A stretch of 64,000 nucleotides of DNA from Ralstonia pickettii (GTDB lineage Bacteria > Pseudomonadota > Gammaproteobacteria > Burkholderiales > Burkholderiaceae). The position numbers and the translations under genes are program-made. The stretch covers positions 1 to 64,000 of the forward strand of contig NZ_MCGB01000074.1 in the NCBI RefSeq assembly GCF_001699815.1, written 5' to 3'. Shown piece by piece: positions 1-64,000 of the stretch. The notes under the pieces are model-generated. The model made no database searches and was not told the origin of the DNA. It saw only the letters and a list, made by a program, of their open reading frames with translations. Each line of letters begins with the position of its first letter. Positions within the stretch are counted from its first letter, which is position 1.

Positions 1-240
1 AGGCGTGAGCGGCTTGCGCTGGCTGGTTTGATTTCCCATCGTGGTTTTGGCCGCCGCCGAGGCGCTCCAGTCCTGTCGTCCGTGCTTGCGCAACCATACC
101 AGCACCGTCGAGCGACCCTGAATGCCATAGCGTCGCTGCGCCTCTTTGTAGGTCAGCTCGCCTTTTTCCACCTGCTCAACCACTGCCAACTTAAAAGCCA
201 GCGTGTAGTCCCTCTGCGTTCGCTTCTTCTGCCCGTCCAT
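1..240 (-). CDS. IS3-family transposase OrfA, N-terminal part (cut by window edge)
   Basis: Reading leftward from an ATG at 238-240, the frame stays open to base 1 (80 codons). The protein begins MDGQKKRTQRDYTLAFKLAV and continues through a Cro/HTH_21-like helix-turn-helix (roughly residues 12-55, with YKEAQRRYGI and STVLVWLRKHG). This is the DNA-binding OrfA of IS3-group transposases. OrfB (DDE integrase) would lie beyond the left edge. The terminal inverted repeat just upstream supports the assignment. Whether the element is intact cannot be judged here. A stand-alone regulator is less likely because the sequence is typical of IS OrfA. Confidence 0.85.
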   Translation of the reverse strand, partial: MDGQKKRTQRDYTLAFKLAVVEQVEKGELTYKEAQRRYGIQGRSTVLVWLRKHGRQDWSASAAAKTTMGNQTSQRKPLTP

Positions 241-295
241 CTTGACCCTCACTCCCTGGCGGGGAAAAAGTGTCAACCTTATTCAGGACGGGTCA
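241..295. mobile_element. Terminal region and end repeat of the IS3-family element
   Basis: The segment between the OrfA start and about base 295 is non-coding. Read on the minus strand it ends in a TGACCCGTCCTGAATAAGGT-type terminus (270-295), as in IS3-family left ends that begin with TG and carry a conserved GTCCTG block. The boundary is inferred from this end. The other end and any target-site duplication are outside the window, so the exact junction is uncertain by a few bases. Confidence 0.7.
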
Positions 296-303
296 GCTCC
301 ATG

Positions 304-333
304 AAAAAAGCCACCGAAGTTCGGTGGCTTTTT
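304..333 (-). terminator. Intrinsic terminator of lgt
   Basis: An 11-bp perfect inverted repeat (307-317 with 321-331, core GCCACCGA/TCGGTGGC, 3-nt loop) is flanked by A and T runs, giving a U-tract in either direction. It lies about 20 bp past the lgt stop and only about 10 bp from the IS end. Confidence 0.85.
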
Positions 334-351
334 CTTTGCGCGGTTGCTGCG

Positions 352-1254
352 TCAGGCGTGCGCCTGGTTTTTTTCACCGTTGCCTGCACGACGATAGGAC
401 CAGACCAGCATGGCGATGCCGATCAGGATCATTGGCAGCGACAGCCACTGGCCCATCGACAGGTTCGCCGCGAGCAGGCCCAGGAAGTTGTCCGGCTCAC
501 GCGCGAATTCCGCGGCGAAGCGGAACACGCCGTAGCCAAGCAGGAATGCGCCGGACACCGCGCCCATCGGCCGCGGCTTGCGCGCATACAGCCACAGCAG
601 GATGAAGAACAGCACGCCCTCGCCGAGGAACTGGTAGATCTGCGAGGGGTGGCGCGGCAGCATGTGGTACTGGTCAAAAACGGCCTGCAGGCCGCTGGTG
701 ACGGCCTCTTGCGCATGCGAAAGCAACCATTCACGGTCTTCGCCCTGTGCCTGCGGGAACATCATCGACCACGGCAGGTTGGGCGACGACACACGGCCCC
801 ACAGCTCGCCGTTGATGAAGTTGCCAAGGCGCCCCGCTGCGAGACCGCACGGGACCATCGGCGCGATGAAATCAGTCACCTGCATCCACGATCGACCGCG
901 CATGCGCGCATACAGCATCATCGCCACGACCACACCGAGGAAGCCGCCATGGAAGGCCATGCCGCCTTCCCAGACCTTGAAGATGTCGAGCGGGTGGGCG
1001 AAATACCAGTCGGGCTTGTAGAACAGCACGTATCCCAGGCGCCCGCCGAGAATCACACCGAGCACGCCGTAGAAGAGCATGTCGTCAAGGTCGCGGCCGG
1101 TCCAGCCTTCGGCCGCGATGTGCGGCTGGCGCGTGCGCAGTCGGCCGAACCACAGGAACATGATGAACGCCGCCAGATACATCAGGCCGTACCAGCGGAT
1201 GGCGAGCGGCCCCAGATGCAGGGCGACGGGGTCGAATTGCGGATGGATGAGCAT
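352..1254 (-). CDS. lgt: Phosphatidylglycerol--prolipoprotein diacylglyceryl transferase
   Basis: This is the inner-membrane enzyme that moves diacylglycerol from phosphatidylglycerol to the lipobox cysteine of prolipoproteins, the first step of lipoprotein maturation. The product is 300 aa, normal for the family, with multiple hydrophobic segments. The Lgt signature GRLGNFIN is at 141-148 and the conserved HGG motif includes His102. The ATG at 1252-1254 was chosen because it gives the canonical [11 protein letters not shown] start. The frame stays open further upstream, but that stretch has no Lgt similarity and runs into the LysR gene. LspA, which acts next in the pathway, is also in this window at 58 kb. 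Confidence 0.97.
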
Positions 1255-1268
1255 GAATCCTGTGGGTT

Positions 1269-2213
1269 TCAGGTTTGGTTGTCTTCTTGCAGCTTGGCGA
1301 CGGCTTCGGCACTGGACACGAACCACGGCAGCACCGGCGAAGCGGCATCGCGTCGCCACACCAGCCCGGTCTCGATGATCGGGCTTGGCGCGGCGAGTTC
1401 GAGATAGACCACGCCGGTACGCTGGAGGTTGCATAGCGATGCCGGCACCAGCGCGACGCCCATCTCGGCGGAGACCAGGCTGACGATGGTCTGCATCTGG
1501 ATGGCTTCCTGGCCGATGCGCGTGGCAGCCCCAGATTCTCCGGGCCGGCCGCCGTGCGCGGCATGATAGCCGGTAATGATGTCATACAGCGCGGGCGCGG
1601 ACCGGCGCGGGAAGATGATGAGCGGTTCGGCCGCTGCATCTGCCAGCGCAATCGCCTGGCCCGGCGCCACGCCCCATTGCGCCGCGCGCGACGCGGGCAC
1701 CGCCAGCACGAGACGCTCGCGCACCATCGGGCGGTATTCCAGCTCGCCCGGCACGGAGCCGGCGTGATGCGCAATCACGACGCCGGCATCCACATCGCCG
1801 GCCAGGAGCGCTTCGATTTGCACATCGCTGGTGGCCTCGCGCAGCAGAAGCTGCACATCGGGCCGCGCGTCGCGAAAGTGCCGCAGCAAGGCGGGCAGGA
1901 TGCCGTAATCGGCGGTGCTGACGAAGGACAGCGACAGCGAGCCGACCTCGCCGCGCGCCAGCCGCTGCGCGAGCCCGGGCAGTGCATTCGCCTCCGCCAG
2001 CACACGCCGCACCTCAACCAGCCAGCGCGCACCGACAGCCGTCAGCGCCACGGAGCGCTGCGTGCGATGGAACAGCGTGACGCCCAATTCGTCTTCGAGC
2101 GCGCGAATCTGCTGCGACAGCGGCGGCTGCGTCATCGAAAGCCGCTCGGCGGCGCGCCCGAAATGTAATTCCTCGGCAACGGTCACGAAATAGCGAAGCT
2201 GGCGCAAATCCAT
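1269..2213 (-). CDS. LysR-family transcriptional regulator
   Basis: The 314-aa protein has an N-terminal winged helix-turn-helix (residues about 1-60; [20 protein letters not shown]) followed by a periplasmic-binding-like effector domain (about 90-295), the standard LysR layout. It is divergent from the ilvD gene at 2342, with 128 bp between the two starts, so that dehydratase gene is the likely target. It sits 14 bp upstream of lgt on the same strand. No effector can be named from sequence. It belongs to the large group of HcaR/BenM-like activators. Confidence 0.93.
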
Positions 2214-2228
2214 ATCAGCGATTGATAC

Positions 2229-2246
2229 ATTATTCGACTCAATAAT
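2229..2246. promoter_or_regulatory. Candidate LysR operator between the regulator and ilvD
   Basis: ATTATT and AATAAT form a perfect 6-bp inverted repeat separated by 6 bp, in an AT-rich patch of an otherwise GC-rich region, 16 bp from the LysR start. This fits the AT-rich interrupted dyads (T-N11-A type) that LysR proteins bind. Binding is inferred, not shown. Confidence 0.4.
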
Positions 2247-2341
2247 CGCTTAATAATATATTTGACGCGTCGTTTCTCCAAGCGCATGCTGGGCGCCAAG
2301 CCGTTGACTACAACGATAGAGTCGACCCCACGGAGACCCCC

Positions 2342-4015
2342 ATGCCAGACAACAAGCGTTCCCAGCACATCACTCAGGGCGTGGCGCGCTCGCCCAACCG
2401 CTCGATGTACTACGCGCTGGGCTACACAAAAGACGACTTCAACAATCCGATGATCGGTGTGGCCAACGGCCATTCGACCATCACGCCATGCAACTCGGGC
2501 CTGCAGAAGCTGGCCGATGCCGCCGTGGCTGCAATAAAGGACGCCCGCGCGAATCCGCAGATCTTCGGCACGCCCACCATTTCCGATGGCATGTCGATGG
2601 GCACGGAAGGCATGAAGTTCTCGCTGATCTCGCGCGAAGTGATTGCCGACTGCATCGAGACCTGCGTCAACGGCCAATGGATGGACGGTGTGGTCGTCAT
2701 CGGCGGCTGCGACAAGAACATGCCGGGCGGCATGATCGCCCTGGCGCGCACGAATGTGCCGGGCATCTACGTGTACGGCGGCACCATCAAGCCGGGGCAC
2801 TGGAAGGGCAAGGACCTGACCATCGTCTCGTCGTTCGAGGCCGTGGGCGAATTCACCGCCGGCCGCATGAGCGAGGAAGACTTCGAGGGCATCGAAAAAA
2901 ACGCCTGCCCGTCGAGCGGTTCGTGCGGCGGCATGTACACGGCCAACACGATGAGTTCGTCGTTTGAAGCGCTAGGCATGTCGTTGCTGTATTCATCGAC
3001 GATGGCCAATCCCGATCAGGAGAAGGTCGACAGCGCCGCCGAATCCGCTCGCGTGTTGGTTGATGCCGTGCGCCGCGACCTGAAGCCGCGCGACATCATC
3101 ACGCGCAAGTCCATCGAGAACGCTGTCGCCGTCATCATGGCAACCGGTGGCTCGACCAACGCCGTGCTGCACTACCTGGCCATCGCTCACGCTGCGGAAG
3201 TGGAATGGACGATCGACGACTTCGAGCGGGTGCGCCAGCGCGTGCCCGTCATCTGCAACCTCAAGCCGTCGGGCCAGTACGTGGCCACCGACCTGCACGA
3301 GGCCGGCGGCATCCCGCAGGTGATGAAGCTGCTGCTCAACGCCGGCCTGCTGCATGGCGATTGCATCACCATCACCGGCAAGACGCTGGCGGAAGAACTC
3401 GCCCACGTGCCCGACCAGCCGCGCGCTGATCAGAACGTGATCCTGCCGATTGACAAGGCGCTCTACAAGGAAGGCCACCTCGCCATCCTGAAGGGCAATC
3501 TGGCCGAAGAAGGCGCCGTGGCGAAGATCACCGGGCTGAAGAATCCCGTCATCACCGGCCCGGCCCGCGTGTTCGAGGACGAGCAAAGTGCGATGAGCGC
3601 GATCCTGGGCGACCAGATCAAGGCCGGCGATATTCTGGTGCTGCGCTATCTGGGGCCGAAGGGCGGCCCCGGCATGCCGGAGATGCTGGCCCCGACCTCG
3701 GCCATCATCGGCAAGGGCCTGGGCGAGTCAGTCGGCTTCATTACCGACGGACGCTTCTCGGGCGGTACGTGGGGCATGGTGGTCGGCCACGTCGCACCGG
3801 AAGCCTACGTGGGAGGCACGATTGGATTGGTGCACGAAGGGGATTCGATCACCATCGACGCGCACCAGCGGCTGCTGCAATTGAACGTGCCGGACGACGA
3901 GCTTGCCCGCCGCCGCGCCGCGTGGAAGCAACCTGCGCCGCGCTATACGCGTGGCGTGCTGGCGAAGTTTGCAAAACTGGCAGCAACGGCCAGCAAGGGT
4001 GCGGTAACGGACTGA
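2342..4015 (+). CDS. ilvD: Dihydroxy-acid dehydratase, three-cysteine type
   Basis: Catalyses dehydration of 2,3-dihydroxy-isovalerate and 2,3-dihydroxy-3-methylvalerate to the keto acids that precede valine and isoleucine. The 557-aa protein carries cysteines at about 50 (TPCN), 123 ([10 protein letters not shown]) and 195 (GSCGGM), the trio that holds a [2Fe-2S] cluster in the oxygen-tolerant IlvD branch. The motif GRFSGGTWG lies near the C-terminus. ATG 2342 follows an acceptable GGAG. A divergent LysR gene suggests separate regulation. A second, shorter-cysteine-set IlvD is encoded at 20494. A sugar-acid dehydratase role is possible but less likely given the length and sequence. Confidence 0.93.
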
Positions 4016-4036
4016 GTTGTTGGCGACACCCACAAA

Positions 4037-4060
4037 AAACCCGCCACACGGCGGGTTTTT
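4037..4060 (+). terminator. Intrinsic terminator after ilvD
   Basis: AACCCGCC and GGCGGGTT pair around a 4-nt loop (ACAC) and are followed by a run of T, 20 bp after the ilvD stop. The A-run on the other side lets it also act for the convergent minus-strand operon ending at 4071. Confidence 0.85.
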
Positions 4061-4070
4061 CTTGATCCGA

Positions 4071-4496
4071 TCAGCGCTGCGGCGGCTTCTGCTGCGCAGC
4101 CAGCGCATCGTCCAGCGCGGCGCCCAGCCAATCCATCAGGCGGGCCTCCAGCGTACGGGTCAGCTCCGCCGCCAACTGTTCGCTCAGCAGCGATAGGCGC
4201 GACTCCATGGCGGCACGGCACTGCGCTTCGATCAACGCCGGCCATTCGGATTGAAAACGCCACATCACGTCGCCCATCACGCGGGCGGCATCAGTGCCTG
4301 CGGGCGGCATGGCCGACGTGGGCGCAAGCCCCTGCTCGCGCAGGGCGGGCGGGACGTCCACGTTGGGCACTTCAGCAGGCGCGCGCGGCGGCGCAGCGGG
4401 CGCTGCCGCGGGTGCCGCGTCCTCCAATTCGACGATCTCCGTCAGAACAGGGATGTTGTTGTCCGCGTGGGACCTGGGATAACGTCCGTCGGTCAT
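4071..4496 (-). CDS. Conserved hypothetical protein, DUF2486-like
   Basis: A 141-aa protein with an N-terminal IPVLTEIVEL block (about residues 14-24), an Ala/Pro-rich linker (about 28-70) and an amphipathic, mostly helical C-terminal half. The layout resembles DUF2486 proteins that follow holC in Burkholderiaceae; the family assignment is from memory. No catalytic motif is visible and the function is unknown. Its start overlaps the holC stop by 4 bp (ATGA), so it is translationally coupled in the pepA-holC run. Confidence 0.8.
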   Translation of the reverse strand: MTDGRYPRSHADNNIPVLTEIVELEDAAPAAAPAAPPRAPAEVPNVDVPPALREQGLAPTSAMPPAGTDAARVMGDVMWRFQSEWPALIEAQCRAAMESRLSLLSEQLAAELTRTLEARLMDWLGAALDDALAAQQKPPQR

Positions 4497-4921
4497 GCGC
4501 GCCCCACGTCGTGGTGTTGGATCGGATAACCGCGATCGCGGTAGAAACGGAAGCGATCGCGCGCAGCGGCACGATCGGCATCGTCATCGCCCACGATTTC
4601 GATCAACCGGCTGAAGCGCGCGAACAGCGCCGGCGGCTCGGGCGACAGGTTGACCAGGATGTCGTGATGCGGCGCGTCGTCCAGCGGTTCAGTTGCATCG
4701 GCCAGCAGGATGGGCGTCTGGGCAGCCAGGGGATGCCGCAGGCCACAATGCGGCAGGAAATCGAGCTGGCTGAACGTCCACAACTGCGTGTCGAACGCTT
4801 GCAGCGCAGCTTGATCTCCGACCACGATCACTTTCTGGCCCGCGCCGTAGGCCTTGCGCACGAGCCGGCAGGCATACGCCAGTTTGCCAGGCACGTTGCT
4901 GTGGAAATCGACGCGGGTCAT
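4493..4921 (-). CDS. holC: DNA polymerase III subunit chi
   Basis: Chi links the clamp loader to single-strand-binding protein through psi. The 142-aa product starts MTRVDFHSNVPGKLAYACRL and shows the typical HolC pattern: DFHSN start, a central PILLAD segment and a C-terminal RFRFYRDRGY. It sits 22 bp behind pepA on the same strand, the common pepA-holC arrangement in proteobacteria. Confidence 0.95.
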   Translation of the reverse strand: MTRVDFHSNVPGKLAYACRLVRKAYGAGQKVIVVGDQAALQAFDTQLWTFSQLDFLPHCGLRHPLAAQTPILLADATEPLDDAPHHDILVNLSPEPPALFARFSRLIEIVGDDDADRAAARDRFRFYRDRGYPIQHHDVGRA

Positions 4922-4943
4922 ACGGTGCAGTGCCTCCGGCTGA

Positions 4944-6452
4944 TCAACCGCGGTCCATCAGGAAGCGCGTCAGCAACGGCACCGGGCGGCCCGTGGCGCC
5001 CTTGGCTGCACCGCTCTTCCAGGCCGTACCGGCGATGTCGAGGTGGGCCCAGTCGTACTTTTCAGTAAAGCGCGCCAGGAAGCAGGCTGCCGTCACGCTG
5101 CCGGCCGGGCGGCCGCCGATGTTGCCCATGTCCGCAAAGTTGGATTTGAGCTGTTCCTGGTACTCCTCGTCCAGCGGCATGCGCCACGCGGTATCGAGCG
5201 ACTGCTTGCCCGCCGCTACCAACGCATCGGCCAGTGCATCGCTGCGGGCGTACATGCCGGTGTTGATGTGGCCCAGGGCAATGATGCAGGCGCCCGTGAG
5301 CGTGGCCACGTCGATCACCACGGCCGGCTTGAAGCGCTCCACATAGGTGAGCGCATCGCAGAGGATCAGGCGGCCTTCGGCGTCGGTGTTCAAGATCTCG
5401 ATGGTCTGGCCCGACATGCTGGTCACCACGTCACCCGGCTTGGTGGCGATGCCGCTGGGCATGTTCTCGCAGGTCGGCACCACGGCAATGACGTTCTGCT
5501 TGAGGCCCATTTCGGCCACGGCACGCAACGTGCCCAGCACCGAAGCGGCGCCGCACATGTCGTACTTCATCTCGTCCATGCCCTCGCCCGGCTTGAGCGA
5601 GATGCCACCCGTATCAAACGTGATGCCCTTGCCGACCAGCACCACCGGGGCCTGCTTGGCCGGACCTCCCTCGTAGCGCAGCACGATGAACGCCGGCGGC
5701 TCGACGCTGCCCTTGGTCACGGCCAGGAAGGCGCCCATCTTTAGGGCTTCGATCTGCTTGCGGCCAAGCACTTCAACCTTGAGCTTGAAATCCTTGGCGA
5801 TCTGGCGTGCGGTGTTGGCCAGGTACGTCGGCGTGCAGATGTTGGACGGCAGGTTGCCCAGATCACGCGTGAGGTCCATGCCGTTGGCGATGGCGGTGCC
5901 GCGGGCGGCAGCCACGCTGGCTGTCTTGGCGTCGGCAGCCGGCACGGCCAGCACGAGCTTGCGCAAACCGGTACCGTTCTTGTCGCGCTTGCTCTTGAGT
6001 TCCGGATGGCGCTCGATAAAGCGGTAGCTGGCTTCGCGGATAAGCGTGACGGCGGTCAACACGGCCCAGGCGGTGTCCTTGTCGCGCGCGGTGTGCTCGG
6101 TGAGCGTCCATGTCACGCTGGCGGCCTTGGTGCTGGCCAGCGCGCGCAGTGCGGTGCGCACGGCTTCAGCGTAAGCGCGGTCGGTAAAGTCGGCTTCCTT
6201 GCCCAGGCCGACCAGCAGCACGCGGGCAGCGCCCACGCCGGCCACTTCGTGCAGCAGCAGCGACGTGCCGCGCTTGCCTTCGAAGTCGCCCAGCTTGACG
6301 AGGCGGGCGACCAGGCCCTTGGTGGCCACGTCCAGCGCCTTTGCGGCGCCAGCCAAGGTCTGCGACTCGAACAGACCGATCACGAGGCAATCGCTCTTGG
6401 CAGCCAGGGCGCCCGCTTTGGCCCAGTCCAGGGCTTTTGTGCTAAATTCCAT
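4944..6452 (-). CDS. pepA: Leucyl aminopeptidase (M17, cytosol aminopeptidase)
   Basis: A two-metal aminopeptidase that releases N-terminal residues from peptides; in E. coli PepA also binds DNA. The 502-aa protein has an N-terminal macro-like domain and a C-terminal M17 catalytic domain with the metal/active-site stretch [17 protein letters not shown] and the signature NTDAEGRL. The ATG at 6450-6452 starts [10 protein letters not shown], as in beta-proteobacterial PepA; the upstream in-frame extension of 9 codons is not needed. It is divergent from lptF with 138 bp between the starts. Confidence 0.97.
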
Positions 6453-6590
6453 CGCGCTTCTCTCTATGAGGCGAGTCAACGAAAGCCCACATTATCCGCC
6501 ATTTTGCGCGGGGGCTCCGATGGAACCTGGATGGGGCACGCATCGTCCCAACCTTGGCCCAGACCTCGCCCTCCCCCTTCCCGCATCCGC

Positions 6591-7709
6591 ATGATTTTCG
6601 AACAAGCCCTGCGACGCGAGCTGTCCTTTACCGCCGGCGCCGTCTTCCTCGTGCTGCTGACGTTCATGCTGACCACCCTGGTGATCCGCATTCTCGGCAT
6701 GGCCGCCAACGGCGAGGCCAACCCGAATGACGTCCTGCTCCTTATCGGCCTGGCAACGCTGGGCTACCTGGCGATTCTGCTGTGCGCCACGCTGTTCATC
6801 TCGGTGTTGCTGGTGCTGACGCGCTGGTACAAGGATTCCGAGATGGTGGTGTGGTTCACCTCGGGCATCAGCCTGACGGATTTCATCCGACCGGTTCTGC
6901 GCTTCTCGCTGCCGTTCATCGTGCTGGTGGCGCTGCTGGCGCTGTTCGGCTGGCCGTGGGCCAACCAGCAGAGCGCGCTGTTTCGAGACCGCTTCGAGCA
7001 ACGCGATGTGCTGTCGATGATCTCCGCCGGCCGCTTCATCGAGCCCGCGCACGGCAACTATGTGCTCTTCATCGAGGGCGTCGATAGCGGCATGAAGCAC
7101 GCCCGCAACCTGTTCGTCGCCAATGCCGAGCAGGACAAGATCGGCGTGGCGGTGGCCAAGACCGGCGAATTCAAGACCATGCCCAATGGCGACCGCTTTG
7201 TCGTGCTCGACAAGGGCCGCCGCTATGAAGGCACCCCCGGCAAGCTCGACTACCGCATCGTCGAATTCGACAAATACGGCGTGAAGGTCGCCAACAAGCC
7301 ACCGCAGGCAGACGCCAACCTGCCGACCAAGAGCCGCTCCACAAAGGATTTGCTCGCCGACCCGACGCCCGAAAACCTGGGCGAACTGGTATGGCGGATC
7401 GGCCTGCCTCTGCTGGCGCTAAACTTTGTGCTGATCGCCATTCCGCTGGCCTACGTCAATCCGCGCCTGGGCCGCTACACACCGATGATCTTCGCGGTGC
7501 TGATCTACCTGACGTATTCGAACCTGTTGAACCTGTCGCAAGCGTGGGTTTCGCAGGGCAAGATGAACGTGTTCATGGCTTGGTGGCCGATCCACCTGGC
7601 CGCCTTCATCTGTGCGGTGCTGCTGTTCCGCTTCCGCCACTACAGCGCGGCCGGCCTGAAGGGCATTTCTGCCCTGCTGGGCTTCGCACCCAAGAAGGCG
7701 GGTGCGTGA
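6591..7709 (+). CDS. lptF: LPS export ABC transporter permease LptF
   Basis: One of the two inner-membrane permeases that, with the LptB ATPase, pull lipopolysaccharide from the inner membrane into the LptC-A-D bridge. The 372-aa protein has the YjgP/YjgQ pattern: N-terminal MIFEQALRREL, three membrane segments, a periplasmic beta-jellyroll region (about 130-270) and three C-terminal membrane segments. The frame is open far upstream, but ATG 6591 gives the conserved N-terminus. Its TGA overlaps the lptG ATG. Confidence 0.95.
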   Translation: MIFEQALRRELSFTAGAVFLVLLTFMLTTLVIRILGMAANGEANPNDVLLLIGLATLGYLAILLCATLFISVLLVLTRWYKDSEMVVWFTSGISLTDFIRPVLRFSLPFIVLVALLALFGWPWANQQSALFRDRFEQRDVLSMISAGRFIEPAHGNYVLFIEGVDSGMKHARNLFVANAEQDKIGVAVAKTGEFKTMPNGDRFVVLDKGRRYEGTPGKLDYRIVEFDKYGVKVANKPPQADANLPTKSRSTKDLLADPTPENLGELVWRIGLPLLALNFVLIAIPLAYVNPRLGRYTPMIFAVLIYLTYSNLLNLSQAWVSQGKMNVFMAWWPIHLAAFICAVLLFRFRHYSAAGLKGISALLGFAPKKAGA

Positions 7710-8902
7710 TGAAGATGCCGGTCTATGAGAAGTACTTCGCGCGTCAGATCTACGGCGTGTTCGTCTTCATCCTGTTTGCGGTGCTGGCGCTGTTCATCTT
7801 CTTCGACATGCTGGGCGAGCTGGGCTCGGTGGTCGGACGCTACACCACGCTGGTCGCGTTCTTCCACGTGATGCTGCAGGCGCCGACACGTGTGTACGAA
7901 GTGATTCCGGTGGCCGCGCTCATCAGCGCCATCTACGTGTTCTCGCAGATGGCCAGCCAGTCGGAGTTCACGATCTTTCGCGTGGCCGGGCTCGATACGC
8001 GGCGTGCGCTACTGTCATTGTTCAAGATTGCGCTGCCGCTGGCGCTCGTCACGTACCTCTTTGGTGAATTCATCGGGCCGAAAGCGGAAGAGTACGCACA
8101 GAAAGTGCGACTGGAAGCGCTGGGCGCGACGGTGTCGGCCGGCTTCCGTTCGGGCGTGTGGGTGAAGGACCGCGGCCCCGCAAAGCCGGACGGCACGGGC
8201 GGCGAAGTCACCCGCTTCGTCAACGTGGGCGCGCTGCAGCCGGACCAGTCCATCAAGGGCCTGCGCATCTATGAGTTCGATTCGGATTACCGCCTGAGTT
8301 CGATTCGCGTGGCGGATCAGGCGCGCTACCAGGGCCACCAGAACTGGCAACTGAACGACGTGACGGAGACACGCTTCGTTGAATTCCCGCGCAAGCCCGG
8401 CACGGTTGCCCCGCAAGACACGGTGCAGGCCGTGCCCGGCGCGCCGGACGCGCTGGCGCCCGACTTCCGCGGCGAGCAGACCAAGCTGCCGCACCAGGAG
8501 ATGCGCTCGGAACTCACGCCGCAGATCCTGTCGGTGCTGATGGTCACGCCCGACCGCATGGCCACGCTGGACCTCTTCCAGTACATCCGCCACCTGCGCG
8601 ACAACAAGCAGGACACGCAGCGCTACGAGATCGCGCTGTGGAAGAAGGTGGTCTATCCGTTCACCGTGCTGGTGATGATGGCGCTGGCCCTGCCTTTTGC
8701 GTATCTGCACGCACGTGCAGGTGCGGTCGGCCTGAAGGTGTTCGGCGGCATCATGCTCGGGTTGTCGTTCCAGCTGGTGAACAACCTCTTCTCGCACGTC
8801 GGCCTGCTGAACACGTGGCCGGCCATCTTCACGGCCATCGTGCCGGGCGCGCTGTATCTGGCACTGGCGCTGGTCAGCCTGCGCTGGGTGGAGCGCCACT
8901 GA
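7709..8902 (+). CDS. lptG: LPS export ABC transporter permease LptG
   Basis: Partner of LptF in LPS extraction. The 397-aa product starts MKMPVYEKYFARQIYGVFVF and has the same six-segment YjgP/YjgQ layout with a large periplasmic domain (about 120-300). The start is fixed by the ATGA overlap with lptF at 7709. Its stop overlaps the next start (TGATG at 8900-8904), so the three genes are probably one transcript. Confidence 0.95.
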   Translation: MKMPVYEKYFARQIYGVFVFILFAVLALFIFFDMLGELGSVVGRYTTLVAFFHVMLQAPTRVYEVIPVAALISAIYVFSQMASQSEFTIFRVAGLDTRRALLSLFKIALPLALVTYLFGEFIGPKAEEYAQKVRLEALGATVSAGFRSGVWVKDRGPAKPDGTGGEVTRFVNVGALQPDQSIKGLRIYEFDSDYRLSSIRVADQARYQGHQNWQLNDVTETRFVEFPRKPGTVAPQDTVQAVPGAPDALAPDFRGEQTKLPHQEMRSELTPQILSVLMVTPDRMATLDLFQYIRHLRDNKQDTQRYEIALWKKVVYPFTVLVMMALALPFAYLHARAGAVGLKVFGGIMLGLSFQLVNNLFSHVGLLNTWPAIFTAIVPGALYLALALVSLRWVERH

Positions 8903-9273
8903 TGGCTGGCCGTGCACTTGTCCTGTTTGCGCACGGCGCGCGCGACGCGCGCTGGCGTGAACCGTTCGACCGCCTGCGCGAGCGTTTGGCTGCGCAGCAG
9001 CCCGACGTTGACACGCGCCTCGCCTTTCTCGAACTGATGGCGCCCGATCTGCCGGGCACCATCGCTGACCTGGCCGCAAACGGCACGCAGAGCATCACCA
9101 TCGTGCCCGTGTTCTTCGGCCAGGGCGGCCACCTGCGGCGCGATCTGCCTGCGCTGGTCGCGCAATGCACGCAGGCGCATCCCGCCCTCTCCATCCGCTG
9201 CGCCGACGCCGTTGGCGAAGACGACGCCGTACTCGACGCCATCGCGGGTTACTGCGTCCGGCAACTGGGCTAA
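8902..9273 (+). CDS. CbiX/SirB-type sirohydrochlorin chelatase (small form)
   Basis: The 123-aa protein matches the short single-domain CbiX family: N-terminal LVLFAHGARDARW with the catalytic His, and VPVFFGQGGHLRRDLP with the second His around residue 75. These enzymes insert cobalt or iron into sirohydrochlorin. A ferrochelatase role for siroheme would fit the sulfite reductase and SUMT genes nearby, though metal choice cannot be read from sequence. It is coupled to lptG by a start-stop overlap. Confidence 0.85.
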   Translation: MAGRALVLFAHGARDARWREPFDRLRERLAAQQPDVDTRLAFLELMAPDLPGTIADLAANGTQSITIVPVFFGQGGHLRRDLPALVAQCTQAHPALSIRCADAVGEDDAVLDAIAGYCVRQLG

Positions 9274-9283
9274 ACCAGACGCC

Positions 9284-9685
9284 CTACTGCGGTTCTGCCG
9301 CGCGCGCGAAGCGCGCATGCACGTTGTTCTCGACGTGAAAGCCATGCGCGCCGAACTCCACCAGTTCCAGTGTCAACCCGAGATAACGGCGCGCAAACAC
9401 GTCGGCCAGATGCGCACGCATGGCGGCGAACATCGCTGCACAGATCGGCCCCGTCACGGCTTTGCGCCGCCCCGCCTTGATGCGGAACGTCACGTGGATG
9501 AAGGCATCGTCTTCCGCGCCATCGGCCATGCGGTATTGGTCGAGGCGCAGCGCGCGCGTGCGGATGCCACCAATGGGAAACACATCCGCATAGCCGATCA
9601 GCACATCGTTAAGCACGCGCATCAGCTCAGGAATGCGCGCATCGGCCTCGACATTGGCGGTGTATTCGATGATGACGTGCGGCAT
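9284..9685 (-). CDS. 5-carboxymethyl-2-hydroxymuconate isomerase family protein
   Basis: A 133-aa member of the CHMI branch of the tautomerase superfamily. The ATG at 9683-9685 puts a proline directly after Met (MPHVIIEYTANV), which becomes the catalytic N-terminal proline after Met removal. That fixes the start against an upstream in-frame extension. CHMI acts in 4-hydroxyphenylacetate breakdown, but no other gene of that pathway is nearby, so the substrate here is uncertain. Confidence 0.85.
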   Translation of the reverse strand: MPHVIIEYTANVEADARIPELMRVLNDVLIGYADVFPIGGIRTRALRLDQYRMADGAEDDAFIHVTFRIKAGRRKAVTGPICAAMFAAMRAHLADVFARRYLGLTLELVEFGAHGFHVENNVHARFARAAEPQ

Positions 9686-9731
9686 GGCACTGATCTCCCC
9701 CCGGAGAATGAAATAGGTCAAAGCATCTCAT

Positions 9732-9767
9732 GCCCGGCAGCGTTGTCGCTGTACCCGGGCGGGTTTT
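9732..9767 (+). terminator. Terminator-like hairpin with T-run on the plus strand
   Basis: CCGG-CAGCG and CGCTG-TA-CCGG pair around TTGT, and five T follow within about 6 bp. On the plus strand this resembles an intrinsic terminator, yet the nearest plus-strand gene ends 460 bp upstream. On the minus strand it lies in the gap between cobA and the isomerase gene and lacks a U-run. Confidence 0.4.
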
Positions 9768-9819
9768 TACTGCGTGAAGAAGGGGGAGTGAGAGAAAGCG
9801 CTGGCGCGCCGAGCGCAGC

Positions 9820-10629
9820 TCAGGCGGCCAAGCTATGGGGATGCGCGTCGAGCGCGGGTTCAGATGCGGCCGCCGATGCCCGCACGGCCAACGCGTCGCC
9901 GATCATCAGCAGGCTCGGATGCTCGGCGTTGATCCACTCCGCGGCGGCGCCATTGGCCATCTGCTGCAGCGTGAAGCACGCCGAGCGCTGCTCGGGCGTG
10001 GTGGCAGCCTCGACCACCCAAGCGGGGGTGGACGGCGCGCGGCCACGTGCGATCAGGTCTGCTGCGATGGAGGCGGCCTGATCACGGCCCATGTAGTAGA
10101 CGAGCGAATCGGCCTGCGCTACGGGTTCCGGCACGGCGCCTTCGGGTTGCGGCGTGTCCGGGTCGGTCGCCTTGGCTTGCGTAACAAACGCGACGCTGCG
10201 GGCAACGCCGCGCTTGGTCAAGGGTTGACGAATGGCGGACGCGGCTGCCAGCGCCGCCGTAATGCCCGGGACGACTTCGTAGTCGATGCCGGCCTGCTCG
10301 AGCGCCTGCAGTTCCTCGTCGGCACGGCCGAACAGCATCGGATCGCCCCCCTTCAGGCGCACGACGCGCTGATATTTGGTGGCCAGATCGACGAGTTGGC
10401 GATTGATGAAGCGCTGCGCGGTCGAACGCTTGCCGCAGCGCTTGCCGACCGCAATCAACACGGCCTGCGGGCAGTACTGGAAGACCTCCGGCGAGACCAG
10501 TGCGTCATGCAGCACGACCTCGGCTTCGCCCAACAATCGTGCACCGCGCACCGTGATGAGGTCCGCGGCGCCGGGGCCCGCACCAATCAGGCTCACGTGG
10601 CCAAGTGTTTTGGGGGTCTTCGCTTCCAT
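9820..10629 (-). CDS. cobA: Uroporphyrinogen-III C-methyltransferase (SUMT)
   Basis: Adds two methyl groups from S-adenosylmethionine to uroporphyrinogen III, giving precorrin-2 for siroheme, the cofactor of the sulfite reductase encoded upstream. The 269-aa form carries the SUMT signatures VSLIGAGPGAADLITVRG, VVRLKGGDPMLFGR and VVPGITAALAA. It is a stand-alone SUMT without the CysG N-terminal dehydrogenase/ferrochelatase domain. The start MEAKTPKT at 10627-10629 is preferred; a 19-codon longer start at 10686 is possible. It is the last gene of the sulfate-assimilation operon. Confidence 0.93.
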   Translation of the reverse strand: MEAKTPKTLGHVSLIGAGPGAADLITVRGARLLGEAEVVLHDALVSPEVFQYCPQAVLIAVGKRCGKRSTAQRFINRQLVDLATKYQRVVRLKGGDPMLFGRADEELQALEQAGIDYEVVPGITAALAAASAIRQPLTKRGVARSVAFVTQAKATDPDTPQPEGAVPEPVAQADSLVYYMGRDQAASIAADLIARGRAPSTPAWVVEAATTPEQRSACFTLQQMANGAAAEWINAEHPSLLMIGDALAVRASAAASEPALDAHPHSLAA

Positions 10630-10685
10630 TGCCTGGATTCCTTTGCTTTTTCCTGCGGCGCGCAACTTAGCACGCGCCATCCACA

Positions 10686-12017
10686 TTAGGAAAATGCACG
10701 GATCATGCCAGCCGCCACCGTATGGTGCGTGGCTTCGTCCACCAGGATGAATGCGCCGGTGGCCGGGTTGTCGCCATATGCGTCGCAGACGATCGGCTTC
10801 TGCAGGCTGATGTTGACCGTACCGATATCGTTGAGCGCGATCTGCTTGCGGCCGGTCTCGTGCGACAGCGTATGCACGTCCAGCACGCGCTCCACATCCG
10901 ACACGCGTGCGAACACGGTGGCGGTCGTGTGCTTGAGCACGTACTTGCGGGCCGGATTCAGCTCATGCTCGTCGAACCAGCACAGGTCGGCATGCAGCTT
11001 CTTGGCGGCATTGGCTGCCGTGGTCGGGGCAGCGACGATCGTGTCGCCGCGGGAGATGTCCACGTCGTCGGCCAGGCGCACGGTAATGGTCTCGCCGGGG
11101 CCGGCGGAATCAGCTGCGCCATTGGGCGTCAGCACTTCGGCCACCGTGGTTTCGCGGTTGGCGGGCAGCACGCGCACGGCTTGGCCGACGCGCACGGTGC
11201 CGGCTTCCACACGGCCCATGTAGCCGCGGAAATCATCGGCCTGCGAGCCGTCCTGGCGCGCCACCAGCTGCACCGGGAAGCGCAGCGCATCGTCGCCCGC
11301 CGGGGCGGTCTCTTCCACCTTCAAGTCTTCCAGCAGCGCCAGCAGCGGCTCGCCCTGGTACCACGGCATGGCTTCGGACGCATGAACGATATTGTCGCCG
11401 CGCAGCGCAGACACCGGCACGTAGCGCACGTCGCGCAAGCCGAGTTGTGCGGCCAGTGCATCGTAGGCGGTACGGATTTCGTTGAAGCGCGCTTCGCTGT
11501 AGTCGACCAGGTCCATCTTGTTGATGGCCACGATCACGTGCTGCAGTTCCAGCAGTTTCACGATGGCAGAATGGCGCTTGGTCTGAGCCAGCAACTCCGT
11601 CTTGCCGTCAACGGTCGTCACACGCGTGGCATCGATCAGGATGATGGCGGCGTGCGCGGTCGAGGCGCCGGTCACCATGTTGCGCGTGTACTGCTCGTGG
11701 CCCGGCGTATCCGCAATGATGAACTTGCGGCGCGCGGTCGAGAAATAGCGGTACGCCACGTCAATCGTGATGCCCTGCTCGCGCTCGGCTTCCAGGCCGT
11801 CGGTCAGCAGCGAGAAGTCGATCTGCTCGCCGGCAGTGCGTTTGTTCTTGGCGTTGGCCAGCGCTTGCAACTGGTCGGTCAGCACGGCCTTGCTGTCGTA
11901 CAGCAAGCGGCCAATCAGCGTGCTCTTGCCGTCGTCAACGGAACCGGCGGTGATGAAGCGCAGCAGGCCTTGGTGCGATGCAGGATGCGTCGCTGGGTGC
12001 GTCGAATTCGTCGTCAT
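10686..12017 (-). CDS. cysN: Sulfate adenylyltransferase subunit 1 (GTPase)
   Basis: GTP-driven regulatory subunit of ATP sulfurylase, working with CysD to make adenosine 5'-phosphosulfate. The 443-aa protein has GTPase motifs GSVDDGKSTL (G1), DTPGHEQY (G3) and NKMD (G4), followed by EF-Tu-like beta-barrel domains. There is no APS-kinase (CysC) extension, in agreement with direct APS reduction by the nearby cysH. ATG at 12015-12017 lies 2 bp past the cysD stop. Confidence 0.96.
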   Translation of the reverse strand: MTTNSTHPATHPASHQGLLRFITAGSVDDGKSTLIGRLLYDSKAVLTDQLQALANAKNKRTAGEQIDFSLLTDGLEAEREQGITIDVAYRYFSTARRKFIIADTPGHEQYTRNMVTGASTAHAAIILIDATRVTTVDGKTELLAQTKRHSAIVKLLELQHVIVAINKMDLVDYSEARFNEIRTAYDALAAQLGLRDVRYVPVSALRGDNIVHASEAMPWYQGEPLLALLEDLKVEETAPAGDDALRFPVQLVARQDGSQADDFRGYMGRVEAGTVRVGQAVRVLPANRETTVAEVLTPNGAADSAGPGETITVRLADDVDISRGDTIVAAPTTAANAAKKLHADLCWFDEHELNPARKYVLKHTTATVFARVSDVERVLDVHTLSHETGRKQIALNDIGTVNISLQKPIVCDAYGDNPATGAFILVDEATHHTVAAGMIRAFS

Positions 12018-12019
12018 GA

Positions 12020-12961
12020 TCAGAAATACCCTTCCTTCTTGCGCTTTTCCATCGAGGCTTCGCTCGTCTGGTCGTCCATGCGCGTGGCGCCGCGTTCGGT
12101 GATTTCGGTCACGGCCGTCTCGGCGATGATCTCGGCCGGCGTGGCGGCGGTGCTCGCCACCGGGCATGTGCAGCTGATGTCGCCCACGGTGCGGAAGCGC
12201 ACCGACAGGACTTCGCTCACGTCGCCGTCGGCCTTGGGCGTGATCGACGTGACGGGCACCAGCAGGCCGTTCTTGCGCACCACTTCACGCTCGTGCGCGT
12301 AGTAGATCGGCGGCAGGGCGAGGTTCTCGCGGGCGATGTACTGCCACACGTCGAGTTCCGTCCAGTTGGAGATCGGGAACACGCGCATCTGCTCGCCCTG
12401 CGCCATGCGTGCGTTGTACAAGCTCCAGAGTTCCGGGCGCTGGGCCTTCGGATCCCACTGGCCGAACTCGTCGCGGAACGAGAAGATGCGCTCCTTCGCA
12501 CGGGCCTTTTCTTCGTCGCGGCGGGCACCGCCCATCAGGGCGTCGAAGCCGTGCGATTCGATCGTCTCCAGCAGCGTGACGGCCTGTGCGGCGTTGCGCG
12601 AATCGGTCTCTTTACGCAGGCGCACGGTGCCGCGCTTGATGGAATCCTCCACATGGCCCACCACCAGGCGAGCACCCAGCTTGGCGACCTGCTCGTCGCG
12701 GAAGGTGATCACCTCGGGGTAGTTGTGACCCGTGTCGATGTGCACCAGCGGGAACGGCAGCTCGATCTTGCGCTCGCCCAGGCGGAAGGCCTTGAGCGCC
12801 AGATGCAGCATGACGATCGAATCCTTGCCGCCCGAGAACAGCAGCGCCGGGTTGCGGCACTCGGCCACCACCTCGCGGATGATGTAGATCGACTCGGCTT
12901 CCAGCCAGTCGAGGTGCTCGTTCTGCACAGGCGTCAATGCCGTGCCGGGGATTTCGCTCAT
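12020..12961 (-). CDS. cysD: Sulfate adenylyltransferase subunit 2
   Basis: Catalytic subunit of ATP sulfurylase. The 313-aa protein shows the PP-loop SGGKDS (around residue 44) and the C-terminal RGATRMDDQ...MEKRKKEGYF tail typical of CysD. Two starts are possible: MGVMSEIP (12970) and MSEIP (12959-12961). The second is chosen because the AAGGAA motif is too close to the first. It lies between cysH and cysN in the operon. Confidence 0.96.
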   Translation of the reverse strand: MSEIPGTALTPVQNEHLDWLEAESIYIIREVVAECRNPALLFSGGKDSIVMLHLALKAFRLGERKIELPFPLVHIDTGHNYPEVITFRDEQVAKLGARLVVGHVEDSIKRGTVRLRKETDSRNAAQAVTLLETIESHGFDALMGGARRDEEKARAKERIFSFRDEFGQWDPKAQRPELWSLYNARMAQGEQMRVFPISNWTELDVWQYIARENLALPPIYYAHEREVVRKNGLLVPVTSITPKADGDVSEVLSVRFRTVGDISCTCPVASTAATPAEIIAETAVTEITERGATRMDDQTSEASMEKRKKEGYF

Positions 12962-12980
12962 GACTCCCATGTTCCTTTCC

Positions 12981-13784
12981 TTAGCTCTTTTGCGACAGAT
13001 TCGTCGCATGCAGACCGCATTCCTTGCTGTCGCGCGATTCCCACCACCAGCGGCCGGCGCGCACATCCTCACCAGCGCGCACCGCACGCGTGCAAGGCTC
13101 GCAGCCAATGCTGGGATAGCCCTTGTCGTGCAGCGCGTTGGTGGGCACGTTGTGCTGCTCGAGGTAGGCCCAGACTTCAGGCTCGGACCAGTCGAACAGC
13201 GGGTTGTACTTGGCGATGCCGCGGGCGTCGTCGTCTTCAGCAAACGGCAGGTCGGCACGGGTGACGGCCTGCTCGCGTCGCTGGCCCGTCAGCCATGCGT
13301 CGGCATCTTTGAGCGCGCGATTCAGCGGCACCACCTTGCGGATGTTGCAGCAGGCCTTGCGCAGTTCGATGCTGTCGTAGAAGGCGTTCAGGCCGTGGTC
13401 ACGGACGTAGGCTTCCACTGCGCGGGCATCCGGTGCGTATTGCTCGATCACATAACCGTAGTGCTCGCGGATGCGCTCGAGCATCGCCAGCGTTTCGGCG
13501 TGCAGACGGCCGGTCTGCAGCGTGAAGATCGGCAGGTGCGCCCGCACGGCCTGGGGGCTGCGCAGGATCGCATCGGTCACGACCATGTCTTCGGCTGCCA
13601 GGCTGGTGGCGAACTTTGCCACGCCGTGCCTGGCGGCAATCTCGGCCAGGCGCTCGAACAGCGCGGCTTCCTTCGCAGCGAGGGCTTCAGCCGTGCCGGT
13701 GTAGACCGGACGCGTCCACAGCACCGGGCGCCCGATAGCGGACACCGGCACCTCGGACAGGGCAGCCTCTTGGAACTCGCTCAT
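12981..13784 (-). CDS. cysH: Adenylyl-sulfate (APS) reductase, thioredoxin-dependent
   Basis: Reduces activated sulfate to sulfite. The 267-aa protein has cysteine pairs CC at 145-146 and CEPC at 228-231, which bind a [4Fe-4S] cluster and mark the APS-using (rather than PAPS-using) class. The catalytic ECGLH motif is near residue 256. This matches the absence of a CysC kinase in the operon. The start overlaps the DUF934 stop by 4 bp. Confidence 0.95.
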   Translation of the reverse strand: MSEFQEAALSEVPVSAIGRPVLWTRPVYTGTAEALAAKEAALFERLAEIAARHGVAKFATSLAAEDMVVTDAILRSPQAVRAHLPIFTLQTGRLHAETLAMLERIREHYGYVIEQYAPDARAVEAYVRDHGLNAFYDSIELRKACCNIRKVVPLNRALKDADAWLTGQRREQAVTRADLPFAEDDDARGIAKYNPLFDWSEPEVWAYLEQHNVPTNALHDKGYPSIGCEPCTRAVRAGEDVRAGRWWWESRDSKECGLHATNLSQKS

Positions 13785-14329
13785 ACTGCGCTCGCCTCGG
13801 TAGCACGCTCGCGGCGGAACAACGGACGCGGCTCGTCGACGGCGCCTTGGTAGCGCACGCTGATCTCGCCGAAGCCGTTCAGTGCATCGTCGATGTTCTT
13901 GTCTGCGCGCACGGCGTAAGCGTCGAAACCGCAACGGCGCATGAAGTCCAGTTGATCGCGCAGCACGTCGCCGATGGCACGCAACTCACGCGTGAAGCCC
14001 AGGCGCTGGCGCAGCAGGAACGCGGTGCTGTAGCCACGGCCATCACGGAAGACCGGGAAATCCACCGCCACCAGCGACAAGCTGGGCAGGTCTGCCTCCA
14101 GCGCGAACGGCTCGTCGTCCGGAGCGAGCCAGACGGCCAGTGTGCCGGCGCGGGCGCGGGCGAGCAGTGCGTCGCGGTGGGCTTCCCAATAGGGCAGCGG
14201 CACGATGGCGTGCGCGGCGGCGTCCACATCGGCTTGCGTCAGCTCACCACCTTCCGGGGTGCGCAGCACGGTCCATTCGTCAGCCACGATTTGCGGGGCA
14301 CCGTTTTGCAGCTTGATGATCTTGCTCAT
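13781..14329 (-). CDS. DUF934 protein of the sulfite reductase operon
   Basis: A 182-aa DUF934 family protein. Members sit next to cysI in many beta- and alpha-proteobacteria and are sometimes labelled oxidoreductase, but no cofactor motif is visible here. Conserved-looking stretches are the GRGYSTAFLLRQRLGF region (about 95-112) and the DVLRDQLDFMRRCGFDAY region (about 118-140). Its place between cysI and cysH, with a 4-bp overlap to cysH, argues for a part in sulfite reduction, perhaps in electron delivery, since no cysJ is present. That role is inference. Confidence 0.88.
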   Translation of the reverse strand: MSKIIKLQNGAPQIVADEWTVLRTPEGGELTQADVDAAAHAIVPLPYWEAHRDALLARARAGTLAVWLAPDDEPFALEADLPSLSLVAVDFPVFRDGRGYSTAFLLRQRLGFTRELRAIGDVLRDQLDFMRRCGFDAYAVRADKNIDDALNGFGEISVRYQGAVDEPRPLFRRERATEASAV

Positions 14330-14347
14330 GTTCGTTTCCCTCGGCTT

Positions 14348-16009
14348 TCAGGCTTCTGCACGGGCGTAGACGCGTTCCTTGAACGGGGCCATGCCGATGC
14401 GGTGATAGGTGTCGATGAAGCGTTCGTCTTCCGTGCGGTTGGCGACGAAGGTATCGATGATGCGCTCGATCACGTCGGGCATTTCTTCGGCCTTGAACGA
14501 CGGGCCGATGATCTTGCCGATCGCCGAGTCGTTGCCCTGTGCGCCGCCCAGCGACACCTGGTACCACTCTTCTTCGTGCTTATCGACACCCAGGATGCCG
14601 ATGTTGCCGACGTGGTGGTGACCGCACGAGTTGATGCAACCCGAGATGTTGAGCGACAGCTCGCCCAGGTCGTGCACGTAATCGAGATCGTCGAAGCGCG
14701 CCTGAATCGCCTGCGCGATGGGGATCGACTTGGCGTTGGCCAGCGAGCAGAAGTCACCGCCCGGGCACGCAATGATGTCGGTCAGCAGGCCGATGTTGGC
14801 GGTGGCCATGCCGTGCTCCTTTGCCAGCTGCCACAGCTCCAGCAAGTCGTGCTTCTTCACGTCCGGCAGGATCAGGTTTTGCTCGTGCGCGACACGCACC
14901 TCGCCAAAACCGAACCGCTCGGACCAATCCGCCACCAGCGCCATCTGCTCGGCCGTGGCGTCGCCCGGGGGCAGCGCCGCGCCCGGCTTGAGCGAGAGCG
15001 TGACAGCGGCATAGCCCGGCACACGGTGCGGATGCACGTTGCGGCTCACCCAGCGGGCGAACGCCTTGTTCTCCAGTAGCGCCTTTTCATAGGCAGCGTC
15101 GGTGTCGGCCAGCTTTTCATACGCGGGCGGCGCGAAGAACTGCGCCACGCGGTCGAACTCGGCCTGCGTGATGGTCGACGGGCCGTCCTTGATGTGCTGC
15201 CACTCTTCTTCCACCTGGCGCGCAAATTCCTCAGCGCCGATGGCCTTCACGAGAATCTTGATACGCGCCTTGTACTTGTTGTCGCGGCGGCCGTAGCGGT
15301 TGTACACGCGCACGGCGGCCTCGATGTACGACAGCATGTGCTGCCACGGCAGGTCTTCCTTGATGATTGCGCCCAGGATCGGCGTGCGGCCCATGCCGCC
15401 GCCGGCCAGGATGCGCAGCAGCGTCTGCCCGTCCTTCTCATAGGCGTAGACGCCGATGTCATGCAGTTGCGTCACGGCGCGGTCGTCTCGCGAGGCCGAC
15501 ACGGCAATCTTGAACTTGCGCGGCAGGAACGCGAACTCGGGGATGAACGTCGACCATTGGCGCAGGATTTCCGCCAGCGGGCGCGCGTCGATCACCTCGT
15601 CCGGTGCCACGCCGGCAAACTGGTCGGTCGTGATGTTGCGGATGCAGTTGCCCGAGGTCTGGATGGCGTGCATTTCCACCGAGGCCAGCTTGGCCAGGAT
15701 GTCGGGCACCTGCTCCAGCTCGATCCAGTTGTACTGGATGTTCTGGCGCGTGCTGAAGTGGCCGTAGCCGCGGTCGTGCTCGGCGGCGATGTGGCTGAGC
15801 ATGCGCAGTTGCTTGGCGCGCAGGTGGCCATACGGAATCGCCACGCGCAGCATGTAGGCGTGGCGCTGGTAGTACAGACCATTCTGCAGGCGCAGCGGCA
15901 GAAACTCTTCTTCCGTCAGTTCGCCCGAAATGCGGCGGCGCACCTGGTCGCGGAACTGCGCGACGCGGTCGGCGACGAGGCGGTGATCGTAAGCGTCGTA
16001 TTGGTACAT
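14348..16009 (-). CDS. cysI: Sulfite reductase hemoprotein (nitrite/sulfite reductase)
   Basis: Siroheme/[4Fe-4S] enzyme reducing sulfite to sulfide. The 553-aa product has two ferredoxin-like halves and cluster-ligand cysteines at 415 and 421 (CPGGDFC) and 458 and 462 (CINSC), plus the siroheme-binding basic patch HFSTRQNIQ near residue 90. Start MYQYDAYDHR at 16007-16009. It is the first gene of the operon cysI-DUF934-cysH-cysD-cysN-cobA. No flavoprotein CysJ is encoded nearby, so the electron donor is probably ferredoxin or another protein. Confidence 0.95.
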   Translation of the reverse strand: MYQYDAYDHRLVADRVAQFRDQVRRRISGELTEEEFLPLRLQNGLYYQRHAYMLRVAIPYGHLRAKQLRMLSHIAAEHDRGYGHFSTRQNIQYNWIELEQVPDILAKLASVEMHAIQTSGNCIRNITTDQFAGVAPDEVIDARPLAEILRQWSTFIPEFAFLPRKFKIAVSASRDDRAVTQLHDIGVYAYEKDGQTLLRILAGGGMGRTPILGAIIKEDLPWQHMLSYIEAAVRVYNRYGRRDNKYKARIKILVKAIGAEEFARQVEEEWQHIKDGPSTITQAEFDRVAQFFAPPAYEKLADTDAAYEKALLENKAFARWVSRNVHPHRVPGYAAVTLSLKPGAALPPGDATAEQMALVADWSERFGFGEVRVAHEQNLILPDVKKHDLLELWQLAKEHGMATANIGLLTDIIACPGGDFCSLANAKSIPIAQAIQARFDDLDYVHDLGELSLNISGCINSCGHHHVGNIGILGVDKHEEEWYQVSLGGAQGNDSAIGKIIGPSFKAEEMPDVIERIIDTFVANRTEDERFIDTYHRIGMAPFKERVYARAEA

Positions 16010-16134
16010 GACTGTTCGGTCCAATCCGGCTGGGCCGGCGTGCGATTCAATTGGGGGAATGCGTTTCGTTATGGCGCTGCCGCCGATTCAACGACAGCAG
16101 CCACAGTCAAGCAGGGCCGGCATGAAGTCATGCA

Positions 16135-16908
16135 TCACGACACCAGCTTGATGGCCGTGATCGTCAGCGTGGCGGCAAGCGCGCCGCGCACCAGACGTTC
16201 CGGCAGATTCTTGGACAGGCGCGCGCCCAGCCAGATACCCGGGATGGAGCCCACCAGCAGCGACACCAGCAGGTTCCAGTCGATCGTGCCCAGGTACATG
16301 TGGCCCAGGCCCGCCACGGCGGTCAGCGGCACGGCATAGGCGATGTCGGTGCCGGCCACTTCGGCGCTCTTCAATTCGGGATACAGGATGAGGATGAGCG
16401 TCGCGCCCACAGCACCCGCGCCGATGGACGACACCGTCACCAGCACGCCCAGCACCACGCCGACGATCACCGTGGCCACGGCCAGCGTGATGCCTTGCAA
16501 GCGATAGCGCGGGTTGCGGGCCAGCCAGCCCAGCACGCGCTGGCGGAACAGCAGCGAAATCACCGTCAGGATGACGGACACGCCAATCGTCACGCGGATA
16601 AGGTGCATCCACTCGGCATCGAGATTGCCCATGCGCTTGAGTACCAGCACCGTCACCAGCGCGGCGGGCAGGCTGCCCAGGCAGAGCAGCTTAACGATGT
16701 CCCAGCGGATATGACCGTGGCTGCGGTGTGCGATCGTGCCGACACCCTTGGTCAGCGAGGCGAAGGCCAGGTCGGTGCCCACAGCGGTCGCCGGCGAAAA
16801 GCCGAACATCAACGTCAACAGCGGCGTCATCAGCGAGCCGCCGCCAACGCCCGTCAGGCCGACCAACAGGCCGACCAGCAGACCGGAAATCGTATAGGCA
16901 AGCGTCAT
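16135..16908 (-). CDS. TauE/SafE family membrane protein, probable sulfite/sulfur-anion exporter
   Basis: A 257-aa hydrophobic protein with about eight membrane segments and the family motif GLTGVGGGSLMTPLL near residue 18, repeated weakly in the second half (SSIGAGAVGA). TauE/SafE proteins export sulfite or organosulfonates. Its location immediately upstream of cysI and divergent from cysB suggests relief of sulfite stress, but the substrate is inferred. ATG at 16906-16908 gives MTLAYTISGLL; the open frame further upstream crosses the promoter region. Confidence 0.87.
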   Translation of the reverse strand: MTLAYTISGLLVGLLVGLTGVGGGSLMTPLLTLMFGFSPATAVGTDLAFASLTKGVGTIAHRSHGHIRWDIVKLLCLGSLPAALVTVLVLKRMGNLDAEWMHLIRVTIGVSVILTVISLLFRQRVLGWLARNPRYRLQGITLAVATVIVGVVLGVLVTVSSIGAGAVGATLILILYPELKSAEVAGTDIAYAVPLTAVAGLGHMYLGTIDWNLLVSLLVGSIPGIWLGARLSKNLPERLVRGALAATLTITAIKLVS

Positions 16909-16989
16909 GGCGCAGGGACAGTGAGGGCGTGTTATCACGAAGTTCGAGCATCGTAATGAACTGGCCTCATATCCCAAACCAATAAAAAA

Positions 16990-17018
16990 TTGTTTGTTTA
17001 TATGGCGTCGGTTATAAG
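16990..17018 (+). promoter_or_regulatory. Candidate cysB promoter
   Basis: TTGTTT at 16990-16995 and TATAAG at 17013-17018, 17 bp apart, fit a sigma-70 promoter. The predicted start of transcription is about 37 bp ahead of the cysB ATG. The shared 153-bp AT-rich intergenic region also has to serve the divergent tauE-like gene. Confidence 0.45.
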
Positions 17019-17061
17019 TAGCGTTCAGTTCGCACCCGTTCTTCTTATTGACCGCGCAGCC

Positions 17062-18003
17062 ATGAACCTCCACCAATTCCGCTTCGTGCGCGAAGCCGTG
17101 CGGCAGAAATTCAACCTGACAGAGGCCGCAAAAGCGCTCTATACATCACAGCCAGGTGTCTCCAAGGCCATCATCGAGCTGGAAGAGGAACTGGGTGTCG
17201 ATATCTTCACCCGTCACGGCAAGCGCATCCGGGGCCTCACGGAACCGGGCCGGCGCATCCTGGCTTCAGTCGAGCGCGTGCTGGAAGAGGTGGAAACCCT
17301 CAAGCGCGTGGGCAAGGACTACGCCGCGCAGGACCAGGGCAACTTCACCATCGCCACCACGCACACGCAGGCGCGCTATGCGTTGCCCAAGGCGATTGCC
17401 GAATTCACGCGCAGGTACCCCAAGGTGCGCCTTTCCATTCAGCAGGGCACGCCCGCGCAGATTGCGGAGATGGTGCTGCACGACCAGGCCGACCTTGCCA
17501 TCGCCACCGAAGGCATGTCGCATGTGAAGGATCTGATCTCGATCCCGGGCTACCAGTGGCAGCATGTGGTGGTGACGCCGCCTGACCACCCGCTTCTGTC
17601 GCGCCAGCACCTGACGCTGGACGACCTGAAGGGTTACCCGATCATCACGTACGACCACCACTTTGCCGGCCGGCCCAAGATCGACCACGCGTTCGAGCTG
17701 CGCCAGATCAAGCCCGACATCGTGCTCGAAGCCATCGACGCCGACGTCATCAAGACGTACGTGGAAGTGGGCCTGGGCGTGGGCATCGTGGCCGGCGTCG
17801 CGTTTGATGCCGAGCGCGACCGCAACCTGCGCGCCATTCCGGCCGGACACCTCTTCGGCACCAACGTCACGCACCTGGGCGTCAAACAAGGGGCGTACCT
17901 GCGCGGCTTCGTCTACACCTTCATCGAACTGTTTGCGCCGACGCTCACGCGCAAGCTGGTCGAACAACTCATGTCCGGCGATCACGAAGCGTACGAGCTT
18001 TGA
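17062..18003 (+). CDS. cysB: CysB-type LysR regulator of sulfur assimilation
   Basis: Activator of sulfate-assimilation genes, with N-acetylserine or O-acetylserine as co-inducer in enterics. The 313-aa protein begins MNLHQFRFVREAVRQKFNLT and has the CysB/Cbl hallmarks: HTH TEAAKALYTSQPGVSKAI, then TTHTQARYALP near residue 100 and a C-terminal ELFAPTLTRKLVEQ. ATG 17062 is chosen over an upstream in-frame ATG in the promoter region. It is divergent from the tauE/cysI region it is expected to control. Cbl is the alternative, but the genomic place favours CysB. Confidence 0.92.
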   Translation: MNLHQFRFVREAVRQKFNLTEAAKALYTSQPGVSKAIIELEEELGVDIFTRHGKRIRGLTEPGRRILASVERVLEEVETLKRVGKDYAAQDQGNFTIATTHTQARYALPKAIAEFTRRYPKVRLSIQQGTPAQIAEMVLHDQADLAIATEGMSHVKDLISIPGYQWQHVVVTPPDHPLLSRQHLTLDDLKGYPIITYDHHFAGRPKIDHAFELRQIKPDIVLEAIDADVIKTYVEVGLGVGIVAGVAFDAERDRNLRAIPAGHLFGTNVTHLGVKQGAYLRGFVYTFIELFAPTLTRKLVEQLMSGDHEAYEL

Positions 18004-18044
18004 TCCGCCGGCAATCTGCAACACTCGAACCTCCCGGAGATTTC

Positions 18045-19214
18045 ATGACGACCCGACGTCGCCTGCTGTGCGGCATGGCGCTCTTTGCCAGCGCTGCTGC
18101 ACTTGCCCTGCCTGCCCAAGCCGACATCCGCGTGGGCGTGGTGCTGTCCACCACCGGCCCCGCCGCGGCCATCGGCATTCCCAGCAAGAACACCGTGCAG
18201 ATGTGGCCGGCGACCATCGGCGGCCAGCGCGCGCAGGTCATCGTGCTCGACGACGCCTCCGACCCGTCGATGGCGGTGCGGGACGTGCGCAAACTGATCG
18301 CCGAAGACAAGGTAGACGTGATCGTCGGGCCGACGATCGTGCCGACGGCGCTGGCTTCGCTCGATGCAGTGGCCGAAGGGCAAACGCCAATGATCACGCT
18401 GGCAGCATCTGCCTCCATCGTCGAGCCGCAGGACGCCAAGCGCCGCTGGGCCTTCAAGATGCCGCAGAACGATTCGCAGATGGCCACGCTCGTCACCCAG
18501 CACATGGCAGACAACGGCGTGCACACCGTCGGCTTCATCGGCTTTACCGATGCGTATGGCGAGAGCTGGTGGCGTGAATTCTCGAAGCTGGCCGACGTGC
18601 GCAAGTTGCGCGTGGTGGCCAACGAGCGCTTTGCGCGCACGGATACCAGCGTGACCGGTCAGATTCTCAAGCTGATGGCCGCCAAGCCCGACGCCATCCT
18701 GATTGCCGGGGCCGGCACCCCGGCCGCCCTGCCCCAGCGCACGCTGGTCGAGCGCGGCTACAAGGGCCGCATCTACCAGACGCATGGCATCGCCAGTACG
18801 GAGTTCCTGAAGGTGGGCGGCAAGGATGTGGAAAGCACGCTCTTCCCGACCGGCCCCGTGGTGGTCGCGCGCGAACTCCCGGCCGGCCATCCGGTGCGCA
18901 AGGTGGCTGTGGAATTTGCTGATCGCTATGAAGCCAAGTATGGCCCCAACACCGTCACGCAGTTCGCGGGCGACGCATGGGGCGCTTGGCAGTTGCTCGA
19001 CAATGCCACGGCCCGTGCGCTCAAGACCAGCGCCAAGCCTGGTACACCTGCCTTCCGCGCCGCCCTGCGCGATGCGCTGGAAACCACGCGCGATCTGACT
19101 GTGCCCAACGGCGTGCTGAATCTGAATACCCAGGATCATCAGGGCTTCGATCAACGCTCGCGCGTGATGGGCATCATCAAGAACGGCCGCTTCGCTTACG
19201 CCGGCCCGCGCTAA
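18045..19214 (+). CDS. Orphan LivK-type periplasmic binding protein
   Basis: A 389-aa type-I periplasmic binding protein of the branched-chain amino acid/amide family. A Sec signal peptide (MTTRRR, hydrophobic core, cleavage expected after AQA near residue 26) is followed by DIRVGVVLSTTGPAAAIG. No permease or ATPase gene adjoins it, so it either feeds a transporter encoded elsewhere or acts as a sensor. It starts 42 bp after cysB, with a CGGAG ribosome site. The ligand is unknown. Confidence 0.88.
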   Translation: MTTRRRLLCGMALFASAAALALPAQADIRVGVVLSTTGPAAAIGIPSKNTVQMWPATIGGQRAQVIVLDDASDPSMAVRDVRKLIAEDKVDVIVGPTIVPTALASLDAVAEGQTPMITLAASASIVEPQDAKRRWAFKMPQNDSQMATLVTQHMADNGVHTVGFIGFTDAYGESWWREFSKLADVRKLRVVANERFARTDTSVTGQILKLMAAKPDAILIAGAGTPAALPQRTLVERGYKGRIYQTHGIASTEFLKVGGKDVESTLFPTGPVVVARELPAGHPVRKVAVEFADRYEAKYGPNTVTQFAGDAWGAWQLLDNATARALKTSAKPGTPAFRAALRDALETTRDLTVPNGVLNLNTQDHQGFDQRSRVMGIIKNGRFAYAGPR

Positions 19215-19255
19215 ATCAATATCGATACGCAAGACGTAATACGCAGAGATTCGCC

Positions 19256-20140
19256 ATGACACGCATTGCCTTCATCGGCCTCGGCAACATGGGCACGCCG
19301 ATGGTCCAACACCTGATTGCCGCCGGGCATCCGGTGCGCGCCTATGTGCGCCGTCCGGAAGCTGTCGACAACGCCCGCGCCCTCGGCGCCGAGCCGTGCA
19401 ACGCCCCTGCCGAAGCGGCGCGCGACGCGGAGGTCATCTTCACCAACGTCACGTCCACAGCCGATGTGGAAGGCGTGCTGCTCGGGCCGGACGGTGTCAT
19501 CCATGGCGCGCCGCGTGGTGCGGTGTGCATCGATCACAGCACGATCTCCGCCGTGGCCACGCGCCGGATCGCGGCCGATTTGGAAGCGGCGGGTCTGGAG
19601 TTCCTGGATGCGCCGGTCTCAGGCGGCACCGCAGGCGCGCAGAAGGCCACGCTGTCGATCATGGTCGGCGGCAAGGCCGAGGTGCTGGCGCGCGTGCGCC
19701 CGCTGCTGCAGCTGCTGGGCACTACGATCACGCACGTCGGCGACTACGGTGCCGGCCAGGTCGCCAAGGCGTGCAACCAGATCGTGCAGGTCATCAATAT
19801 CCAGGGCATTGCCGAAGCCATGCTGTTTGCGCGCGCCCAGGGCACCGACCCGTCGCGCGTGCTGGCGGCCATCGGCCCGGGCTTCGCGGGCAGCCGCATG
19901 CTCGACCTGGAAGGGCCCAAGATGGCCGAGCGCAACTTTGCCGCCGGCATCGAAGCGCGCCTGCACGACAAGGATTTCGGCCTGGTGCGCGAGATCGCCC
20001 AGGAACTCGGCCTGCAGATGCCGGCGATGGAGCTGGTGGCCTCGCAGCTCAATACGCTGGTCGCCAATGGCTGGGGGTATGACGATACGGCGTCGCTGCT
20101 GCGCGTGCTCGAGCAGCAGAACAACCACCACACAGATTGA
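19256..20140 (+). CDS. NAD(P)-dependent beta-hydroxyacid dehydrogenase (3-hydroxyisobutyrate dehydrogenase family)
   Basis: A 294-aa member of the HIBADH/GarR family. It has an N-terminal Rossmann motif (FIGLGNMGTPM, residues 5-15), the substrate signature DAPVSGGTAGA near residue 120, and the catalytic Lys in GAGQVAKACNQ near 170. Possible substrates include 3-hydroxyisobutyrate, tartronate semialdehyde and short-chain succinic semialdehydes. It follows the orphan binding protein by 41 bp and may share its transcript. The exact reaction is not decidable from sequence. Confidence 0.9.
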   Translation: MTRIAFIGLGNMGTPMVQHLIAAGHPVRAYVRRPEAVDNARALGAEPCNAPAEAARDAEVIFTNVTSTADVEGVLLGPDGVIHGAPRGAVCIDHSTISAVATRRIAADLEAAGLEFLDAPVSGGTAGAQKATLSIMVGGKAEVLARVRPLLQLLGTTITHVGDYGAGQVAKACNQIVQVINIQGIAEAMLFARAQGTDPSRVLAAIGPGFAGSRMLDLEGPKMAERNFAAGIEARLHDKDFGLVREIAQELGLQMPAMELVASQLNTLVANGWGYDDTASLLRVLEQQNNHHTD

Positions 20141-20205
20141 GCGTCTTCCGGCCGCCTTGTTCGCTTGGCCGGACTTCTGGCATAATTGCCGGCTCATCAG
20201 CACCT

Positions 20206-20290
20206 GCCCGAGTGGTGAAATTGGTAGACGCAGGGGACTCAAAATCCCCCGCCGCAAGGCGTGCCGGTTCGATTCCGGCCTCGGGCACCA
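20206..20290 (+). tRNA. tRNA-Leu (anticodon CAA)
   Basis: An 85-base class II tRNA. The acceptor stem GCCCGAG (20206-20212) pairs with CTCGGGC (20280-20286) and the CCA end is encoded. The anticodon arm GGGGA-CTCAAAA-TCCCC gives CAA, reading UUG. A long variable arm GCCGCAAGGCG and the T-arm GGTTCGATTCC are present. A CATAAT box at 20181-20186 with TTGTTC 18 bp upstream is a plausible promoter. Confidence 0.97.
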
Positions 20291-20296
20291 GAATTC

Positions 20297-20331
20297 AAGC
20301 CGCTTCTGTTCACGCAGAAGCGGCTTTTTCA
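20297..20331 (+). terminator. Intrinsic terminator of tRNA-Leu
   Basis: AAGCCGCTTCTG and CAGAAGCGGCTT form a 12-bp perfect stem with a short loop, followed by a run of T, directly behind the tRNA. Confidence 0.9.
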
Positions 20332-20493
20332 TTGGACGCTCGGCAACGCAACGGCAGCCGGCAACACGCCCCGCGCGGCGTGGGATAATGGCGGCTTTGC
20401 CCCGGGCGCGGCTCAAGAGGTTGATCGCACGGGCATGAGGGCCAGTATCCGCGTGGCCCGCTCCCCCATTTCGAAACTTCTTCAGTACGCACA

Positions 20494-22353
20494 ATGCCCG
20501 CATACCGTTCCAAAACCTCCACCGCCGGCCGCAACATGGCGGGGGCACGCTCGCTCTGGCGCGCCACCGGCATGAAAGACGAAGATTTCCAGAAGCCGAT
20601 CATTGCGGTGGTCAACTCGTTCACCCAGTTCGTTCCTGGCCACGTGCACCTGAAAGACCTGGGGCAGCTCGTCGCGCGCGAGATCGAAGCCGCGGGTGGT
20701 GTGGCCAAGGAATTCAACACGATTGCCGTGGATGACGGCATCGCCATGGGCCACGACGGCATGCTGTATTCGCTGCCCAGCCGCGACATCATTGCCGACT
20801 CGGTGGAATACATGGTCAACGCGCACTGCGCCGATGCCATGGTGTGCATCTCCAACTGCGACAAGATCACCCCGGGCATGCTGATGGCCGCCATGCGCCT
20901 GAACATTCCGGTGATCTTCGTCTCGGGGGGCCCGATGGAAGCGGGCAAGACGCGCCTGGCCAACCCCGTCACCAAAGCCATCGAGATCAAGAAGCTGGAT
21001 CTGATCGACGCGATGGTGATCGCGGCCGACAGCAAGTATTCCGACGAGGAAGTGGCGGAAGTCGAGCGCTCCGCGTGCCCGACCTGCGGTTCGTGCTCGG
21101 GCATGTTCACGGCCAACTCGATGAACTGCCTGACCGAAGCGCTCGGCCTGTCGCTGCCGGGCAACGGCACCGTGGTCGCCACGCACGCAGACCGCGAGCA
21201 GCTCTTCAAGCGCGCCGGCCGCCGCATCGTTGAACTCGCCCGCCAATACTACGAGCAGGAAGACGAGCGCGTGCTGCCGCGCTCGGTCGGTTTCAAGGCG
21301 TTCGAAAATGCGATGACGCTCGACATCGCGATGGGCGGCTCGACCAACACGATCCTGCACCTGCTGGCCATCGCGCAGGAAGCGGAGATCGACTTCACGA
21401 TGGCGGACATCGACCGCCTTTCGCGCGTCGTGCCGCAGCTGTGCAAGGTCGCGCCGAACACAAACAAGTACCACATCGAAGACGTGCACCGCGCCGGCGG
21501 CATCATGGCCATCCTGGGTGAGCTGGATCGTGCCGGCAAGCTGCACACCGACGCGCCCACCGTGCACGCGCCCACGTTGAAGGACGCGCTGGACCAGTGG
21601 GACATCGTCCGCACGTCGGATGAAGCTGTGCAGACGTTCTACCGTGCCGGCCCGGCGGGTATCCCGACGCAGGTCGCCTTCAGCCAGAACACGCGCTGGC
21701 CGAGCCTGGATCTGGACCGCGCCGAAGGCTGCATCCGCTCGAACGAGCATGCGTTCTCGAAGGAAGGCGGCCTGGCCGTGCTGAGGGGCAATATCGCGCT
21801 GGACGGCTGCGTGGTCAAGACCGCCGGGGTGGACGAAAGCATCCTCGTGTTCGAAGGCACGGCGCACGTGACGGAATCGCAGGACGAAGCGGTCGCGAAC
21901 ATCCTCGCCGACAAGGTCAAGGCCGGCGACGTGGTGGTCGTGCGCTATGAAGGCCCGAAGGGCGGCCCCGGCATGCAGGAAATGCTGTACCCGACGAGCT
22001 ACATCAAGTCCAAGGGCCTCGGCAAAGCCTGTGCGCTGCTGACGGACGGCCGCTTCTCCGGCGGTACCTCGGGGCTGTCGATTGGTCACTGCTCGCCGGA
22101 AGCGGCTGCGGGCGGCGCGATCGGCTTGGTGCGCAACGGTGACAAGATCCGCATCGACATCCCCAACCGCACGATCAACGTGCTGGTGTCGGATGAAGAA
22201 CTCGCGCGTCGCCGCGAAGAGCAGAACGCCAAGGGCTGGAAGCCCGCGCAGCCGCGTCCGCGCAAGGTGTCGGCCGCGCTCAAGGCGTACGCCAAGCTGG
22301 TCATGTCGGCGGACAAGGGCGCGGTGCGCGACCTGTCGCAACTGGACGACTGA
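20494..22353 (+). CDS. ilvD: Dihydroxy-acid dehydratase, enterobacterial type
   Basis: Same reaction as the ilvD product encoded at 2342, but from the E. coli-like branch. The 619-aa protein aligns from [20 protein letters not shown] to the C-terminal [13 protein letters not shown]. It keeps cysteines at 122 (NCDKITPG) and 201 ([10 protein letters not shown]) but has Gly in place of the first cluster cysteine (VPGH near 49). This is the pattern of the oxygen-labile [4Fe-4S] IlvD. GATAAT near 20390 may be its -10 box. It is monocistronic with its own terminator. Confidence 0.95.
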
Positions 22354-22387
22354 TGCAACACGGGCCAAGCGCTCGATCGACGTAAAA

Positions 22388-22413
22388 AAGCCGCTCTTCG
22401 GAGCGGCTTTTTC
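22388..22413 (+). terminator. Terminator between ilvD and dkgB
   Basis: AGCCGCTC and GAGCGGCT pair around TTCG and are flanked by A and T runs. Placed between the convergent ilvD and dkgB genes, it can work in both directions. Confidence 0.85.
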
Positions 22414-22435
22414 TATTGCGTCGGTGCTGCGATGT

Positions 22436-23242
22436 TCAATCCCACTGCGGCGCCAGCCCGTCCGGTGAAACCTCGCGACCGTTGCGCTCAAGCGCGGCGA
22501 TCTGAGCCATGTCTTCGTCCGTCAGGTGCAGCGTTTGCGCGCGCAGGTTGCTCGCAAGATGCTCTCGCTTGGTTGACGACGGGATGACCGAGTAGCCGAG
22601 CTGCATCGCCCACGCCAGCACGACCTGCGCCGGCGTCGCTTCGTGCCGCTGTGCGATCGCGCCGATCACCGGATCGCCCAGCACCTTGCCGTAGGCGAGC
22701 GTCATGTACGACGTGACGTGAATGCCCTCGCGCTGCAGAAATTCGACGAGCTTGCGGTTCTGCAGATACGGGCTCAGCTCGATCTGGTTGGTGGCGATGG
22801 CGTCTTTGCCAGCCACCGCAATCGCCTGCTGCGTCAGGGCGATATTGAAGTTCGAGACGCCGATCTCGCGCGTCAAACCCCGGGCCTTGGCTTCGGCCAA
22901 CGCGGTCATGAATTCTTCGATCGACACGCCGTTGTCGGGCGCAGGCCAGTGGATCAGCGTGAGGTCGACGTAATCGGTGCGCAGCTTGGCGAGGCTGTCT
23001 TCGAGACTCGCCGCGAGCTTGTCCCTGGCGTAGTTGTCGACCCAGATCTTGGTCGTGAGGAACAGGTCTTCGCGGCGCACGCCGGAGCCGGCAATGGCCT
23101 CGCCTACCTCCGCTTCATTGCCGTAGATTTGCGCGGTGTCGATGACGCGGTAGCCAAGTTCGAGGCCATTGCGAACCGAGTCGATGACGACCTGGCCCTT
23201 CAGGCGGAACGTGCCGAGGCCGAAAGCGGGAATCTTGTTCAT
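22436..23242 (-). CDS. dkgB: Aldo/keto reductase, 2,5-diketo-D-gluconate reductase B type
   Basis: NADPH-dependent reductase of the AKR superfamily acting on 2,5-diketogluconate and various aldehydes such as methylglyoxal. The 268-aa protein is close to E. coli DkgB along its length: [12 protein letters not shown] start, DTAQIYGNE with catalytic Asp and Tyr, LIHWPAP with catalytic His, [13 protein letters not shown], and the cofactor motif [11 protein letters not shown]. It lies 23 bp downstream of the MFS gene on the same strand, so the two are probably cotranscribed. Confidence 0.93.
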
Positions 23243-23265
23243 CTTGTGCTCCAGGGGAAATCGAA

Positions 23266-24468
23266 TCAGGGGTTCATGGCGAAGCGCGCCCGACGCTGCA
23301 CGACGTGCAGCCCCACCAGCGCAAGGCCTGCCACAGCAATCACCGCGCCGACAATCGGCACCGCCGCATAGCCCAGGCCTGCGGAGATGGCCGCACCGCC
23401 CGCTGCCGCGCCCAGCGCGTTGCCGAGGTTGAACGCGCCCACGTTGACCGACGATGCAAGGCCCGGCGCTTCAGCCGCGGCACGCATCACGCGCATCTGG
23501 AGCGGCGGCACGACTGCGAACGTGGCAATGCCCCACACCAGCAACGCGGCGGCGGCACCGACGTGCGTCTTGGCCAACACGGGAAACGCGAGCATCGTTA
23601 CGATCAACAACACCAGGAAGCCGATCAGGCTGCCATCGAGCGAGCGATCGGCCAGGCGGCCGCCGGCAATGTTGCCGATCGAAAAGCCGATGCCGATCAG
23701 CACCAGCATGGCCGTCACAAACGCCGGCGAAGCACCGGTCAGTTGCGCAAGCGTTGGAGCAACATACGTGTAGAGCGTGAACATCGCGCCCGCGCCGAGC
23801 ACCGTGGTGGCGAGCGCGCCCAGCACGACGGGACGCGTCAGGACCGCGAGTTCGGCGCGCAGGTTGGGCATCTTGCCGGCATCGCCCTTCGGCAACGCAG
23901 TGAACAAGCCCGCAATGGCGATCAGGCCAAGGCTTGCCGTGGCGGCAAACGACATGCGCCAGCCGATCATCTGGCCAAGCCAGGTCGCGGCCGGCACGCC
24001 GCCAACGTTGGCGATCGTCAGGCCCATGAACATCGTGGCCACGGCGCTGGCCTGCTTCTCGCGCGGCACAAGGCTGGCGGCCACCACCGAGCCAAGCCCG
24101 AAGAATGCGCCGTGGTTGAGACTGGTGACGAGCCGGGCGAGCAGCAACGTCGTGTAATCCGGCGCGAGGGCCGAAAGCAAATTGCCGATGGTGAAGATGC
24201 TCATCAGCGCGATCAGCGCCTTGCGTCGCGGCCAGCGTGCCAGCAGCAACGTCATGATCGGGGCGCCCACCATCACGCCGATGGCGTACGCGCTGATCAG
24301 CATGCCTGCCTGCGGAATCGATACATGCACGCCGTCGGCAATCACGGGCAGCAGGCCCATCGGAGAAAACTCGGTGGTGCCGATGCCAAAGGCGCCGGCG
24401 GCAAGCGCGAGCAGCGGCAGCGTTGCGCTGCCGCGTGTGGGCTCGGCGGAAGTGTGGGTGGGGTTCAT
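23266..24468 (-). CDS. MFS transporter, YdhP-like (DHA1 family)
   Basis: A 400-aa protein with about 12 membrane segments, very similar to E. coli YdhP throughout ([52 protein letters not shown]). DHA1 members export drugs or sugars; the substrate of YdhP-type proteins is not settled. A GGAG ribosome site sits 8 bp before the ATG at 24466-24468. A divergent marR gene lies 349 bp away, suggesting control by that regulator. Confidence 0.92.
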
Positions 24469-24817
24469 GCGGTGTACTCCAAAGCGGAAGAATGGAAAGC
24501 GGGCAGAACCTCTGCCGCGATTTCCGCAAACGTTTCAGCAAGCGGGCGACGATTCCGGCGGAAATACGATGCGTCCGATGCGTGCGCCAAGGCGATGGCG
24601 CAGCAGCGAGCGTCCGCGACCGGCGCAATGAGCATGGACCGCAGTGTGCGTGCTCTACCTTTGCAGAAAAACCCGTCCGTCGACGAAACAGTCTTGATCG
24701 CCAATCAACAATCGGTGTCACTCAGACGCACGCCGGGTTGGCAACGCTGCAACAGGGCTCGCTCTCCAAAATATGTCATGTCGTGATATATTCCGCCACG
24801 AACCTTTTAATTCCGCC
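24469..24817. other. Intergenic region between the MFS gene and marR
   Basis: 349 bp shared by two divergent genes. It holds the marR-proximal inverted repeat at 24770-24792. It also holds a minus-strand open frame (about 24635 down to 24465, 56 codons) whose TGA overlaps the MFS start codon as ATGA. That frame has no strong ribosome site and no recognised family, so I do not call it a gene. No terminator is seen. Confidence 0.5.
24770..24792. promoter_or_regulatory. Probable MarR operator
   Basis: AATATGTCA (24770-24778) and TGATATATT (24784-24792) form an inverted repeat with 8 of 9 positions matching around a 5-bp spacer, ending 25 bp before the marR ATG. The size and AT-rich dyad suit MarR-family binding, and the position would block the marR promoter. 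Binding is inferred. Confidence 0.6.
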
Positions 24818-25255
24818 ATGTCCACCCCCGCACGCCCTTTGTCCAAGCAGGATTTCGAGAACCTCTCCGATTTCCGCTACCACCTGCGTCGCTTCCTGCG
24901 CGCCTCCGAAGATCTGATCCACGCCAAGGGCATCACGCCCCTGCAGTATCAGTTGCTGCTGCACGTGAAAGGCTATGCCGGGCGCGAATGGGCCACCGTC
25001 GGCGAACTGGCCGAGCGCCTGCAGGCCGCGCCGCACGGCACAGCGGCACTCATCACGCGCTGCGAAGAAGCGGGTCTGGTCGAAAGGCGCCAGAGCGACA
25101 CCGACGCACGCCAGGTCGAAGTCCATCTCTCCAGGAAGGGCGACAACCTCGTCGCACTGCTGGCCGGGCTGCACCAGAGCGAGCTGTCGGCATTCCGCCG
25201 CGCTTTCAAGCTTCCGCACCTCGATCAACCCGCCGAACCCGCCTCCGAGCAGTAA
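24818..25255 (+). CDS. MarR-family transcriptional regulator
   Basis: A 145-aa winged-helix regulator: N-terminal dimerisation helix, then GITPLQYQLLLHV, the recognition region WATVGELAERLQAAPHGTAALI, and the wing RRQSDTDARQVEVHLS. The ATG at 24818 is preferred over upstream in-frame codons because it falls just behind the operator. It is divergent from the YdhP-like exporter and followed 4 bp later by the CLC gene. It likely represses itself and possibly both neighbours. Confidence 0.92.
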   Translation: MSTPARPLSKQDFENLSDFRYHLRRFLRASEDLIHAKGITPLQYQLLLHVKGYAGREWATVGELAERLQAAPHGTAALITRCEEAGLVERRQSDTDARQVEVHLSRKGDNLVALLAGLHQSELSAFRRAFKLPHLDQPAEPASEQ

Positions 25256-25259
25256 CGTC

Positions 25260-27077
25260 ATGCAAGCCCTTGAACACCAACCGCATCGGCGCGACTTTGC
25301 GACCGACACCACGCTGTTCCGCACCACTGCGCTGGCGGTCGTCATCGCGGCGTTTGCCACGCTGGCAGCCGTGGTGCTGCTCAACCTGATCCGCTTCTTC
25401 ACCAACCTGTTCTTTTTCCAGACGCTGTCGCTGGCGGACCGCTCGCCGGCCACCAACACGCTCGGCGCCTGGGTGATTGCGGTACCGCTTATCGGCGGGC
25501 TGATCGTCGGTCTGATGGCGCGCTTCGGCTCGGAGAAGATCCGCGGCCACGGCATTCCCGAGGCCATCGAGGCCATCCTGTTCGGCAAAAGCAAGATGTC
25601 GCCGAAGGTGGCGGTGCTCAAGCCGCTGTCGTCGGGCATCGTGATCGGCAGCGGCGGCCCGTTTGGCGCGGAAGGCCCGATCATCATGACGGGCGGCGCG
25701 ATCGGCTCGCTGTTCGCGCAGTTCTTCAAGCTGACGGCCGCCGAGCGCAAGACGCTGCTGGTGGCTGGCGCCACGGCCGGCATGACGGCCGTGTTCGGCA
25801 CGCCCGTGGCCGCGCTGCTGCTTGCGGTGGAGTTGCTGCTGTTCGAATGGCGCCCACGCAGCATGCTGCCGGTGGCGGTGGCGTGCGCGGTGGCGGGCTT
25901 CCTGCGTGTGCTGGTGCTGGAGTCCGGGCCCCTCTTCCCGCTGGACACCGCACCCGCGACGCTGCCTGCGCTGGGCTCGTGCGTGGTCGCCGGATTGCTG
26001 TGCGGCGCGCTGGCGCGCTCGCTGTCGATGGCGCTGTACAAAACGGAAGACCTGTTCGGCCGCCTGCCGATCCACTGGATGTGGTGGCCGGCCCTCGGTG
26101 GCCTGGTGGTCGGCATCGGCGGCTATTTCGAGCCGCGTGCGCTGGGTGTCGGCTACGACGTCATCGGCGATTTGCTGCACAACCATCTCGCCATCCGGGT
26201 GGCGCTGGCGCTGCTGGTGGTCAAGGCCATCATCTGGGTGATCGCGCTGGGCTCGGGCACGTCGGGTGGGGTGCTTGCCCCGTTGCTGATGATGGGCGCC
26301 GGCTTGGGGGTGTTGATCGGCCCAGTGCTGCCCGGCGGCGACCCGGGCCTGTGGCCGCTCGTGTGCATGGCGGCCATGCTGGCCGGTGTGCTGGGCGCCC
26401 CGCTCACGGCCATCGTCTTCGCCTTCGGCCTCACACACGATGTGAACGCGCTGCTGCCGATTCTGCTGGCGGTGGCAGTATCCTACGGCTTTGTCGTACT
26501 GACGATGCCGCGCTCGATCATGACCGAGAAGATCGCGCGCCGCGGCTTCCACATCTATCGCGAATACGCTGTCGACCCGCTCGAGCGCCACGCCGTGGAA
26601 GAGGTGATGACGCGTTCGGTGCAGACCATCGACGCGCAGGCCACGCTGGCCGATACACTCGCCGACCGCTTCGGCGCCACGCAGGCGCACCGAGCGTTTC
26701 CCGTGGTGCAAGGTGGGCCGAATGGCACGTTGATCGGCATGCTCGACCGCGATGCGCTGCTGGCGGGCCAGAAGCGCGGTGCCGTCACCGTGGCCGAGTT
26801 GTTTGGTGCGAATGCCCCCGTGATGGCGCTGCCCGGTGAGACCTGCCGCATCGTCGCCACGCGCCTGGCAGTGCATGGGCTCGAGCGGCTGCCGGTGGTG
26901 GCCGATTCACAATCACGCGCGCTGGTGGGCATTGTCTCGCGCAGCGATTTGGTCAAGCCGTCGCTAGCGTTCTTTGATGAAGAACAGCGCCGCGAGCGCT
27001 TCCGCCGTGTGCCGCTGTCAGGCACGCGCACGCATCTTGAACTGCGCCGTCGGCGCGCAGGCCGCGTCGCGCGGTAA
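25260..27077 (+). CDS. CLC-family chloride transporter with C-terminal CBS domains
   Basis: A 605-aa protein with a CLC membrane domain (about 1-430) and two CBS domains (about 450-580). CLC signatures are GHGIPEAIEAI (variant of GSGIP, with His for Ser), GSGGPFGAEGPII (gating Glu kept, Arg of GREGP replaced by Ala) and GSGTSGGVLAPLL. The retained gating Glu suggests an H+/Cl- exchanger. The CBS pair may sense nucleotides. It starts 4 bp after marR, so it belongs to that transcript. Confidence 0.9.
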   Translation: MQALEHQPHRRDFATDTTLFRTTALAVVIAAFATLAAVVLLNLIRFFTNLFFFQTLSLADRSPATNTLGAWVIAVPLIGGLIVGLMARFGSEKIRGHGIPEAIEAILFGKSKMSPKVAVLKPLSSGIVIGSGGPFGAEGPIIMTGGAIGSLFAQFFKLTAAERKTLLVAGATAGMTAVFGTPVAALLLAVELLLFEWRPRSMLPVAVACAVAGFLRVLVLESGPLFPLDTAPATLPALGSCVVAGLLCGALARSLSMALYKTEDLFGRLPIHWMWWPALGGLVVGIGGYFEPRALGVGYDVIGDLLHNHLAIRVALALLVVKAIIWVIALGSGTSGGVLAPLLMMGAGLGVLIGPVLPGGDPGLWPLVCMAAMLAGVLGAPLTAIVFAFGLTHDVNALLPILLAVAVSYGFVVLTMPRSIMTEKIARRGFHIYREYAVDPLERHAVEEVMTRSVQTIDAQATLADTLADRFGATQAHRAFPVVQGGPNGTLIGMLDRDALLAGQKRGAVTVAELFGANAPVMALPGETCRIVATRLAVHGLERLPVVADSQSRALVGIVSRSDLVKPSLAFFDEEQRRERFRRVPLSGTRTHLELRRRRAGRVAR

Positions 27078-27079
27078 TG

Positions 27080-28747
27080 TCAGCCGGCCACGTGCCGGTT
27101 ACGTCCGCTTTCCTTGGCGCGATACAGCGCCAGATCGGCGCGCTTGAGCATTTCCGACGCGGTATCGCCCGGCCGGCAGCCCGTCATGCCCATGCTGACG
27201 GTCATCGACAGCCCGGTCGGGAAGCTTTCGTCCGTCTCGGCCACCGCCGTACGCAGGCGCTCGGCCACCTCGGTGGCGGTTTCCAGCGTGGTGCGTCCCA
27301 TCACCATGGCGAATTCCTCGCCGCCCAAACGCCCCACCAGATCACTGCTGCGCAGCACGCCCGTGGCAAGCGACGCAAAGCGCTGCAGCGCCATGTCCCC
27401 CACAGCGTGGCCCCATGTGTCATTGATGCGCTTGAAGTGATCCAGATCGGCCAGCACGAGCACAAGCGGTTCGGCACGATTGTGCGCACGCGCGAGCACC
27501 GTATCGAACAGCGCCAGGAACCGGCGGCGCGTCAGCACACCGGTCAGATGATCGAAATGCGCCTCGTTGGCGAGCGCGCTGTTGGTGCGCTGCAGCCGCT
27601 GGTTCAGATGGCGCGTCACGCGGTGGTGCTGCCGCTCGCGCACCAAAGACCACGCCACCAGCGCGAACGTCACCAACACACTCACGAACAACACAAAGCC
27701 GATCATGCGGTTGCGCGCATGGTTGGCGATCTGCTGGCCCCACGCCGGCAGCGGCTCGGCCACGACGACCGTGAGGTCCGCACTGGCATTGCGCGACACG
27801 GTCAGCGATGGCATCGCACTGCCCTCGCGCCAGGCCAGCGTATCGCGCACCTCGGCCGGCACCCAGGCGGGCACATCGCGATGCGCCTTCGCGGTAGGCT
27901 GATAGGGCCAGGGCTCGAAGTCGACGCGTTGGTAGGCGTTGTACCGGTCGCTGGCGCCCATGTGCTGCAGGCGAGCATCCGGCAGGACCTTGCCGACCAG
28001 CGATGCATCGGTGGACAGAATGATCAAGCCGTTCGGATCGGTCACCAACGATGTCGGGTGCGATACCCAGTGCTGCAGCCTCGCGAGGCTCACCTTGGTG
28101 CCCATTGTTGCGACCAGGTAACCTCCGGCGTCATATACCGGCGCGGCGAAGAACAGGCCCGGCACGCCCGTCACCGGGCCGATCGTGAACTGCTCGCCCA
28201 GGCCACCCAGCATCGCCTCCTTCATGTACGGCTGCATGCTCAACTGCACGCCGACGAACGAATCGGCATGACCGGCGTTATTGGCCAGCACCACGTAATT
28301 GTGTTGGTTCACGACCCACACGTAGTCCAGCCCGAGATTGCCTGCGGTGGCGTTGAGGAAAGCATCGATGTCGACCACTTCCGGGTGCGACATCGCCTCT
28401 TCGGCACATGAGCCCTGGTCCATCAGGTTCCAGCGCCGGGTGTCGACGCGCGCCACCGCGCGCGGGATGGCGTCGATCTGCGCGAGCGTCTGCGGCAGCG
28501 CGCGCAGCAGGGCCACGTCGGCGGTGATCTGGCTCGACATTCCCTCCGCTACCTGCGCAGCCAACTGGCGCCGCGCATCGACCATCTGCTGCATGTCGCG
28601 CGCACCCATCGAATCCGCCACGAAACAGGCGGCAAACCATGAGGCGCCTACGCCCACCACCGCCACCGACAGCCAAAGCGCCAGCGGCGCAACGCGCAGC
28701 CAGGCGCCGTGCGACGACGTTGCAGGGGCGGGCTCAGGCGCCTTCAC
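27080..28747 (-). CDS. Membrane-bound diguanylate cyclase with periplasmic sensor domain
   Basis: A 555-aa protein: N-terminal membrane segment (about 20-42), a periplasmic double-Cache-like region (about 45-345), a second membrane segment (about 350-372) and a C-terminal GGDEF domain. The active site reads GGEEF (475-479), and an RxxD inhibitory site (RSSD, 466-469) lies five residues upstream. The enzyme should therefore make cyclic-di-GMP and be product-inhibited. The Cache region implies an extracellular ligand, identity unknown. It is convergent with the CLC gene, with 2 bp between the stops. Confidence 0.93.
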   Translation of the reverse strand: MKAPEPAPATSSHGAWLRVAPLALWLSVAVVGVGASWFAACFVADSMGARDMQQMVDARRQLAAQVAEGMSSQITADVALLRALPQTLAQIDAIPRAVARVDTRRWNLMDQGSCAEEAMSHPEVVDIDAFLNATAGNLGLDYVWVVNQHNYVVLANNAGHADSFVGVQLSMQPYMKEAMLGGLGEQFTIGPVTGVPGLFFAAPVYDAGGYLVATMGTKVSLARLQHWVSHPTSLVTDPNGLIILSTDASLVGKVLPDARLQHMGASDRYNAYQRVDFEPWPYQPTAKAHRDVPAWVPAEVRDTLAWREGSAMPSLTVSRNASADLTVVVAEPLPAWGQQIANHARNRMIGFVLFVSVLVTFALVAWSLVRERQHHRVTRHLNQRLQRTNSALANEAHFDHLTGVLTRRRFLALFDTVLARAHNRAEPLVLVLADLDHFKRINDTWGHAVGDMALQRFASLATGVLRSSDLVGRLGGEEFAMVMGRTTLETATEVAERLRTAVAETDESFPTGLSMTVSMGMTGCRPGDTASEMLKRADLALYRAKESGRNRHVAG

Positions 28748-28748
28748 G

Positions 28749-29750
28749 TCAGACCTCGCTGCTCAGGAAATCCGCCACCGTCGGGTAGCGCAGCGCCACG
28801 CGCAACTCGCGCGCAAGCCGCGTGTTGCGCAGCCGGCGCGATTCGCTCATGAAGGACAGCAGCGCAGGCTCGATCTGCTGGAGGGCCTCCGCGCGGGAAA
28901 TGCGCGGCGGGCGCTGCAAGCCGCGCGCGTCGGCCACGGCGTCAAAGTAATCGCCCATGCGCAGCTCCGATGCATCTGTGGCATGCACGATGCGCTGCGG
29001 TCTCCCCCGGAACAGGGCGGCAATGACCGCGCGCGCCAGGTCGTCGGCGTGAATGTGGTTGGTGTAGACATCGTCCTCCGCGCGCAAGGCGGGCGTACCG
29101 CGTTCGAGCCGCGCGATGGGTAGCCGATCCGCCGCATAAATGCCGGGGATGCGCAAGATCGACGTGCGCCAGCCGCCGCCCGCGCCAAACCAGCGCACGC
29201 GCCGCTCGGCCGCGACCCGGCGTTGGGCACGCGCCGTGGTTGGCTTCACCGGGCGGGATTCGTCGACCCAGGCGCCAGCCGCATCGCCGTAGACGCCGCT
29301 GGTGCTGGCGTACACGAACGCGCGCGCTTGGAGGTGAGTTTTCAAGCGGCCAGTGAGGCCACCCGTCCTGCGCGCCCGCTCGGGTAAAATGCGACGTTTT
29401 GTGGCGGCGGAATTCGGGGACGGCTGCGCCAGCGTATGCAGCAGCGCGGCCGTACGTGGATCATCGTTGCCGACAGCGGGCGGCGGTGCCAGATGCAACA
29501 CGCGGGGGCTTAACCCTCGCAGGCGGCGCAGCGATGCGGCATCGTCCAGATTGGCGACAATCGGCACGGCGCCGGCTTCGCGCAGCGAAGCTCGACCTTC
29601 AAGGCGCGAGGTGACGGCAAAGACGCGAAAACGCGTGCGGAGCATCGCCAGGCAGCGTTGCCCGACGTCGCCGCAGCCGACGATCAGCACGCGGGGAAGG
29701 CCCAAGCGTAGTGCGGATTTGGATGGCCGAACGACTAACTGATTCACCAT
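28749..29750 (-). CDS. NAD(P)-binding Rossmann protein, YeeZ-like epimerase/SDR
   Basis: About 333 aa with a Rossmann motif VLIVGCGDVGQRC near the N-terminus and the extended-SDR pattern (YASTSGVYGD, IPGIYAADRLP). Similar proteins (E. coli YeeZ) are poorly characterised NAD-dependent epimerase relatives. Start is uncertain: ATGs at 29750, 29777 and 29816 are in frame, none with a good ribosome site; the most internal is given because conservation begins there. It is immediately upstream of, and nearly touching, the diguanylate cyclase gene. Confidence 0.8.
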   Translation of the reverse strand: MVNQLVVRPSKSALRLGLPRVLIVGCGDVGQRCLAMLRTRFRVFAVTSRLEGRASLREAGAVPIVANLDDAASLRRLRGLSPRVLHLAPPPAVGNDDPRTAALLHTLAQPSPNSAATKRRILPERARRTGGLTGRLKTHLQARAFVYASTSGVYGDAAGAWVDESRPVKPTTARAQRRVAAERRVRWFGAGGGWRTSILRIPGIYAADRLPIARLERGTPALRAEDDVYTNHIHADDLARAVIAALFRGRPQRIVHATDASELRMGDYFDAVADARGLQRPPRISRAEALQQIEPALLSFMSESRRLRNTRLARELRVALRYPTVADFLSSEV

Positions 29751-29832
29751 CGGACGTGCTGCCGGATTGACCACCATTGCATGCCCAGACGGGCGACCAG
29801 ACACTCTTTTCAACATATTCTCGGATTGTAGT

Positions 29833-30882
29833 ATGGCTTACCAGATCAACGTGTTGCCCAGCGGCCGCCAGTTCCAGGCCGAAGACGGCGAGACCATCCT
29901 TGCAGCAGCGCTGCGCCAGGGTATCGGCCTGCCGTACGGCTGCAAGAACGGCGCGTGCGGCTCGTGCAAGGGCAACGTGCGCGAAGGTTCCATCGTCCAG
30001 GGAACGCACTCCCCCAACGCGCTCTCCGCCCAGGAGGCCACCGAAGGCCGGGCGCTGTTCTGCTGCGCCACACCCGCCACTGACGTCACCATTGAAGTGC
30101 GTGAGGTGCATGGCGCCGGCGATGTCCCCATCAAGAAGATTCCGTGCCGCGTCGCGTCACTGGAAAAGGCCGCGCCGGACGTCACCATCGTCAAGCTGCA
30201 ACTGCCTGCCACCGAGCGTATGCAATTTCTGGCCGGGCAGTACGTGGAATTCCTCCTGCGCGACGGCAAGCGCCGCAGCTACTCGATCGCCAACCCGCCG
30301 CACGACGACGGCCCGATCGAGCTGCACATCCGCCACATGCCGGGCGGCGTATTTACCGATTACGTGTTCGGCGCCAAGGAAGGCGCTCCGGCCATGAAGG
30401 AGCGCGACATCCTGCGCTTCGAAGGCCCGCTGGGCAGCTTCTTCCTACGTGAAGAGTCCGACAAGCCGATCATCCTGCTGGCCTCGGGCACCGGCTTCGC
30501 GCCCATCAAGGCGATCATCGAGCATGCCCAGTTCATCGGCAGCACGCGCCCCATGACGCTGTACTGGGGCGGGCGCCGCCCGCAAGACCTGTACATGCAC
30601 GCCAAGGCCGAAGAATGGGCGCGCACGCTGCCGAACTTCACCTACGTGCCGGTCGTCTCCAACGCCCTGCCCGAAGACGCCTGGACGGGCCGCACCGGCT
30701 TCGTCCACCAAGCCGTGATGGCAGACCACCCCGATCTGTCTGGCCACGAGGTCTACGCCTGCGGCGCGCCGGTAGTGATCAATTCGGCCCGCGCGGATTT
30801 CGCCGCCCAGTGCGGGATGCACCCGGATGCGTTCTTCGCCGATTCCTTCACCTCAGAGGCGGACCTCCACCCGGCCGGCTGA
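29833..30882 (+). CDS. ascD: Ferredoxin-type NAD(P)H reductase, AscD/CDP-glucoseen reductase-like
   Basis: A 349-aa electron-transfer protein: an N-terminal plant-type [2Fe-2S] domain with CKNGACGSC (near residues 37-45) and a distal Cys in FCCA, then an FAD domain (RRSYSIANPP) and an NAD domain (LASGTGFAPIKAI). It matches the CDP-6-deoxy-delta-3,4-glucoseen reductase (AscD/E3) family often annotated in Ralstonia, but no deoxysugar genes are near. A general oxygenase or desaturase reductase role is equally possible. ATG 29833 gives the canonical MAYQINVLPSG start. Confidence 0.88.
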   Translation: MAYQINVLPSGRQFQAEDGETILAAALRQGIGLPYGCKNGACGSCKGNVREGSIVQGTHSPNALSAQEATEGRALFCCATPATDVTIEVREVHGAGDVPIKKIPCRVASLEKAAPDVTIVKLQLPATERMQFLAGQYVEFLLRDGKRRSYSIANPPHDDGPIELHIRHMPGGVFTDYVFGAKEGAPAMKERDILRFEGPLGSFFLREESDKPIILLASGTGFAPIKAIIEHAQFIGSTRPMTLYWGGRRPQDLYMHAKAEEWARTLPNFTYVPVVSNALPEDAWTGRTGFVHQAVMADHPDLSGHEVYACGAPVVINSARADFAAQCGMHPDAFFADSFTSEADLHPAG

Positions 30883-30917
30883 CGTTGCACAAATCCAAAG
30901 AAGGCCCAAATTTCGTT

Positions 30918-30946
30918 TTGACTTGACTTGGCATCCGTCTTATTCT
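30918..30946 (+). promoter_or_regulatory. Promoter of the mini-ORF/aminotransferase leader
   Basis: TTGACT (30918-30923) and TATTCT (30941-30946) are 17 bp apart, a good sigma-70 match. Transcription would start around 30953-30955, at or just before the mini-ORF ATG. The mini-ORF may therefore be translated from a leaderless RNA. Confidence 0.6.
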
Positions 30947-30954
30947 TGCGCCTT

Positions 30955-31026
30955 ATGAACCAAGCCCTGCACCTCCGACGCCGCCGTACGTTGCTCCCTC
31001 CGGGAAGCCACGCGGCTGTCTGCTGA
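30955..31026 (+). CDS. Arg-rich mini-ORF, candidate attenuator leader peptide
   Basis: A 23-codon frame from ATG 30955 to TGA 31026. The peptide has His6, Leu7, then four consecutive Arg (residues 8-11, codons CGA CGC CGC CGT), Pro-Pro at 15-16 and a terminal Cys23. It lies right behind a promoter and 33 bp before an intrinsic terminator, with an ArgD-like aminotransferase gene downstream. That is the layout of a transcription-attenuation leader for arginine supply. No ribosome site precedes it; translation would be leaderless. Function is inferred and the peptide is not a family I recognise. Confidence 0.5.
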
Positions 31027-31059
31027 TTGCATATCGGGTTCACAGGATTCGACGATCAC

Positions 31060-31096
31060 AAGGCCACGGGGCGACCCCCGTGGCCTTTGTCTTTTT
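31060..31096 (+). terminator. Attenuator-like intrinsic terminator ahead of the aminotransferase
   Basis: AAGGCCACGGGG (31060-31071) and CCCCGTGGCCTT (31076-31087) form a 12-bp perfect stem with a 4-nt loop, followed by TGTCTTTTT. It lies after the mini-ORF and 58 bp before the aminotransferase ATG. A partial copy of the left arm (AAGCCACG, 31005-31012) inside the mini-ORF could compete for the right arm. It could also simply end the upstream ascD transcript. Confidence 0.8.
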
Positions 31097-31153
31097 CCAA
31101 CTCGCGTTTTTCCGCTTTTTCATCTTCCTGCCGCCTTTTTCTGGAGCTTTGCC

Positions 31154-32341
31154 ATGGCGTTTGCTGACTACCCCGTCCAGTCCCTGATGTACATCACCAA
31201 CCGGCCCGAGATCGTCTTCACCGAAGGCAAGGGCTCGTGGCTGACGGACCACAACGGCAAGCGCTACCTGGACTTCGTGCAAGGCTGGGCTGTCAACTGC
31301 CTCGGCCACTCCAACGACGGCATGATCGAAGCGCTGAACGCGCAGGCCCGGAAGCTGATCAACCCGAGCCCGGCGTTCTACAACGAGCCGATGGCCAAGC
31401 TGGCCGGCCTGCTGACGGCGCACAGCTGTTTCGACAAGGTGTTCTTCGCCAACAGCGGCGCCGAAGCCAACGAAGGCGCCATCAAGCTCGCCCGCAAGTG
31501 GGGCAAGAAGCATAAGAACGGCGCCTTCCAGATCATCACGTTCGACCACAGCTTCCACGGCCGCACGCTCGCCACCATGAGCGCGTCGGGCAAGGCCGGC
31601 TGGGACACCATCTTCGCGCCGCAGGTGCCGGGCTTCCCGAAAGCCATCCTGAACGACATTGCCTCGGTGGAAGCGCTCATCACCGACGAGACTGTCGGCG
31701 TGATGCTTGAGCCGGTGCAAGGCGAAGGCGGCGTGCTGCCGGCCACGCCGGAATTCATGCAGCAACTGCGTGCGCTGACCAAGAAGCACAAGATCCTGTT
31801 GATCGTTGATGAAGTGCAGGCCGGTTGCGGCCGCTGCGGGACCCTCTTCGCCTATCAGCTCTCGAACATCGAGCCGGACATCATGACGCTGGGCAAGGGC
31901 ATCGGCGGTGGTGTACCGCTGTCGGCCCTGCTGTGCACGGATGAAGTCGCCAGCTTTGAAGCCGGCGACCAGGGCGGGACCTACAACGGCAACCCGCTCA
32001 TGACGGCCGTCGGCTGCTCGGTGATCGAGCAACTCCTGGCCCCGGGCTTCCTGACTGGCGTGGAAGAACGCGGCGCCTATCTGCGCACGCAACTGCTCAA
32101 GCTGAGCGAAGAGTTCGGCCTGGCCGGCGAGCGCGGTAACGGCCTGCTGCGCGCGCTGCTGCTCGGCAAGGACATCGGCGGCCAACTGGTCGAAGCTGCA
32201 CGCGAGATGAACCCGACGGGCTTGCTGCTGAACGCCCCGCGTCCGAACATCCTCCGATTCATGCCCGCGCTGAACGTGACGACCGAAGAAATCGACACGA
32301 TGATCGGCATGCTGCGCACGCTGCTGAAGGCGCACGCCTAA
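31154..32341 (+). CDS. argD: Acetylornithine/class-III aminotransferase (ArgD-like)
   Basis: A PLP enzyme of the acetylornithine aminotransferase group, 395 aa. It shows the substrate/PLP motifs [46 protein letters not shown] and the PLP lysine in [14 protein letters not shown] (around residue 256). It probably converts N-acetylglutamate semialdehyde to N-acetylornithine in arginine synthesis, though related omega-aminotransferases are hard to separate. The ATG has a GGAG at a workable distance. The leader upstream suggests arginine-linked control. Confidence 0.85.
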
Positions 32342-32422
32342 GGCGTACTGCATACCCTGGGGCGGCGCGCAATGCGTCGCCCTGCATCGCCCTATACCCC
32401 TGTTCCCACTCTGAGGTTTGCC

Positions 32423-32899
32423 ATGGCCGTGACGCGAGAAGTGCCGGCCACGGGGATCGTGTTGTCCGATGATTCCGCGTGGCTTCCGCTGGACGACATC
32501 TACAACTTCCTGTCACAGGAGACGTTCTGGGCCCGCGGCCTGCCGCGCGATGTGTTCGACCGATCGGTTGCAAACTCGCTCTGCTTCGCCGCTTATCGAC
32601 TGAACGGCGATGGCTCACATGTGGAGCTTGTTGGTTTTGCGCGCGTCATTACCGATCGGGCGACGTTCGCCTACCTGTGCGATGTGTTCGTGCTGCCGGC
32701 GTTGCGCGGGAAAGGCATCTCACACGCTTTGATGGACTTCCTGCGCGAGCACCCTGACCTGCAGACGCTGCGCCGCACAGTGCTCGTAACAACGGGCGCC
32801 GACTGGCTTTATCGCAAACACGGCTTTGCCGATGTGCCGGAGGGTGTCGGGTTCATGCAATTGCATCGGCCGAATATCTACACGGCGGCTTCTGCCTGA
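32423..32899 (+). CDS. GNAT-family N-acetyltransferase
   Basis: A 158-aa protein with the GNAT acetyl-CoA motif VLPALRGKGISHALMDFLR (motif A, about 95-113) and a C-terminal YRKHGFADVPEG (motif B). The substrate is unknown. ATG 32423 follows CTGAGG. It starts 81 bp after the ArgD-like gene and may share its transcript. Confidence 0.9.
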   Translation: MAVTREVPATGIVLSDDSAWLPLDDIYNFLSQETFWARGLPRDVFDRSVANSLCFAAYRLNGDGSHVELVGFARVITDRATFAYLCDVFVLPALRGKGISHALMDFLREHPDLQTLRRTVLVTTGADWLYRKHGFADVPEGVGFMQLHRPNIYTAASA

Positions 32900-32921
32900 A
32901 ACGCGGGTCGCGCGCAAAAGA

Positions 32922-32948
32922 AAAAGCCCCGCAATCGCGGGGCTTTCT
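32922..32948. terminator. Bidirectional terminator between the GNAT gene and livF
   Basis: AAAGCCCCGC and GCGGGGCTTT pair around AATC with A-runs on one side and T-runs on the other, between two convergent genes. Confidence 0.9.
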
Positions 32949-32966
32949 CGTGGTGCTTGAGGGTGC

Positions 32967-33683
32967 TTATTCGCCCAGGTAGGCGGCACGCACCTTCGGA
33001 TCGTCCAGCATCTGCTTGGCATCGCCGCTCATGGTGATGAGACCGGAGTCCATCACGTAGCCGCGGTGCGCAGCCTGGAGTGCCAAGCGCGCGTTCTGCT
33101 CGACGAGCAGCACGGTCACGCCTTGCGCCGAGATGTCGCGCACGACCTCGAAGATCTTTTCCACCATGATCGGGGAAAGACCCATCGACGGCTCGTCCAG
33201 CAGCAGCAGCTTCGGTTGGCTCATCAGCGCACGCGCCATGGCCAGCATCTGCTGCTCGCCGCCCGACATCGTGCCGGCCAGCTGGTTTGCACGTTCCTTC
33301 AGGCGCGGGAAGATGCCGAACATGCGGTCGATGTCGGCCTTGATGTTGGCCTCGTCGTTGCGCGTGAAGGCACCCATCTGCAGGTTCTCGACGATGGTCA
33401 TGCGCGCAAACACGCCGCGGCCTTCCGGCACCATCGCCAAGCCCTGCTTGAGCAGGTTGTAGCTCGGCACGCCCTTGATGGACTTGCCCAGATACTGCAC
33501 GTCACCGCCGGCCCAGCCCTGCAGGCCAGTGATGGCCTTCATGGTGGTCGTCTTGCCGGCGCCGTTGGCACCGATCAGCGTGACCAGCTCACCTTCGCGA
33601 ATCTCCAGATCCACGCCCTTGACCGCCTGGATGCCGCCGTAAGCGACCTTCAGGCTGTCGATCTTCAACATTACTGGTTTCAT
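32967..33683 (-). CDS. livF: Branched-chain amino acid ABC transporter ATPase LivF
   Basis: One of the two ATPases of the Leu/Ile/Val importer. The 238-aa protein has Walker A GANGAGKTT, signature MSGGEQQMLAMARALM, Walker B LLLLDEPSMGLSP and the usual H-loop region. It lies last in livK-H-M-G-F, 16 bp behind livG. Confidence 0.95.
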   Translation of the reverse strand: MKPVMLKIDSLKVAYGGIQAVKGVDLEIREGELVTLIGANGAGKTTTMKAITGLQGWAGGDVQYLGKSIKGVPSYNLLKQGLAMVPEGRGVFARMTIVENLQMGAFTRNDEANIKADIDRMFGIFPRLKERANQLAGTMSGGEQQMLAMARALMSQPKLLLLDEPSMGLSPIMVEKIFEVVRDISAQGVTVLLVEQNARLALQAAHRGYVMDSGLITMSGDAKQMLDDPKVRAAYLGE

Positions 33684-33699
33684 ATTCCGTTCCTCTGCG

Positions 33700-34476
33700 T
33701 CAGTGCGCTGACGCGCCGAGGTAGGCCTCGATCACGGCCGGGTTGCTCTGCACTTCATGTGGCAAGCCTTGTGCGATCACCTTGCCGTAATCCAGCACGG
33801 TCAGGCGGTTGCACAAGCCCATCACCAGCTTCACATCGTGCTCGATCAGCAGGATGGTCTTGCCGTCGGAACGGATCTTGTCGAGCAGGCCACGGAGTTC
33901 CACCTTTTCCGTGGCGTTCATGCCGGCGGCCGGCTCGTCCAGAGCCAGCAGCTTGGGCTGCGTGGCCAGGGCACGGGCGATTTCCAGACGACGCTGGTGG
34001 CCGTACGACAGGTTGCGCGCCGTGTAGTTGGCGTACTTGCCGATGCCGACGTAGTCCAGCAGATCATGCGCCCAGTCTTCGATGGACTGCTCTTCCTCGC
34101 GTGCCGCCTTGGTGCGGAACACCGCGCCGATCAGCCCCGCCTTGGTGCGCACGTGGCGGCCCACCATGACGTTTTCCGCCGCGGTCATGTCGCCGAACAG
34201 GCGGATGTTCTGGAACGTGCGCGCAATGCCGGCCTTCGCCACTTCGTGCACGGCGGTCGGCTGGTAGGGCGTGCCGCCCAGCACGAACTCGCCCGCGTCA
34301 GGCGTATACAGGCCGGTGATGACGTTGAAGAACGTGGTCTTGCCGGCGCCGTTCGGGCCGATCAGACCGTAGATTTCGCCTTCGCGAATTTCCAGGCTCA
34401 CGTCGGACAGCGCTTGCAGGCCGCCGAAACGCTTCTGGACTCCTCGGATCGAGAGGAGGACGTTGTTATTGCTCAT
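33700..34476 (-). CDS. livG: Branched-chain amino acid ABC transporter ATPase LivG
   Basis: The second ATPase of the Liv importer, 258 aa, with Walker A GPNGAGKTT, signature LSYGHQRRLEIARAL, Walker B LLALDEPAAGMN and the longer helical insert typical of LivG (MVGRHVRTKAGLIGAV region). ATG at 34474-34476 gives MSNNNVLLSIRGV; a slightly longer start has no ribosome site. It is 13 bp after livM. Confidence 0.95.
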   Translation of the reverse strand: MSNNNVLLSIRGVQKRFGGLQALSDVSLEIREGEIYGLIGPNGAGKTTFFNVITGLYTPDAGEFVLGGTPYQPTAVHEVAKAGIARTFQNIRLFGDMTAAENVMVGRHVRTKAGLIGAVFRTKAAREEEQSIEDWAHDLLDYVGIGKYANYTARNLSYGHQRRLEIARALATQPKLLALDEPAAGMNATEKVELRGLLDKIRSDGKTILLIEHDVKLVMGLCNRLTVLDYGKVIAQGLPHEVQSNPAVIEAYLGASAH

Positions 34477-34489
34477 GTGCGTGCCTCCA

Positions 34490-35617
34490 TCAGATACGGG
34501 ACAGTCCACCAGCCCGCTGCTTTTGCGGACGGTCTTCCTTGCGCGGCGAGGGCCACAGGCCCGACGGGCGATACAGCATCACCACCACCATCGCCAGGCC
34601 GAACAGCAGCTGACGAAGCACTTCCGCTTCCACGATCACATGGCCGAACAGCTTGTTCTGCACCGGCTCGGCCAGCGCACGCAGCAGTTCCTGGAAACCG
34701 ACCAGCAGAATGCCGCCCAGGATCACGCCCGGGATATGGCCCATGCCGCCCAGCACCACGATCGCCAGGATGTAGATCGACTCCCACAGCACGAACGATT
34801 CCGGCGACACGAAGCCCTGGAACGACGCGAACATCGCACCCGACACGCCACCGAACGACGCACCCATCGCAAAGGCGAGCAGCTTGATGTTGCGCGTGTT
34901 GATGCCCATCGCCTTGGCGGCGATTTCATCTTCACGCAGCGCCACCCATGCACGACCGATACGCGAGTTCTGCAACCGCAGGCACACGATGATGATGATC
35001 GCAGCCAGGATCACGAACAGGTAGTAGTACATGTAGACCGAGTCGAAGCGGATGCCGAAGAAATCATGGCGCTTCGAGAAGTCGAACCCGAAGATCTTGA
35101 CCGGCTCGATCAGGTTGATGCCCTTCGGGCCGTTGGTGATGTTCACCGGACGGTCGAGGTTGTTCATGAAGATCCGGATGATTTCACCAAAGCCCAGCGT
35201 CACGATGGCGAGGTAGTCACCGCGCAGCTTCAGCACCGGCGTGCCCAGCAGAATGCCGAACAGCGCCGCCAGCCCGGCACCGAGCGGAATCACCCACCAT
35301 ACGATCAGGTGCAGCCCGTTGGGGAACAGGTTGTGGATCCACTCGAACTGATTGGACAGGTGCGGCGAACCCAGCAACGCCATCATGTAGGCACCCACCG
35401 CATAGAACGCGATGTAGCCCAGGTCGAGCAGGCCGGCAAAGCCCACCACGATGTTCAAGCCCAGGGCCAGCATGATGTACAGCAGTGCGAAGTCCAGCAC
35501 GCGCACCCAGTAGTTGCCACCTGCGGCGCCCACGATGAACGGCGCGAAGATCGCAAGGATCAGGAAGCCGTACAACGCGGCGCGCGTCTTCATCGGCGCT
35601 TTGAAATTTTCTGTCAT
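34490..35617 (-). CDS. livM: Branched-chain amino acid ABC transporter permease LivM
   Basis: A 375-aa inner-membrane permease with about nine membrane segments and the family motifs LGLNIVVGFAGLLDLGYIAFYAVGAY (membrane entry region) and LAIVTLGFGEIIRIF. It pairs with LivH to form the channel. Start MTENFKAPMK at 35615-35617, 13 bp after livH, chosen over an upstream extension that overlaps livH. Confidence 0.95.
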   Translation of the reverse strand: MTENFKAPMKTRAALYGFLILAIFAPFIVGAAGGNYWVRVLDFALLYIMLALGLNIVVGFAGLLDLGYIAFYAVGAYMMALLGSPHLSNQFEWIHNLFPNGLHLIVWWVIPLGAGLAALFGILLGTPVLKLRGDYLAIVTLGFGEIIRIFMNNLDRPVNITNGPKGINLIEPVKIFGFDFSKRHDFFGIRFDSVYMYYYLFVILAAIIIIVCLRLQNSRIGRAWVALREDEIAAKAMGINTRNIKLLAFAMGASFGGVSGAMFASFQGFVSPESFVLWESIYILAIVVLGGMGHIPGVILGGILLVGFQELLRALAEPVQNKLFGHVIVEAEVLRQLLFGLAMVVVMLYRPSGLWPSPRKEDRPQKQRAGGLSRI

Positions 35618-35630
35618 GGCGCTCCCCTTC

Positions 35631-36566
35631 TTATGCGCGGTCCGCAACGCGTTCGCCCATGATGCCGGACGGGCGGAACAGCAGCACGCCAATCAGCACG
35701 ATGAATGCGAACACATCCTGGTAGTTCGAACCGAACACACCGCCTGTCAGATCACCGATATAACCGGCACCCAGAGCTTCGATCAGGCCCAGCAGCATGC
35801 CGCCAACCATGGCGCCTGCCAGGTTGCCGATGCCGCCCAGCACCGCGGCGGTAAACGCCTTCAGGCCGGGGATGAAGCCCATGTAGAAGTGAGCATTGCC
35901 GTAGTTGGTCGCCATCATCACGCCTGCAACCGCAGCCATGGCAGCACCAATCATGAAGGTGGCAGAGATCACGAAGTTCGGGTTGACGCCCATCAGGCCT
36001 GCCACACGCTGGTTCTCGGCGGTCGCGCGCATCGCGCGGCCGAGCTTGGTGCGGTTGACCAGCAGGATCAGCCCGACCATCACCAGGATCGACACCAGGA
36101 TGATGACGATTTCCTTGCCCGTAATGGTTGCGCCCGTGGAGCCGATATCAATCGGGCTCGAAGGCAGCAGTTGCGGGAAGGTGAGCGGGTTGCGCGACCA
36201 GATCATCATCGCGAGTGTCTGCAGCACGATCGACACGCCGATGGCGGTGATCAGCGGCGCCAGGCGCGGCGCGTTGCGCAGCGGCCGGTAAGCGACACGT
36301 TCGATGGTGTAGGCCACGATGGCGCAGACCGGCATGGCAAACAGCAACGCGAACACCAGCGTGAGCCAGTCAGGCAGATTGGGGAAGTACTTCTGGAGGA
36401 AGTTGATGGCGGTCAGGGCAGACATTGCACCGACCATCAGAACATCGCCGTGGGCGAAGTTGATGATGCCGAGAATACCGTAGACCATGGTGTAGCCAAG
36501 TGCGATCAGCGCGTAAATGCTGCCGAGCACCAGACCGTTCACGATCTGCTGGATAAAGATATCCAT
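35631..36566 (-). CDS. livH: Branched-chain amino acid ABC transporter permease LivH
   Basis: A 311-aa permease beginning MDIFIQQIVNGLVLGSIYAL with about eight membrane segments and the conserved YGILGIINFAHGDVLMVGA. Partner of LivM. It follows livK after 210 bp that contain a terminator, so part of the livK transcription probably stops before it, giving more binding protein than permease. Confidence 0.95.
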   Translation of the reverse strand: MDIFIQQIVNGLVLGSIYALIALGYTMVYGILGIINFAHGDVLMVGAMSALTAINFLQKYFPNLPDWLTLVFALLFAMPVCAIVAYTIERVAYRPLRNAPRLAPLITAIGVSIVLQTLAMMIWSRNPLTFPQLLPSSPIDIGSTGATITGKEIVIILVSILVMVGLILLVNRTKLGRAMRATAENQRVAGLMGVNPNFVISATFMIGAAMAAVAGVMMATNYGNAHFYMGFIPGLKAFTAAVLGGIGNLAGAMVGGMLLGLIEALGAGYIGDLTGGVFGSNYQDVFAFIVLIGVLLFRPSGIMGERVADRA

Positions 36567-36718
36567 GAGAACAGCTCCTGCTATGCCTTGCTTTGTTGTA
36601 GGCGACGGGATGACGTGCCCGCAAGGTATGCGATCAATCGGATGGGTAAGGTGAGGTTGCTGGTAAGCGGCCTGCCGACACGCCCATGGTGAGGGCCTTG
36701 TTTCATTGGCGAGGCTAT

Positions 36719-36758
36719 AAAAAACGGCACCGCAGGGGTAGTCGCGGTGCCGTTTTTA
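36719..36758 (-). terminator. Terminator between livK and livH
   Basis: AAAAACGGCACCGC and GCGGTGCCGTTTTT form a 14-bp stem with a 10-nt loop about 20 bp past the livK stop. It would limit read-through into livHMGF. Confidence 0.85.
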
Positions 36759-36776
36759 GGGCGGATAACCCTTCGA

Positions 36777-37982
36777 TTACATCTTCACAACGTCAAGAAC
36801 ACTCTTCTTCTTGTCCTTGTAGTTGTACAGGGTGATGGAACCTTGCTTCAGGTCACCCTTGTCGTCGAACGCGATGTTGCCGATCACGCCGTTGTAGTTG
36901 GTTGCCGGCATGGCAGCCAGGATCTTGGCAGCGTCGGTCGAGTTGGCACGCTTCATCGCGTCGATGATCACGTTGACGGCGTCATACGTGAACGGTGCGT
37001 AGATCTGCACCGGCGTGTTGAAGCGCGCTTGGTACTTCTTCTCGAAGTCCGCGCCCTTTTCCATCTTCGACAGTGCCAGGCCTGCTTCCGAGCAGACGAT
37101 GTTGTCGATCGCGTCGCCAGCCAGTTCGGCCACCTTGTCGGTACACACGCCGTCGCCGCCAACGATCTTGGCCGTGATGCCCAGTTCCTTGGCTTGCTTG
37201 GCGAACGGACCGCCGGTGGCGTCCATGCCACCGTACATGATCACGTCCGGCTTCTTGCCCTTGATCTTGGTCAGAATGGCCTTGAAGTCGGTGGCCTTGT
37301 CGTTGGTCGCCTCGCGCGCCACGACGTTCACGCCGTCGGCCTTCGCGGTTTTCTCGAACTCGTCAGCCAGGCCCTTACCGTAGGCGGTGGCATCGTCAAC
37401 AATTGCCACGGTCTTGGCGCCCAGGGTCTTGGCGGCGTAGTTCGCCAGTGCCGGGCCTTGCTGCGCGTCGGTGGCCACCACGCGGTAGGTCGTCTTGAAG
37501 CCTTGCTTGGTGTAGTCGGGGTTCGTCGACGACGGCGAGATCTGCACGATGCCCGCATCGCTGTAGATCTTCGAGGCCGGGATCGAAACGCCCGAGTTCA
37601 GGTGGCCGACGACGGCAACAACGTGCTCGTCAACCAGCTTCTGCGCCACGGCGGTGCCCGTCTTCGGGTCGCCTGCATCGTCTTCACCGACCAGTTCCAG
37701 CTTGATCTTCTTGCCGTCGATGGTCAGGCCTTCCTTGTTGGCTTCTTCAACGGCCAGACGTGCACCGTTTTCGTTGTCTTTGCCAAGGTGAGCAATACCG
37801 CCCGTGAGCGGAGCCGCGTGACCAATCTTGACGACGGTCTCGCCGCCGGCAGCCGCCGCCGGAGCCGACGTTGCTGCAGGTGCAGCAGCTTGGTTTGCGG
37901 GCTTTTCCTCGTTCTTACCGCAAGCTGCTACGAGTGCCACGGCAGCCGCAAGCGGCAGAACTTTGGCAAACTTAATTTGCAT
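36777..37982 (-). CDS. livK: Branched-chain amino acid binding protein, predicted lipoprotein
   Basis: Captures Leu/Ile/Val (or related amino acids) for LivHMGF. The 401-aa protein has a signal ending in the lipobox LVAAC with Cys21, an Ala/Pro-rich linker (about 25-46) and a type-I binding fold starting VVKIGHAAPLTG. The lipobox implies anchoring to the membrane, unlike the soluble E. coli LivK. A strong promoter with an operator-like palindrome lies upstream. The first gene of the cluster. Confidence 0.93.
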   Translation of the reverse strand: MQIKFAKVLPLAAAVALVAACGKNEEKPANQAAAPAATSAPAAAAGGETVVKIGHAAPLTGGIAHLGKDNENGARLAVEEANKEGLTIDGKKIKLELVGEDDAGDPKTGTAVAQKLVDEHVVAVVGHLNSGVSIPASKIYSDAGIVQISPSSTNPDYTKQGFKTTYRVVATDAQQGPALANYAAKTLGAKTVAIVDDATAYGKGLADEFEKTAKADGVNVVAREATNDKATDFKAILTKIKGKKPDVIMYGGMDATGGPFAKQAKELGITAKIVGGDGVCTDKVAELAGDAIDNIVCSEAGLALSKMEKGADFEKKYQARFNTPVQIYAPFTYDAVNVIIDAMKRANSTDAAKILAAMPATNYNGVIGNIAFDDKGDLKQGSITLYNYKDKKKSVLDVVKM

Positions 37983-38052
37983 GAGTGATCTCCTAGATCT
38001 CGCAAGAGCAAGAAGAGCGTCCTGCCTCCCGGCCGCTCCCCCCGCGCCGATT

Positions 38053-38067
38053 GTTTCAATTTGAAAC
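38053..38067. promoter_or_regulatory. Palindromic operator candidate at the livK start site
   Basis: GTTTCAA-T-TTGAAAC is a perfect 7+1+7 palindrome beginning about 7 bp downstream of the livK -10 box, that is, at the predicted transcription start. This placement is typical of a repressor site. The protein that binds is unknown. Confidence 0.55.
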
Positions 38068-38073
38068 GCGCGA

Positions 38074-38101
38074 ATTGTATCCCCTTTTATTGCGGATGCA
38101 A
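38074..38101 (-). promoter_or_regulatory. livK promoter
   Basis: On the minus strand, TTGCAT (38101-38096) and TACAAT (38079-38074) are 16 bp apart, a good sigma-70 match about 90 bp upstream of the livK ATG. Confidence 0.6.
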
Positions 38102-38327
38102 TACGCGTCGCAACAACGATTTTTACTGTAACTACGCCGCTTTACGGGCTTTCCCCAATGCCCAAACAGGCGTCATTTCGCGCAGGCATTCGCGAACGGC
38201 GCATAGGCTAATCAAGAAGCGTGCCAGAGTAGGGGAAACCCCCTATTCATGCGGCTTGGCGGGCAATTGCCACGGCAAATCAAGGCTTCGCCGGTATTGA
38301 CGAGGTTTTTGCGACGCACAAAACAAT

Positions 38328-38353
38328 ACGGCCACTCCCGGAGAAGTGGCCGT
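38328..38353 (-). terminator. Terminator of ispH
   Basis: ACGGCCACT and AGTGGCCGT form a 9-bp stem with an 8-nt loop. Read on the minus strand it is followed by ATTGTTTTG, and it lies about 80 bp past the ispH stop. Confidence 0.65.
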
Positions 38354-38435
38354 CGATTCCTCAAAAGCGCTTTATGCACCGCATTAGGGCGCACCGTTTT
38401 TGTGCGCTTTTAAGTGGGCATTTACATAAAGGGAT

Positions 38436-39419
38436 TCAATTGATTTGAAGCCCCCTCGGAAGGGGGAAAGACATGTTTTCCTGAATACCGTCGAGCGGGC
38501 GCACGGTGCGTGCGCCCAGCGCCTTGAGCCGATCGACAATCGATTGCGCCAGCTCTTCGGGTGCCGACGCCCCCGCGGTCAGGCCCACGCGGCGCTTGCC
38601 AGCCACCCATTCGGGGCGCACCTGTTCAGGTGTATCCACCATATAGGCAGGTACGCCCAGCTTTTCGGCCAGTTCACGCAGGCGGTTCGAGTTCGAGCTG
38701 TTCGGGCTGCCGACCACGATCACCACTTCCACCTGCGGCGCCATGAACTTCACGGCGTCCTGGCGATTCTGCGTCGCGTAGCAGATGTCCTGCTTCTTGG
38801 GCTCGTGCACGGCCGGAAAGCGCGCTTTGATGGCCGCCACGATCTCCTGGGTCTCATCCACCGACAGCGTGGTCTGCGTCACGTAGGCCAGACGCGTCGA
38901 GTCTTTCACCTCGAGATGCGCAACGTCATCGACGGACTCAACCAGCAGCATGCCGTCGTTGGCCTGCCCCATGGTGCCTTCCACCTCGGGATGGCCCTTG
39001 TGCCCGATCATGATGATCTCGAAACCCTGCGCACGCATCTTCGAGACTTCCACGTGCACCTTGGTCACCAGCGGGCAGGTCGCATCGAACACGCGCAGGC
39101 CGCGCGCTTCCGCCGCCTCACGCACCGCCCGTGACACGCCGTGCGCACTGAAGATGACTGTGCCACCCACTGGCACATCGTCGAGTTCCTGCACGAACAC
39201 CGCGCCCTTGTTGCGCAGATCGCCAACCACATAAGCGTTGTGCACGATCTCGTGACGAACGTAAATCGGCGCGCCAAACAACTCCAGCGCGCGCTCGACG
39301 ATCTCGATGGCACGATCCACGCCGGCGCAGAAGCCGCGCGGCTGCGCCAGCAAGACCTCGGCGTCGGCCTGGGTGACAGGATCAATGGGATCGAGCGGGG
39401 CGTTCACAGCGTTGCTCAT
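38436..39419 (-). CDS. ispH: 4-hydroxy-3-methylbut-2-enyl diphosphate reductase
   Basis: Last step of the MEP isoprenoid pathway, giving IPP and DMAPP. The 327-aa protein has the [4Fe-4S]-ligand cysteines in [24 protein letters not shown] and the later [10 protein letters not shown], plus [10 protein letters not shown]. It is directly downstream of an SlpA-like FKBP gene (1 bp gap), the usual fkpB-ispH pair. Confidence 0.96.
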
Positions 39420-39420
39420 A

Positions 39421-39915
39421 TCAGAGGATGCCGATCAGCTGGACTTCAAACACGATCGTCTGACCGGCCAGCGGGTGGTTGAAGTCAAACAATGCCGAGG
39501 TCTCGCCCACTTCCTTGAGCACACCGGCATATTTGCCGCCGCTCGGCGCATTGAACTCAACCAGGTCGCCCGGCTGGTAATCCTCTTCGAACGAGGAGTT
39601 CTCCCGCAGCGTGGCCAGCGACACGCGCTGCAGCAGTTCCGGATTGCGTGGGCCGAACGCATGCTCCGGTGCCAGCCGGAACGTCGTGCGCTCGCCCTCG
39701 CGCATACCAAGCAGCGCCTGCTCCAGCGTGGGCGCCATCTGGCCCTGGCCGAGCAGCAGCGTGGCCGGTTTGTCGTCGAAGGTGGTAACGATGTCGGTGT
39801 CGTTTTCCAGCGCGATGCGGTAGTGCAGCGTCAGAAAGGAATCCGGGCCAACCACCTTGCCTGTGCCGCTTGGCGTCGCCGCGGACGCCTCGTTCACCAA
39901 ATTTTGCACGCTCAA
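39421..39915 (-). CDS. FKBP-type peptidyl-prolyl isomerase (SlpA/FkpB-like)
   Basis: A 164-aa cytoplasmic isomerase/chaperone of the SlyD/SlpA group: [13 protein letters not shown], then [24 protein letters not shown] (flap region) and a C-terminal [11 protein letters not shown]-like segment. It assists folding by cis-trans prolyl isomerisation. Paired with ispH as in many proteobacteria. Confidence 0.93.
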
Positions 39916-40028
39916 CCTGCTTGACCAAAAAGTAACCCGTTATTGTACGTCAGCCCTCCGCGCTGCCGCAGGCGCGACGCGCGCCGCACTCCCGCTGGCA
40001 GGGCCTTTCCTCCGCGCATCCCAACCCT

Positions 40029-40703
40029 ATGGCAATCGTCGACTGGCCCGCCCACGAGCGGCCGCGTGAAAAACTGCTCGCCCACGGCCCCGCTGCGCTC
40101 TCCGATGCGGAGCTGCTGGCCATCTTCCTGCGCGTGGGCGTGCCAGGCAAAAGCGCCGTCGACCTCGCCCGCGAACTGCTCGCGCACTTCGGGTCCCTCG
40201 CGCGGCTGTGTCATGCCTCTCAACAGGAGTTCTCGTCGATCAACGGCATGGGCCCCGCCAAATACGCACAACTGCACGCGCTGCTGGAAGTTGCCCGGCG
40301 TGCACTGAAAGAAGACTTCACGCAGGGTCAGACCTTTGAATCCGCACAAAGCGTGAAGGATTTCTTGCGCCTGACACTCGGCCACCGCCCGCATGAAGTG
40401 TTCGCCTGTTTCTTTCTAGATGTACGGCACCGGCTGATCGCTTGGGAAGAACTCTTCCGCGGCACGCTGACCGAAGCCCGCGTCTACCCGCGCGAGATCG
40501 CGAAGCGCGCGCTACATCACAATGCAGCCGCCGTGATCCTGGCCCACAACCACCCCACCGGCAACACTGAACCCAGCGAATCCGACGTCATCCTGACCCG
40601 CGAACTGTGCCGCGCGCTGGCAATGCTCGACGTGATCGTCCTGGATCACATGATCGTCGGCCGCAACCACGTCTACGGCTTTCTCGAACACGGCAAAATG
40701 TAG
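40029..40703 (+). CDS. radC: RadC family JAB-domain protein
   Basis: A 224-aa protein with an N-terminal helix-hairpin-helix-like region (about 1-90, containing SINGMGPAKYAQL) and a C-terminal JAB/MPN metalloprotease-like domain. The JAMM motif HNHPTGNTEPSESD is intact. RadC was once linked to recombination repair; its actual reaction remains unclear. ATG 40029 gives the canonical MAIVDWPAHERPREK. It lies divergent from the FKBP gene and upstream of rpmB. Confidence 0.93.
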   Translation: MAIVDWPAHERPREKLLAHGPAALSDAELLAIFLRVGVPGKSAVDLARELLAHFGSLARLCHASQQEFSSINGMGPAKYAQLHALLEVARRALKEDFTQGQTFESAQSVKDFLRLTLGHRPHEVFACFFLDVRHRLIAWEELFRGTLTEARVYPREIAKRALHHNAAAVILAHNHPTGNTEPSESDVILTRELCRALAMLDVIVLDHMIVGRNHVYGFLEHGKM

Positions 40704-40750
40704 TGCCGATGCCGCATCGCACGGGGCCCAACGGCAATCCATCGATCTCG

Positions 40751-40780
40751 TTGATTTGTCAGCGGTTTTGTGTGTATAAT
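40751..40780 (+). promoter_or_regulatory. rpmB-rpmG promoter
   Basis: TTGATT (40751-40756) and TATAAT (40775-40780), 18 bp apart. Transcription should begin near 40787, leaving a leader of about 97 nt before rpmB. Confidence 0.7.
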
Positions 40781-40804
40781 CCGCGTTTCGCTGAAGTCCC
40801 ACCT

Positions 40805-40857
40805 CTACAGTGGCGCTGCGCTTGGTTTTGGTCCCAGCGCCCGGTCGCAAACTGTAG
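40805..40857 (+). promoter_or_regulatory. Structured 5' leader of rpmB
   Basis: Two stacked perfect helices: CTACAGT (40805-40811) with ACTGTAG (40851-40857), and GGCGCTG (40812-40818) with CAGCGCC (40835-40841). There is a 16-nt apical loop and a 9-nt one-sided bulge (40842-40850). It ends 15 nt before the Shine-Dalgarno. Such a leader could be a ribosomal-protein feedback site; no known class is recognised. Confidence 0.55.
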
Positions 40858-40883
40858 CCAACGAATTTAGTTAGGAGTGCTCC

Positions 40884-41117
40884 ATGGCACGCGTCTGTCA
40901 AGTGACCGGGAAAGCGCCGATGGTCGGCAATAACGTTTCCCACGCAAACAACAAGACCAAGCGCCGTTTTCTGCCGAACCTGCAGAATCGCCGCTTTTGG
41001 GTCGAATCCGAAAACCGCTGGGTCAGCCTGCGCGTCTCGAACGCTGGTCTGCGCCTGATCGATAAAAAAGGCATCGACGAAGTGCTCGTGGACCTGCGCG
41101 CACGCGGCGAAGTCTAA
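40884..41117 (+). CDS. rpmB: 50S ribosomal protein L28
   Basis: A 77-aa ribosomal protein starting [20 protein letters not shown] with the conserved [12 protein letters not shown] and [15 protein letters not shown]. An AGGAG site precedes the ATG. First gene of the rpmB-rpmG pair. Confidence 0.97.
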
Positions 41118-41130
41118 TTAGGAGTTAAAC

Positions 41131-41301
41131 ATGGCCAGCAAAGGCGGACGCGACAAGATCAAGCTGGAATCGACCGCAGGTACGGGTCATTTCTACACGA
41201 CCACCAAGAACAAGCGCACCAAGCCGGAAAAGATGGAGATCATGAAGTTCGATCCCGTCGCCCGCAAGCACGTCGCTTACAAGGAAACCAAGATCAAGTA
41301 A
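41131..41301 (+). CDS. rpmG: 50S ribosomal protein L33
   Basis: A 56-aa protein, [20 protein letters not shown] through the C-terminal [11 protein letters not shown], the normal length and sequence of proteobacterial L33 without zinc-binding cysteines. An AGGAG lies 8 bp upstream and rpmB ends 13 bp earlier. Confidence 0.97.
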
Positions 41302-41345
41302 TCCTCGCGGATTGCGTATCTTGTTTCCGTCGGCATGACCGACAG

Positions 41346-41373
41346 CAAAAACCCGCTTTCAAGCGGGTTTTTT
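41346..41373 (+). terminator. Terminator of rpmB-rpmG
   Basis: AAACCCGCTT and AAGCGGGTTT form a 10-bp stem with a 2-4 nt loop, followed by a T-run, 45 bp after rpmG. Confidence 0.88.
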
Positions 41374-41479
41374 GTTGCCTGCGGTTTGGCGCATGCTGCG
41401 GTGTACACTGCTCCTCTTTCCGATTGACACGCGACTGTGTTATTTACCAGTTGCGTCTGAACCGCGTTCCGCGTCTTCC

Positions 41480-43081
41480 ATGAATTTCGATGTTGCCGTT
41501 GTTGGCAGCGGCTTGGCGGGCCTGACCGTCGCCCTGCACCTAGCCGATCACCGCCGCGTGGTCGTCATCAGCAAACGCAGCCTGCCGGAAGGCGCCAGCG
41601 ATTGGGCGCAGGGCGGCATTGCCGCCGTGCTCGATTCGGGCGACAGCCATGACGAACACGTCGACGACACGCTCATCGCTGGCGCAGGACTGTGCGATGA
41701 AGCGGCTACCCGCTACATCGTCGAGAACGGGCGCTCGGCCATTGAATGGCTGATCAGCCATGGCGTGCCTTTCACGCGCGATGAGCAGGCCGAACTCGGC
41801 TTCCACCTGACACGCGAAGGCGGCCATCGCCATCGACGCATCATCCACGCAGCCGATGCCACCGGCCATGCCGTCGTCACGACGCTGGTTGAGAAGGTAC
41901 GCAACCACCCGAACATCACGCTGCTGGAAGACCACTTCGCGATCGACCTGATTACCGATGCGAAGCTGGGTCGGCCGGGCATGCGTTGCCATGGCCTCTA
42001 CGCGCTCGACATTGCATCGGGCCATGTCAAGACGATTACCGCGAGCCAAACCGTGATGGCCACGGGCGGTGCGGGTAAGGTCTATCTCTACACGACGAAT
42101 CCGGACACGGCCAGCGGCGACGGTATTGCCATGGCGTGGCGAGCGGGCTGCCGCGTGGCGAACATGGAGTTCATCCAGTTCCACCCCACGTGCCTGTACC
42201 ACCCGTTCGCGAAGTCCTTCCTGATTACCGAGGCCGTGCGCGGTGAAGGCGGCAAGCTGATCCTGCCCGACGGCACGCGTTTCATGCCCGCGCACGACGA
42301 TCGCGCAGAACTGGCTCCGCGCGATATCGTCGCCCGCGCGATCGACTTCGAGATGAAGAAGCGTGGGCTGGACTGCGTCTATCTGGACATCAGCCATCAG
42401 AGCCCGGCGTTCCTCAAGGAACATTTCCCGACCATCATGGCGCGCTGCCTGGAGCTGGGCATCGACATCACGCGCCAACCGATTCCGGTCGTGCCGGCGG
42501 CGCACTACACGTGCGGCGGTGTGGTCACAGACCACCTCGGGCGCACGGATATCGCCGGCCTGTACGCCGTTGGCGAGACTGCTTACACCGGCCTGCACGG
42601 CGCCAACCGGCTGGCGAGCAATTCGCTGCTGGAATGCATGGTGATCGGGCGTGGCGCGGCGGAAGACATCCTGGCGCAGCCGCCCTCGAACCCGACCTCG
42701 GTGCAGATTCCCGCGTGGGATGAGAGCCGCGTGACCGATCCCGATGAGGAAGTCGTCGTCTCGCACAACTGGGACGAACTGCGTCGCATGATGTGGAACT
42801 ACGTCGGCATCGTGCGCACGAACAAGCGGCTGGAGCGGGCGCAGCACCGCATTGCGCTGTTGCGCGAAGAGATTACGGAGTACTACGCCAACTTCCGCGT
42901 GAGCCACGATCTGCTCGAGCTGCGCAACCTCGTCGAGGCCGCCTCGCTGATCGTCGACAGTGCGCTGTCACGGCATGAGAGCCGCGGCCTGCATTTCTCG
43001 CGCGACTACCCCGAAACGCTACCCAAGGCACTGCCGACGGTCATGCAGCCGACCCATCGGCAGATCGCCCGGAAACGCTGA
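41480..43081 (+). CDS. nadB: L-aspartate oxidase
   Basis: FAD enzyme oxidising L-aspartate to iminoaspartate, the first step of de novo NAD synthesis. The 533-aa product has [15 protein letters not shown] (FAD Rossmann), [27 protein letters not shown] and [15 protein letters not shown], with a helical C-terminal domain. ATG 41480 gives [11 protein letters not shown]. It is convergent with the nadA-nadC pair that completes the pathway. Confidence 0.96.
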
Positions 43082-43090
43082 GGCTTAGCC

Positions 43091-43990
43091 TTAGTCGACG
43101 ATCCGCAAAGAGAAGTCGGTTGCGCGCACGTCCTTCGTGAGCGCGCCGACGGAGATTCGGTCCACGCCGGTCTCGGCAAAGGTGCGGATCGTCTCGATGT
43201 TTACGCCGCCGGACACCTCGAGCAGCGCCCTGCCCGCCGTTACGCGCACAGCCTCGCGCATCGCGGGCGGTTCGAAGTTGTCGAGCAGCACGGACGTGGC
43301 ACCTGCCGCCAGTGCTTCATCCAGCTGCGCGAGCGTTTCCACCTCAACCTGAATCGTCACGCCTGCGTTCAGCGCCTGCGCCGCACGCAGGGCCGCTGTC
43401 ACGCCACCTGCCGCAGCGATGTGGTTTTCCTTGATCAGGATGCCGTCGTACAAGGCTAAGCGCTGATTCTCGCCGCCACCGATCCGCACGGCGTACTTCT
43501 GCGCCAGGCGCAGGCCCGGCAGCGTCTTACGTGTGTCGAGCACGCGGGCGCGCGTGCCTTCGACGGCTGCGGCGTAACGCGAAGTCGCCGTCGCCACACC
43601 GGACAGCAACTGCAGGAAGTTCAGCGACGGGCGCTCAGCCGTCAACAGCGAACGCGCCGGGCCCTCGATCTCGCACACCACGGAATCGGGCGCCATGCGA
43701 TCGCCTTCGTGCTGACGCCACGTGACCCGCAGCGTCGGGTCAACGGCGCGCATGCACGCATCGAACCAGGGTGTGCCGCAGAGCACGGCGTGCTCACGCA
43801 CGATCACGCGCGCGCGCGCAAGGCGATCGGCGGGGATCAGCAAGCCAGTGCGGTCGCCCGTGCCAACGTCCTCGGCAATGGCTGCGGCCACATTCGCGGA
43901 CAACGCCTCGCGCAGTGCCGGGCCAAAGCCATCGAAAATTGCCTCAGCCGCAGGGGCGAGACGCGTCGTGTTCATCTGTGTTGCCGTCAT
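43091..43990 (-). CDS. nadC: Nicotinate-nucleotide pyrophosphorylase (carboxylating)
   Basis: Converts quinolinate and PRPP to nicotinate mononucleotide. The 299-aa protein has the QPRTase pattern: [53 protein letters not shown] and a C-terminal [22 protein letters not shown]. Its ATG overlaps the nadA stop (ATGA at 43987-43990), so the two are coupled. Confidence 0.96.
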
Positions 43991-45135
43991 GCCGGGCCGA
44001 TTCCTTGAAAGAGTTGTGCGTTCGCGGCCAGGTCGCCTTGCGGGCGAACCGTGGCTTTCTCGCGCGCGGCAAAGTCCAGCATGCGATCGATGCAGACCAC
44101 GGCTTGCCGCCCGATGGCCGGATCGACGTGGATCTCGTTGCGACCGGTTTCCAGCACCTCGGCCAGATTGGTCAGCGCGTTCATCGCCATCCAGGGGCAA
44201 TGCGCGCAGCTCTTGCAGGTGGCAGCGTTGCCGGCGGTCGGCGCCTCGATGAAGCGCTTGCCCGGGGCGGCCATGCGCATCTTGTGCAGGATGCCGTTGT
44301 CGGTCGCGACAATAAATTCCTGCGCCGACAATGACTGCGCTGCGGCAATCAGCTGCGAAGTCGAACCCACGACATCGGCCTGGGCCACGACCGATTCCGG
44401 CGATTCCGGATGCACGAGAATCTTCGCGTTCGGGTGCTCGGCACGCAGCAGGTCAAGCTCCACGCCCTTGAATTCGTCGTGCACCAAGCACGAGCCCTGC
44501 CACATCAGCATGTCGGCGCCGGTCTGCTTCTGAATGTAGCTGCCGAGATGGCGATCGGGTGCCCACAGGATCTTCTTTCCCTGCGCGTGCAGGTGCTGCA
44601 CGATCTTCAGGCCGATGGAAGACGTCACCATCCAGTCCGCGCGCGCCTTCACGGCGGCGCTGGTATTGGCATAGACGACCACGGTGCGATCCGGATGCGC
44701 GTCGCAGAAGGCGGCGAACTCATCCGGCGGGCAACCCAGATCCAACGAGCAGGTCGCATCCAGATCAGGCATCAGCACGGTCTTTTCAGGACTCAGAATC
44801 TTGGCGGTCTCGCCCATGAAGCGCACGCCCGCCACGATCAATGTCTTAGCCGAATGGTCGCGGCCAAAGCGCGCCATCTCCAGCGAATCGGACACGCAGC
44901 CACCGGTCTCCTCGGCCAGATCCTGAAGGTCGGCGTCAACGTAGTAGTGCGCGACCAGCACGGCCTCGCGTTCCTTGAGCAGGCGCTTGATGCGGGCCTT
45001 CAGTTCGTCGCGTTCCTCACGCGACAGCACCGGCGGCACCTTGGCCCAGGCGTGAGCCACGCAACTGGCGCCGGATTGCGCCTCGGAAAGCATATCCGGG
45101 CGCTCGAATTCAACCGTCTTGATGTGGGTTTCCAT
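43987..45135 (-). CDS. nadA: Quinolinate synthase
   Basis: Joins iminoaspartate with dihydroxyacetone phosphate to give quinolinate, using a [4Fe-4S] cluster. The 382-aa protein has [19 protein letters not shown], the first cluster Cys in [10 protein letters not shown], and the C-terminal [13 protein letters not shown]. Start [10 protein letters not shown] at 45133-45135 follows GGAGA; a longer in-frame start at 45153 lacks a ribosome site. Confidence 0.95.
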
Positions 45136-45220
45136 GGTGGTCTCCGCGTCCATTCGCGCTGTGAAAGCGCCAAGAAGCTGGCGCGGCAATGAAACGGACG
45201 GCGTGTGAGGAGGACTGGCA

Positions 45221-45239
45221 CCGCGATACATTGTCGCGG
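45221..45239. promoter_or_regulatory. Inverted repeat upstream of nadA
   Basis: CCGCGA and TCGCGG are a perfect 6-bp inverted repeat around a 7-nt AT-richer centre (TACATTG), 86 bp ahead of the nadA start codon. It may be an operator or a hairpin in the leader. NAD genes often have dedicated repressors (NrtR, NadQ), but no such assignment can be made from this site. Confidence 0.35.
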
Positions 45240-45279
45240 CTTGCTAAAAATGTAAGTTGTGGCAGTTTACCCAAAAGAA

Positions 45280-45303
45280 AAGCCCCGCTGCGGAGCGGGG
45301 CTT
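45280..45303 (-). terminator. Terminator of the desaturase gene
   Basis: AAGCCCCGCT and AGCGGGGCTT pair around a 4-nt loop. On the minus strand it is followed by TTTCTTTTG, 20 bp past the desaturase stop. Confidence 0.88.
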
Positions 45304-45322
45304 CACCTATGAAACAAGAAAC

Positions 45323-46531
45323 TCAGGCGTAACGGCGCAGGCGCACAGCAAATTCCTGCAGCGCGTGGATACCGCTTTCCTCAGCACGCTTGCACCACTC
45401 TTGCAGCTGATACAGCAGTTGCTCACGCGTGGCGTTCGATCGGCCCCACAGGGCGCCAAGCTCACGGCGCATCTCAACGAAGGTGTGCAGCGCCGAATGG
45501 TCCGACACGATTTGGGAGAGCTGCTCGCGCTGCGGCGCGCCCAGTTTCGTCTCGTCGCGGTGGAACCACTTGCGGGCCGGCTTGAGTGCGCGGTACTCGA
45601 CAGCGCGCGAGTCCTTCAGCTTGGCCAGCTCCTGGCGGTAGGCCGCCTTGACGGTCTTCGCGTAGCGGGCCATCACGTCGTAGCGGTTGGCGATGATGGC
45701 TTCCAGCGTGTTCTGGTCGACCGGCTTCACGTCGCCAAAACGGGCCTTGGGCGCCACTTTCTTGACTTTCGCCAAACCGACGATTTCCAGCGCGCGGATG
45801 TAGCCCCAGCCGATATCGAACTCGTACCACTTGACCGAAAACTTGGCCGACGTAGCGTACGTGTGGTGGTTGTTGTGCAGTTCTTCGCCGCCGATGATGA
45901 TGCCCCACGGCGACACGTTGGTCGAAGCGTCTTCGCAGTCGAAGTTGCGGTAGCCCCAGAAGTGGCCCAAACCATTGATGATGCCGGCAGCGTGGATCGG
46001 AATCCACAGCATCTGCACCGCCCACACCGTGAGGCCCAGCGCGCCGAACATCAGCACGTCCAGGATCAGCATCAAACCGACGCCCTGCCACGTGAACTTC
46101 GAATACACGTTCTTCTCGACCCAATCGTCTGGCGTACCGTGGCCGAACTTCTGGATCGTTTCCTTGTTCTTGGCCTCAGCGCGATACAGCTCCGCGCCTT
46201 CCATCAGCACCTTGCGGATGCCTCGGGTCTGCGGGCTGTGCGGATCCTCTTCGGTTTCGCACTTGGCGTGGTGCTTACGGTGAATGGCGGTCCATTCCTT
46301 GGTGACCATGCCCGTGGTTAGCCACAGCCAGAAACGGAAGAAGTGTCCGGCGATGGGATGCACGTCCAGCGCACGGTGCGCCTGGCAGCGGTGCAGAAAA
46401 ATCGTGACGCTGGCGATCGTGATGTGCGTCATCACCAGCGTGAAAATCAGGATCTGCCACCAGGCCCAATCCAGGGTGCCGTTGGCAAGGAAAGTCAGAA
46501 AGGAGTCGATCAAAGTGTTCTCCGTGGTCAA
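45323..46531 (-). CDS. Acyl-CoA/fatty acid desaturase (delta-9 type)
   Basis: A 402-aa integral membrane di-iron desaturase with all three histidine boxes: HRCQAHR (about 47-53), HRKHH (about 84-88) and HNNHH (about 219-223), and four hydrophobic segments. It introduces a cis double bond into acyl chains, probably delta-9, tuning membrane fluidity. The C-terminal 120 residues are a charged extension. An operator-like repeat lies about 70 bp upstream. Confidence 0.92.
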   Translation of the reverse strand: MTTENTLIDSFLTFLANGTLDWAWWQILIFTLVMTHITIASVTIFLHRCQAHRALDVHPIAGHFFRFWLWLTTGMVTKEWTAIHRKHHAKCETEEDPHSPQTRGIRKVLMEGAELYRAEAKNKETIQKFGHGTPDDWVEKNVYSKFTWQGVGLMLILDVLMFGALGLTVWAVQMLWIPIHAAGIINGLGHFWGYRNFDCEDASTNVSPWGIIIGGEELHNNHHTYATSAKFSVKWYEFDIGWGYIRALEIVGLAKVKKVAPKARFGDVKPVDQNTLEAIIANRYDVMARYAKTVKAAYRQELAKLKDSRAVEYRALKPARKWFHRDETKLGAPQREQLSQIVSDHSALHTFVEMRRELGALWGRSNATREQLLYQLQEWCKRAEESGIHALQEFAVRLRRYA

Positions 46532-46886
46532 CTCGGGTGATCAAAGCAGCCTTTGGTCCATCAATCGATCCGGACGTTGCTGCCTCTTAAGGCCATCCAC
46601 TGTCGCAGCGTTACGACAATGGGGTCGTGTTGGCGGGGATTCGGGTGTTGACACCCGGCTTGCGCGTCACATCGGCGAGCTTTCCGACCGCCGTTTATAT
46701 GACCTCCGCCCCAGCGCAATACAAGGTATTCGCGGCGTCTTGTCGCAAGTGCGATGCCTTTGCGACGGGGCCGTCAATTCCTACGTGGGATCATCCAACA
46801 TTTTAACCGAATACCCCCTCGATTCCATGGGGGAAAACCGCTGGTTTGACCTCAGGCAAGTGGGCACCGTTCCGCCCGCAGGTGTG
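46532..46886. other. Intergenic region between the desaturase and mscS genes
   Basis: 355 bp with no convincing gene. It contains the inverted repeat at 46599-46620 near the desaturase start. On the mscS side there is a weak CCCCC...GGGGG dyad (about 46814-46833). No clear terminator for the mscS operon is seen. Confidence 0.5.
46599..46620. promoter_or_regulatory. Operator candidate upstream of the desaturase gene
   Basis: ACTGTCG and CGACAAT are a 7-bp inverted repeat with one mismatch around 8 bp, about 70 bp before the ATG. Desaturase genes are often under TetR-type regulators such as DesT; whether this is such a site is unproven. Confidence 0.35.
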
Positions 46887-48260
46887 CTAAGTCGGCAGGG
46901 GTGCGCTGGAAGAGGCCGCCACATCACCCGAAGTGCCTGAAGCGCCCTGCAAGGCCAGCGAGCCCAGGACACGCACTTCGCGTTGTGGGTACGGAATCTC
47001 GATGCCAGCCTCCTTGAAGCGACGATAGATGGCGCGGTTCAGGTCGGACTGCACGCCCAGCTTGCCATTGTGCGGATCGGCGATCCACACGCCAAGTTCG
47101 TACTCGATACCGCTGTCGGCGAACAGAGCCATGAAAGCGGCGGGCGCCGGCTCGGGCAGAACACGCGGGATGCCCTCGGCGCATTGCACCAGTAGCGCCA
47201 GCACGGCTTCGGGGTCGGCGGCATACGATGCCTGCACGCGCACCGCCACGCGCACGGTGCCGCGCTCGTTATGGTTTTGCACGGCCTGCGCGACCATCAG
47301 TTCGTTCGGAACCAGCGTATCGCCGTCGCCATTGCGCACCACGGTATAGCGGGTGCGGATCTGCGTGACGATGCCGGTGTACGTGCTGACGGTAATCTGA
47401 TCGCCCAGCTTGAGTGAGCGCTCGAGCAGGATGATGAAGCCCGAGACGTAATTGCTGGCGATCTTCTGCAAGCCGAAGCCCAGGCCAACGCCCAGCGCGC
47501 CGCCAAACACCGACAGCACCGTCAGGTCGATGCCAACCAGCGACAGGCTCAGCAGCAACGACACCAGCAGCAGCACCGCCTTGGTCACGCGCGATAGCAC
47601 CACCTTCAGGTTGGCATCAATCGCGGAAGCACGCGTGATGCGGCTATCCAGCCACGAGCCGAACCACATCGCCACGAGCACGGTGACGAGAATCCAGACC
47701 ACGCCCATCAGCATGGCGGCAAGGCTCACCTTCTGCTTGCCGCCCAGCGCAAAGCGAATGCCGTCAAGATAGTCCACCACATCGCCCAGCACACCCAGCA
47801 CGTAGAGCACCATGCCCATCCACATGAGCGTGGTCAGCACGCGCTCGGCGACGACCAGCATGCCGTGCAGTTCGCCGTTGGCCGACAGCACGCGACGCAG
47901 CACGTAGAAGCCGAGATAGAGGATCGCCAGGCCAAACAGCGGCACCGCAGCCAGCCGGAACACGCTGATCGGCATGGTGCCGATCAGGGCGTAGCGCGCG
48001 CCCACCACCAGCAGCCAGCCGATCAGCGGGAACATCGCCCGCTCCAGGCTCGACCAGGCAAAACGCAGGGCGAACGTGTCGTTCACATGGGCCGTGTGCA
48101 AGCGCCGCGAAATCGGCCGCGCTATCAGCCAGGCGGCCGCGAGCACCAGCAGCAGCACACCCAGCTGCCAGATAAAGCGAGGGCCACCCAGATCGAAGAC
48201 AATGTCGTCGATCATGTGGCCCAGCGCGATGTGGTTCAGGTTCAGCGGCAATCCGTTCAT
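46887..48260 (-). CDS. MscS-family mechanosensitive channel with N-terminal extension
   Basis: A 457-aa membrane protein with about six membrane segments, longer than E. coli MscS (286 aa). The MscS core is in the second half: pore-helix region VFGGALGVGLGFGLQKIASNYVSGFIIL, then the beta domain and the C-terminal IPYPQREVR. It should open under osmotic downshock. Last gene of the purN-rsmB-nuc-mscS run, with a 4-bp overlap to the nuclease gene. Confidence 0.9.
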   Translation of the reverse strand: MNGLPLNLNHIALGHMIDDIVFDLGGPRFIWQLGVLLLVLAAAWLIARPISRRLHTAHVNDTFALRFAWSSLERAMFPLIGWLLVVGARYALIGTMPISVFRLAAVPLFGLAILYLGFYVLRRVLSANGELHGMLVVAERVLTTLMWMGMVLYVLGVLGDVVDYLDGIRFALGGKQKVSLAAMLMGVVWILVTVLVAMWFGSWLDSRITRASAIDANLKVVLSRVTKAVLLLVSLLLSLSLVGIDLTVLSVFGGALGVGLGFGLQKIASNYVSGFIILLERSLKLGDQITVSTYTGIVTQIRTRYTVVRNGDGDTLVPNELMVAQAVQNHNERGTVRVAVRVQASYAADPEAVLALLVQCAEGIPRVLPEPAPAAFMALFADSGIEYELGVWIADPHNGKLGVQSDLNRAIYRRFKEAGIEIPYPQREVRVLGSLALQGASGTSGDVAASSSAPLPT

Positions 48261-48841
48261 TGGGCGGCCGGTTGTTGGGCTCGATAGGGCAACGCGTCAC
48301 CCGCATGCTTCTGCCAGTTGGCGGCATAGCGCTGGGCGAGATCGGCGTCGCCGCGCACGATCAGTACGTTCTCGGCATTGCCGCGCTGCGCGGTCTGCGT
48401 GAAATTGAAGCTGCCGGTGACCAGCACCGGATGCGCGCCGCGCGGGTCGATCACGATGACCTTGTTGTGCGCATTTTTATAGCGCACCTCCAGCCAGACT
48501 GGGATGCCCGCATTGGCGACCTCGGGCACGCGGCTGCCGCCGGAGCGCGTCATCTGCTCGCGATCGGCCAGCACGCGCACATCAACGCCACGCTGATGCG
48601 CCGCCAGCAGCGCACGCGTAATCGCCTTGTTCGACAGCAGATACGCCTGCACCAGCACCTGCTCGCGCGCCTGGTCAATGGCATCGGCCAACAACCCTTC
48701 GATGTCGTCATCCGGCGTAAACGCTGCCTGCACCGTGCCCTTGGCCGGCTGCACCGGCGGCGCGCTGCGGGCCAGTGCGACACCACCTGCAGCAAACGCC
48801 AGCCATGCGGCCAGCAGCCACCCCAAGCGGCGCACCATCAT
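48257..48841 (-). CDS. Secreted phospholipase D-superfamily nuclease (Nuc-like)
   Basis: A 194-aa protein with a Sec signal (MMVRRLGWLLAAWLAFAAGG, cleaved near residue 25-28) and a single HKD motif, H125-N-K127 to D132, followed by GSFNFTQTAQRGNAEN. This is the arrangement of the plasmid-borne endonuclease Nuc, which dimerises to form the active site. It likely degrades DNA in the periplasm or outside the cell. The start at 48841 overlaps the rsmB stop; a Met one codon later is possible. Confidence 0.88.
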   Translation of the reverse strand: MMVRRLGWLLAAWLAFAAGGVALARSAPPVQPAKGTVQAAFTPDDDIEGLLADAIDQAREQVLVQAYLLSNKAITRALLAAHQRGVDVRVLADREQMTRSGGSRVPEVANAGIPVWLEVRYKNAHNKVIVIDPRGAHPVLVTGSFNFTQTAQRGNAENVLIVRGDADLAQRYAANWQKHAGDALPYRAQQPAAQ

Positions 48842-50235
48842 GCGCGGCGCTCCAGCACGGCCGCGAAGAAGCCGTCGGTCTGATGTGTGTGTGGATACAG
48901 CTCCAGGTAAGGCCCCATTTCCAGCGCGATCTTCTGCGCGGCCAGCACCTCACCGGCGGGCACGAGCACGAAATCTTCATGCGCGGCCAGGAACTGCTCA
49001 ACCACCTGCTGGTTCTCGCGCGCCAGCACGCTGCAGGTCGCGTAGACGAGGCGACCGCCCGGCTTCAGCAGCCGCGCCGCCGATGTCAGGATCGACAACT
49101 GCTTGGCCGACATTTCTTCCACGGCCTGTGCGGACTGGCGCCACTTCAGGTCCGGATTGCGGCGCAGCGTGCCCAAGCCGCTGCACGGCGCGTCGACCAA
49201 CACACGATCGATCTTGCCCGCCAGGCGCTTGACCTTGGCATCGTGCTCGCTGTCGATGCGACCGGGATGCACGTTGGACAAACCGCTGCGCGCCAGGCGC
49301 GGGCCCAGGTTCGACAAGCGCTTTTCCGATACGTCGAAGGCATACAGGCGCCCGGTCGAGCGCATCGCCGCGCCGATCGCCAGGGTCTTGCCACCGGCGC
49401 CGGCGCAGAAATCGACCACCATCTCGCCGCGCTTGGGTGCCAGCAATTGGCACAGCAGTTGGCTGCCCTCGTCCTGCACCTCGACCGTGCCGTTGGTGAA
49501 GATATCGAGCTTGTTCAACGCCGGCTTGCCGGCCAGGCGAATGCCCACCGGCGAGAGCGGCGCTGCACTGCCTTCAATACCGGCTTCGGCAAGCGTGGCG
49601 AGTACGGCGTCGCGTTCGCCCTTGAGCGTGTTCACGCGCAAGTCCAGCGGCGCCGGCGTGAGCCATGCTTGCGCCAGTGCTTCGGTGAACTCCGCACCGT
49701 GCTGGGCAACTAGCGCATCGAAGAGCCAGTCGGGCAGGTTGGCGCGCACGCGGGCCGCCAGCGCGGCGCGGTCACGGTTTTCCCAGCGATCCAGCCATTC
49801 GGCTTCTACGGGGTTCAGGAACGGGGCAATGGCCTCACGCCCGGCGGTCTGCAGCAAGCCCAGCAGCACCAGGCGACGACGCGCCGGGCCCGTGCCGCTC
49901 TCGGCAAACTGGCCGAATTCCACCTTGCGGCGCAGCACGGCAAACGCCGCTTCGGCGATGATGCCGCGCTCGCGGTGGCCAAGTTCGTGGTGCTCACGGA
50001 AATACTGGCTGACCACCATGTCGGCGGGAGCCGCAAAGTGCAGCAGGCGCGCAAGCACCTTGTCCAGGTGTTCCAGGTGGCTGCCATGCACGCCCGTGCG
50101 GGGGCGCGGCGCGCTGCGGGGTGCAGGCTTGCCCTGCGGGGCCCGATACCAGCCGCCACCACCCGAACCCGCGCGCTTGTTGCCCGACCCGCCGCCGCTT
50201 CCATTGCCGCCCGAACGCTGACGATTCTGGCTCAT
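48838..50235 (-). CDS. RsmB/NOP-family RNA (cytosine-C5) methyltransferase
   Basis: A 465-aa methyltransferase of the NOL1/NOP2/sun group, probably modifying 16S rRNA C967 like RsmB. SAM motif VVDFCAGAGGKTLAI, motif VDAPCSGLGTLRRNPDLKW with one catalytic Cys and YATCSVLARENQ with the other. The first 50 residues are Gly/Ser/Arg-rich and disordered. The RsmB N-terminal NusB-like domain is shortened, so the exact target is less certain. It overlaps purN and the nuclease gene by 4 bp each. Confidence 0.92.
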   Translation of the reverse strand: MSQNRQRSGGNGSGGGSGNKRAGSGGGGWYRAPQGKPAPRSAPRPRTGVHGSHLEHLDKVLARLLHFAAPADMVVSQYFREHHELGHRERGIIAEAAFAVLRRKVEFGQFAESGTGPARRRLVLLGLLQTAGREAIAPFLNPVEAEWLDRWENRDRAALAARVRANLPDWLFDALVAQHGAEFTEALAQAWLTPAPLDLRVNTLKGERDAVLATLAEAGIEGSAAPLSPVGIRLAGKPALNKLDIFTNGTVEVQDEGSQLLCQLLAPKRGEMVVDFCAGAGGKTLAIGAAMRSTGRLYAFDVSEKRLSNLGPRLARSGLSNVHPGRIDSEHDAKVKRLAGKIDRVLVDAPCSGLGTLRRNPDLKWRQSAQAVEEMSAKQLSILTSAARLLKPGGRLVYATCSVLARENQQVVEQFLAAHEDFVLVPAGEVLAAQKIALEMGPYLELYPHTHQTDGFFAAVLERRA

Positions 50236-50882
50236 GCTGCCTCCCGGGCGTTGACGCCAATGACAAGCTGCGATTCATCCGGCGAGACGCGCACCACACC
50301 GTGTTCGACCGACAACCGCCCTTCCACGAACCAGCGCACGGCACGCGGGTAAATCGTGTGCTCCTGTGCCAGCAGCCGCCCGGCCAGCGAGTCAGGCGTG
50401 TCGCCTTGACGCACGTCGATGATGGCCTGCAGCACGATCGGGCCGTGATCCAGGTCGGCGGTGACGAAATGTACAGTCGCGCCATGCACCTTCACGCCCA
50501 TGGCCAGCGCGGCCTCGTGCGTGTGCAACCCGGGGAAGCACGGCAGCAGCGACGGATGAATGTTCAGCATGCGGCCGGCGTAGCGCTTTACAAAGCCGGG
50601 CGTGAGGATGCGCATGAAACCGGCCAGCACCACCAGATCCGGCGAAAAGCCGTCGATCACCTGCGCCAGGGCGGCATCGAAGCTGTCGCGATCGGGGAAA
50701 GCCTTGTGGTCGACCACCGCGGTGGCAATGCCGTGCGAAGCGGCAAATTTAAGTCCTGCCGCATCGGGCCGATTAGAAATGACGGCGGCAATGCGTCCCG
50801 ACCAACCTTCGGCCTGACAGGCGCGGACAATGGCTTCCATATTGGAGCCGCGTCCGGAAATGAGAATGACGATGTTTTTCAT
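50232..50882 (-). CDS. purN: Phosphoribosylglycinamide formyltransferase
   Basis: Folate-dependent GAR transformylase of purine synthesis. The 216-aa product has ISGRGSNMEAIV near the N-terminus, MRILTPGFV, the active-site NIHPSLLPCFPGLHTHE and ATVHFVTADLDHGPIV. First gene of the purN-rsmB-nuc-mscS run. Confidence 0.96.
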   Translation of the reverse strand: MKNIVILISGRGSNMEAIVRACQAEGWSGRIAAVISNRPDAAGLKFAASHGIATAVVDHKAFPDRDSFDAALAQVIDGFSPDLVVLAGFMRILTPGFVKRYAGRMLNIHPSLLPCFPGLHTHEAALAMGVKVHGATVHFVTADLDHGPIVLQAIIDVRQGDTPDSLAGRLLAQEHTIYPRAVRWFVEGRLSVEHGVVRVSPDESQLVIGVNAREAA

Positions 50883-51284
50883 CGCGGCATTTTATCAAGT
50901 GCGCCGCCGTTCCCCGAGAAAATCGGGTGTGACGGCTGCAAGGCCATGCCGCGGGCGCTTTTGCAGTCACCGTGGCATTTTGCCGACGGGTGCCGGCAAA
51001 AACCTTGTCGCACCCGCAAAAGGAAGGGGCAACCGTTGGCGTGCATTGGCGCGCTCTGATAATCTCAGCACCATAAATGTCCGCGCTCCCGAGGGGTCGG
51101 GTGTGCAGCCCGCGATGATTCGACGCAAATCAAACGTCCGTTCATCCTGCGCTGCAACATCGTGCGGGCGATACCGTGACGGTCGATCGGCTCAGGGTGA
51201 TAAACCCGGCCAGTCGGCCATCGCCCGCGCCGGGTCGACACGCGTACAACAACAAGAGGGCTCTGCCCTCACCGGGGAATAAGA
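50883..51284. other. Intergenic region between purN and the response regulator
   Basis: 402 bp. A promoter candidate TTGGCG (51036-51041) with GATAAT (51058-51063), 16 bp apart, points to the response regulator. A 55-codon plus-strand frame (51115-51282) ends 2 bp before the regulator ATG. It is rich in Ser, Arg and Cys, has no clear ribosome site and is not recognised, so it is left as a possibility. Confidence 0.5.
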
Positions 51285-51950
51285 ATGACGAGCTCGCTGC
51301 GTAGCCTGCTGGTGGTCGACGACCACCCTCTCGCCTTGTCTGGCACGACCACGTTTCTTGCACACGCCTTGCCTGAAGTTCAGGTGCACGCGGCCATTGG
51401 CCGGCGCCAGGCGCTTGCGCTGGTTGAAGAAGGCGTCCGGCCTGACGTCGTGCTGCTCGATGTATGGCTGTCCGATTGCACCGGCTTCGATGCCATGCGT
51501 GAACTGCGCGGCAAACTGCCGGAAGCGCGCTTTGCCTTCATGTCGGCGGAAAACACGCCGGAAATCGTCGCCAAGGCCCAAGCGCTGGGCGCCATCGGCT
51601 TCATCGGCAAGCATGCCGATGCCCATGCGTTCTCCAAGGCAGTGGCCGGCATCTTTGGCGGCGATGCGTCCTTCCCGTCGGAAGACGATATGGGCGGCAT
51701 CAATGGCAAGGGCGGCGCTTCGCACGGCATCCCCATCACGCCGGCCGAACTGGGACTGACGCCGCGTCAGGGCTCGGTGCTCGCGCTGCTGCTCGAAGGT
51801 CTGCCGAACAAGTCGATCGCACGTCAGCTGGGCCTGACGGAAAACACCGTCAAAGAGCATGTCTCGGCGATTTTGCAGCGGCTGGGCGTGCGCACGCGCA
51901 TCCAGATCATTTCGCGCATGGAGCGTTTTCGCCTGACGGGCGCGGCCTGA
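51285..51950 (+). CDS. LuxR/NarL-type response regulator
   Basis: A 221-aa two-domain regulator. The receiver domain (about 1-120) has acidic residues D12-D13 and the phospho-acceptor D59 (VLLDVW); the C-terminal LuxR helix-turn-helix (about 150-215) reads LTPRQGSVLALLLEG and NKSIARQLGLTENTVKEHV. It is tail-to-tail with a hybrid histidine kinase whose REC may act in the same pathway. Target genes unknown. Confidence 0.93.
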   Translation: MTSSLRSLLVVDDHPLALSGTTTFLAHALPEVQVHAAIGRRQALALVEEGVRPDVVLLDVWLSDCTGFDAMRELRGKLPEARFAFMSAENTPEIVAKAQALGAIGFIGKHADAHAFSKAVAGIFGGDASFPSEDDMGGINGKGGASHGIPITPAELGLTPRQGSVLALLLEGLPNKSIARQLGLTENTVKEHVSAILQRLGVRTRIQIISRMERFRLTGAA

Positions 51951-51974
51951 ACTGAGCGTCTGGCCTCTTCAATC

Positions 51975-52002
51975 CGGCGCCGCCATCGACGGCGCCGTTT
52001 TA
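51975..52002. terminator. Terminator between the response regulator and the kinase
   Basis: Two copies of CGGCGCCG (51975-51982 and 51990-51997) pair as an inverted repeat around a 7-nt loop and are followed by TTTT on the plus strand, between two convergent genes. Confidence 0.75.
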
Positions 52003-52016
52003 CATTCCCATCCGTA

Positions 52017-53849
52017 TCAGTAGGCCACCTGCGGCTCGGCTGAGCGGCCGCGCAGCCAGCGCTTGAGCAGCACGCGCAGCATGTTCGGGTCCATGGGCTT
52101 GGCCAGTAGCAGATAGCCGGCTTCTTCGGCACGCGCCAGGGCGGCGGAATTGCGATCGCCGGTCAGCAGCACGGCGTGGGCATCCGGATGACTAACCTGC
52201 CAGCGTTCGAGAAGTTGCAGGCCGTCTTCCTCCCCGGGCAGGCGCAAGTCGCAGAAGATGATCTGCGGACGGATGCCGCGCGCCAGCAGTTGCTCGGCTG
52301 AGCGGCCATCGGCGGCACTGTGGACTTCCACGCCCCACGCTTCGAGCAGCGCGTGCCAGGCCTTGCGGATCTGCGGGTCGTCGTCCACGACCAGTACCAC
52401 GCCGGAGAATCGCGGCTGATCGAGCACGGCGCGCTTTTGCTCGGCGCGCGGCTGCGTGGCCAGCGGCGCCTTGATCTCGGCGGGCACCGGCCGCAGCGCC
52501 ATCCAAAACATCGAGCCGCGCCCCGGCACCGAGCGCACGCCGAACGTGCCGCGCAGCAGACGCACGCATTCCTTGTAGATCGACAGGCCCAAACCCAAGC
52601 CCTGGCTCGGATCGCGTTCTGGGTTTTCGACCTGGTAGTAGGTCGAGAAAATGTCTTTCTGATGCTCAGGCGCGATGCCGATACCGGTATCCCACACCTC
52701 GATCCGCAAATGCTTCTGGCGCACGCGCAGCGCCACCATCACGCCACCGCGCTCGGTGTAGCGCAGCGCGTTCTGCAGCAGGTTGAACAGCGCCCGGCGC
52801 AGCAGCACCGGCTCGGCCATCCCGTACACCGGCAGCGGCGGAATGCGCGCCGCGAGCGTCAGGCCCTTGGCGCGGGCATCCGGCATGAATTGCTGGACCA
52901 CCTCGGTGATCACCTCGCCCAGATCCACCGGCTCCAGTGTCGGCGAGGTCTTGCGGCTCTCCAGCTTGGACAGGTCCAGCAGCGAGCGGAACAGCAGGTC
53001 GATGGTCGCGGCGCCCGAGGCGAGTTGTTCCACCAATGGCGCCAAGGATTCCGACTGATTGCGCGCCCGCAACGCCTCCACCAGCAGCACAATTGCATGC
53101 ACCGGCTGACGCAAATCGTGGCTGGCCGCGGCCAGGAAGCGCGATTTTTCTTCCGATGCCGACAATGCGCGCTGCTTTTCATCCTGATAGCGGCGCGCGA
53201 GCTGGCGGCTCTCGTTCTCCAACTGGATTTCGCGCACCAGCGTGTTGTGGATGTTCACGGCATGCCGGGTCAGCAGCGCCGCAAAGAACAGCAGCACGCC
53301 GCGCAAATACAGCCCGTGCCCCGGAAACGCCTGCTCGGCCAGCAAAAAGTGCGGCGCCAGGATGCCCGTTCCGAGGATCAGGAGGCTCGACGGCACCGGC
53401 GCTTGCGACAACACCGCCGCCGCCGCCACACCGATGATCACGATCATCAGCAGGCTGCTGAACTCCAGCGACGGCGACATCAGATACAGCCCCGCCGAGC
53501 AGCCCCACGCCACCCCGCCCACCGCCGACATGACGTGCATGCCCGTCCACCACTTGCGGGTGTGCGCGGCCAGCGTCATGCGGGTCAGGTCGTAGCGATA
53601 GCCGAAATAGAAGCGCAGGCCCGACGCCGTCAGGCACAGCATGATCAGGCACCAGCCCAATAGCCCCGGCCGGTTGGAGGCATCCCAGAACGCGGCGACC
53701 GTCAAGGCAGGCAGGACGACCGAGGCGGCGATCCCCATGGGCGCCCCGCGATGCACGGCGGCGAGCAGCTTGGCTCGGGCATCCAGTTCAAGCGGCGCGC
53801 GGCTGGCAAGCCCGAACTTGGCGAAAAAAAGGCGCAGCGAGGCGTTCAA
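52017..53849 (-). CDS. Hybrid sensor histidine kinase/response regulator
   Basis: About 610 aa: five to six membrane segments (about 25-185), a coiled linker, HisKA with SHDLRQPVHAI (phospho-accepting His), HATPase with N box LLQNALRYTERGG, DTGIGI and GLGLGLSIYK, and a C-terminal receiver with FCDLRLPGEEDG (phospho-acceptor Asp). The start is uncertain: no ATG occurs before about residue 30 of the membrane region. A TTG at 53847-53849 is given; a TTG at 53972 is another option. Convergent with the LuxR-type regulator. Confidence 0.88.
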   Translation of the reverse strand: MNASLRLFFAKFGLASRAPLELDARAKLLAAVHRGAPMGIAASVVLPALTVAAFWDASNRPGLLGWCLIMLCLTASGLRFYFGYRYDLTRMTLAAHTRKWWTGMHVMSAVGGVAWGCSAGLYLMSPSLEFSSLLMIVIIGVAAAAVLSQAPVPSSLLILGTGILAPHFLLAEQAFPGHGLYLRGVLLFFAALLTRHAVNIHNTLVREIQLENESRQLARRYQDEKQRALSASEEKSRFLAAASHDLRQPVHAIVLLVEALRARNQSESLAPLVEQLASGAATIDLLFRSLLDLSKLESRKTSPTLEPVDLGEVITEVVQQFMPDARAKGLTLAARIPPLPVYGMAEPVLLRRALFNLLQNALRYTERGGVMVALRVRQKHLRIEVWDTGIGIAPEHQKDIFSTYYQVENPERDPSQGLGLGLSIYKECVRLLRGTFGVRSVPGRGSMFWMALRPVPAEIKAPLATQPRAEQKRAVLDQPRFSGVVLVVDDDPQIRKAWHALLEAWGVEVHSAADGRSAEQLLARGIRPQIIFCDLRLPGEEDGLQLLERWQVSHPDAHAVLLTGDRNSAALARAEEAGYLLLAKPMDPNMLRVLLKRWLRGRSAEPQVAY

Positions 53850-54069
53850 GGGGGATGTAGGGAAGAAACTGGATACCGGATTGTGCCGCAAGCATGAACC
53901 GCGCGGGCGCACCGTTCGGACGATTGTGCAACACCCCGACACCAATCCGCGTGCGCGCCGGGGATGGGGCAATCCCTTATATAATGTGCGTTTTGCTGGA
54001 TTTTGGCGCCTGCCACGTCAATCCGGCACAAGAACGCACTTCTCCCTTCCTCGACCACCGACGCTTCTC

Positions 54070-55068
54070 GTGAAAGTCTTTCGCGGCCTGCCCAACGCCG
54101 AAAGTCGCGCGCCCTGCGCGTTGACCATCGGCAACTTCGACGGCGTGCACCGCGGGCACCAGTCTCTGCTGGCCCGCGCACGCGCGGCGGCCGATGCACG
54201 CGGATTGCCGCTCACGGTGATGACGTTCGAGCCGCATCCGCGCGAATTCTTCATGCCGGACCGCGCGCCCACCCGCATCGCCCTGCTGCGCGACAAGCTG
54301 GAAAGCCTGCGCCGCCAGGGCGTCGACCGCGTGGTCGTGGAGCATTTCAACGCGCATTTCGCCGGGCAGACGCCCGACGAGTTCGTGCGCAATGTTTTGG
54401 TGGATGGCCTGCACACGCGCTGGCTGCTGGTGGGCGATGATTTCCGCTTCGGCGCCAAGCGCGCCGGCGATTTCGCTTATCTCCAGGCCGCTGGTGCCCA
54501 GTTCGGCTTCGAAGTCGAGCAGATGGGCTCGGTGTCGGAGTCCGGCGTGCGCATCTCCAGTTCCGCCGTGCGCGAGGCGCTGGCCGCCGGTGACCTGGAA
54601 CATGCCCGCCGCCTGCTCGGTCACGGTTATGCCATCAGCGGGCACGTGGTGCACGGGCAAAAGCTCGGCCGCTCGCTCGGCTTCCCGACGCTGAATCTGC
54701 GCATCTCGCACCGCAGGCCGGCGGTGGCCGGCATCTTTGTCGTGCAGGTGCACGGGCTGGCCGAAAAACCGCTGCCGGCCGTCGCCAGCATTGGCGTACG
54801 CCCGACGGTGGACGACTCCGGCCGCGTGCTGCTGGAAGTGCATATCTTCGATTACCAGGCCAATGTCTACGGCAAGCTTGTCCGCGTGGAATTCATGAAG
54901 AAGCTGCGCGACGAGGCTCGCTACGATTCGCTCGATGCGCTCAAGGACGCCATCGCGCAGGACTGTGTTCATGCGCGGCAGTTCTTCGGCCTGCCTGTTC
55001 CGCCGGCCGGCGAGTCTCCAACGCTTCGGCGCGACTTCGCCACCTCCGCCACCGACCGAATTCAGTAG
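54070..55068 (+). CDS. ribF: Bifunctional riboflavin kinase/FMN adenylyltransferase
   Basis: Makes FMN and FAD from riboflavin. The 332-aa protein has the adenylyltransferase motif [13 protein letters not shown] (near residue 22), [15 protein letters not shown] and the kinase region [11 protein letters not shown]. It begins at a GTG (54070), giving [11 protein letters not shown]; no ATG fits the conserved N-terminus. A TATAAT at 53980-53985 may be its -10 box. First of the ribF-ileS-lspA cluster. Confidence 0.95.
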
Positions 55069-55177
55069 GCGGCCGACACGTTCGCCGCCCAGAAGCCACA
55101 CGCTGCGCACGCGCGTCCTGCACTGTCAGCCGCGCCTGCACCCACCCGAATTGCCCGAATCTGCCCCACATCACACC

Positions 55178-58057
55178 ATGTCCGATTCCAAGAAGCCTAC
55201 GCCGGAGAAGAGCAAATACCCGGTCAACCTGCTGGACACGCCCTTCCCCATGCGCGGCGACCTGCCCAAGCGCGAACCGCTGTGGGTCAAGCAATGGCAG
55301 GACAAGCAGCTCTACAAGAAGATCCGTGCTGCTCGTAAAGGCGCGAAGAAGTTCATCCTTCACGACGGCCCGCCGTATGCCAACGGCGATCTGCACATCG
55401 GCCACGCGGTCAACAAGATCCTCAAGGACATGGTGATCAAGGCGCGCGGCCTGACCGGGCTGGACGCCGTCTATGTGCCGGGCTGGGACTGCCACGGCAT
55501 GCCGATCGAGATCCAGATCGAAAAGCAGTTCGGCAAGGGTCTGCCCGTCAAGGAAGTGCAGGAGAAGGCGCGCGCCTACGCCACGGGGCAGATCGCGCGC
55601 CAGAAGGCCGATTTCGAGCGACTGGGCGTGCTGGGTGACTGGGCCGATCCCTATCTGACCATGAACTTCCGCAACGAAGCGGATGAAGTGCGTGCGCTGG
55701 GCAAGATCCTGGAGAAAGGCTACGTCTTCCGCGGCCTGAAGCCGGTCAACTGGTGCTTCGACTGCGGCTCGGCACTGGCTGAGGCGGAAGTCGAATACGC
55801 GGATCGCACCGACCTGTCGATCGACGTCGGCTTCCCATTTGCCGATATCGACGCACTGGCGAGCGCCTTCCACGTCGGCGCCGATGTGCTCAAGGCCAAG
55901 CCGGGCTGGATCGTGATCTGGACGACCACGCCGTGGACGATCCCCTCCAACCAGGCGCTGAACCTGCACCCGGAAATCGAATACGCGCTGGTCGACACGT
56001 CGCGCGGGCTGCTGATCGTTGCCAAGGAGCGCGTCGAAGCCTGCCTGCAAAGCTGGAAGCTGGAAGGCACCGTGCTGGCCACGTGCGAAGGCGCAGCGCT
56101 CAATGGCGTGCGTTTCCATCATCCGCTCGCCAAGATGGACGCGGGCTACGATCGCACCTCGCCCGTCTACCTGGGCGACTACGTGACCATCGACACCGGT
56201 ACCGGCATCGTCCACTCCGCGCCCGCCTACGGCGTGGAAGACTTCCAGTCGTGCAAGGCACACAACATGCCCGACTCGGAAATCATCAACCCGGTGATGG
56301 GTAACGGCGTGTACGCATCGACGCTGCCGCTGTTCGGCGGGCAGATGATCTGGGACGCCAATCCGAAGATCGTCGAAGTGCTGCGCGAATCCGGCAACCT
56401 GTTCGACGCGCACAAGTACGCGCACAGCTACATGCACTGCTGGCGCCACAAGACGCCGATCATCTATCGCGCCACGTCGCAGTGGTTTGCAGGGATGGAC
56501 GTGCAGCCCAACGACGGCAACGCCACGCTGCGCGAAACGGCGCTGGCAGGCATCGATGCCACGGCGTTCTACCCGTCGTGGGGCAAACAGCGCCTGCACA
56601 ACATGATCGCCAACCGCCCGGACTGGACGCTGTCGCGCCAGCGCCAATGGGGCGTGCCGATGGCCTTCTTCGTGCACAAGGAAACCGGCGCACTGCACCC
56701 GCGCACGCCTGAGCTGCTGGAACAGGTCGCCCAGCGCATCGAAAAAAGCGGCATCGAAGCCTGGCAGACGCTCGACCCGCGCGAGCTGCTCGGCGACGAG
56801 GCTGACATGTACGAGAAGAATCGCGACACGCTCGACGTGTGGTTCGACTCGGGCACCACGCACTGGCACGTCATCCGCGGCTCGCACGCGGCGGACCTGT
56901 ACGACGCTTCGGCCGACCTGCCGGACGGTCGCCTGGCCGATCTGTACCTGGAAGGTTCCGACCAGCACCGTGGCTGGTTCCATTCGTCGCTGCTGACGGC
57001 CTCGATGCTGTACGGCAAGCCGCCATACAAGGGCCTGCTCACACACGGCTTCACGGTGGACGGCGAAGGCCGCAAGATGTCCAAGTCGATCGGCAACACG
57101 ATCGCGCCGCAGGAAATCGCCAACAAGATGGGCGCCGAGATCATCCGCCTGTGGGTGGCCTCGACCGACTACTCGGGCGAACTGGCCATCTCGGATGAAA
57201 TCCTGAAGCGCGTGGTGGAAGGCTATCGCCGCATCCGCAACACGCTGCGCTTCCTGCTCGCCAATCTGACCGACTACGACCACGCCAAGCACGCGCTGCC
57301 GACCGAGCAATGGCTCGAAATCGACCGCTACGCGGTAGCGCTGACGGATGCGTTGCAGAAGGAAGTCCTGTCGCACTACGACGTGTATGAATTCCACCCG
57401 GTGGTCGCCAAGCTGCAGACGTTCTGCTCGGAAGACCTGGGCGGCTTCTACCTCGACGTGCTGAAGGACCGCCTGTACACCACGGCGCCCGATTCCGTGG
57501 CACGCCGCTCGGCACAGAACGCGCTGTATCACATCACCCAGGCCATGCTGCACTGGATGGCGCCGTTCCTGTCGTTCACGGCCGAAGAGGCCTGGCAGGT
57601 GTTTGCGCACGGCACGGAGCACACCGACACCATCTTCACCAGCACGTATTACAACGCTCCGGTGCCGCAAGGCGCCAGCGCGCTGCTGGAGAAATGGGCC
57701 GCCATCCGCAACGTGCGCGGCGAAGTGACCAAGCAGCTGGAGGCGCTGCGTATCGACGGCAAGATCGGCTCGTCGCTGCAGGCGGAAGTGACGGTGTCGG
57801 CGGGTGAATCCGTGCATGACGCACTGGCCAGCCTCGGCGACGACCTGCGCTTCGTGCTGATCACGTCCGCGGCCAAGCTGGAGCGCGCGCCGGAAGGCGG
57901 CGATCTGCTCATCACCGTGGTGCCGTCCACGCACTCCAAATGCGAGCGCTGCTGGCATTACCGCGCCGACGTCGGCCACGATCACGCCCACCCGACCCTC
58001 TGCAAGCGCTGCACCGACAACCTGTTCGGTTCCGGCGAACAACGGAGCGCTGCCTGA
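55178..58057 (+). CDS. ileS: Isoleucyl-tRNA synthetase
   Basis: Charges tRNA-Ile. The 959-aa enzyme has the class I HIGH motif [10 protein letters not shown] (about 70), a CP1 editing domain, KMSKS in [10 protein letters not shown] (about 630) and a C-terminal zinc site CERCWHYR...CKRC. ATG 55178 gives [11 protein letters not shown]. Its stop overlaps the lspA start (TGATG). Confidence 0.97.
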
Positions 58058-58581
58058 TGGCCACTCGGAACAACGGCAAGAGCAAATCGATCGGGTTGAA
58101 GAAGAGCAGCGGCGGTCATGGCGTGGGCCCCTGGCTGGGTCTGGCCGTCATCTGGATCCTGCTGGACCAGTTGACCAAGATCGCCGTCCTCAAAACCTTC
58201 ACTTACGGCGAGTCGCGCCCGGTCACCGGGTTCTTCAACCTGGTGCTCGCCTATAACAGGGGAGCGGCGTTTTCGTTCCTGGCGGCGGCAGGCGGCTGGC
58301 AGCGCTGGTTCTTCACGGGCCTGGGCGTGGCGGCGGCGCTGTTCATCGTGTGGCTGCTCAAGCGGCACAGCGGGCAGAAGATGTTCTGCTTCGCGCTGGC
58401 GCTGATTCTGGGCGGCGCGCTGGGCAACGTGATCGACCGCGTCATCTACGGTCACGTGGTGGACTTCCTCGACTTCTACCTGCACAACTACCACTGGCCG
58501 GCCTTCAACGTGGCGGACTGCGGCATCACCATCGGCGCGGTGCTGCTGATCGTCGACGAACTGCGACGCGTGCGTCGCTGA
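58057..58581 (+). CDS. lspA: Prolipoprotein signal peptidase (signal peptidase II)
   Basis: Inner-membrane aspartyl protease that removes signal peptides from Lgt-modified prolipoproteins. The 174-aa protein has four membrane segments and the catalytic aspartates in [15 protein letters not shown] and [11 protein letters not shown], with the conserved [11 protein letters not shown]. Coupled to ileS by TGATG. Confidence 0.96.
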
Positions 58582-58588
58582 TCCTGCT

Positions 58589-58966
58589 GTGTCAGAACTC
58601 CAGCATTGGAACGGCGAAGCGGTGCTATGCCTCGATGAGGCCGGCCCGCGCATCGCCAGCGAACAGGATGCGCTGGACCACCTGATTGGCGAGGCGCTGG
58701 GGCATGGAGCATCGATGATTGCCGTGCCTGTCAGCCGTCTCGATGCCGCGTTCTTTGCACTGCGCACCGGCCTGGCCGGCGGCATCGCGCAGAAGATCAC
58801 GAACTATCGACTGAAGCTCGCCGTGGTCGGAGACATCTCTGCGCATCTCCAAGCCAGCAACGCGCTGCGCGACTGGGTGCGGGAATCCAACAAGCGCGAC
58901 ACGGTCCGCTTCGTGCCCTCGCTTGACGACCTGGCCGCCGATGCGCGGCCCATGCCAGCCAAATGA
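58589..58966 (+). CDS. DUF4180 family protein
   Basis: A 125-aa protein of the DUF4180 family (start GTG at 58589, 7 bp after lspA). Visible features are LCLDEAGPRIASEQDALDHL at the N-terminus and KLAVVGDISAHLQASNALRDWVRE in the second half. Function unknown. The short gap suggests cotranscription with lspA. No ATG fits the start. Confidence 0.82.
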   Translation: MSELQHWNGEAVLCLDEAGPRIASEQDALDHLIGEALGHGASMIAVPVSRLDAAFFALRTGLAGGIAQKITNYRLKLAVVGDISAHLQASNALRDWVRESNKRDTVRFVPSLDDLAADARPMPAK

Positions 58967-58969
58967 GGC

Positions 58970-59548
58970 TCAGGCCCGGTAGCGGACGGCATACCACGCC
59001 CGCTTGACGTACTCCGCAAGAATCGACCCGGCTTCGTAGATCGGGACCGACTTGGCCAGCGTGTCGCCCGGGAATACGCCCTGCGCACCCCAGGTGACCT
59101 CCGGCCATACCTTGCGGAACACCGCCAGCGCCCGGCCGGTGTGATACCAGCTCGTGACCAGTATTGCGCTTTGCACCTGCTGGCCCGCTAGCGTCCCGCG
59201 CGTCATCCGCGCATTTTCCATCGTGCTGCCAGACACACATTCGTGGCCGATGCGCTCTGCGGGCACACCCGCCATCACCAGGCGACGTTCGATCAGCAGG
59301 CAATCGCCCTGCCCGCTGACGAACACGCGGGGAGCAACGCCCGCGTGGTACAGCTCGGCGGCGCCGATCACGCGCTGGCCCGATTCGCCGCCCAGCACGA
59401 CGATCACGTCCGCCTGTGCGAGCCTCGGCTCCTCGCGCAGCCATGCCTTCGCCCCACACACGAGCGCACCTCCGACCACCACCGCCACGATGGCGCAACC
59501 GCCAATCCAGGCGAGAACATTGCGAACTGCGGAACGACCGAAAACCAT
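58970..59548 (-). CDS. YdcF/DUF218 family membrane protein
   Basis: A 192-aa protein with one N-terminal membrane segment (about 10-32) and a DUF218 domain: ADVIVVLGGESGQRVIGAAELYHAG, then RVFVSGQGD and LVTSWYHTGRALAVFRK. Related proteins (YdcF, SanA, ElyC) act in envelope or lipid-carrier metabolism; the reaction here is unknown. Convergent with the DUF4180 gene, with 3 bp between. Confidence 0.85.
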   Translation of the reverse strand: MVFGRSAVRNVLAWIGGCAIVAVVVGGALVCGAKAWLREEPRLAQADVIVVLGGESGQRVIGAAELYHAGVAPRVFVSGQGDCLLIERRLVMAGVPAERIGHECVSGSTMENARMTRGTLAGQQVQSAILVTSWYHTGRALAVFRKVWPEVTWGAQGVFPGDTLAKSVPIYEAGSILAEYVKRAWYAVRYRA

Positions 59549-59697
59549 ATCGAGAATGCGCTCTTAACGAAAAACCCGAGCGCCAGACGCGCCGCGGGGC
59601 AAGCCGGTATCATCGCCACTGTTCAGCAGGAAGCCCGGGCACCGGGTTGTATCCTGCCCGCGCATATTGCGTCAATCGGATTCCCAAGCGGGTTGTT

Positions 59698-60903
59698 ATG
59701 GAACTGCAAGGCAAACATTTCGTGCTCGGCCTGACCGGGGGCATCGCGTGCTACAAGTCGGCCGAGCTGGTGCGGCTCTTGACCAAGGCGGGCGCCACCG
59801 TGCAGGTGGTGATGACCGAGGCCGCCACGCACTTCATCACGCCGGTGACGATGCAGGCGCTTTCCGGTCGCCCGGTCTTCACGTCGCAGTGGGATGGCCG
59901 CATCGGCAACAACATGCCGCACATCGACCTCTCGCGCGAGGCAGATGCCATCGTCATTGCGCCTGCCTCCACGGACTTTCTCGCCAAGCTCGCGCACGGC
60001 ATGGCCGACGATCTGCTCTCAACGCTGTGCATCGCGCGCGATTGCCCGCTGCTCGTGGCGCCCGCGATGAACCGCCAGATGTGGGCCGCGCCCGCCACGC
60101 AACGCAATGCCGCCCAACTGCGCGCCGACGACGTCACCCTGCTCGGCCCCGATGCCGGCGACCAGGCCTGCGGCGAAGTCGGCGACGGCCGCATGCTCGA
60201 GCCGGAAGACATCGTCCAGCAACTCATTGGCTTCTTCCAGCCCAAGCTGCTGCGAGGACACCGGGTGCTGCTGACAGCCGGCCCGACCTTCGAGCCAATC
60301 GACCCGGTGCGCGGCATCACGAACCTGTCCAGCGGCAAGATGGGTTTTGCGCTGGCGCGGGCGGCATCGCAGGCCGGTGCGGAGGTCACGCTCGTTGCCG
60401 GTCCGTGCCATCAGGACACCCCTGCAGGCGTATTGCGCATCGATGTGCAAACCGCCCAGCAGATGCACGACGCCGTCATGCACGAACTGGATACGGCAAA
60501 GAACGACATCTTCATTGCCGTCGCCGCTGTGGCCGATTGGCGTGTGGCACAGGCGGCAGAGCACAAGCTGAAGAAGCAGAGCGACGCCGACGTGCCCTCT
60601 CTAACGTTCACGCAGAACCCCGACATCCTGGCGGCTGTCGCACGCCGCCCGAATGCGCCGTTCTGCGTCGGTTTTGCGGCCGAAACGGAGCGGCTGGAGG
60701 AGTTTGGCGAGGCCAAGCGTCAGAAGAAGGGCATCCCGTTGCTGGTCGGCAATCTCGGCCATCAGACTTTCGGCCGCGACGACAACGAAGTGGCGCTCTT
60801 CGATGCAAAGGGGATCACGCGCCTGCCGCGTGCCGACAAGCTGACGCTCGCGCGCCAGATCGTCGCGGCCATCGCCGATCGCGTGCATGGGGCTCAGTCA
60901 TGA
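59698..60903 (+). CDS. coaBC: Phosphopantothenoylcysteine decarboxylase/phosphopantothenate-cysteine ligase
   Basis: Two steps of coenzyme A synthesis in one 401-aa protein. The CoaC half (about 1-185) has LGLTGGIACYKSAELVR, the FMN/active-site His in NNMPHIDLSREAD and PAMNRQMW. The CoaB half has TAGPTFEPIDPVRGITN, SSGKMGFALA and VAAVADWRV with KLKK. ATG 59698. Its stop overlaps the start of the flavin enzyme gene (ATGA). Confidence 0.96.
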   Translation: MELQGKHFVLGLTGGIACYKSAELVRLLTKAGATVQVVMTEAATHFITPVTMQALSGRPVFTSQWDGRIGNNMPHIDLSREADAIVIAPASTDFLAKLAHGMADDLLSTLCIARDCPLLVAPAMNRQMWAAPATQRNAAQLRADDVTLLGPDAGDQACGEVGDGRMLEPEDIVQQLIGFFQPKLLRGHRVLLTAGPTFEPIDPVRGITNLSSGKMGFALARAASQAGAEVTLVAGPCHQDTPAGVLRIDVQTAQQMHDAVMHELDTAKNDIFIAVAAVADWRVAQAAEHKLKKQSDADVPSLTFTQNPDILAAVARRPNAPFCVGFAAETERLEEFGEAKRQKKGIPLLVGNLGHQTFGRDDNEVALFDAKGITRLPRADKLTLARQIVAAIADRVHGAQS

Positions 60904-61946
60904 GCGCCGCGCCGATCCGCCTGTCCGTCCTCGATCAAAGCCCCGTCATCTACGGCCACAGCGCGCGCGATGCCATCGCCGCGACGGTCGACCTGGCGCA
61001 ACTCACGGATGCACTCGGCTACACGCGCTACTGGTGCGCCGAGCACCACGGCCTGCGTGGCGTCAGCAATCCGGCGCCGGAAGTGATGATCGCCCGCGTG
61101 GCGAGCGCCACGAAACACCTGCGCGTGGGCTCCGGCGGCGTGATGCTGCCGTATTACAGCCCGTTCAAGCTGGCCGAGCAGTTCCGCCTGCTGGAAGCGC
61201 TGTTCCCGAACCGCATCGACCTGGGCGTCGGCCGCGCACCCGGCGGCGACATGCGCACCGCGCAGGCCGTGGCCATGGGCGACTACAACCGCGGCGACAT
61301 CTTCCCGCAGCAGGTGCAGGAACTGATCTGGCACTTGACGGGCACGCTACCGCCGGATCACCCCGCCTACGGCGTCATCCTGCAGCCCGAGATCGACACC
61401 CGACCCGAACTGTGGGTGCTCGGCTCCAGCGATTTTGGCGGCGCGCTGGCCGCGCGCCTGGGTATCCGTTTCGCGTTCGCGCACTTCATCAACCCGCACG
61501 TCGGGCACATCGTCTCCCAGCAGTACCGCACCGATTTCGAACCTGGCTACGATGCGCGCCCGTATAGCGCCGCCGCCGTCTTCGTGATCGCCGCCGACAC
61601 CGAGGCCGAGGCGCGCCGCTATGAAGCTGCCATCGACCTGCGCCGCGTGCAGATGGCGCTTGGCGTGAATGGCCCGATCCCGACCGTCGAGCAAGGCGAA
61701 GCGCACGTCTACACCGAACGCGACCAGGCCATCGTCATGCGCGAGCGGCCGCGCAGCATCATCGGCACGCCGGAATCCGTGGCCGAGCAGATGCATGCGC
61801 TCAAGGACCGCTTTGTCGCCGACGAACTGATCGTGCTGACCGTCGCGCCAAGCTACAAGGCGCGCCTGCGCTCATACGAGCTGCTAGCCGAGGCGTTTGC
61901 GCTACCATCTCCGGCTTCTGCAACCTCTTCGGCCTGCCCCGCATGA
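60900..61946 (+). CDS. LLM-class flavin-dependent oxidoreductase (luciferase-like monooxygenase)
   Basis: A 348-aa protein of the bacterial luciferase-like family: [51 protein letters not shown] and [12 protein letters not shown]. Such enzymes use FMNH2 or F420 to oxidise varied substrates, and this subgroup is usually uncharacterised. It is inserted between coaBC and dut, overlapping both by 4 bp. Confidence 0.9.
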
Positions 61947-62389
61947 AACTCGACGTCAAGATCCTCGACGCCCGCCTGCACGAACAACTCCCGCAGTACG
62001 CCACCACCGGCAGCGCCGGGCTGGACCTGCGCGCCTGCGTCGACGCCCCGCTCACCATCGAACCTGGCACTACGCACCTGATCCCGACCGGCATGGCGAT
62101 CCACCTGGCCGACCCGGGCTATGCCGCGCTGATCCTGCCGCGCTCGGGCATGGGCCACAAACATGGCATCGTGCTGGGCAACTTGGTCGGCCTGATCGAT
62201 TCGGATTACCAGGGCCAGCTGATGGTCAGCACGTGGAACCGCGGCAGCACTGCGTTCGTGCTCAACCCGATGGAGCGGCTTGCGCAGCTCGTGATCGTGC
62301 CGGTGGTACAAGCCGAGCTGAACATCGTGGACGACTTTGCCGAGAGCGAGCGCGGTGCCGGTGGTTTCGGCAGCACCGGGCGTCACTGA
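61943..62389 (+). CDS. dut: Deoxyuridine 5'-triphosphate nucleotidohydrolase
   Basis: Hydrolyses dUTP to dUMP, keeping uracil out of DNA. The 148-aa trimeric dUTPase has all five motifs, including [48 protein letters not shown] and the C-terminal [13 protein letters not shown]. Overlaps the flavin enzyme gene by 4 bp. Confidence 0.97.
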
Positions 62390-62406
62390 CAATATCGCCC
62401 ACATAT

Positions 62407-62437
62407 AAAAAAGGCCCGGAACTTCCGGGCCTTTTGT
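62407..62437. terminator. Bidirectional terminator between dut and clpA
   Basis: AAGGCCCGGA and TCCGGGCCTT form a 10-bp stem around a short loop with A-run before and T-run after, between the convergent dut and clpA genes. Confidence 0.9.
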
Positions 62438-62454
62438 TTGGTGCGACAAACTCG

Positions 62455-64000
<1,546 letters not shown>

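Follow-up and report, generated by a model that had tools for sequence, protein, structure and literature searches.

The argD gene of Ralstonia pickettii is very probably controlled by a ribosome-mediated arginine attenuator, in which translation of a leaderless leader peptide senses charged tRNA-Arg. The element lies within a 64,000-nucleotide stretch of contig NZ_MCGB01000074.1 (hereafter "the window", to which all coordinates refer). A preliminary description of this DNA had proposed such an attenuator, and our analysis supports it: the layout, the reading frame and the Arg run are conserved in the sequences of related loci, and the predicted antiterminator partner of the terminator covaries.

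Transcription would start from a sigma-70 promoter at 30918-30946 on the forward strand, composed of a -35 box TTGACT (30918-30923), a 17-nt spacer and a -10 box TATTCT (30941-30946). The promoter had been called a good one, and it is indeed the sole promoter-like site in 30400-31400, a region for which shuffled sequences yield a mean of 0.1. Eight nucleotides separate the -10 box from the ATG at 30955. Judging from this spacing, the transcript most likely starts at the ATG or no more than about 2 nt before it; the start predicted earlier, exactly at the ATG, is thus retained, with the addition that a position up to about 2 nt upstream also fits the 8-nt gap. The ATG opens a mini-ORF of 23 codons followed by TGA (30955-31026, forward strand). 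The predicted leader peptide carries the motif LRRRR and ends in Cys. Its four consecutive Arg codons, CGA CGC CGC CGT (30976-30987, forward strand), are the putative regulatory codons and the proposed segment 1 of the switch. ORF, Arg run and terminal Cys are as previously described, except that the Arg codons are not all different synonyms: three synonyms are present, CGC occurring twice.

Downstream of the mini-ORF, a stem of 12 perfect pairs (left arm 31060-31071, right arm 31076-31087, forward strand) encloses the loop CGAC and is followed on its 3’ side by TGTCTTTTTC, which extends to 31097. The left arm, recognised by the stem scan and by conservation, would be segment 3, shared with the proposed antiterminator; the right arm, recognised in the same way and also by paired changes, would be segment 4. 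The 12-bp perfect intrinsic terminator reported earlier is therefore present at 31060-31087, although its T run is interrupted, the stem ending in CCTT and TGTCTTTTT coming next. It is the only terminator-like site in 30400-31400, where shuffles yield a mean of 1.1 by chance, so the case for it rests on conservation and not on the scan. An alignment of 30 leaders shows changes on both sides that preserve pairing at 3 of the 10 stem pairs, and the 146-nt leader is more stably folded than its shuffles (z -3.14). The gene that follows, argD (31154-32341, forward strand), encodes an acetylornithine transaminase of the PRK03715 type and is the proposed regulated gene. Its product scores 783.4 bits against the NCBIfam equivalog NF002985 “acetylornithine transaminase” (cut-off 568), confirming the ArgD-like aminotransferase recognised at the outset, and 394.3 against the general model TIGR00707 (argD), slightly below the cut-off of 410. 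GGAG at 31143-31146 is its likely ribosome-binding site. The window element thus presents repeated end-product codons, an intrinsic terminator between the leader ORF and the structural gene, and a downstream gene that makes the amino acid proposed to be sensed.

Within its own genome, the leader appears as a single copy. Leader model R1 gave one strong match, of 111.6 bits, at the window locus, and no second strong copy among the 150 of 4501 first-look candidates that were scored; the 18 other matches reached at most 24.8 bits. The structure in R1 is that of the terminator only, and these weak matches are probably mostly generic terminators. One of them, of 24 bits, lies in the window itself (300-432, minus strand) and resembles an ordinary GCCACCG terminator; by eye, the ORF beside it looks like part of a transposase.

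Conservation was assessed in 138 regions upstream of argD orthologues, drawn from the genus, family and order of the window’s genome. An automatic search for an in-frame Arg-rich mini-ORF together with a terminator selected 105 regions, and L027, L112, L120 and L131 were removed as spurious on viewing, leaving the element in 101 of the 138. Counted by hand, these loci span 23 genera and 11 of the 14 sampled families (f1, f3, f5, f8, f11, f15, f20, f21, f24, f35 and f39); the automatic search did not find the element in the sampled families f4, f19 and f30. Among the 37 regions without an element by this search, which can miss variants, L137 has a weak R1 match in the right place, and in L023, L027 and L030 argD comes almost directly after an upstream reductase reading frame. 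Leader peptides from the set include MNTLTIRRRRSTLPFRAPRG, MNRIQSELRRRRSPLP, MNRFLSALRRRRSPLRPDAAGSSRTRA, MNMIRTLLRRRSPLPLPGKPCA and MNTKFNDALRRRITTSGMRSCGRRQP. The peptide end AAVC is confined to the 16 Ralstonia loci; among the other 85 loci with the element, a Cys-ended peptide occurs only in L026, with a different end, RRRRLC. A cysteine sensor, which the terminal Cys might have indicated, was dropped because the AAVC end is exclusive to Ralstonia.

The survey was extended to the best 80 of the 587 relatives in one protein scan. These named loci belong mostly to Burkholderia, Paraburkholderia, Caballeronia and Trinickia, and some to Ralstonia soli and Robbsia. Such a mini-ORF was found in 76 of them and not in L204, L211, L215 or L218. 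All 218 loci were then scanned for the motif CG[A/C]CGNCGN and a leaderless ATG, with any frame allowed. Both were present in 146 loci, and in every one of these 146 the two are in frame; the remaining 72 failed the strict motif/ATG pattern. The 146 loci represent 90 distinct sequences, with ATG-to-run spacings of 18, 21, 24, 30 or 39 nt. Because the 146 sequences are related, they do not count as so many separate events, and the five different spacings are a better guide. The promoter is similarly placed in these relatives: the distance from the -10 box to the ATG is 6-9 nt in the 146 loci, most commonly 7 nt (101 of 146), and the -10 box reads TATTCT, TATCCT, TATGCT or TATATT in 84 of the 90 distinct sequences. 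The preliminary description had taken a lack of conservation of the Arg run or of the ORF frame as grounds for giving up the attenuator; both are present well beyond the genus. Some loci carry variant leaders. In family f5 (L096, L133, L135 and L136), the leader ORFs are longer, at 36-39 codons, and carry a spread Arg motif (ARARSGRGALS, ARARAWAGRGAS) with no compact run. Two “Candidatus Burkholderia” genomes, which we take to be those of plant symbionts, have a decayed-looking leader, with LRRCR in L214 and none found in L204.

Whether the mini-ORF evolves as a coding sequence was judged from the 54 distinct sequences whose run falls at codon 9. Mean entropies over codons 2-8 are 1.06, 0.95 and 1.08 by codon position, i.e. 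without any third-position excess of variation, and the Arg run itself varies little. Sequence pairs with a single-base difference comprise 18 synonymous and 14 non-synonymous cases. Together, the pair counts and the entropy pattern lend weak support to coding.

We propose that the element operates as follows. Transcription from the ATG would allow a ribosome to load on the leaderless 5’ end and to translate the mini-ORF in the wake of RNA polymerase. A shortage of Arg-tRNA would stall this ribosome on CGA CGC CGC CGT, where it would cover segment 1; segment 2 (31007-31017) would then be available for pairing with the left arm of the terminator (31062-31072). With this 2:3 pairing in place, the terminator would not form and argD would be transcribed. 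When Arg-tRNA is ample, the ribosome would reach the stop codon and cover segment 2, the 12-bp terminator would form, and termination would release a leader RNA of about 140 nt. Translation of the mini-ORF, ribosome stalling and read-through on arginine shortage are thus the proposed steps, and the leader peptide itself would have no role.

Segment 2, the proposed 5’ strand of the antiterminator (31007-31017, forward strand; GCC A CG C GGCT), was delineated from a computed fold and from covariation. In the fold of L001, the window’s own locus, with the ribosome covering the Arg run, segment 2 is used with two mismatches, 31007-31009 pairing with 31070-31072, 31011-31012 with 31067-31068 and 31014-31017 with 31062-31065. 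A partial copy of the terminator’s left arm had been noticed inside the mini-ORF; it does lie there, at about 31004-31014, and overlaps the stretch that we interpret as the antiterminator strand, 31007-31017. Across the loci, the best left-arm partner begins at codons 13-24, near or just after the ORF end, in 68 of 72 distinct peptides, the exceptions being L001 (codon 8), L026 (codon 10), L004 (codon 11) and L088 (codon 28). Examples of the pairing are GTGCGGCC with GGCCGCAC in L091, CTCGTGcGCC with GGCCACGAG in L094, and GCCGcTGGCTT with AAGCCACGGC in L020.

Upstream shuffles fail to separate many GC-rich loci from chance, and we therefore compared same-genome with swapped segment-2/left-arm partners, using one locus for each of 22 arm types. 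Same-genome duplexes have a mean of -16.95 kcal/mol, against -14.02 (sd 0.54) for swapped ones, and 0 of 20,000 permutations was as good; for a sham region taken from upstream of the ATG, p was 0.92. When only the arm is considered, the overall outcome does not change but is uneven among loci: the rank of the own arm runs from 1 to 20 of 22, 9 of the 22 arm types being in the top four and 9 ranking 11th or worse. These sequence comparisons show that the predicted 2:3 pairing covaries across lineages. By the same calculations the Ralstonia copy of the antiterminator is weak, one of the weaker copies in the set. Segment 2 of L001 ranks 7th of 22 for its own arm in the arm-alone test, and the best duplex partner of the L001 left arm is the Arg-run region, not segment 2, with 90 of 100 shuffles as good. 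The position of the antiterminator bulge differs between Ralstonia and Burkholderia. A protector pairing between the Arg run and segment 2 (1:2) is present in the minimum-energy fold of the window leader and shows no covariation (p = 0.27).

The effect of ribosome position was modelled in 31 hand-chosen loci of the 101, with the ribosome edge assumed to lie 12 nt past the first base of the A-site codon. When the ribosome is placed at the Arg run in a transcript that ends before segment 4, the left arm is predicted to be paired upstream with a mean probability of 0.85, above 0.5 in 31 of 31 loci. With the ribosome at the stop codon, the mean is 0.38, and 12 of the 31 chosen loci exceed 0.5. Shuffled spacers give a mean of 0.59; each of the 31 loci lies above the mean of its own shuffles, and 7 of 60 spacer shuffles do as well as or better than the median locus. 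In three g3 loci that were folded, placing the ribosome at the stop leaves the upstream pairing of the left arm in place (0.96-0.98). For full-length Ralstonia leaders (L001, L013 and L016) with a stalled ribosome, the computed equilibrium is entirely in the terminator form (1.00), so antitermination in Ralstonia would have to be kinetic. By computation, then, a mutually exclusive antiterminator is found for the set of lineages, and it is weak for Ralstonia alone.

Ribosome-mediated attenuators control amino-acid biosynthesis operons, as in the trp, his, leu, thr and phe leaders. The window element has in common with these a run of end-product codons in the leader ORF, an intrinsic terminator, a competing antiterminator and a biosynthetic gene downstream; it is unlike them in responding to arginine, as proposed here, and in its leaderless ORF. 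The preliminary description could match this layout to no named class, which overstates its novelty: a leaderless leader ORF is already known from S. meliloti, where, in the account given in PMC7298713, the rnTrpL RNA starts at the ATG of trpL and was found as a small RNA. That system concerns Trp and not Arg, belongs to the alphaproteobacteria and is likened to ours by layout, not by sequence. In the Salmonella speF leader (orf34/DUF2618), as PMC6386406 describes it, consecutive Arg codons sense arginine via ribosome pausing; this leader differs from the window element in its Rho-dependent termination, in a Shine-Dalgarno-initiated ORF that begins at nucleotide 32, and in its control of ornithine decarboxylase, partly through RNase G. 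By inspection, the window element does not belong with speF/orf34, since argD lies downstream and its LRRRR peptide is without the core HIRRT*HIMM. In the window, all Rfam leader families stay below their gathering scores, and a riboswitch or T-box was rejected because no Rfam family attains its score in the leader. In the literature that our search covered, outside which most subscription papers fall, no arginine attenuator of the leaderless, intrinsic-terminator kind was found.

The regulatory context was also surveyed. A search for ArgR (PF01316) gave no match in 100 genomes sampled from the order and a match in 9 of 14 controls; PMC5343134 describes ArgR as conserved in gammaproteobacteria and absent from the other classes studied there. 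In the window’s genome, no Arg-run mini-ORF lies upstream of argG or argF, no terminator-like site precedes argG, and argF is preceded on its own strand by a single weak terminator-like site of 5 bp. Separately, in other families of the order, we observed a second class of leaderless mini-ORF with a terminator, before a gene that, from its protein sequence, we take to encode an EamA/DMT-type transporter. It was seen in 7 of 18 viewed loci (L236, L239, L240, L244, L245, L246 and L248), the match beginning at position 1501 of the oriented locus. Their leader peptides are rich in Arg and contain V/I-R motifs; in all seven loci, the later part of the ORF includes a segment able to pair with the left arm of the terminator (-13.9 to -23.2 kcal/mol, a range computed with no shuffle control).

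The argD leader attenuator probably also explains an orphan small RNA of Burkholderia, BcKCsr7, of which Ghosh 2017 is reportedly the source. The window leader scores 27.4 bits (E 0.00072, full model 1-157) against the corresponding Rfam family, RF02884 (“Burkholderia sRNA 7”), below the gathering score of 59 bits, and is thus not itself a member. Four of 11 other argD loci do reach the family, namely L069 (164.7 bits), L021 (163.7), L020 (143) and L022 (92.6); L096 scores 23.9 bits, and the rest of the 11 give no match up to E 0.5. The window leader holds the same position as the four passing loci, upstream of an argD orthologue. In B. cenocepacia J2315, this RNA is listed as expressed under the equivalent names RIT34, nc5U30, Bc_KC_sr7 and IG1_2967543, and is placed on the plus strand of chromosome 1 at 2,967,641-2,967,787, a length of 147 nt, in the data given by PMC10987360. 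If the label IG1_2967543 denotes the first base of the intergenic region, as we assume, Bc_KC_sr7 starts 98 nt into that region. The distance from the upstream stop codon to the mini-ORF ATG is 82-127 nt in 14 Burkholderia genomes (J2315 not among them) and 98-101 nt in 8 of the 14. Under the label assumption, the published start thus fits the leaderless mini-ORF ATG, and a short transcript starting there is supported by the published Burkholderia mapping. The RF02884 match in L021 sets in 14 nt before the ATG, within the -10 box; this is at odds with a transcript start unless that end is approximate. PMC5688073 describes 82 “short 5’UTRs”, some of them from attenuation, and its main text contains no occurrence of argD or arginine. 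In the sources covered, BcKCsr7 is annotated only as an sRNA, and our literature search, which took in few subscription papers, found no link of the leader or of BcKCsr7 to argD or arginine. The earlier suggestion of a small RNA arising from the terminated leader fits its Burkholderia homologue being Rfam BcKCsr7.

The terminated leader might instead act chiefly in trans as a small RNA, with argD lying downstream outside its control. In favour of this, Rfam has the Burkholderia homologue as an sRNA family, it appears in a list of sRNAs, and the product of the S. meliloti rnTrpL attenuator is able to act in trans (PMC7298713). We consider such a role improbable, because conservation falls on the in-frame ATG and Arg run and on the competing pairings; most of the spacer is unconserved among the 30 aligned leaders. 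Moreover, the name nc5U30 suggests that its finders classed the RNA as a 5’UTR transcript. A conserved ORF with its own promoter and terminator would equally suit a functional small protein, the terminator merely ending its mRNA. Yet little of the peptide is conserved except the Arg run, its length varies from 14 to 39 residues across loci and its end differs between genera, which makes a small protein a very remote prospect; the position before argD is no argument either way here, since the loci were chosen by argD. As for an ORF and a terminator having come together by accident in GC-rich intergenic DNA, shuffles of the 1-kb stretch do produce terminator-like sites (the mean of 1.1 given above), but conservation, frame and covariation across 23 genera leave chance scarcely credible.

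A further alternative accepts an attenuator and disputes its signal, which might be a general slowdown of translation, or the charging or modification of tRNA-Arg(ICG), and not arginine supply as such. This tRNA reads CGC, CGA and CGT, and CGA poorly. The three codons make up 415 of 446 Arg codons in the 85 distinct mini-ORFs, and CGA is the first codon of the run (30976-30978 and homologues) in 81 of the 85, yet it accounts for 7 of 197 Arg codons in the nine window ORFs taken as genes. On the other hand, CGC and CGT already constitute 84% of the Arg codons in those nine ORFs, and the Arg run may be constrained as RNA, so that its codon bias could reflect either single-tRNA sensing or RNA pairing; in Salmonella orf34, furthermore, rare and frequent Arg codons give the same regulation in the account of PMC6386406. 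We therefore give a signal other than arginine little credence, and retain an attenuator of argD that responds to arginine through charged tRNA-Arg.

A broader interpretation, which we regard as doubtful and offer as speculation, is that the argD element forms one branch of a leaderless attenuator family in the order. Its released RNA would combine the roles of cis switch, tiny leaderless mRNA and trans-acting RNA, its near-invariant and rare CGA would read a single tRNA-Arg isoacceptor, and a second branch, with V/I-R peptides, would precede the EamA-type transporter gene. More directly, the arginine attenuator proposed here would provide arginine feedback for a large order in whose 100 sampled genomes ArgR has no match. 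An Rfam “sRNA” family would thereby acquire a role in cis, and leader peptides translated from leaderless starts would gain a widely conserved example; the near-invariant CGA as first regulatory codon may offer a handle on codon-specific sensing.
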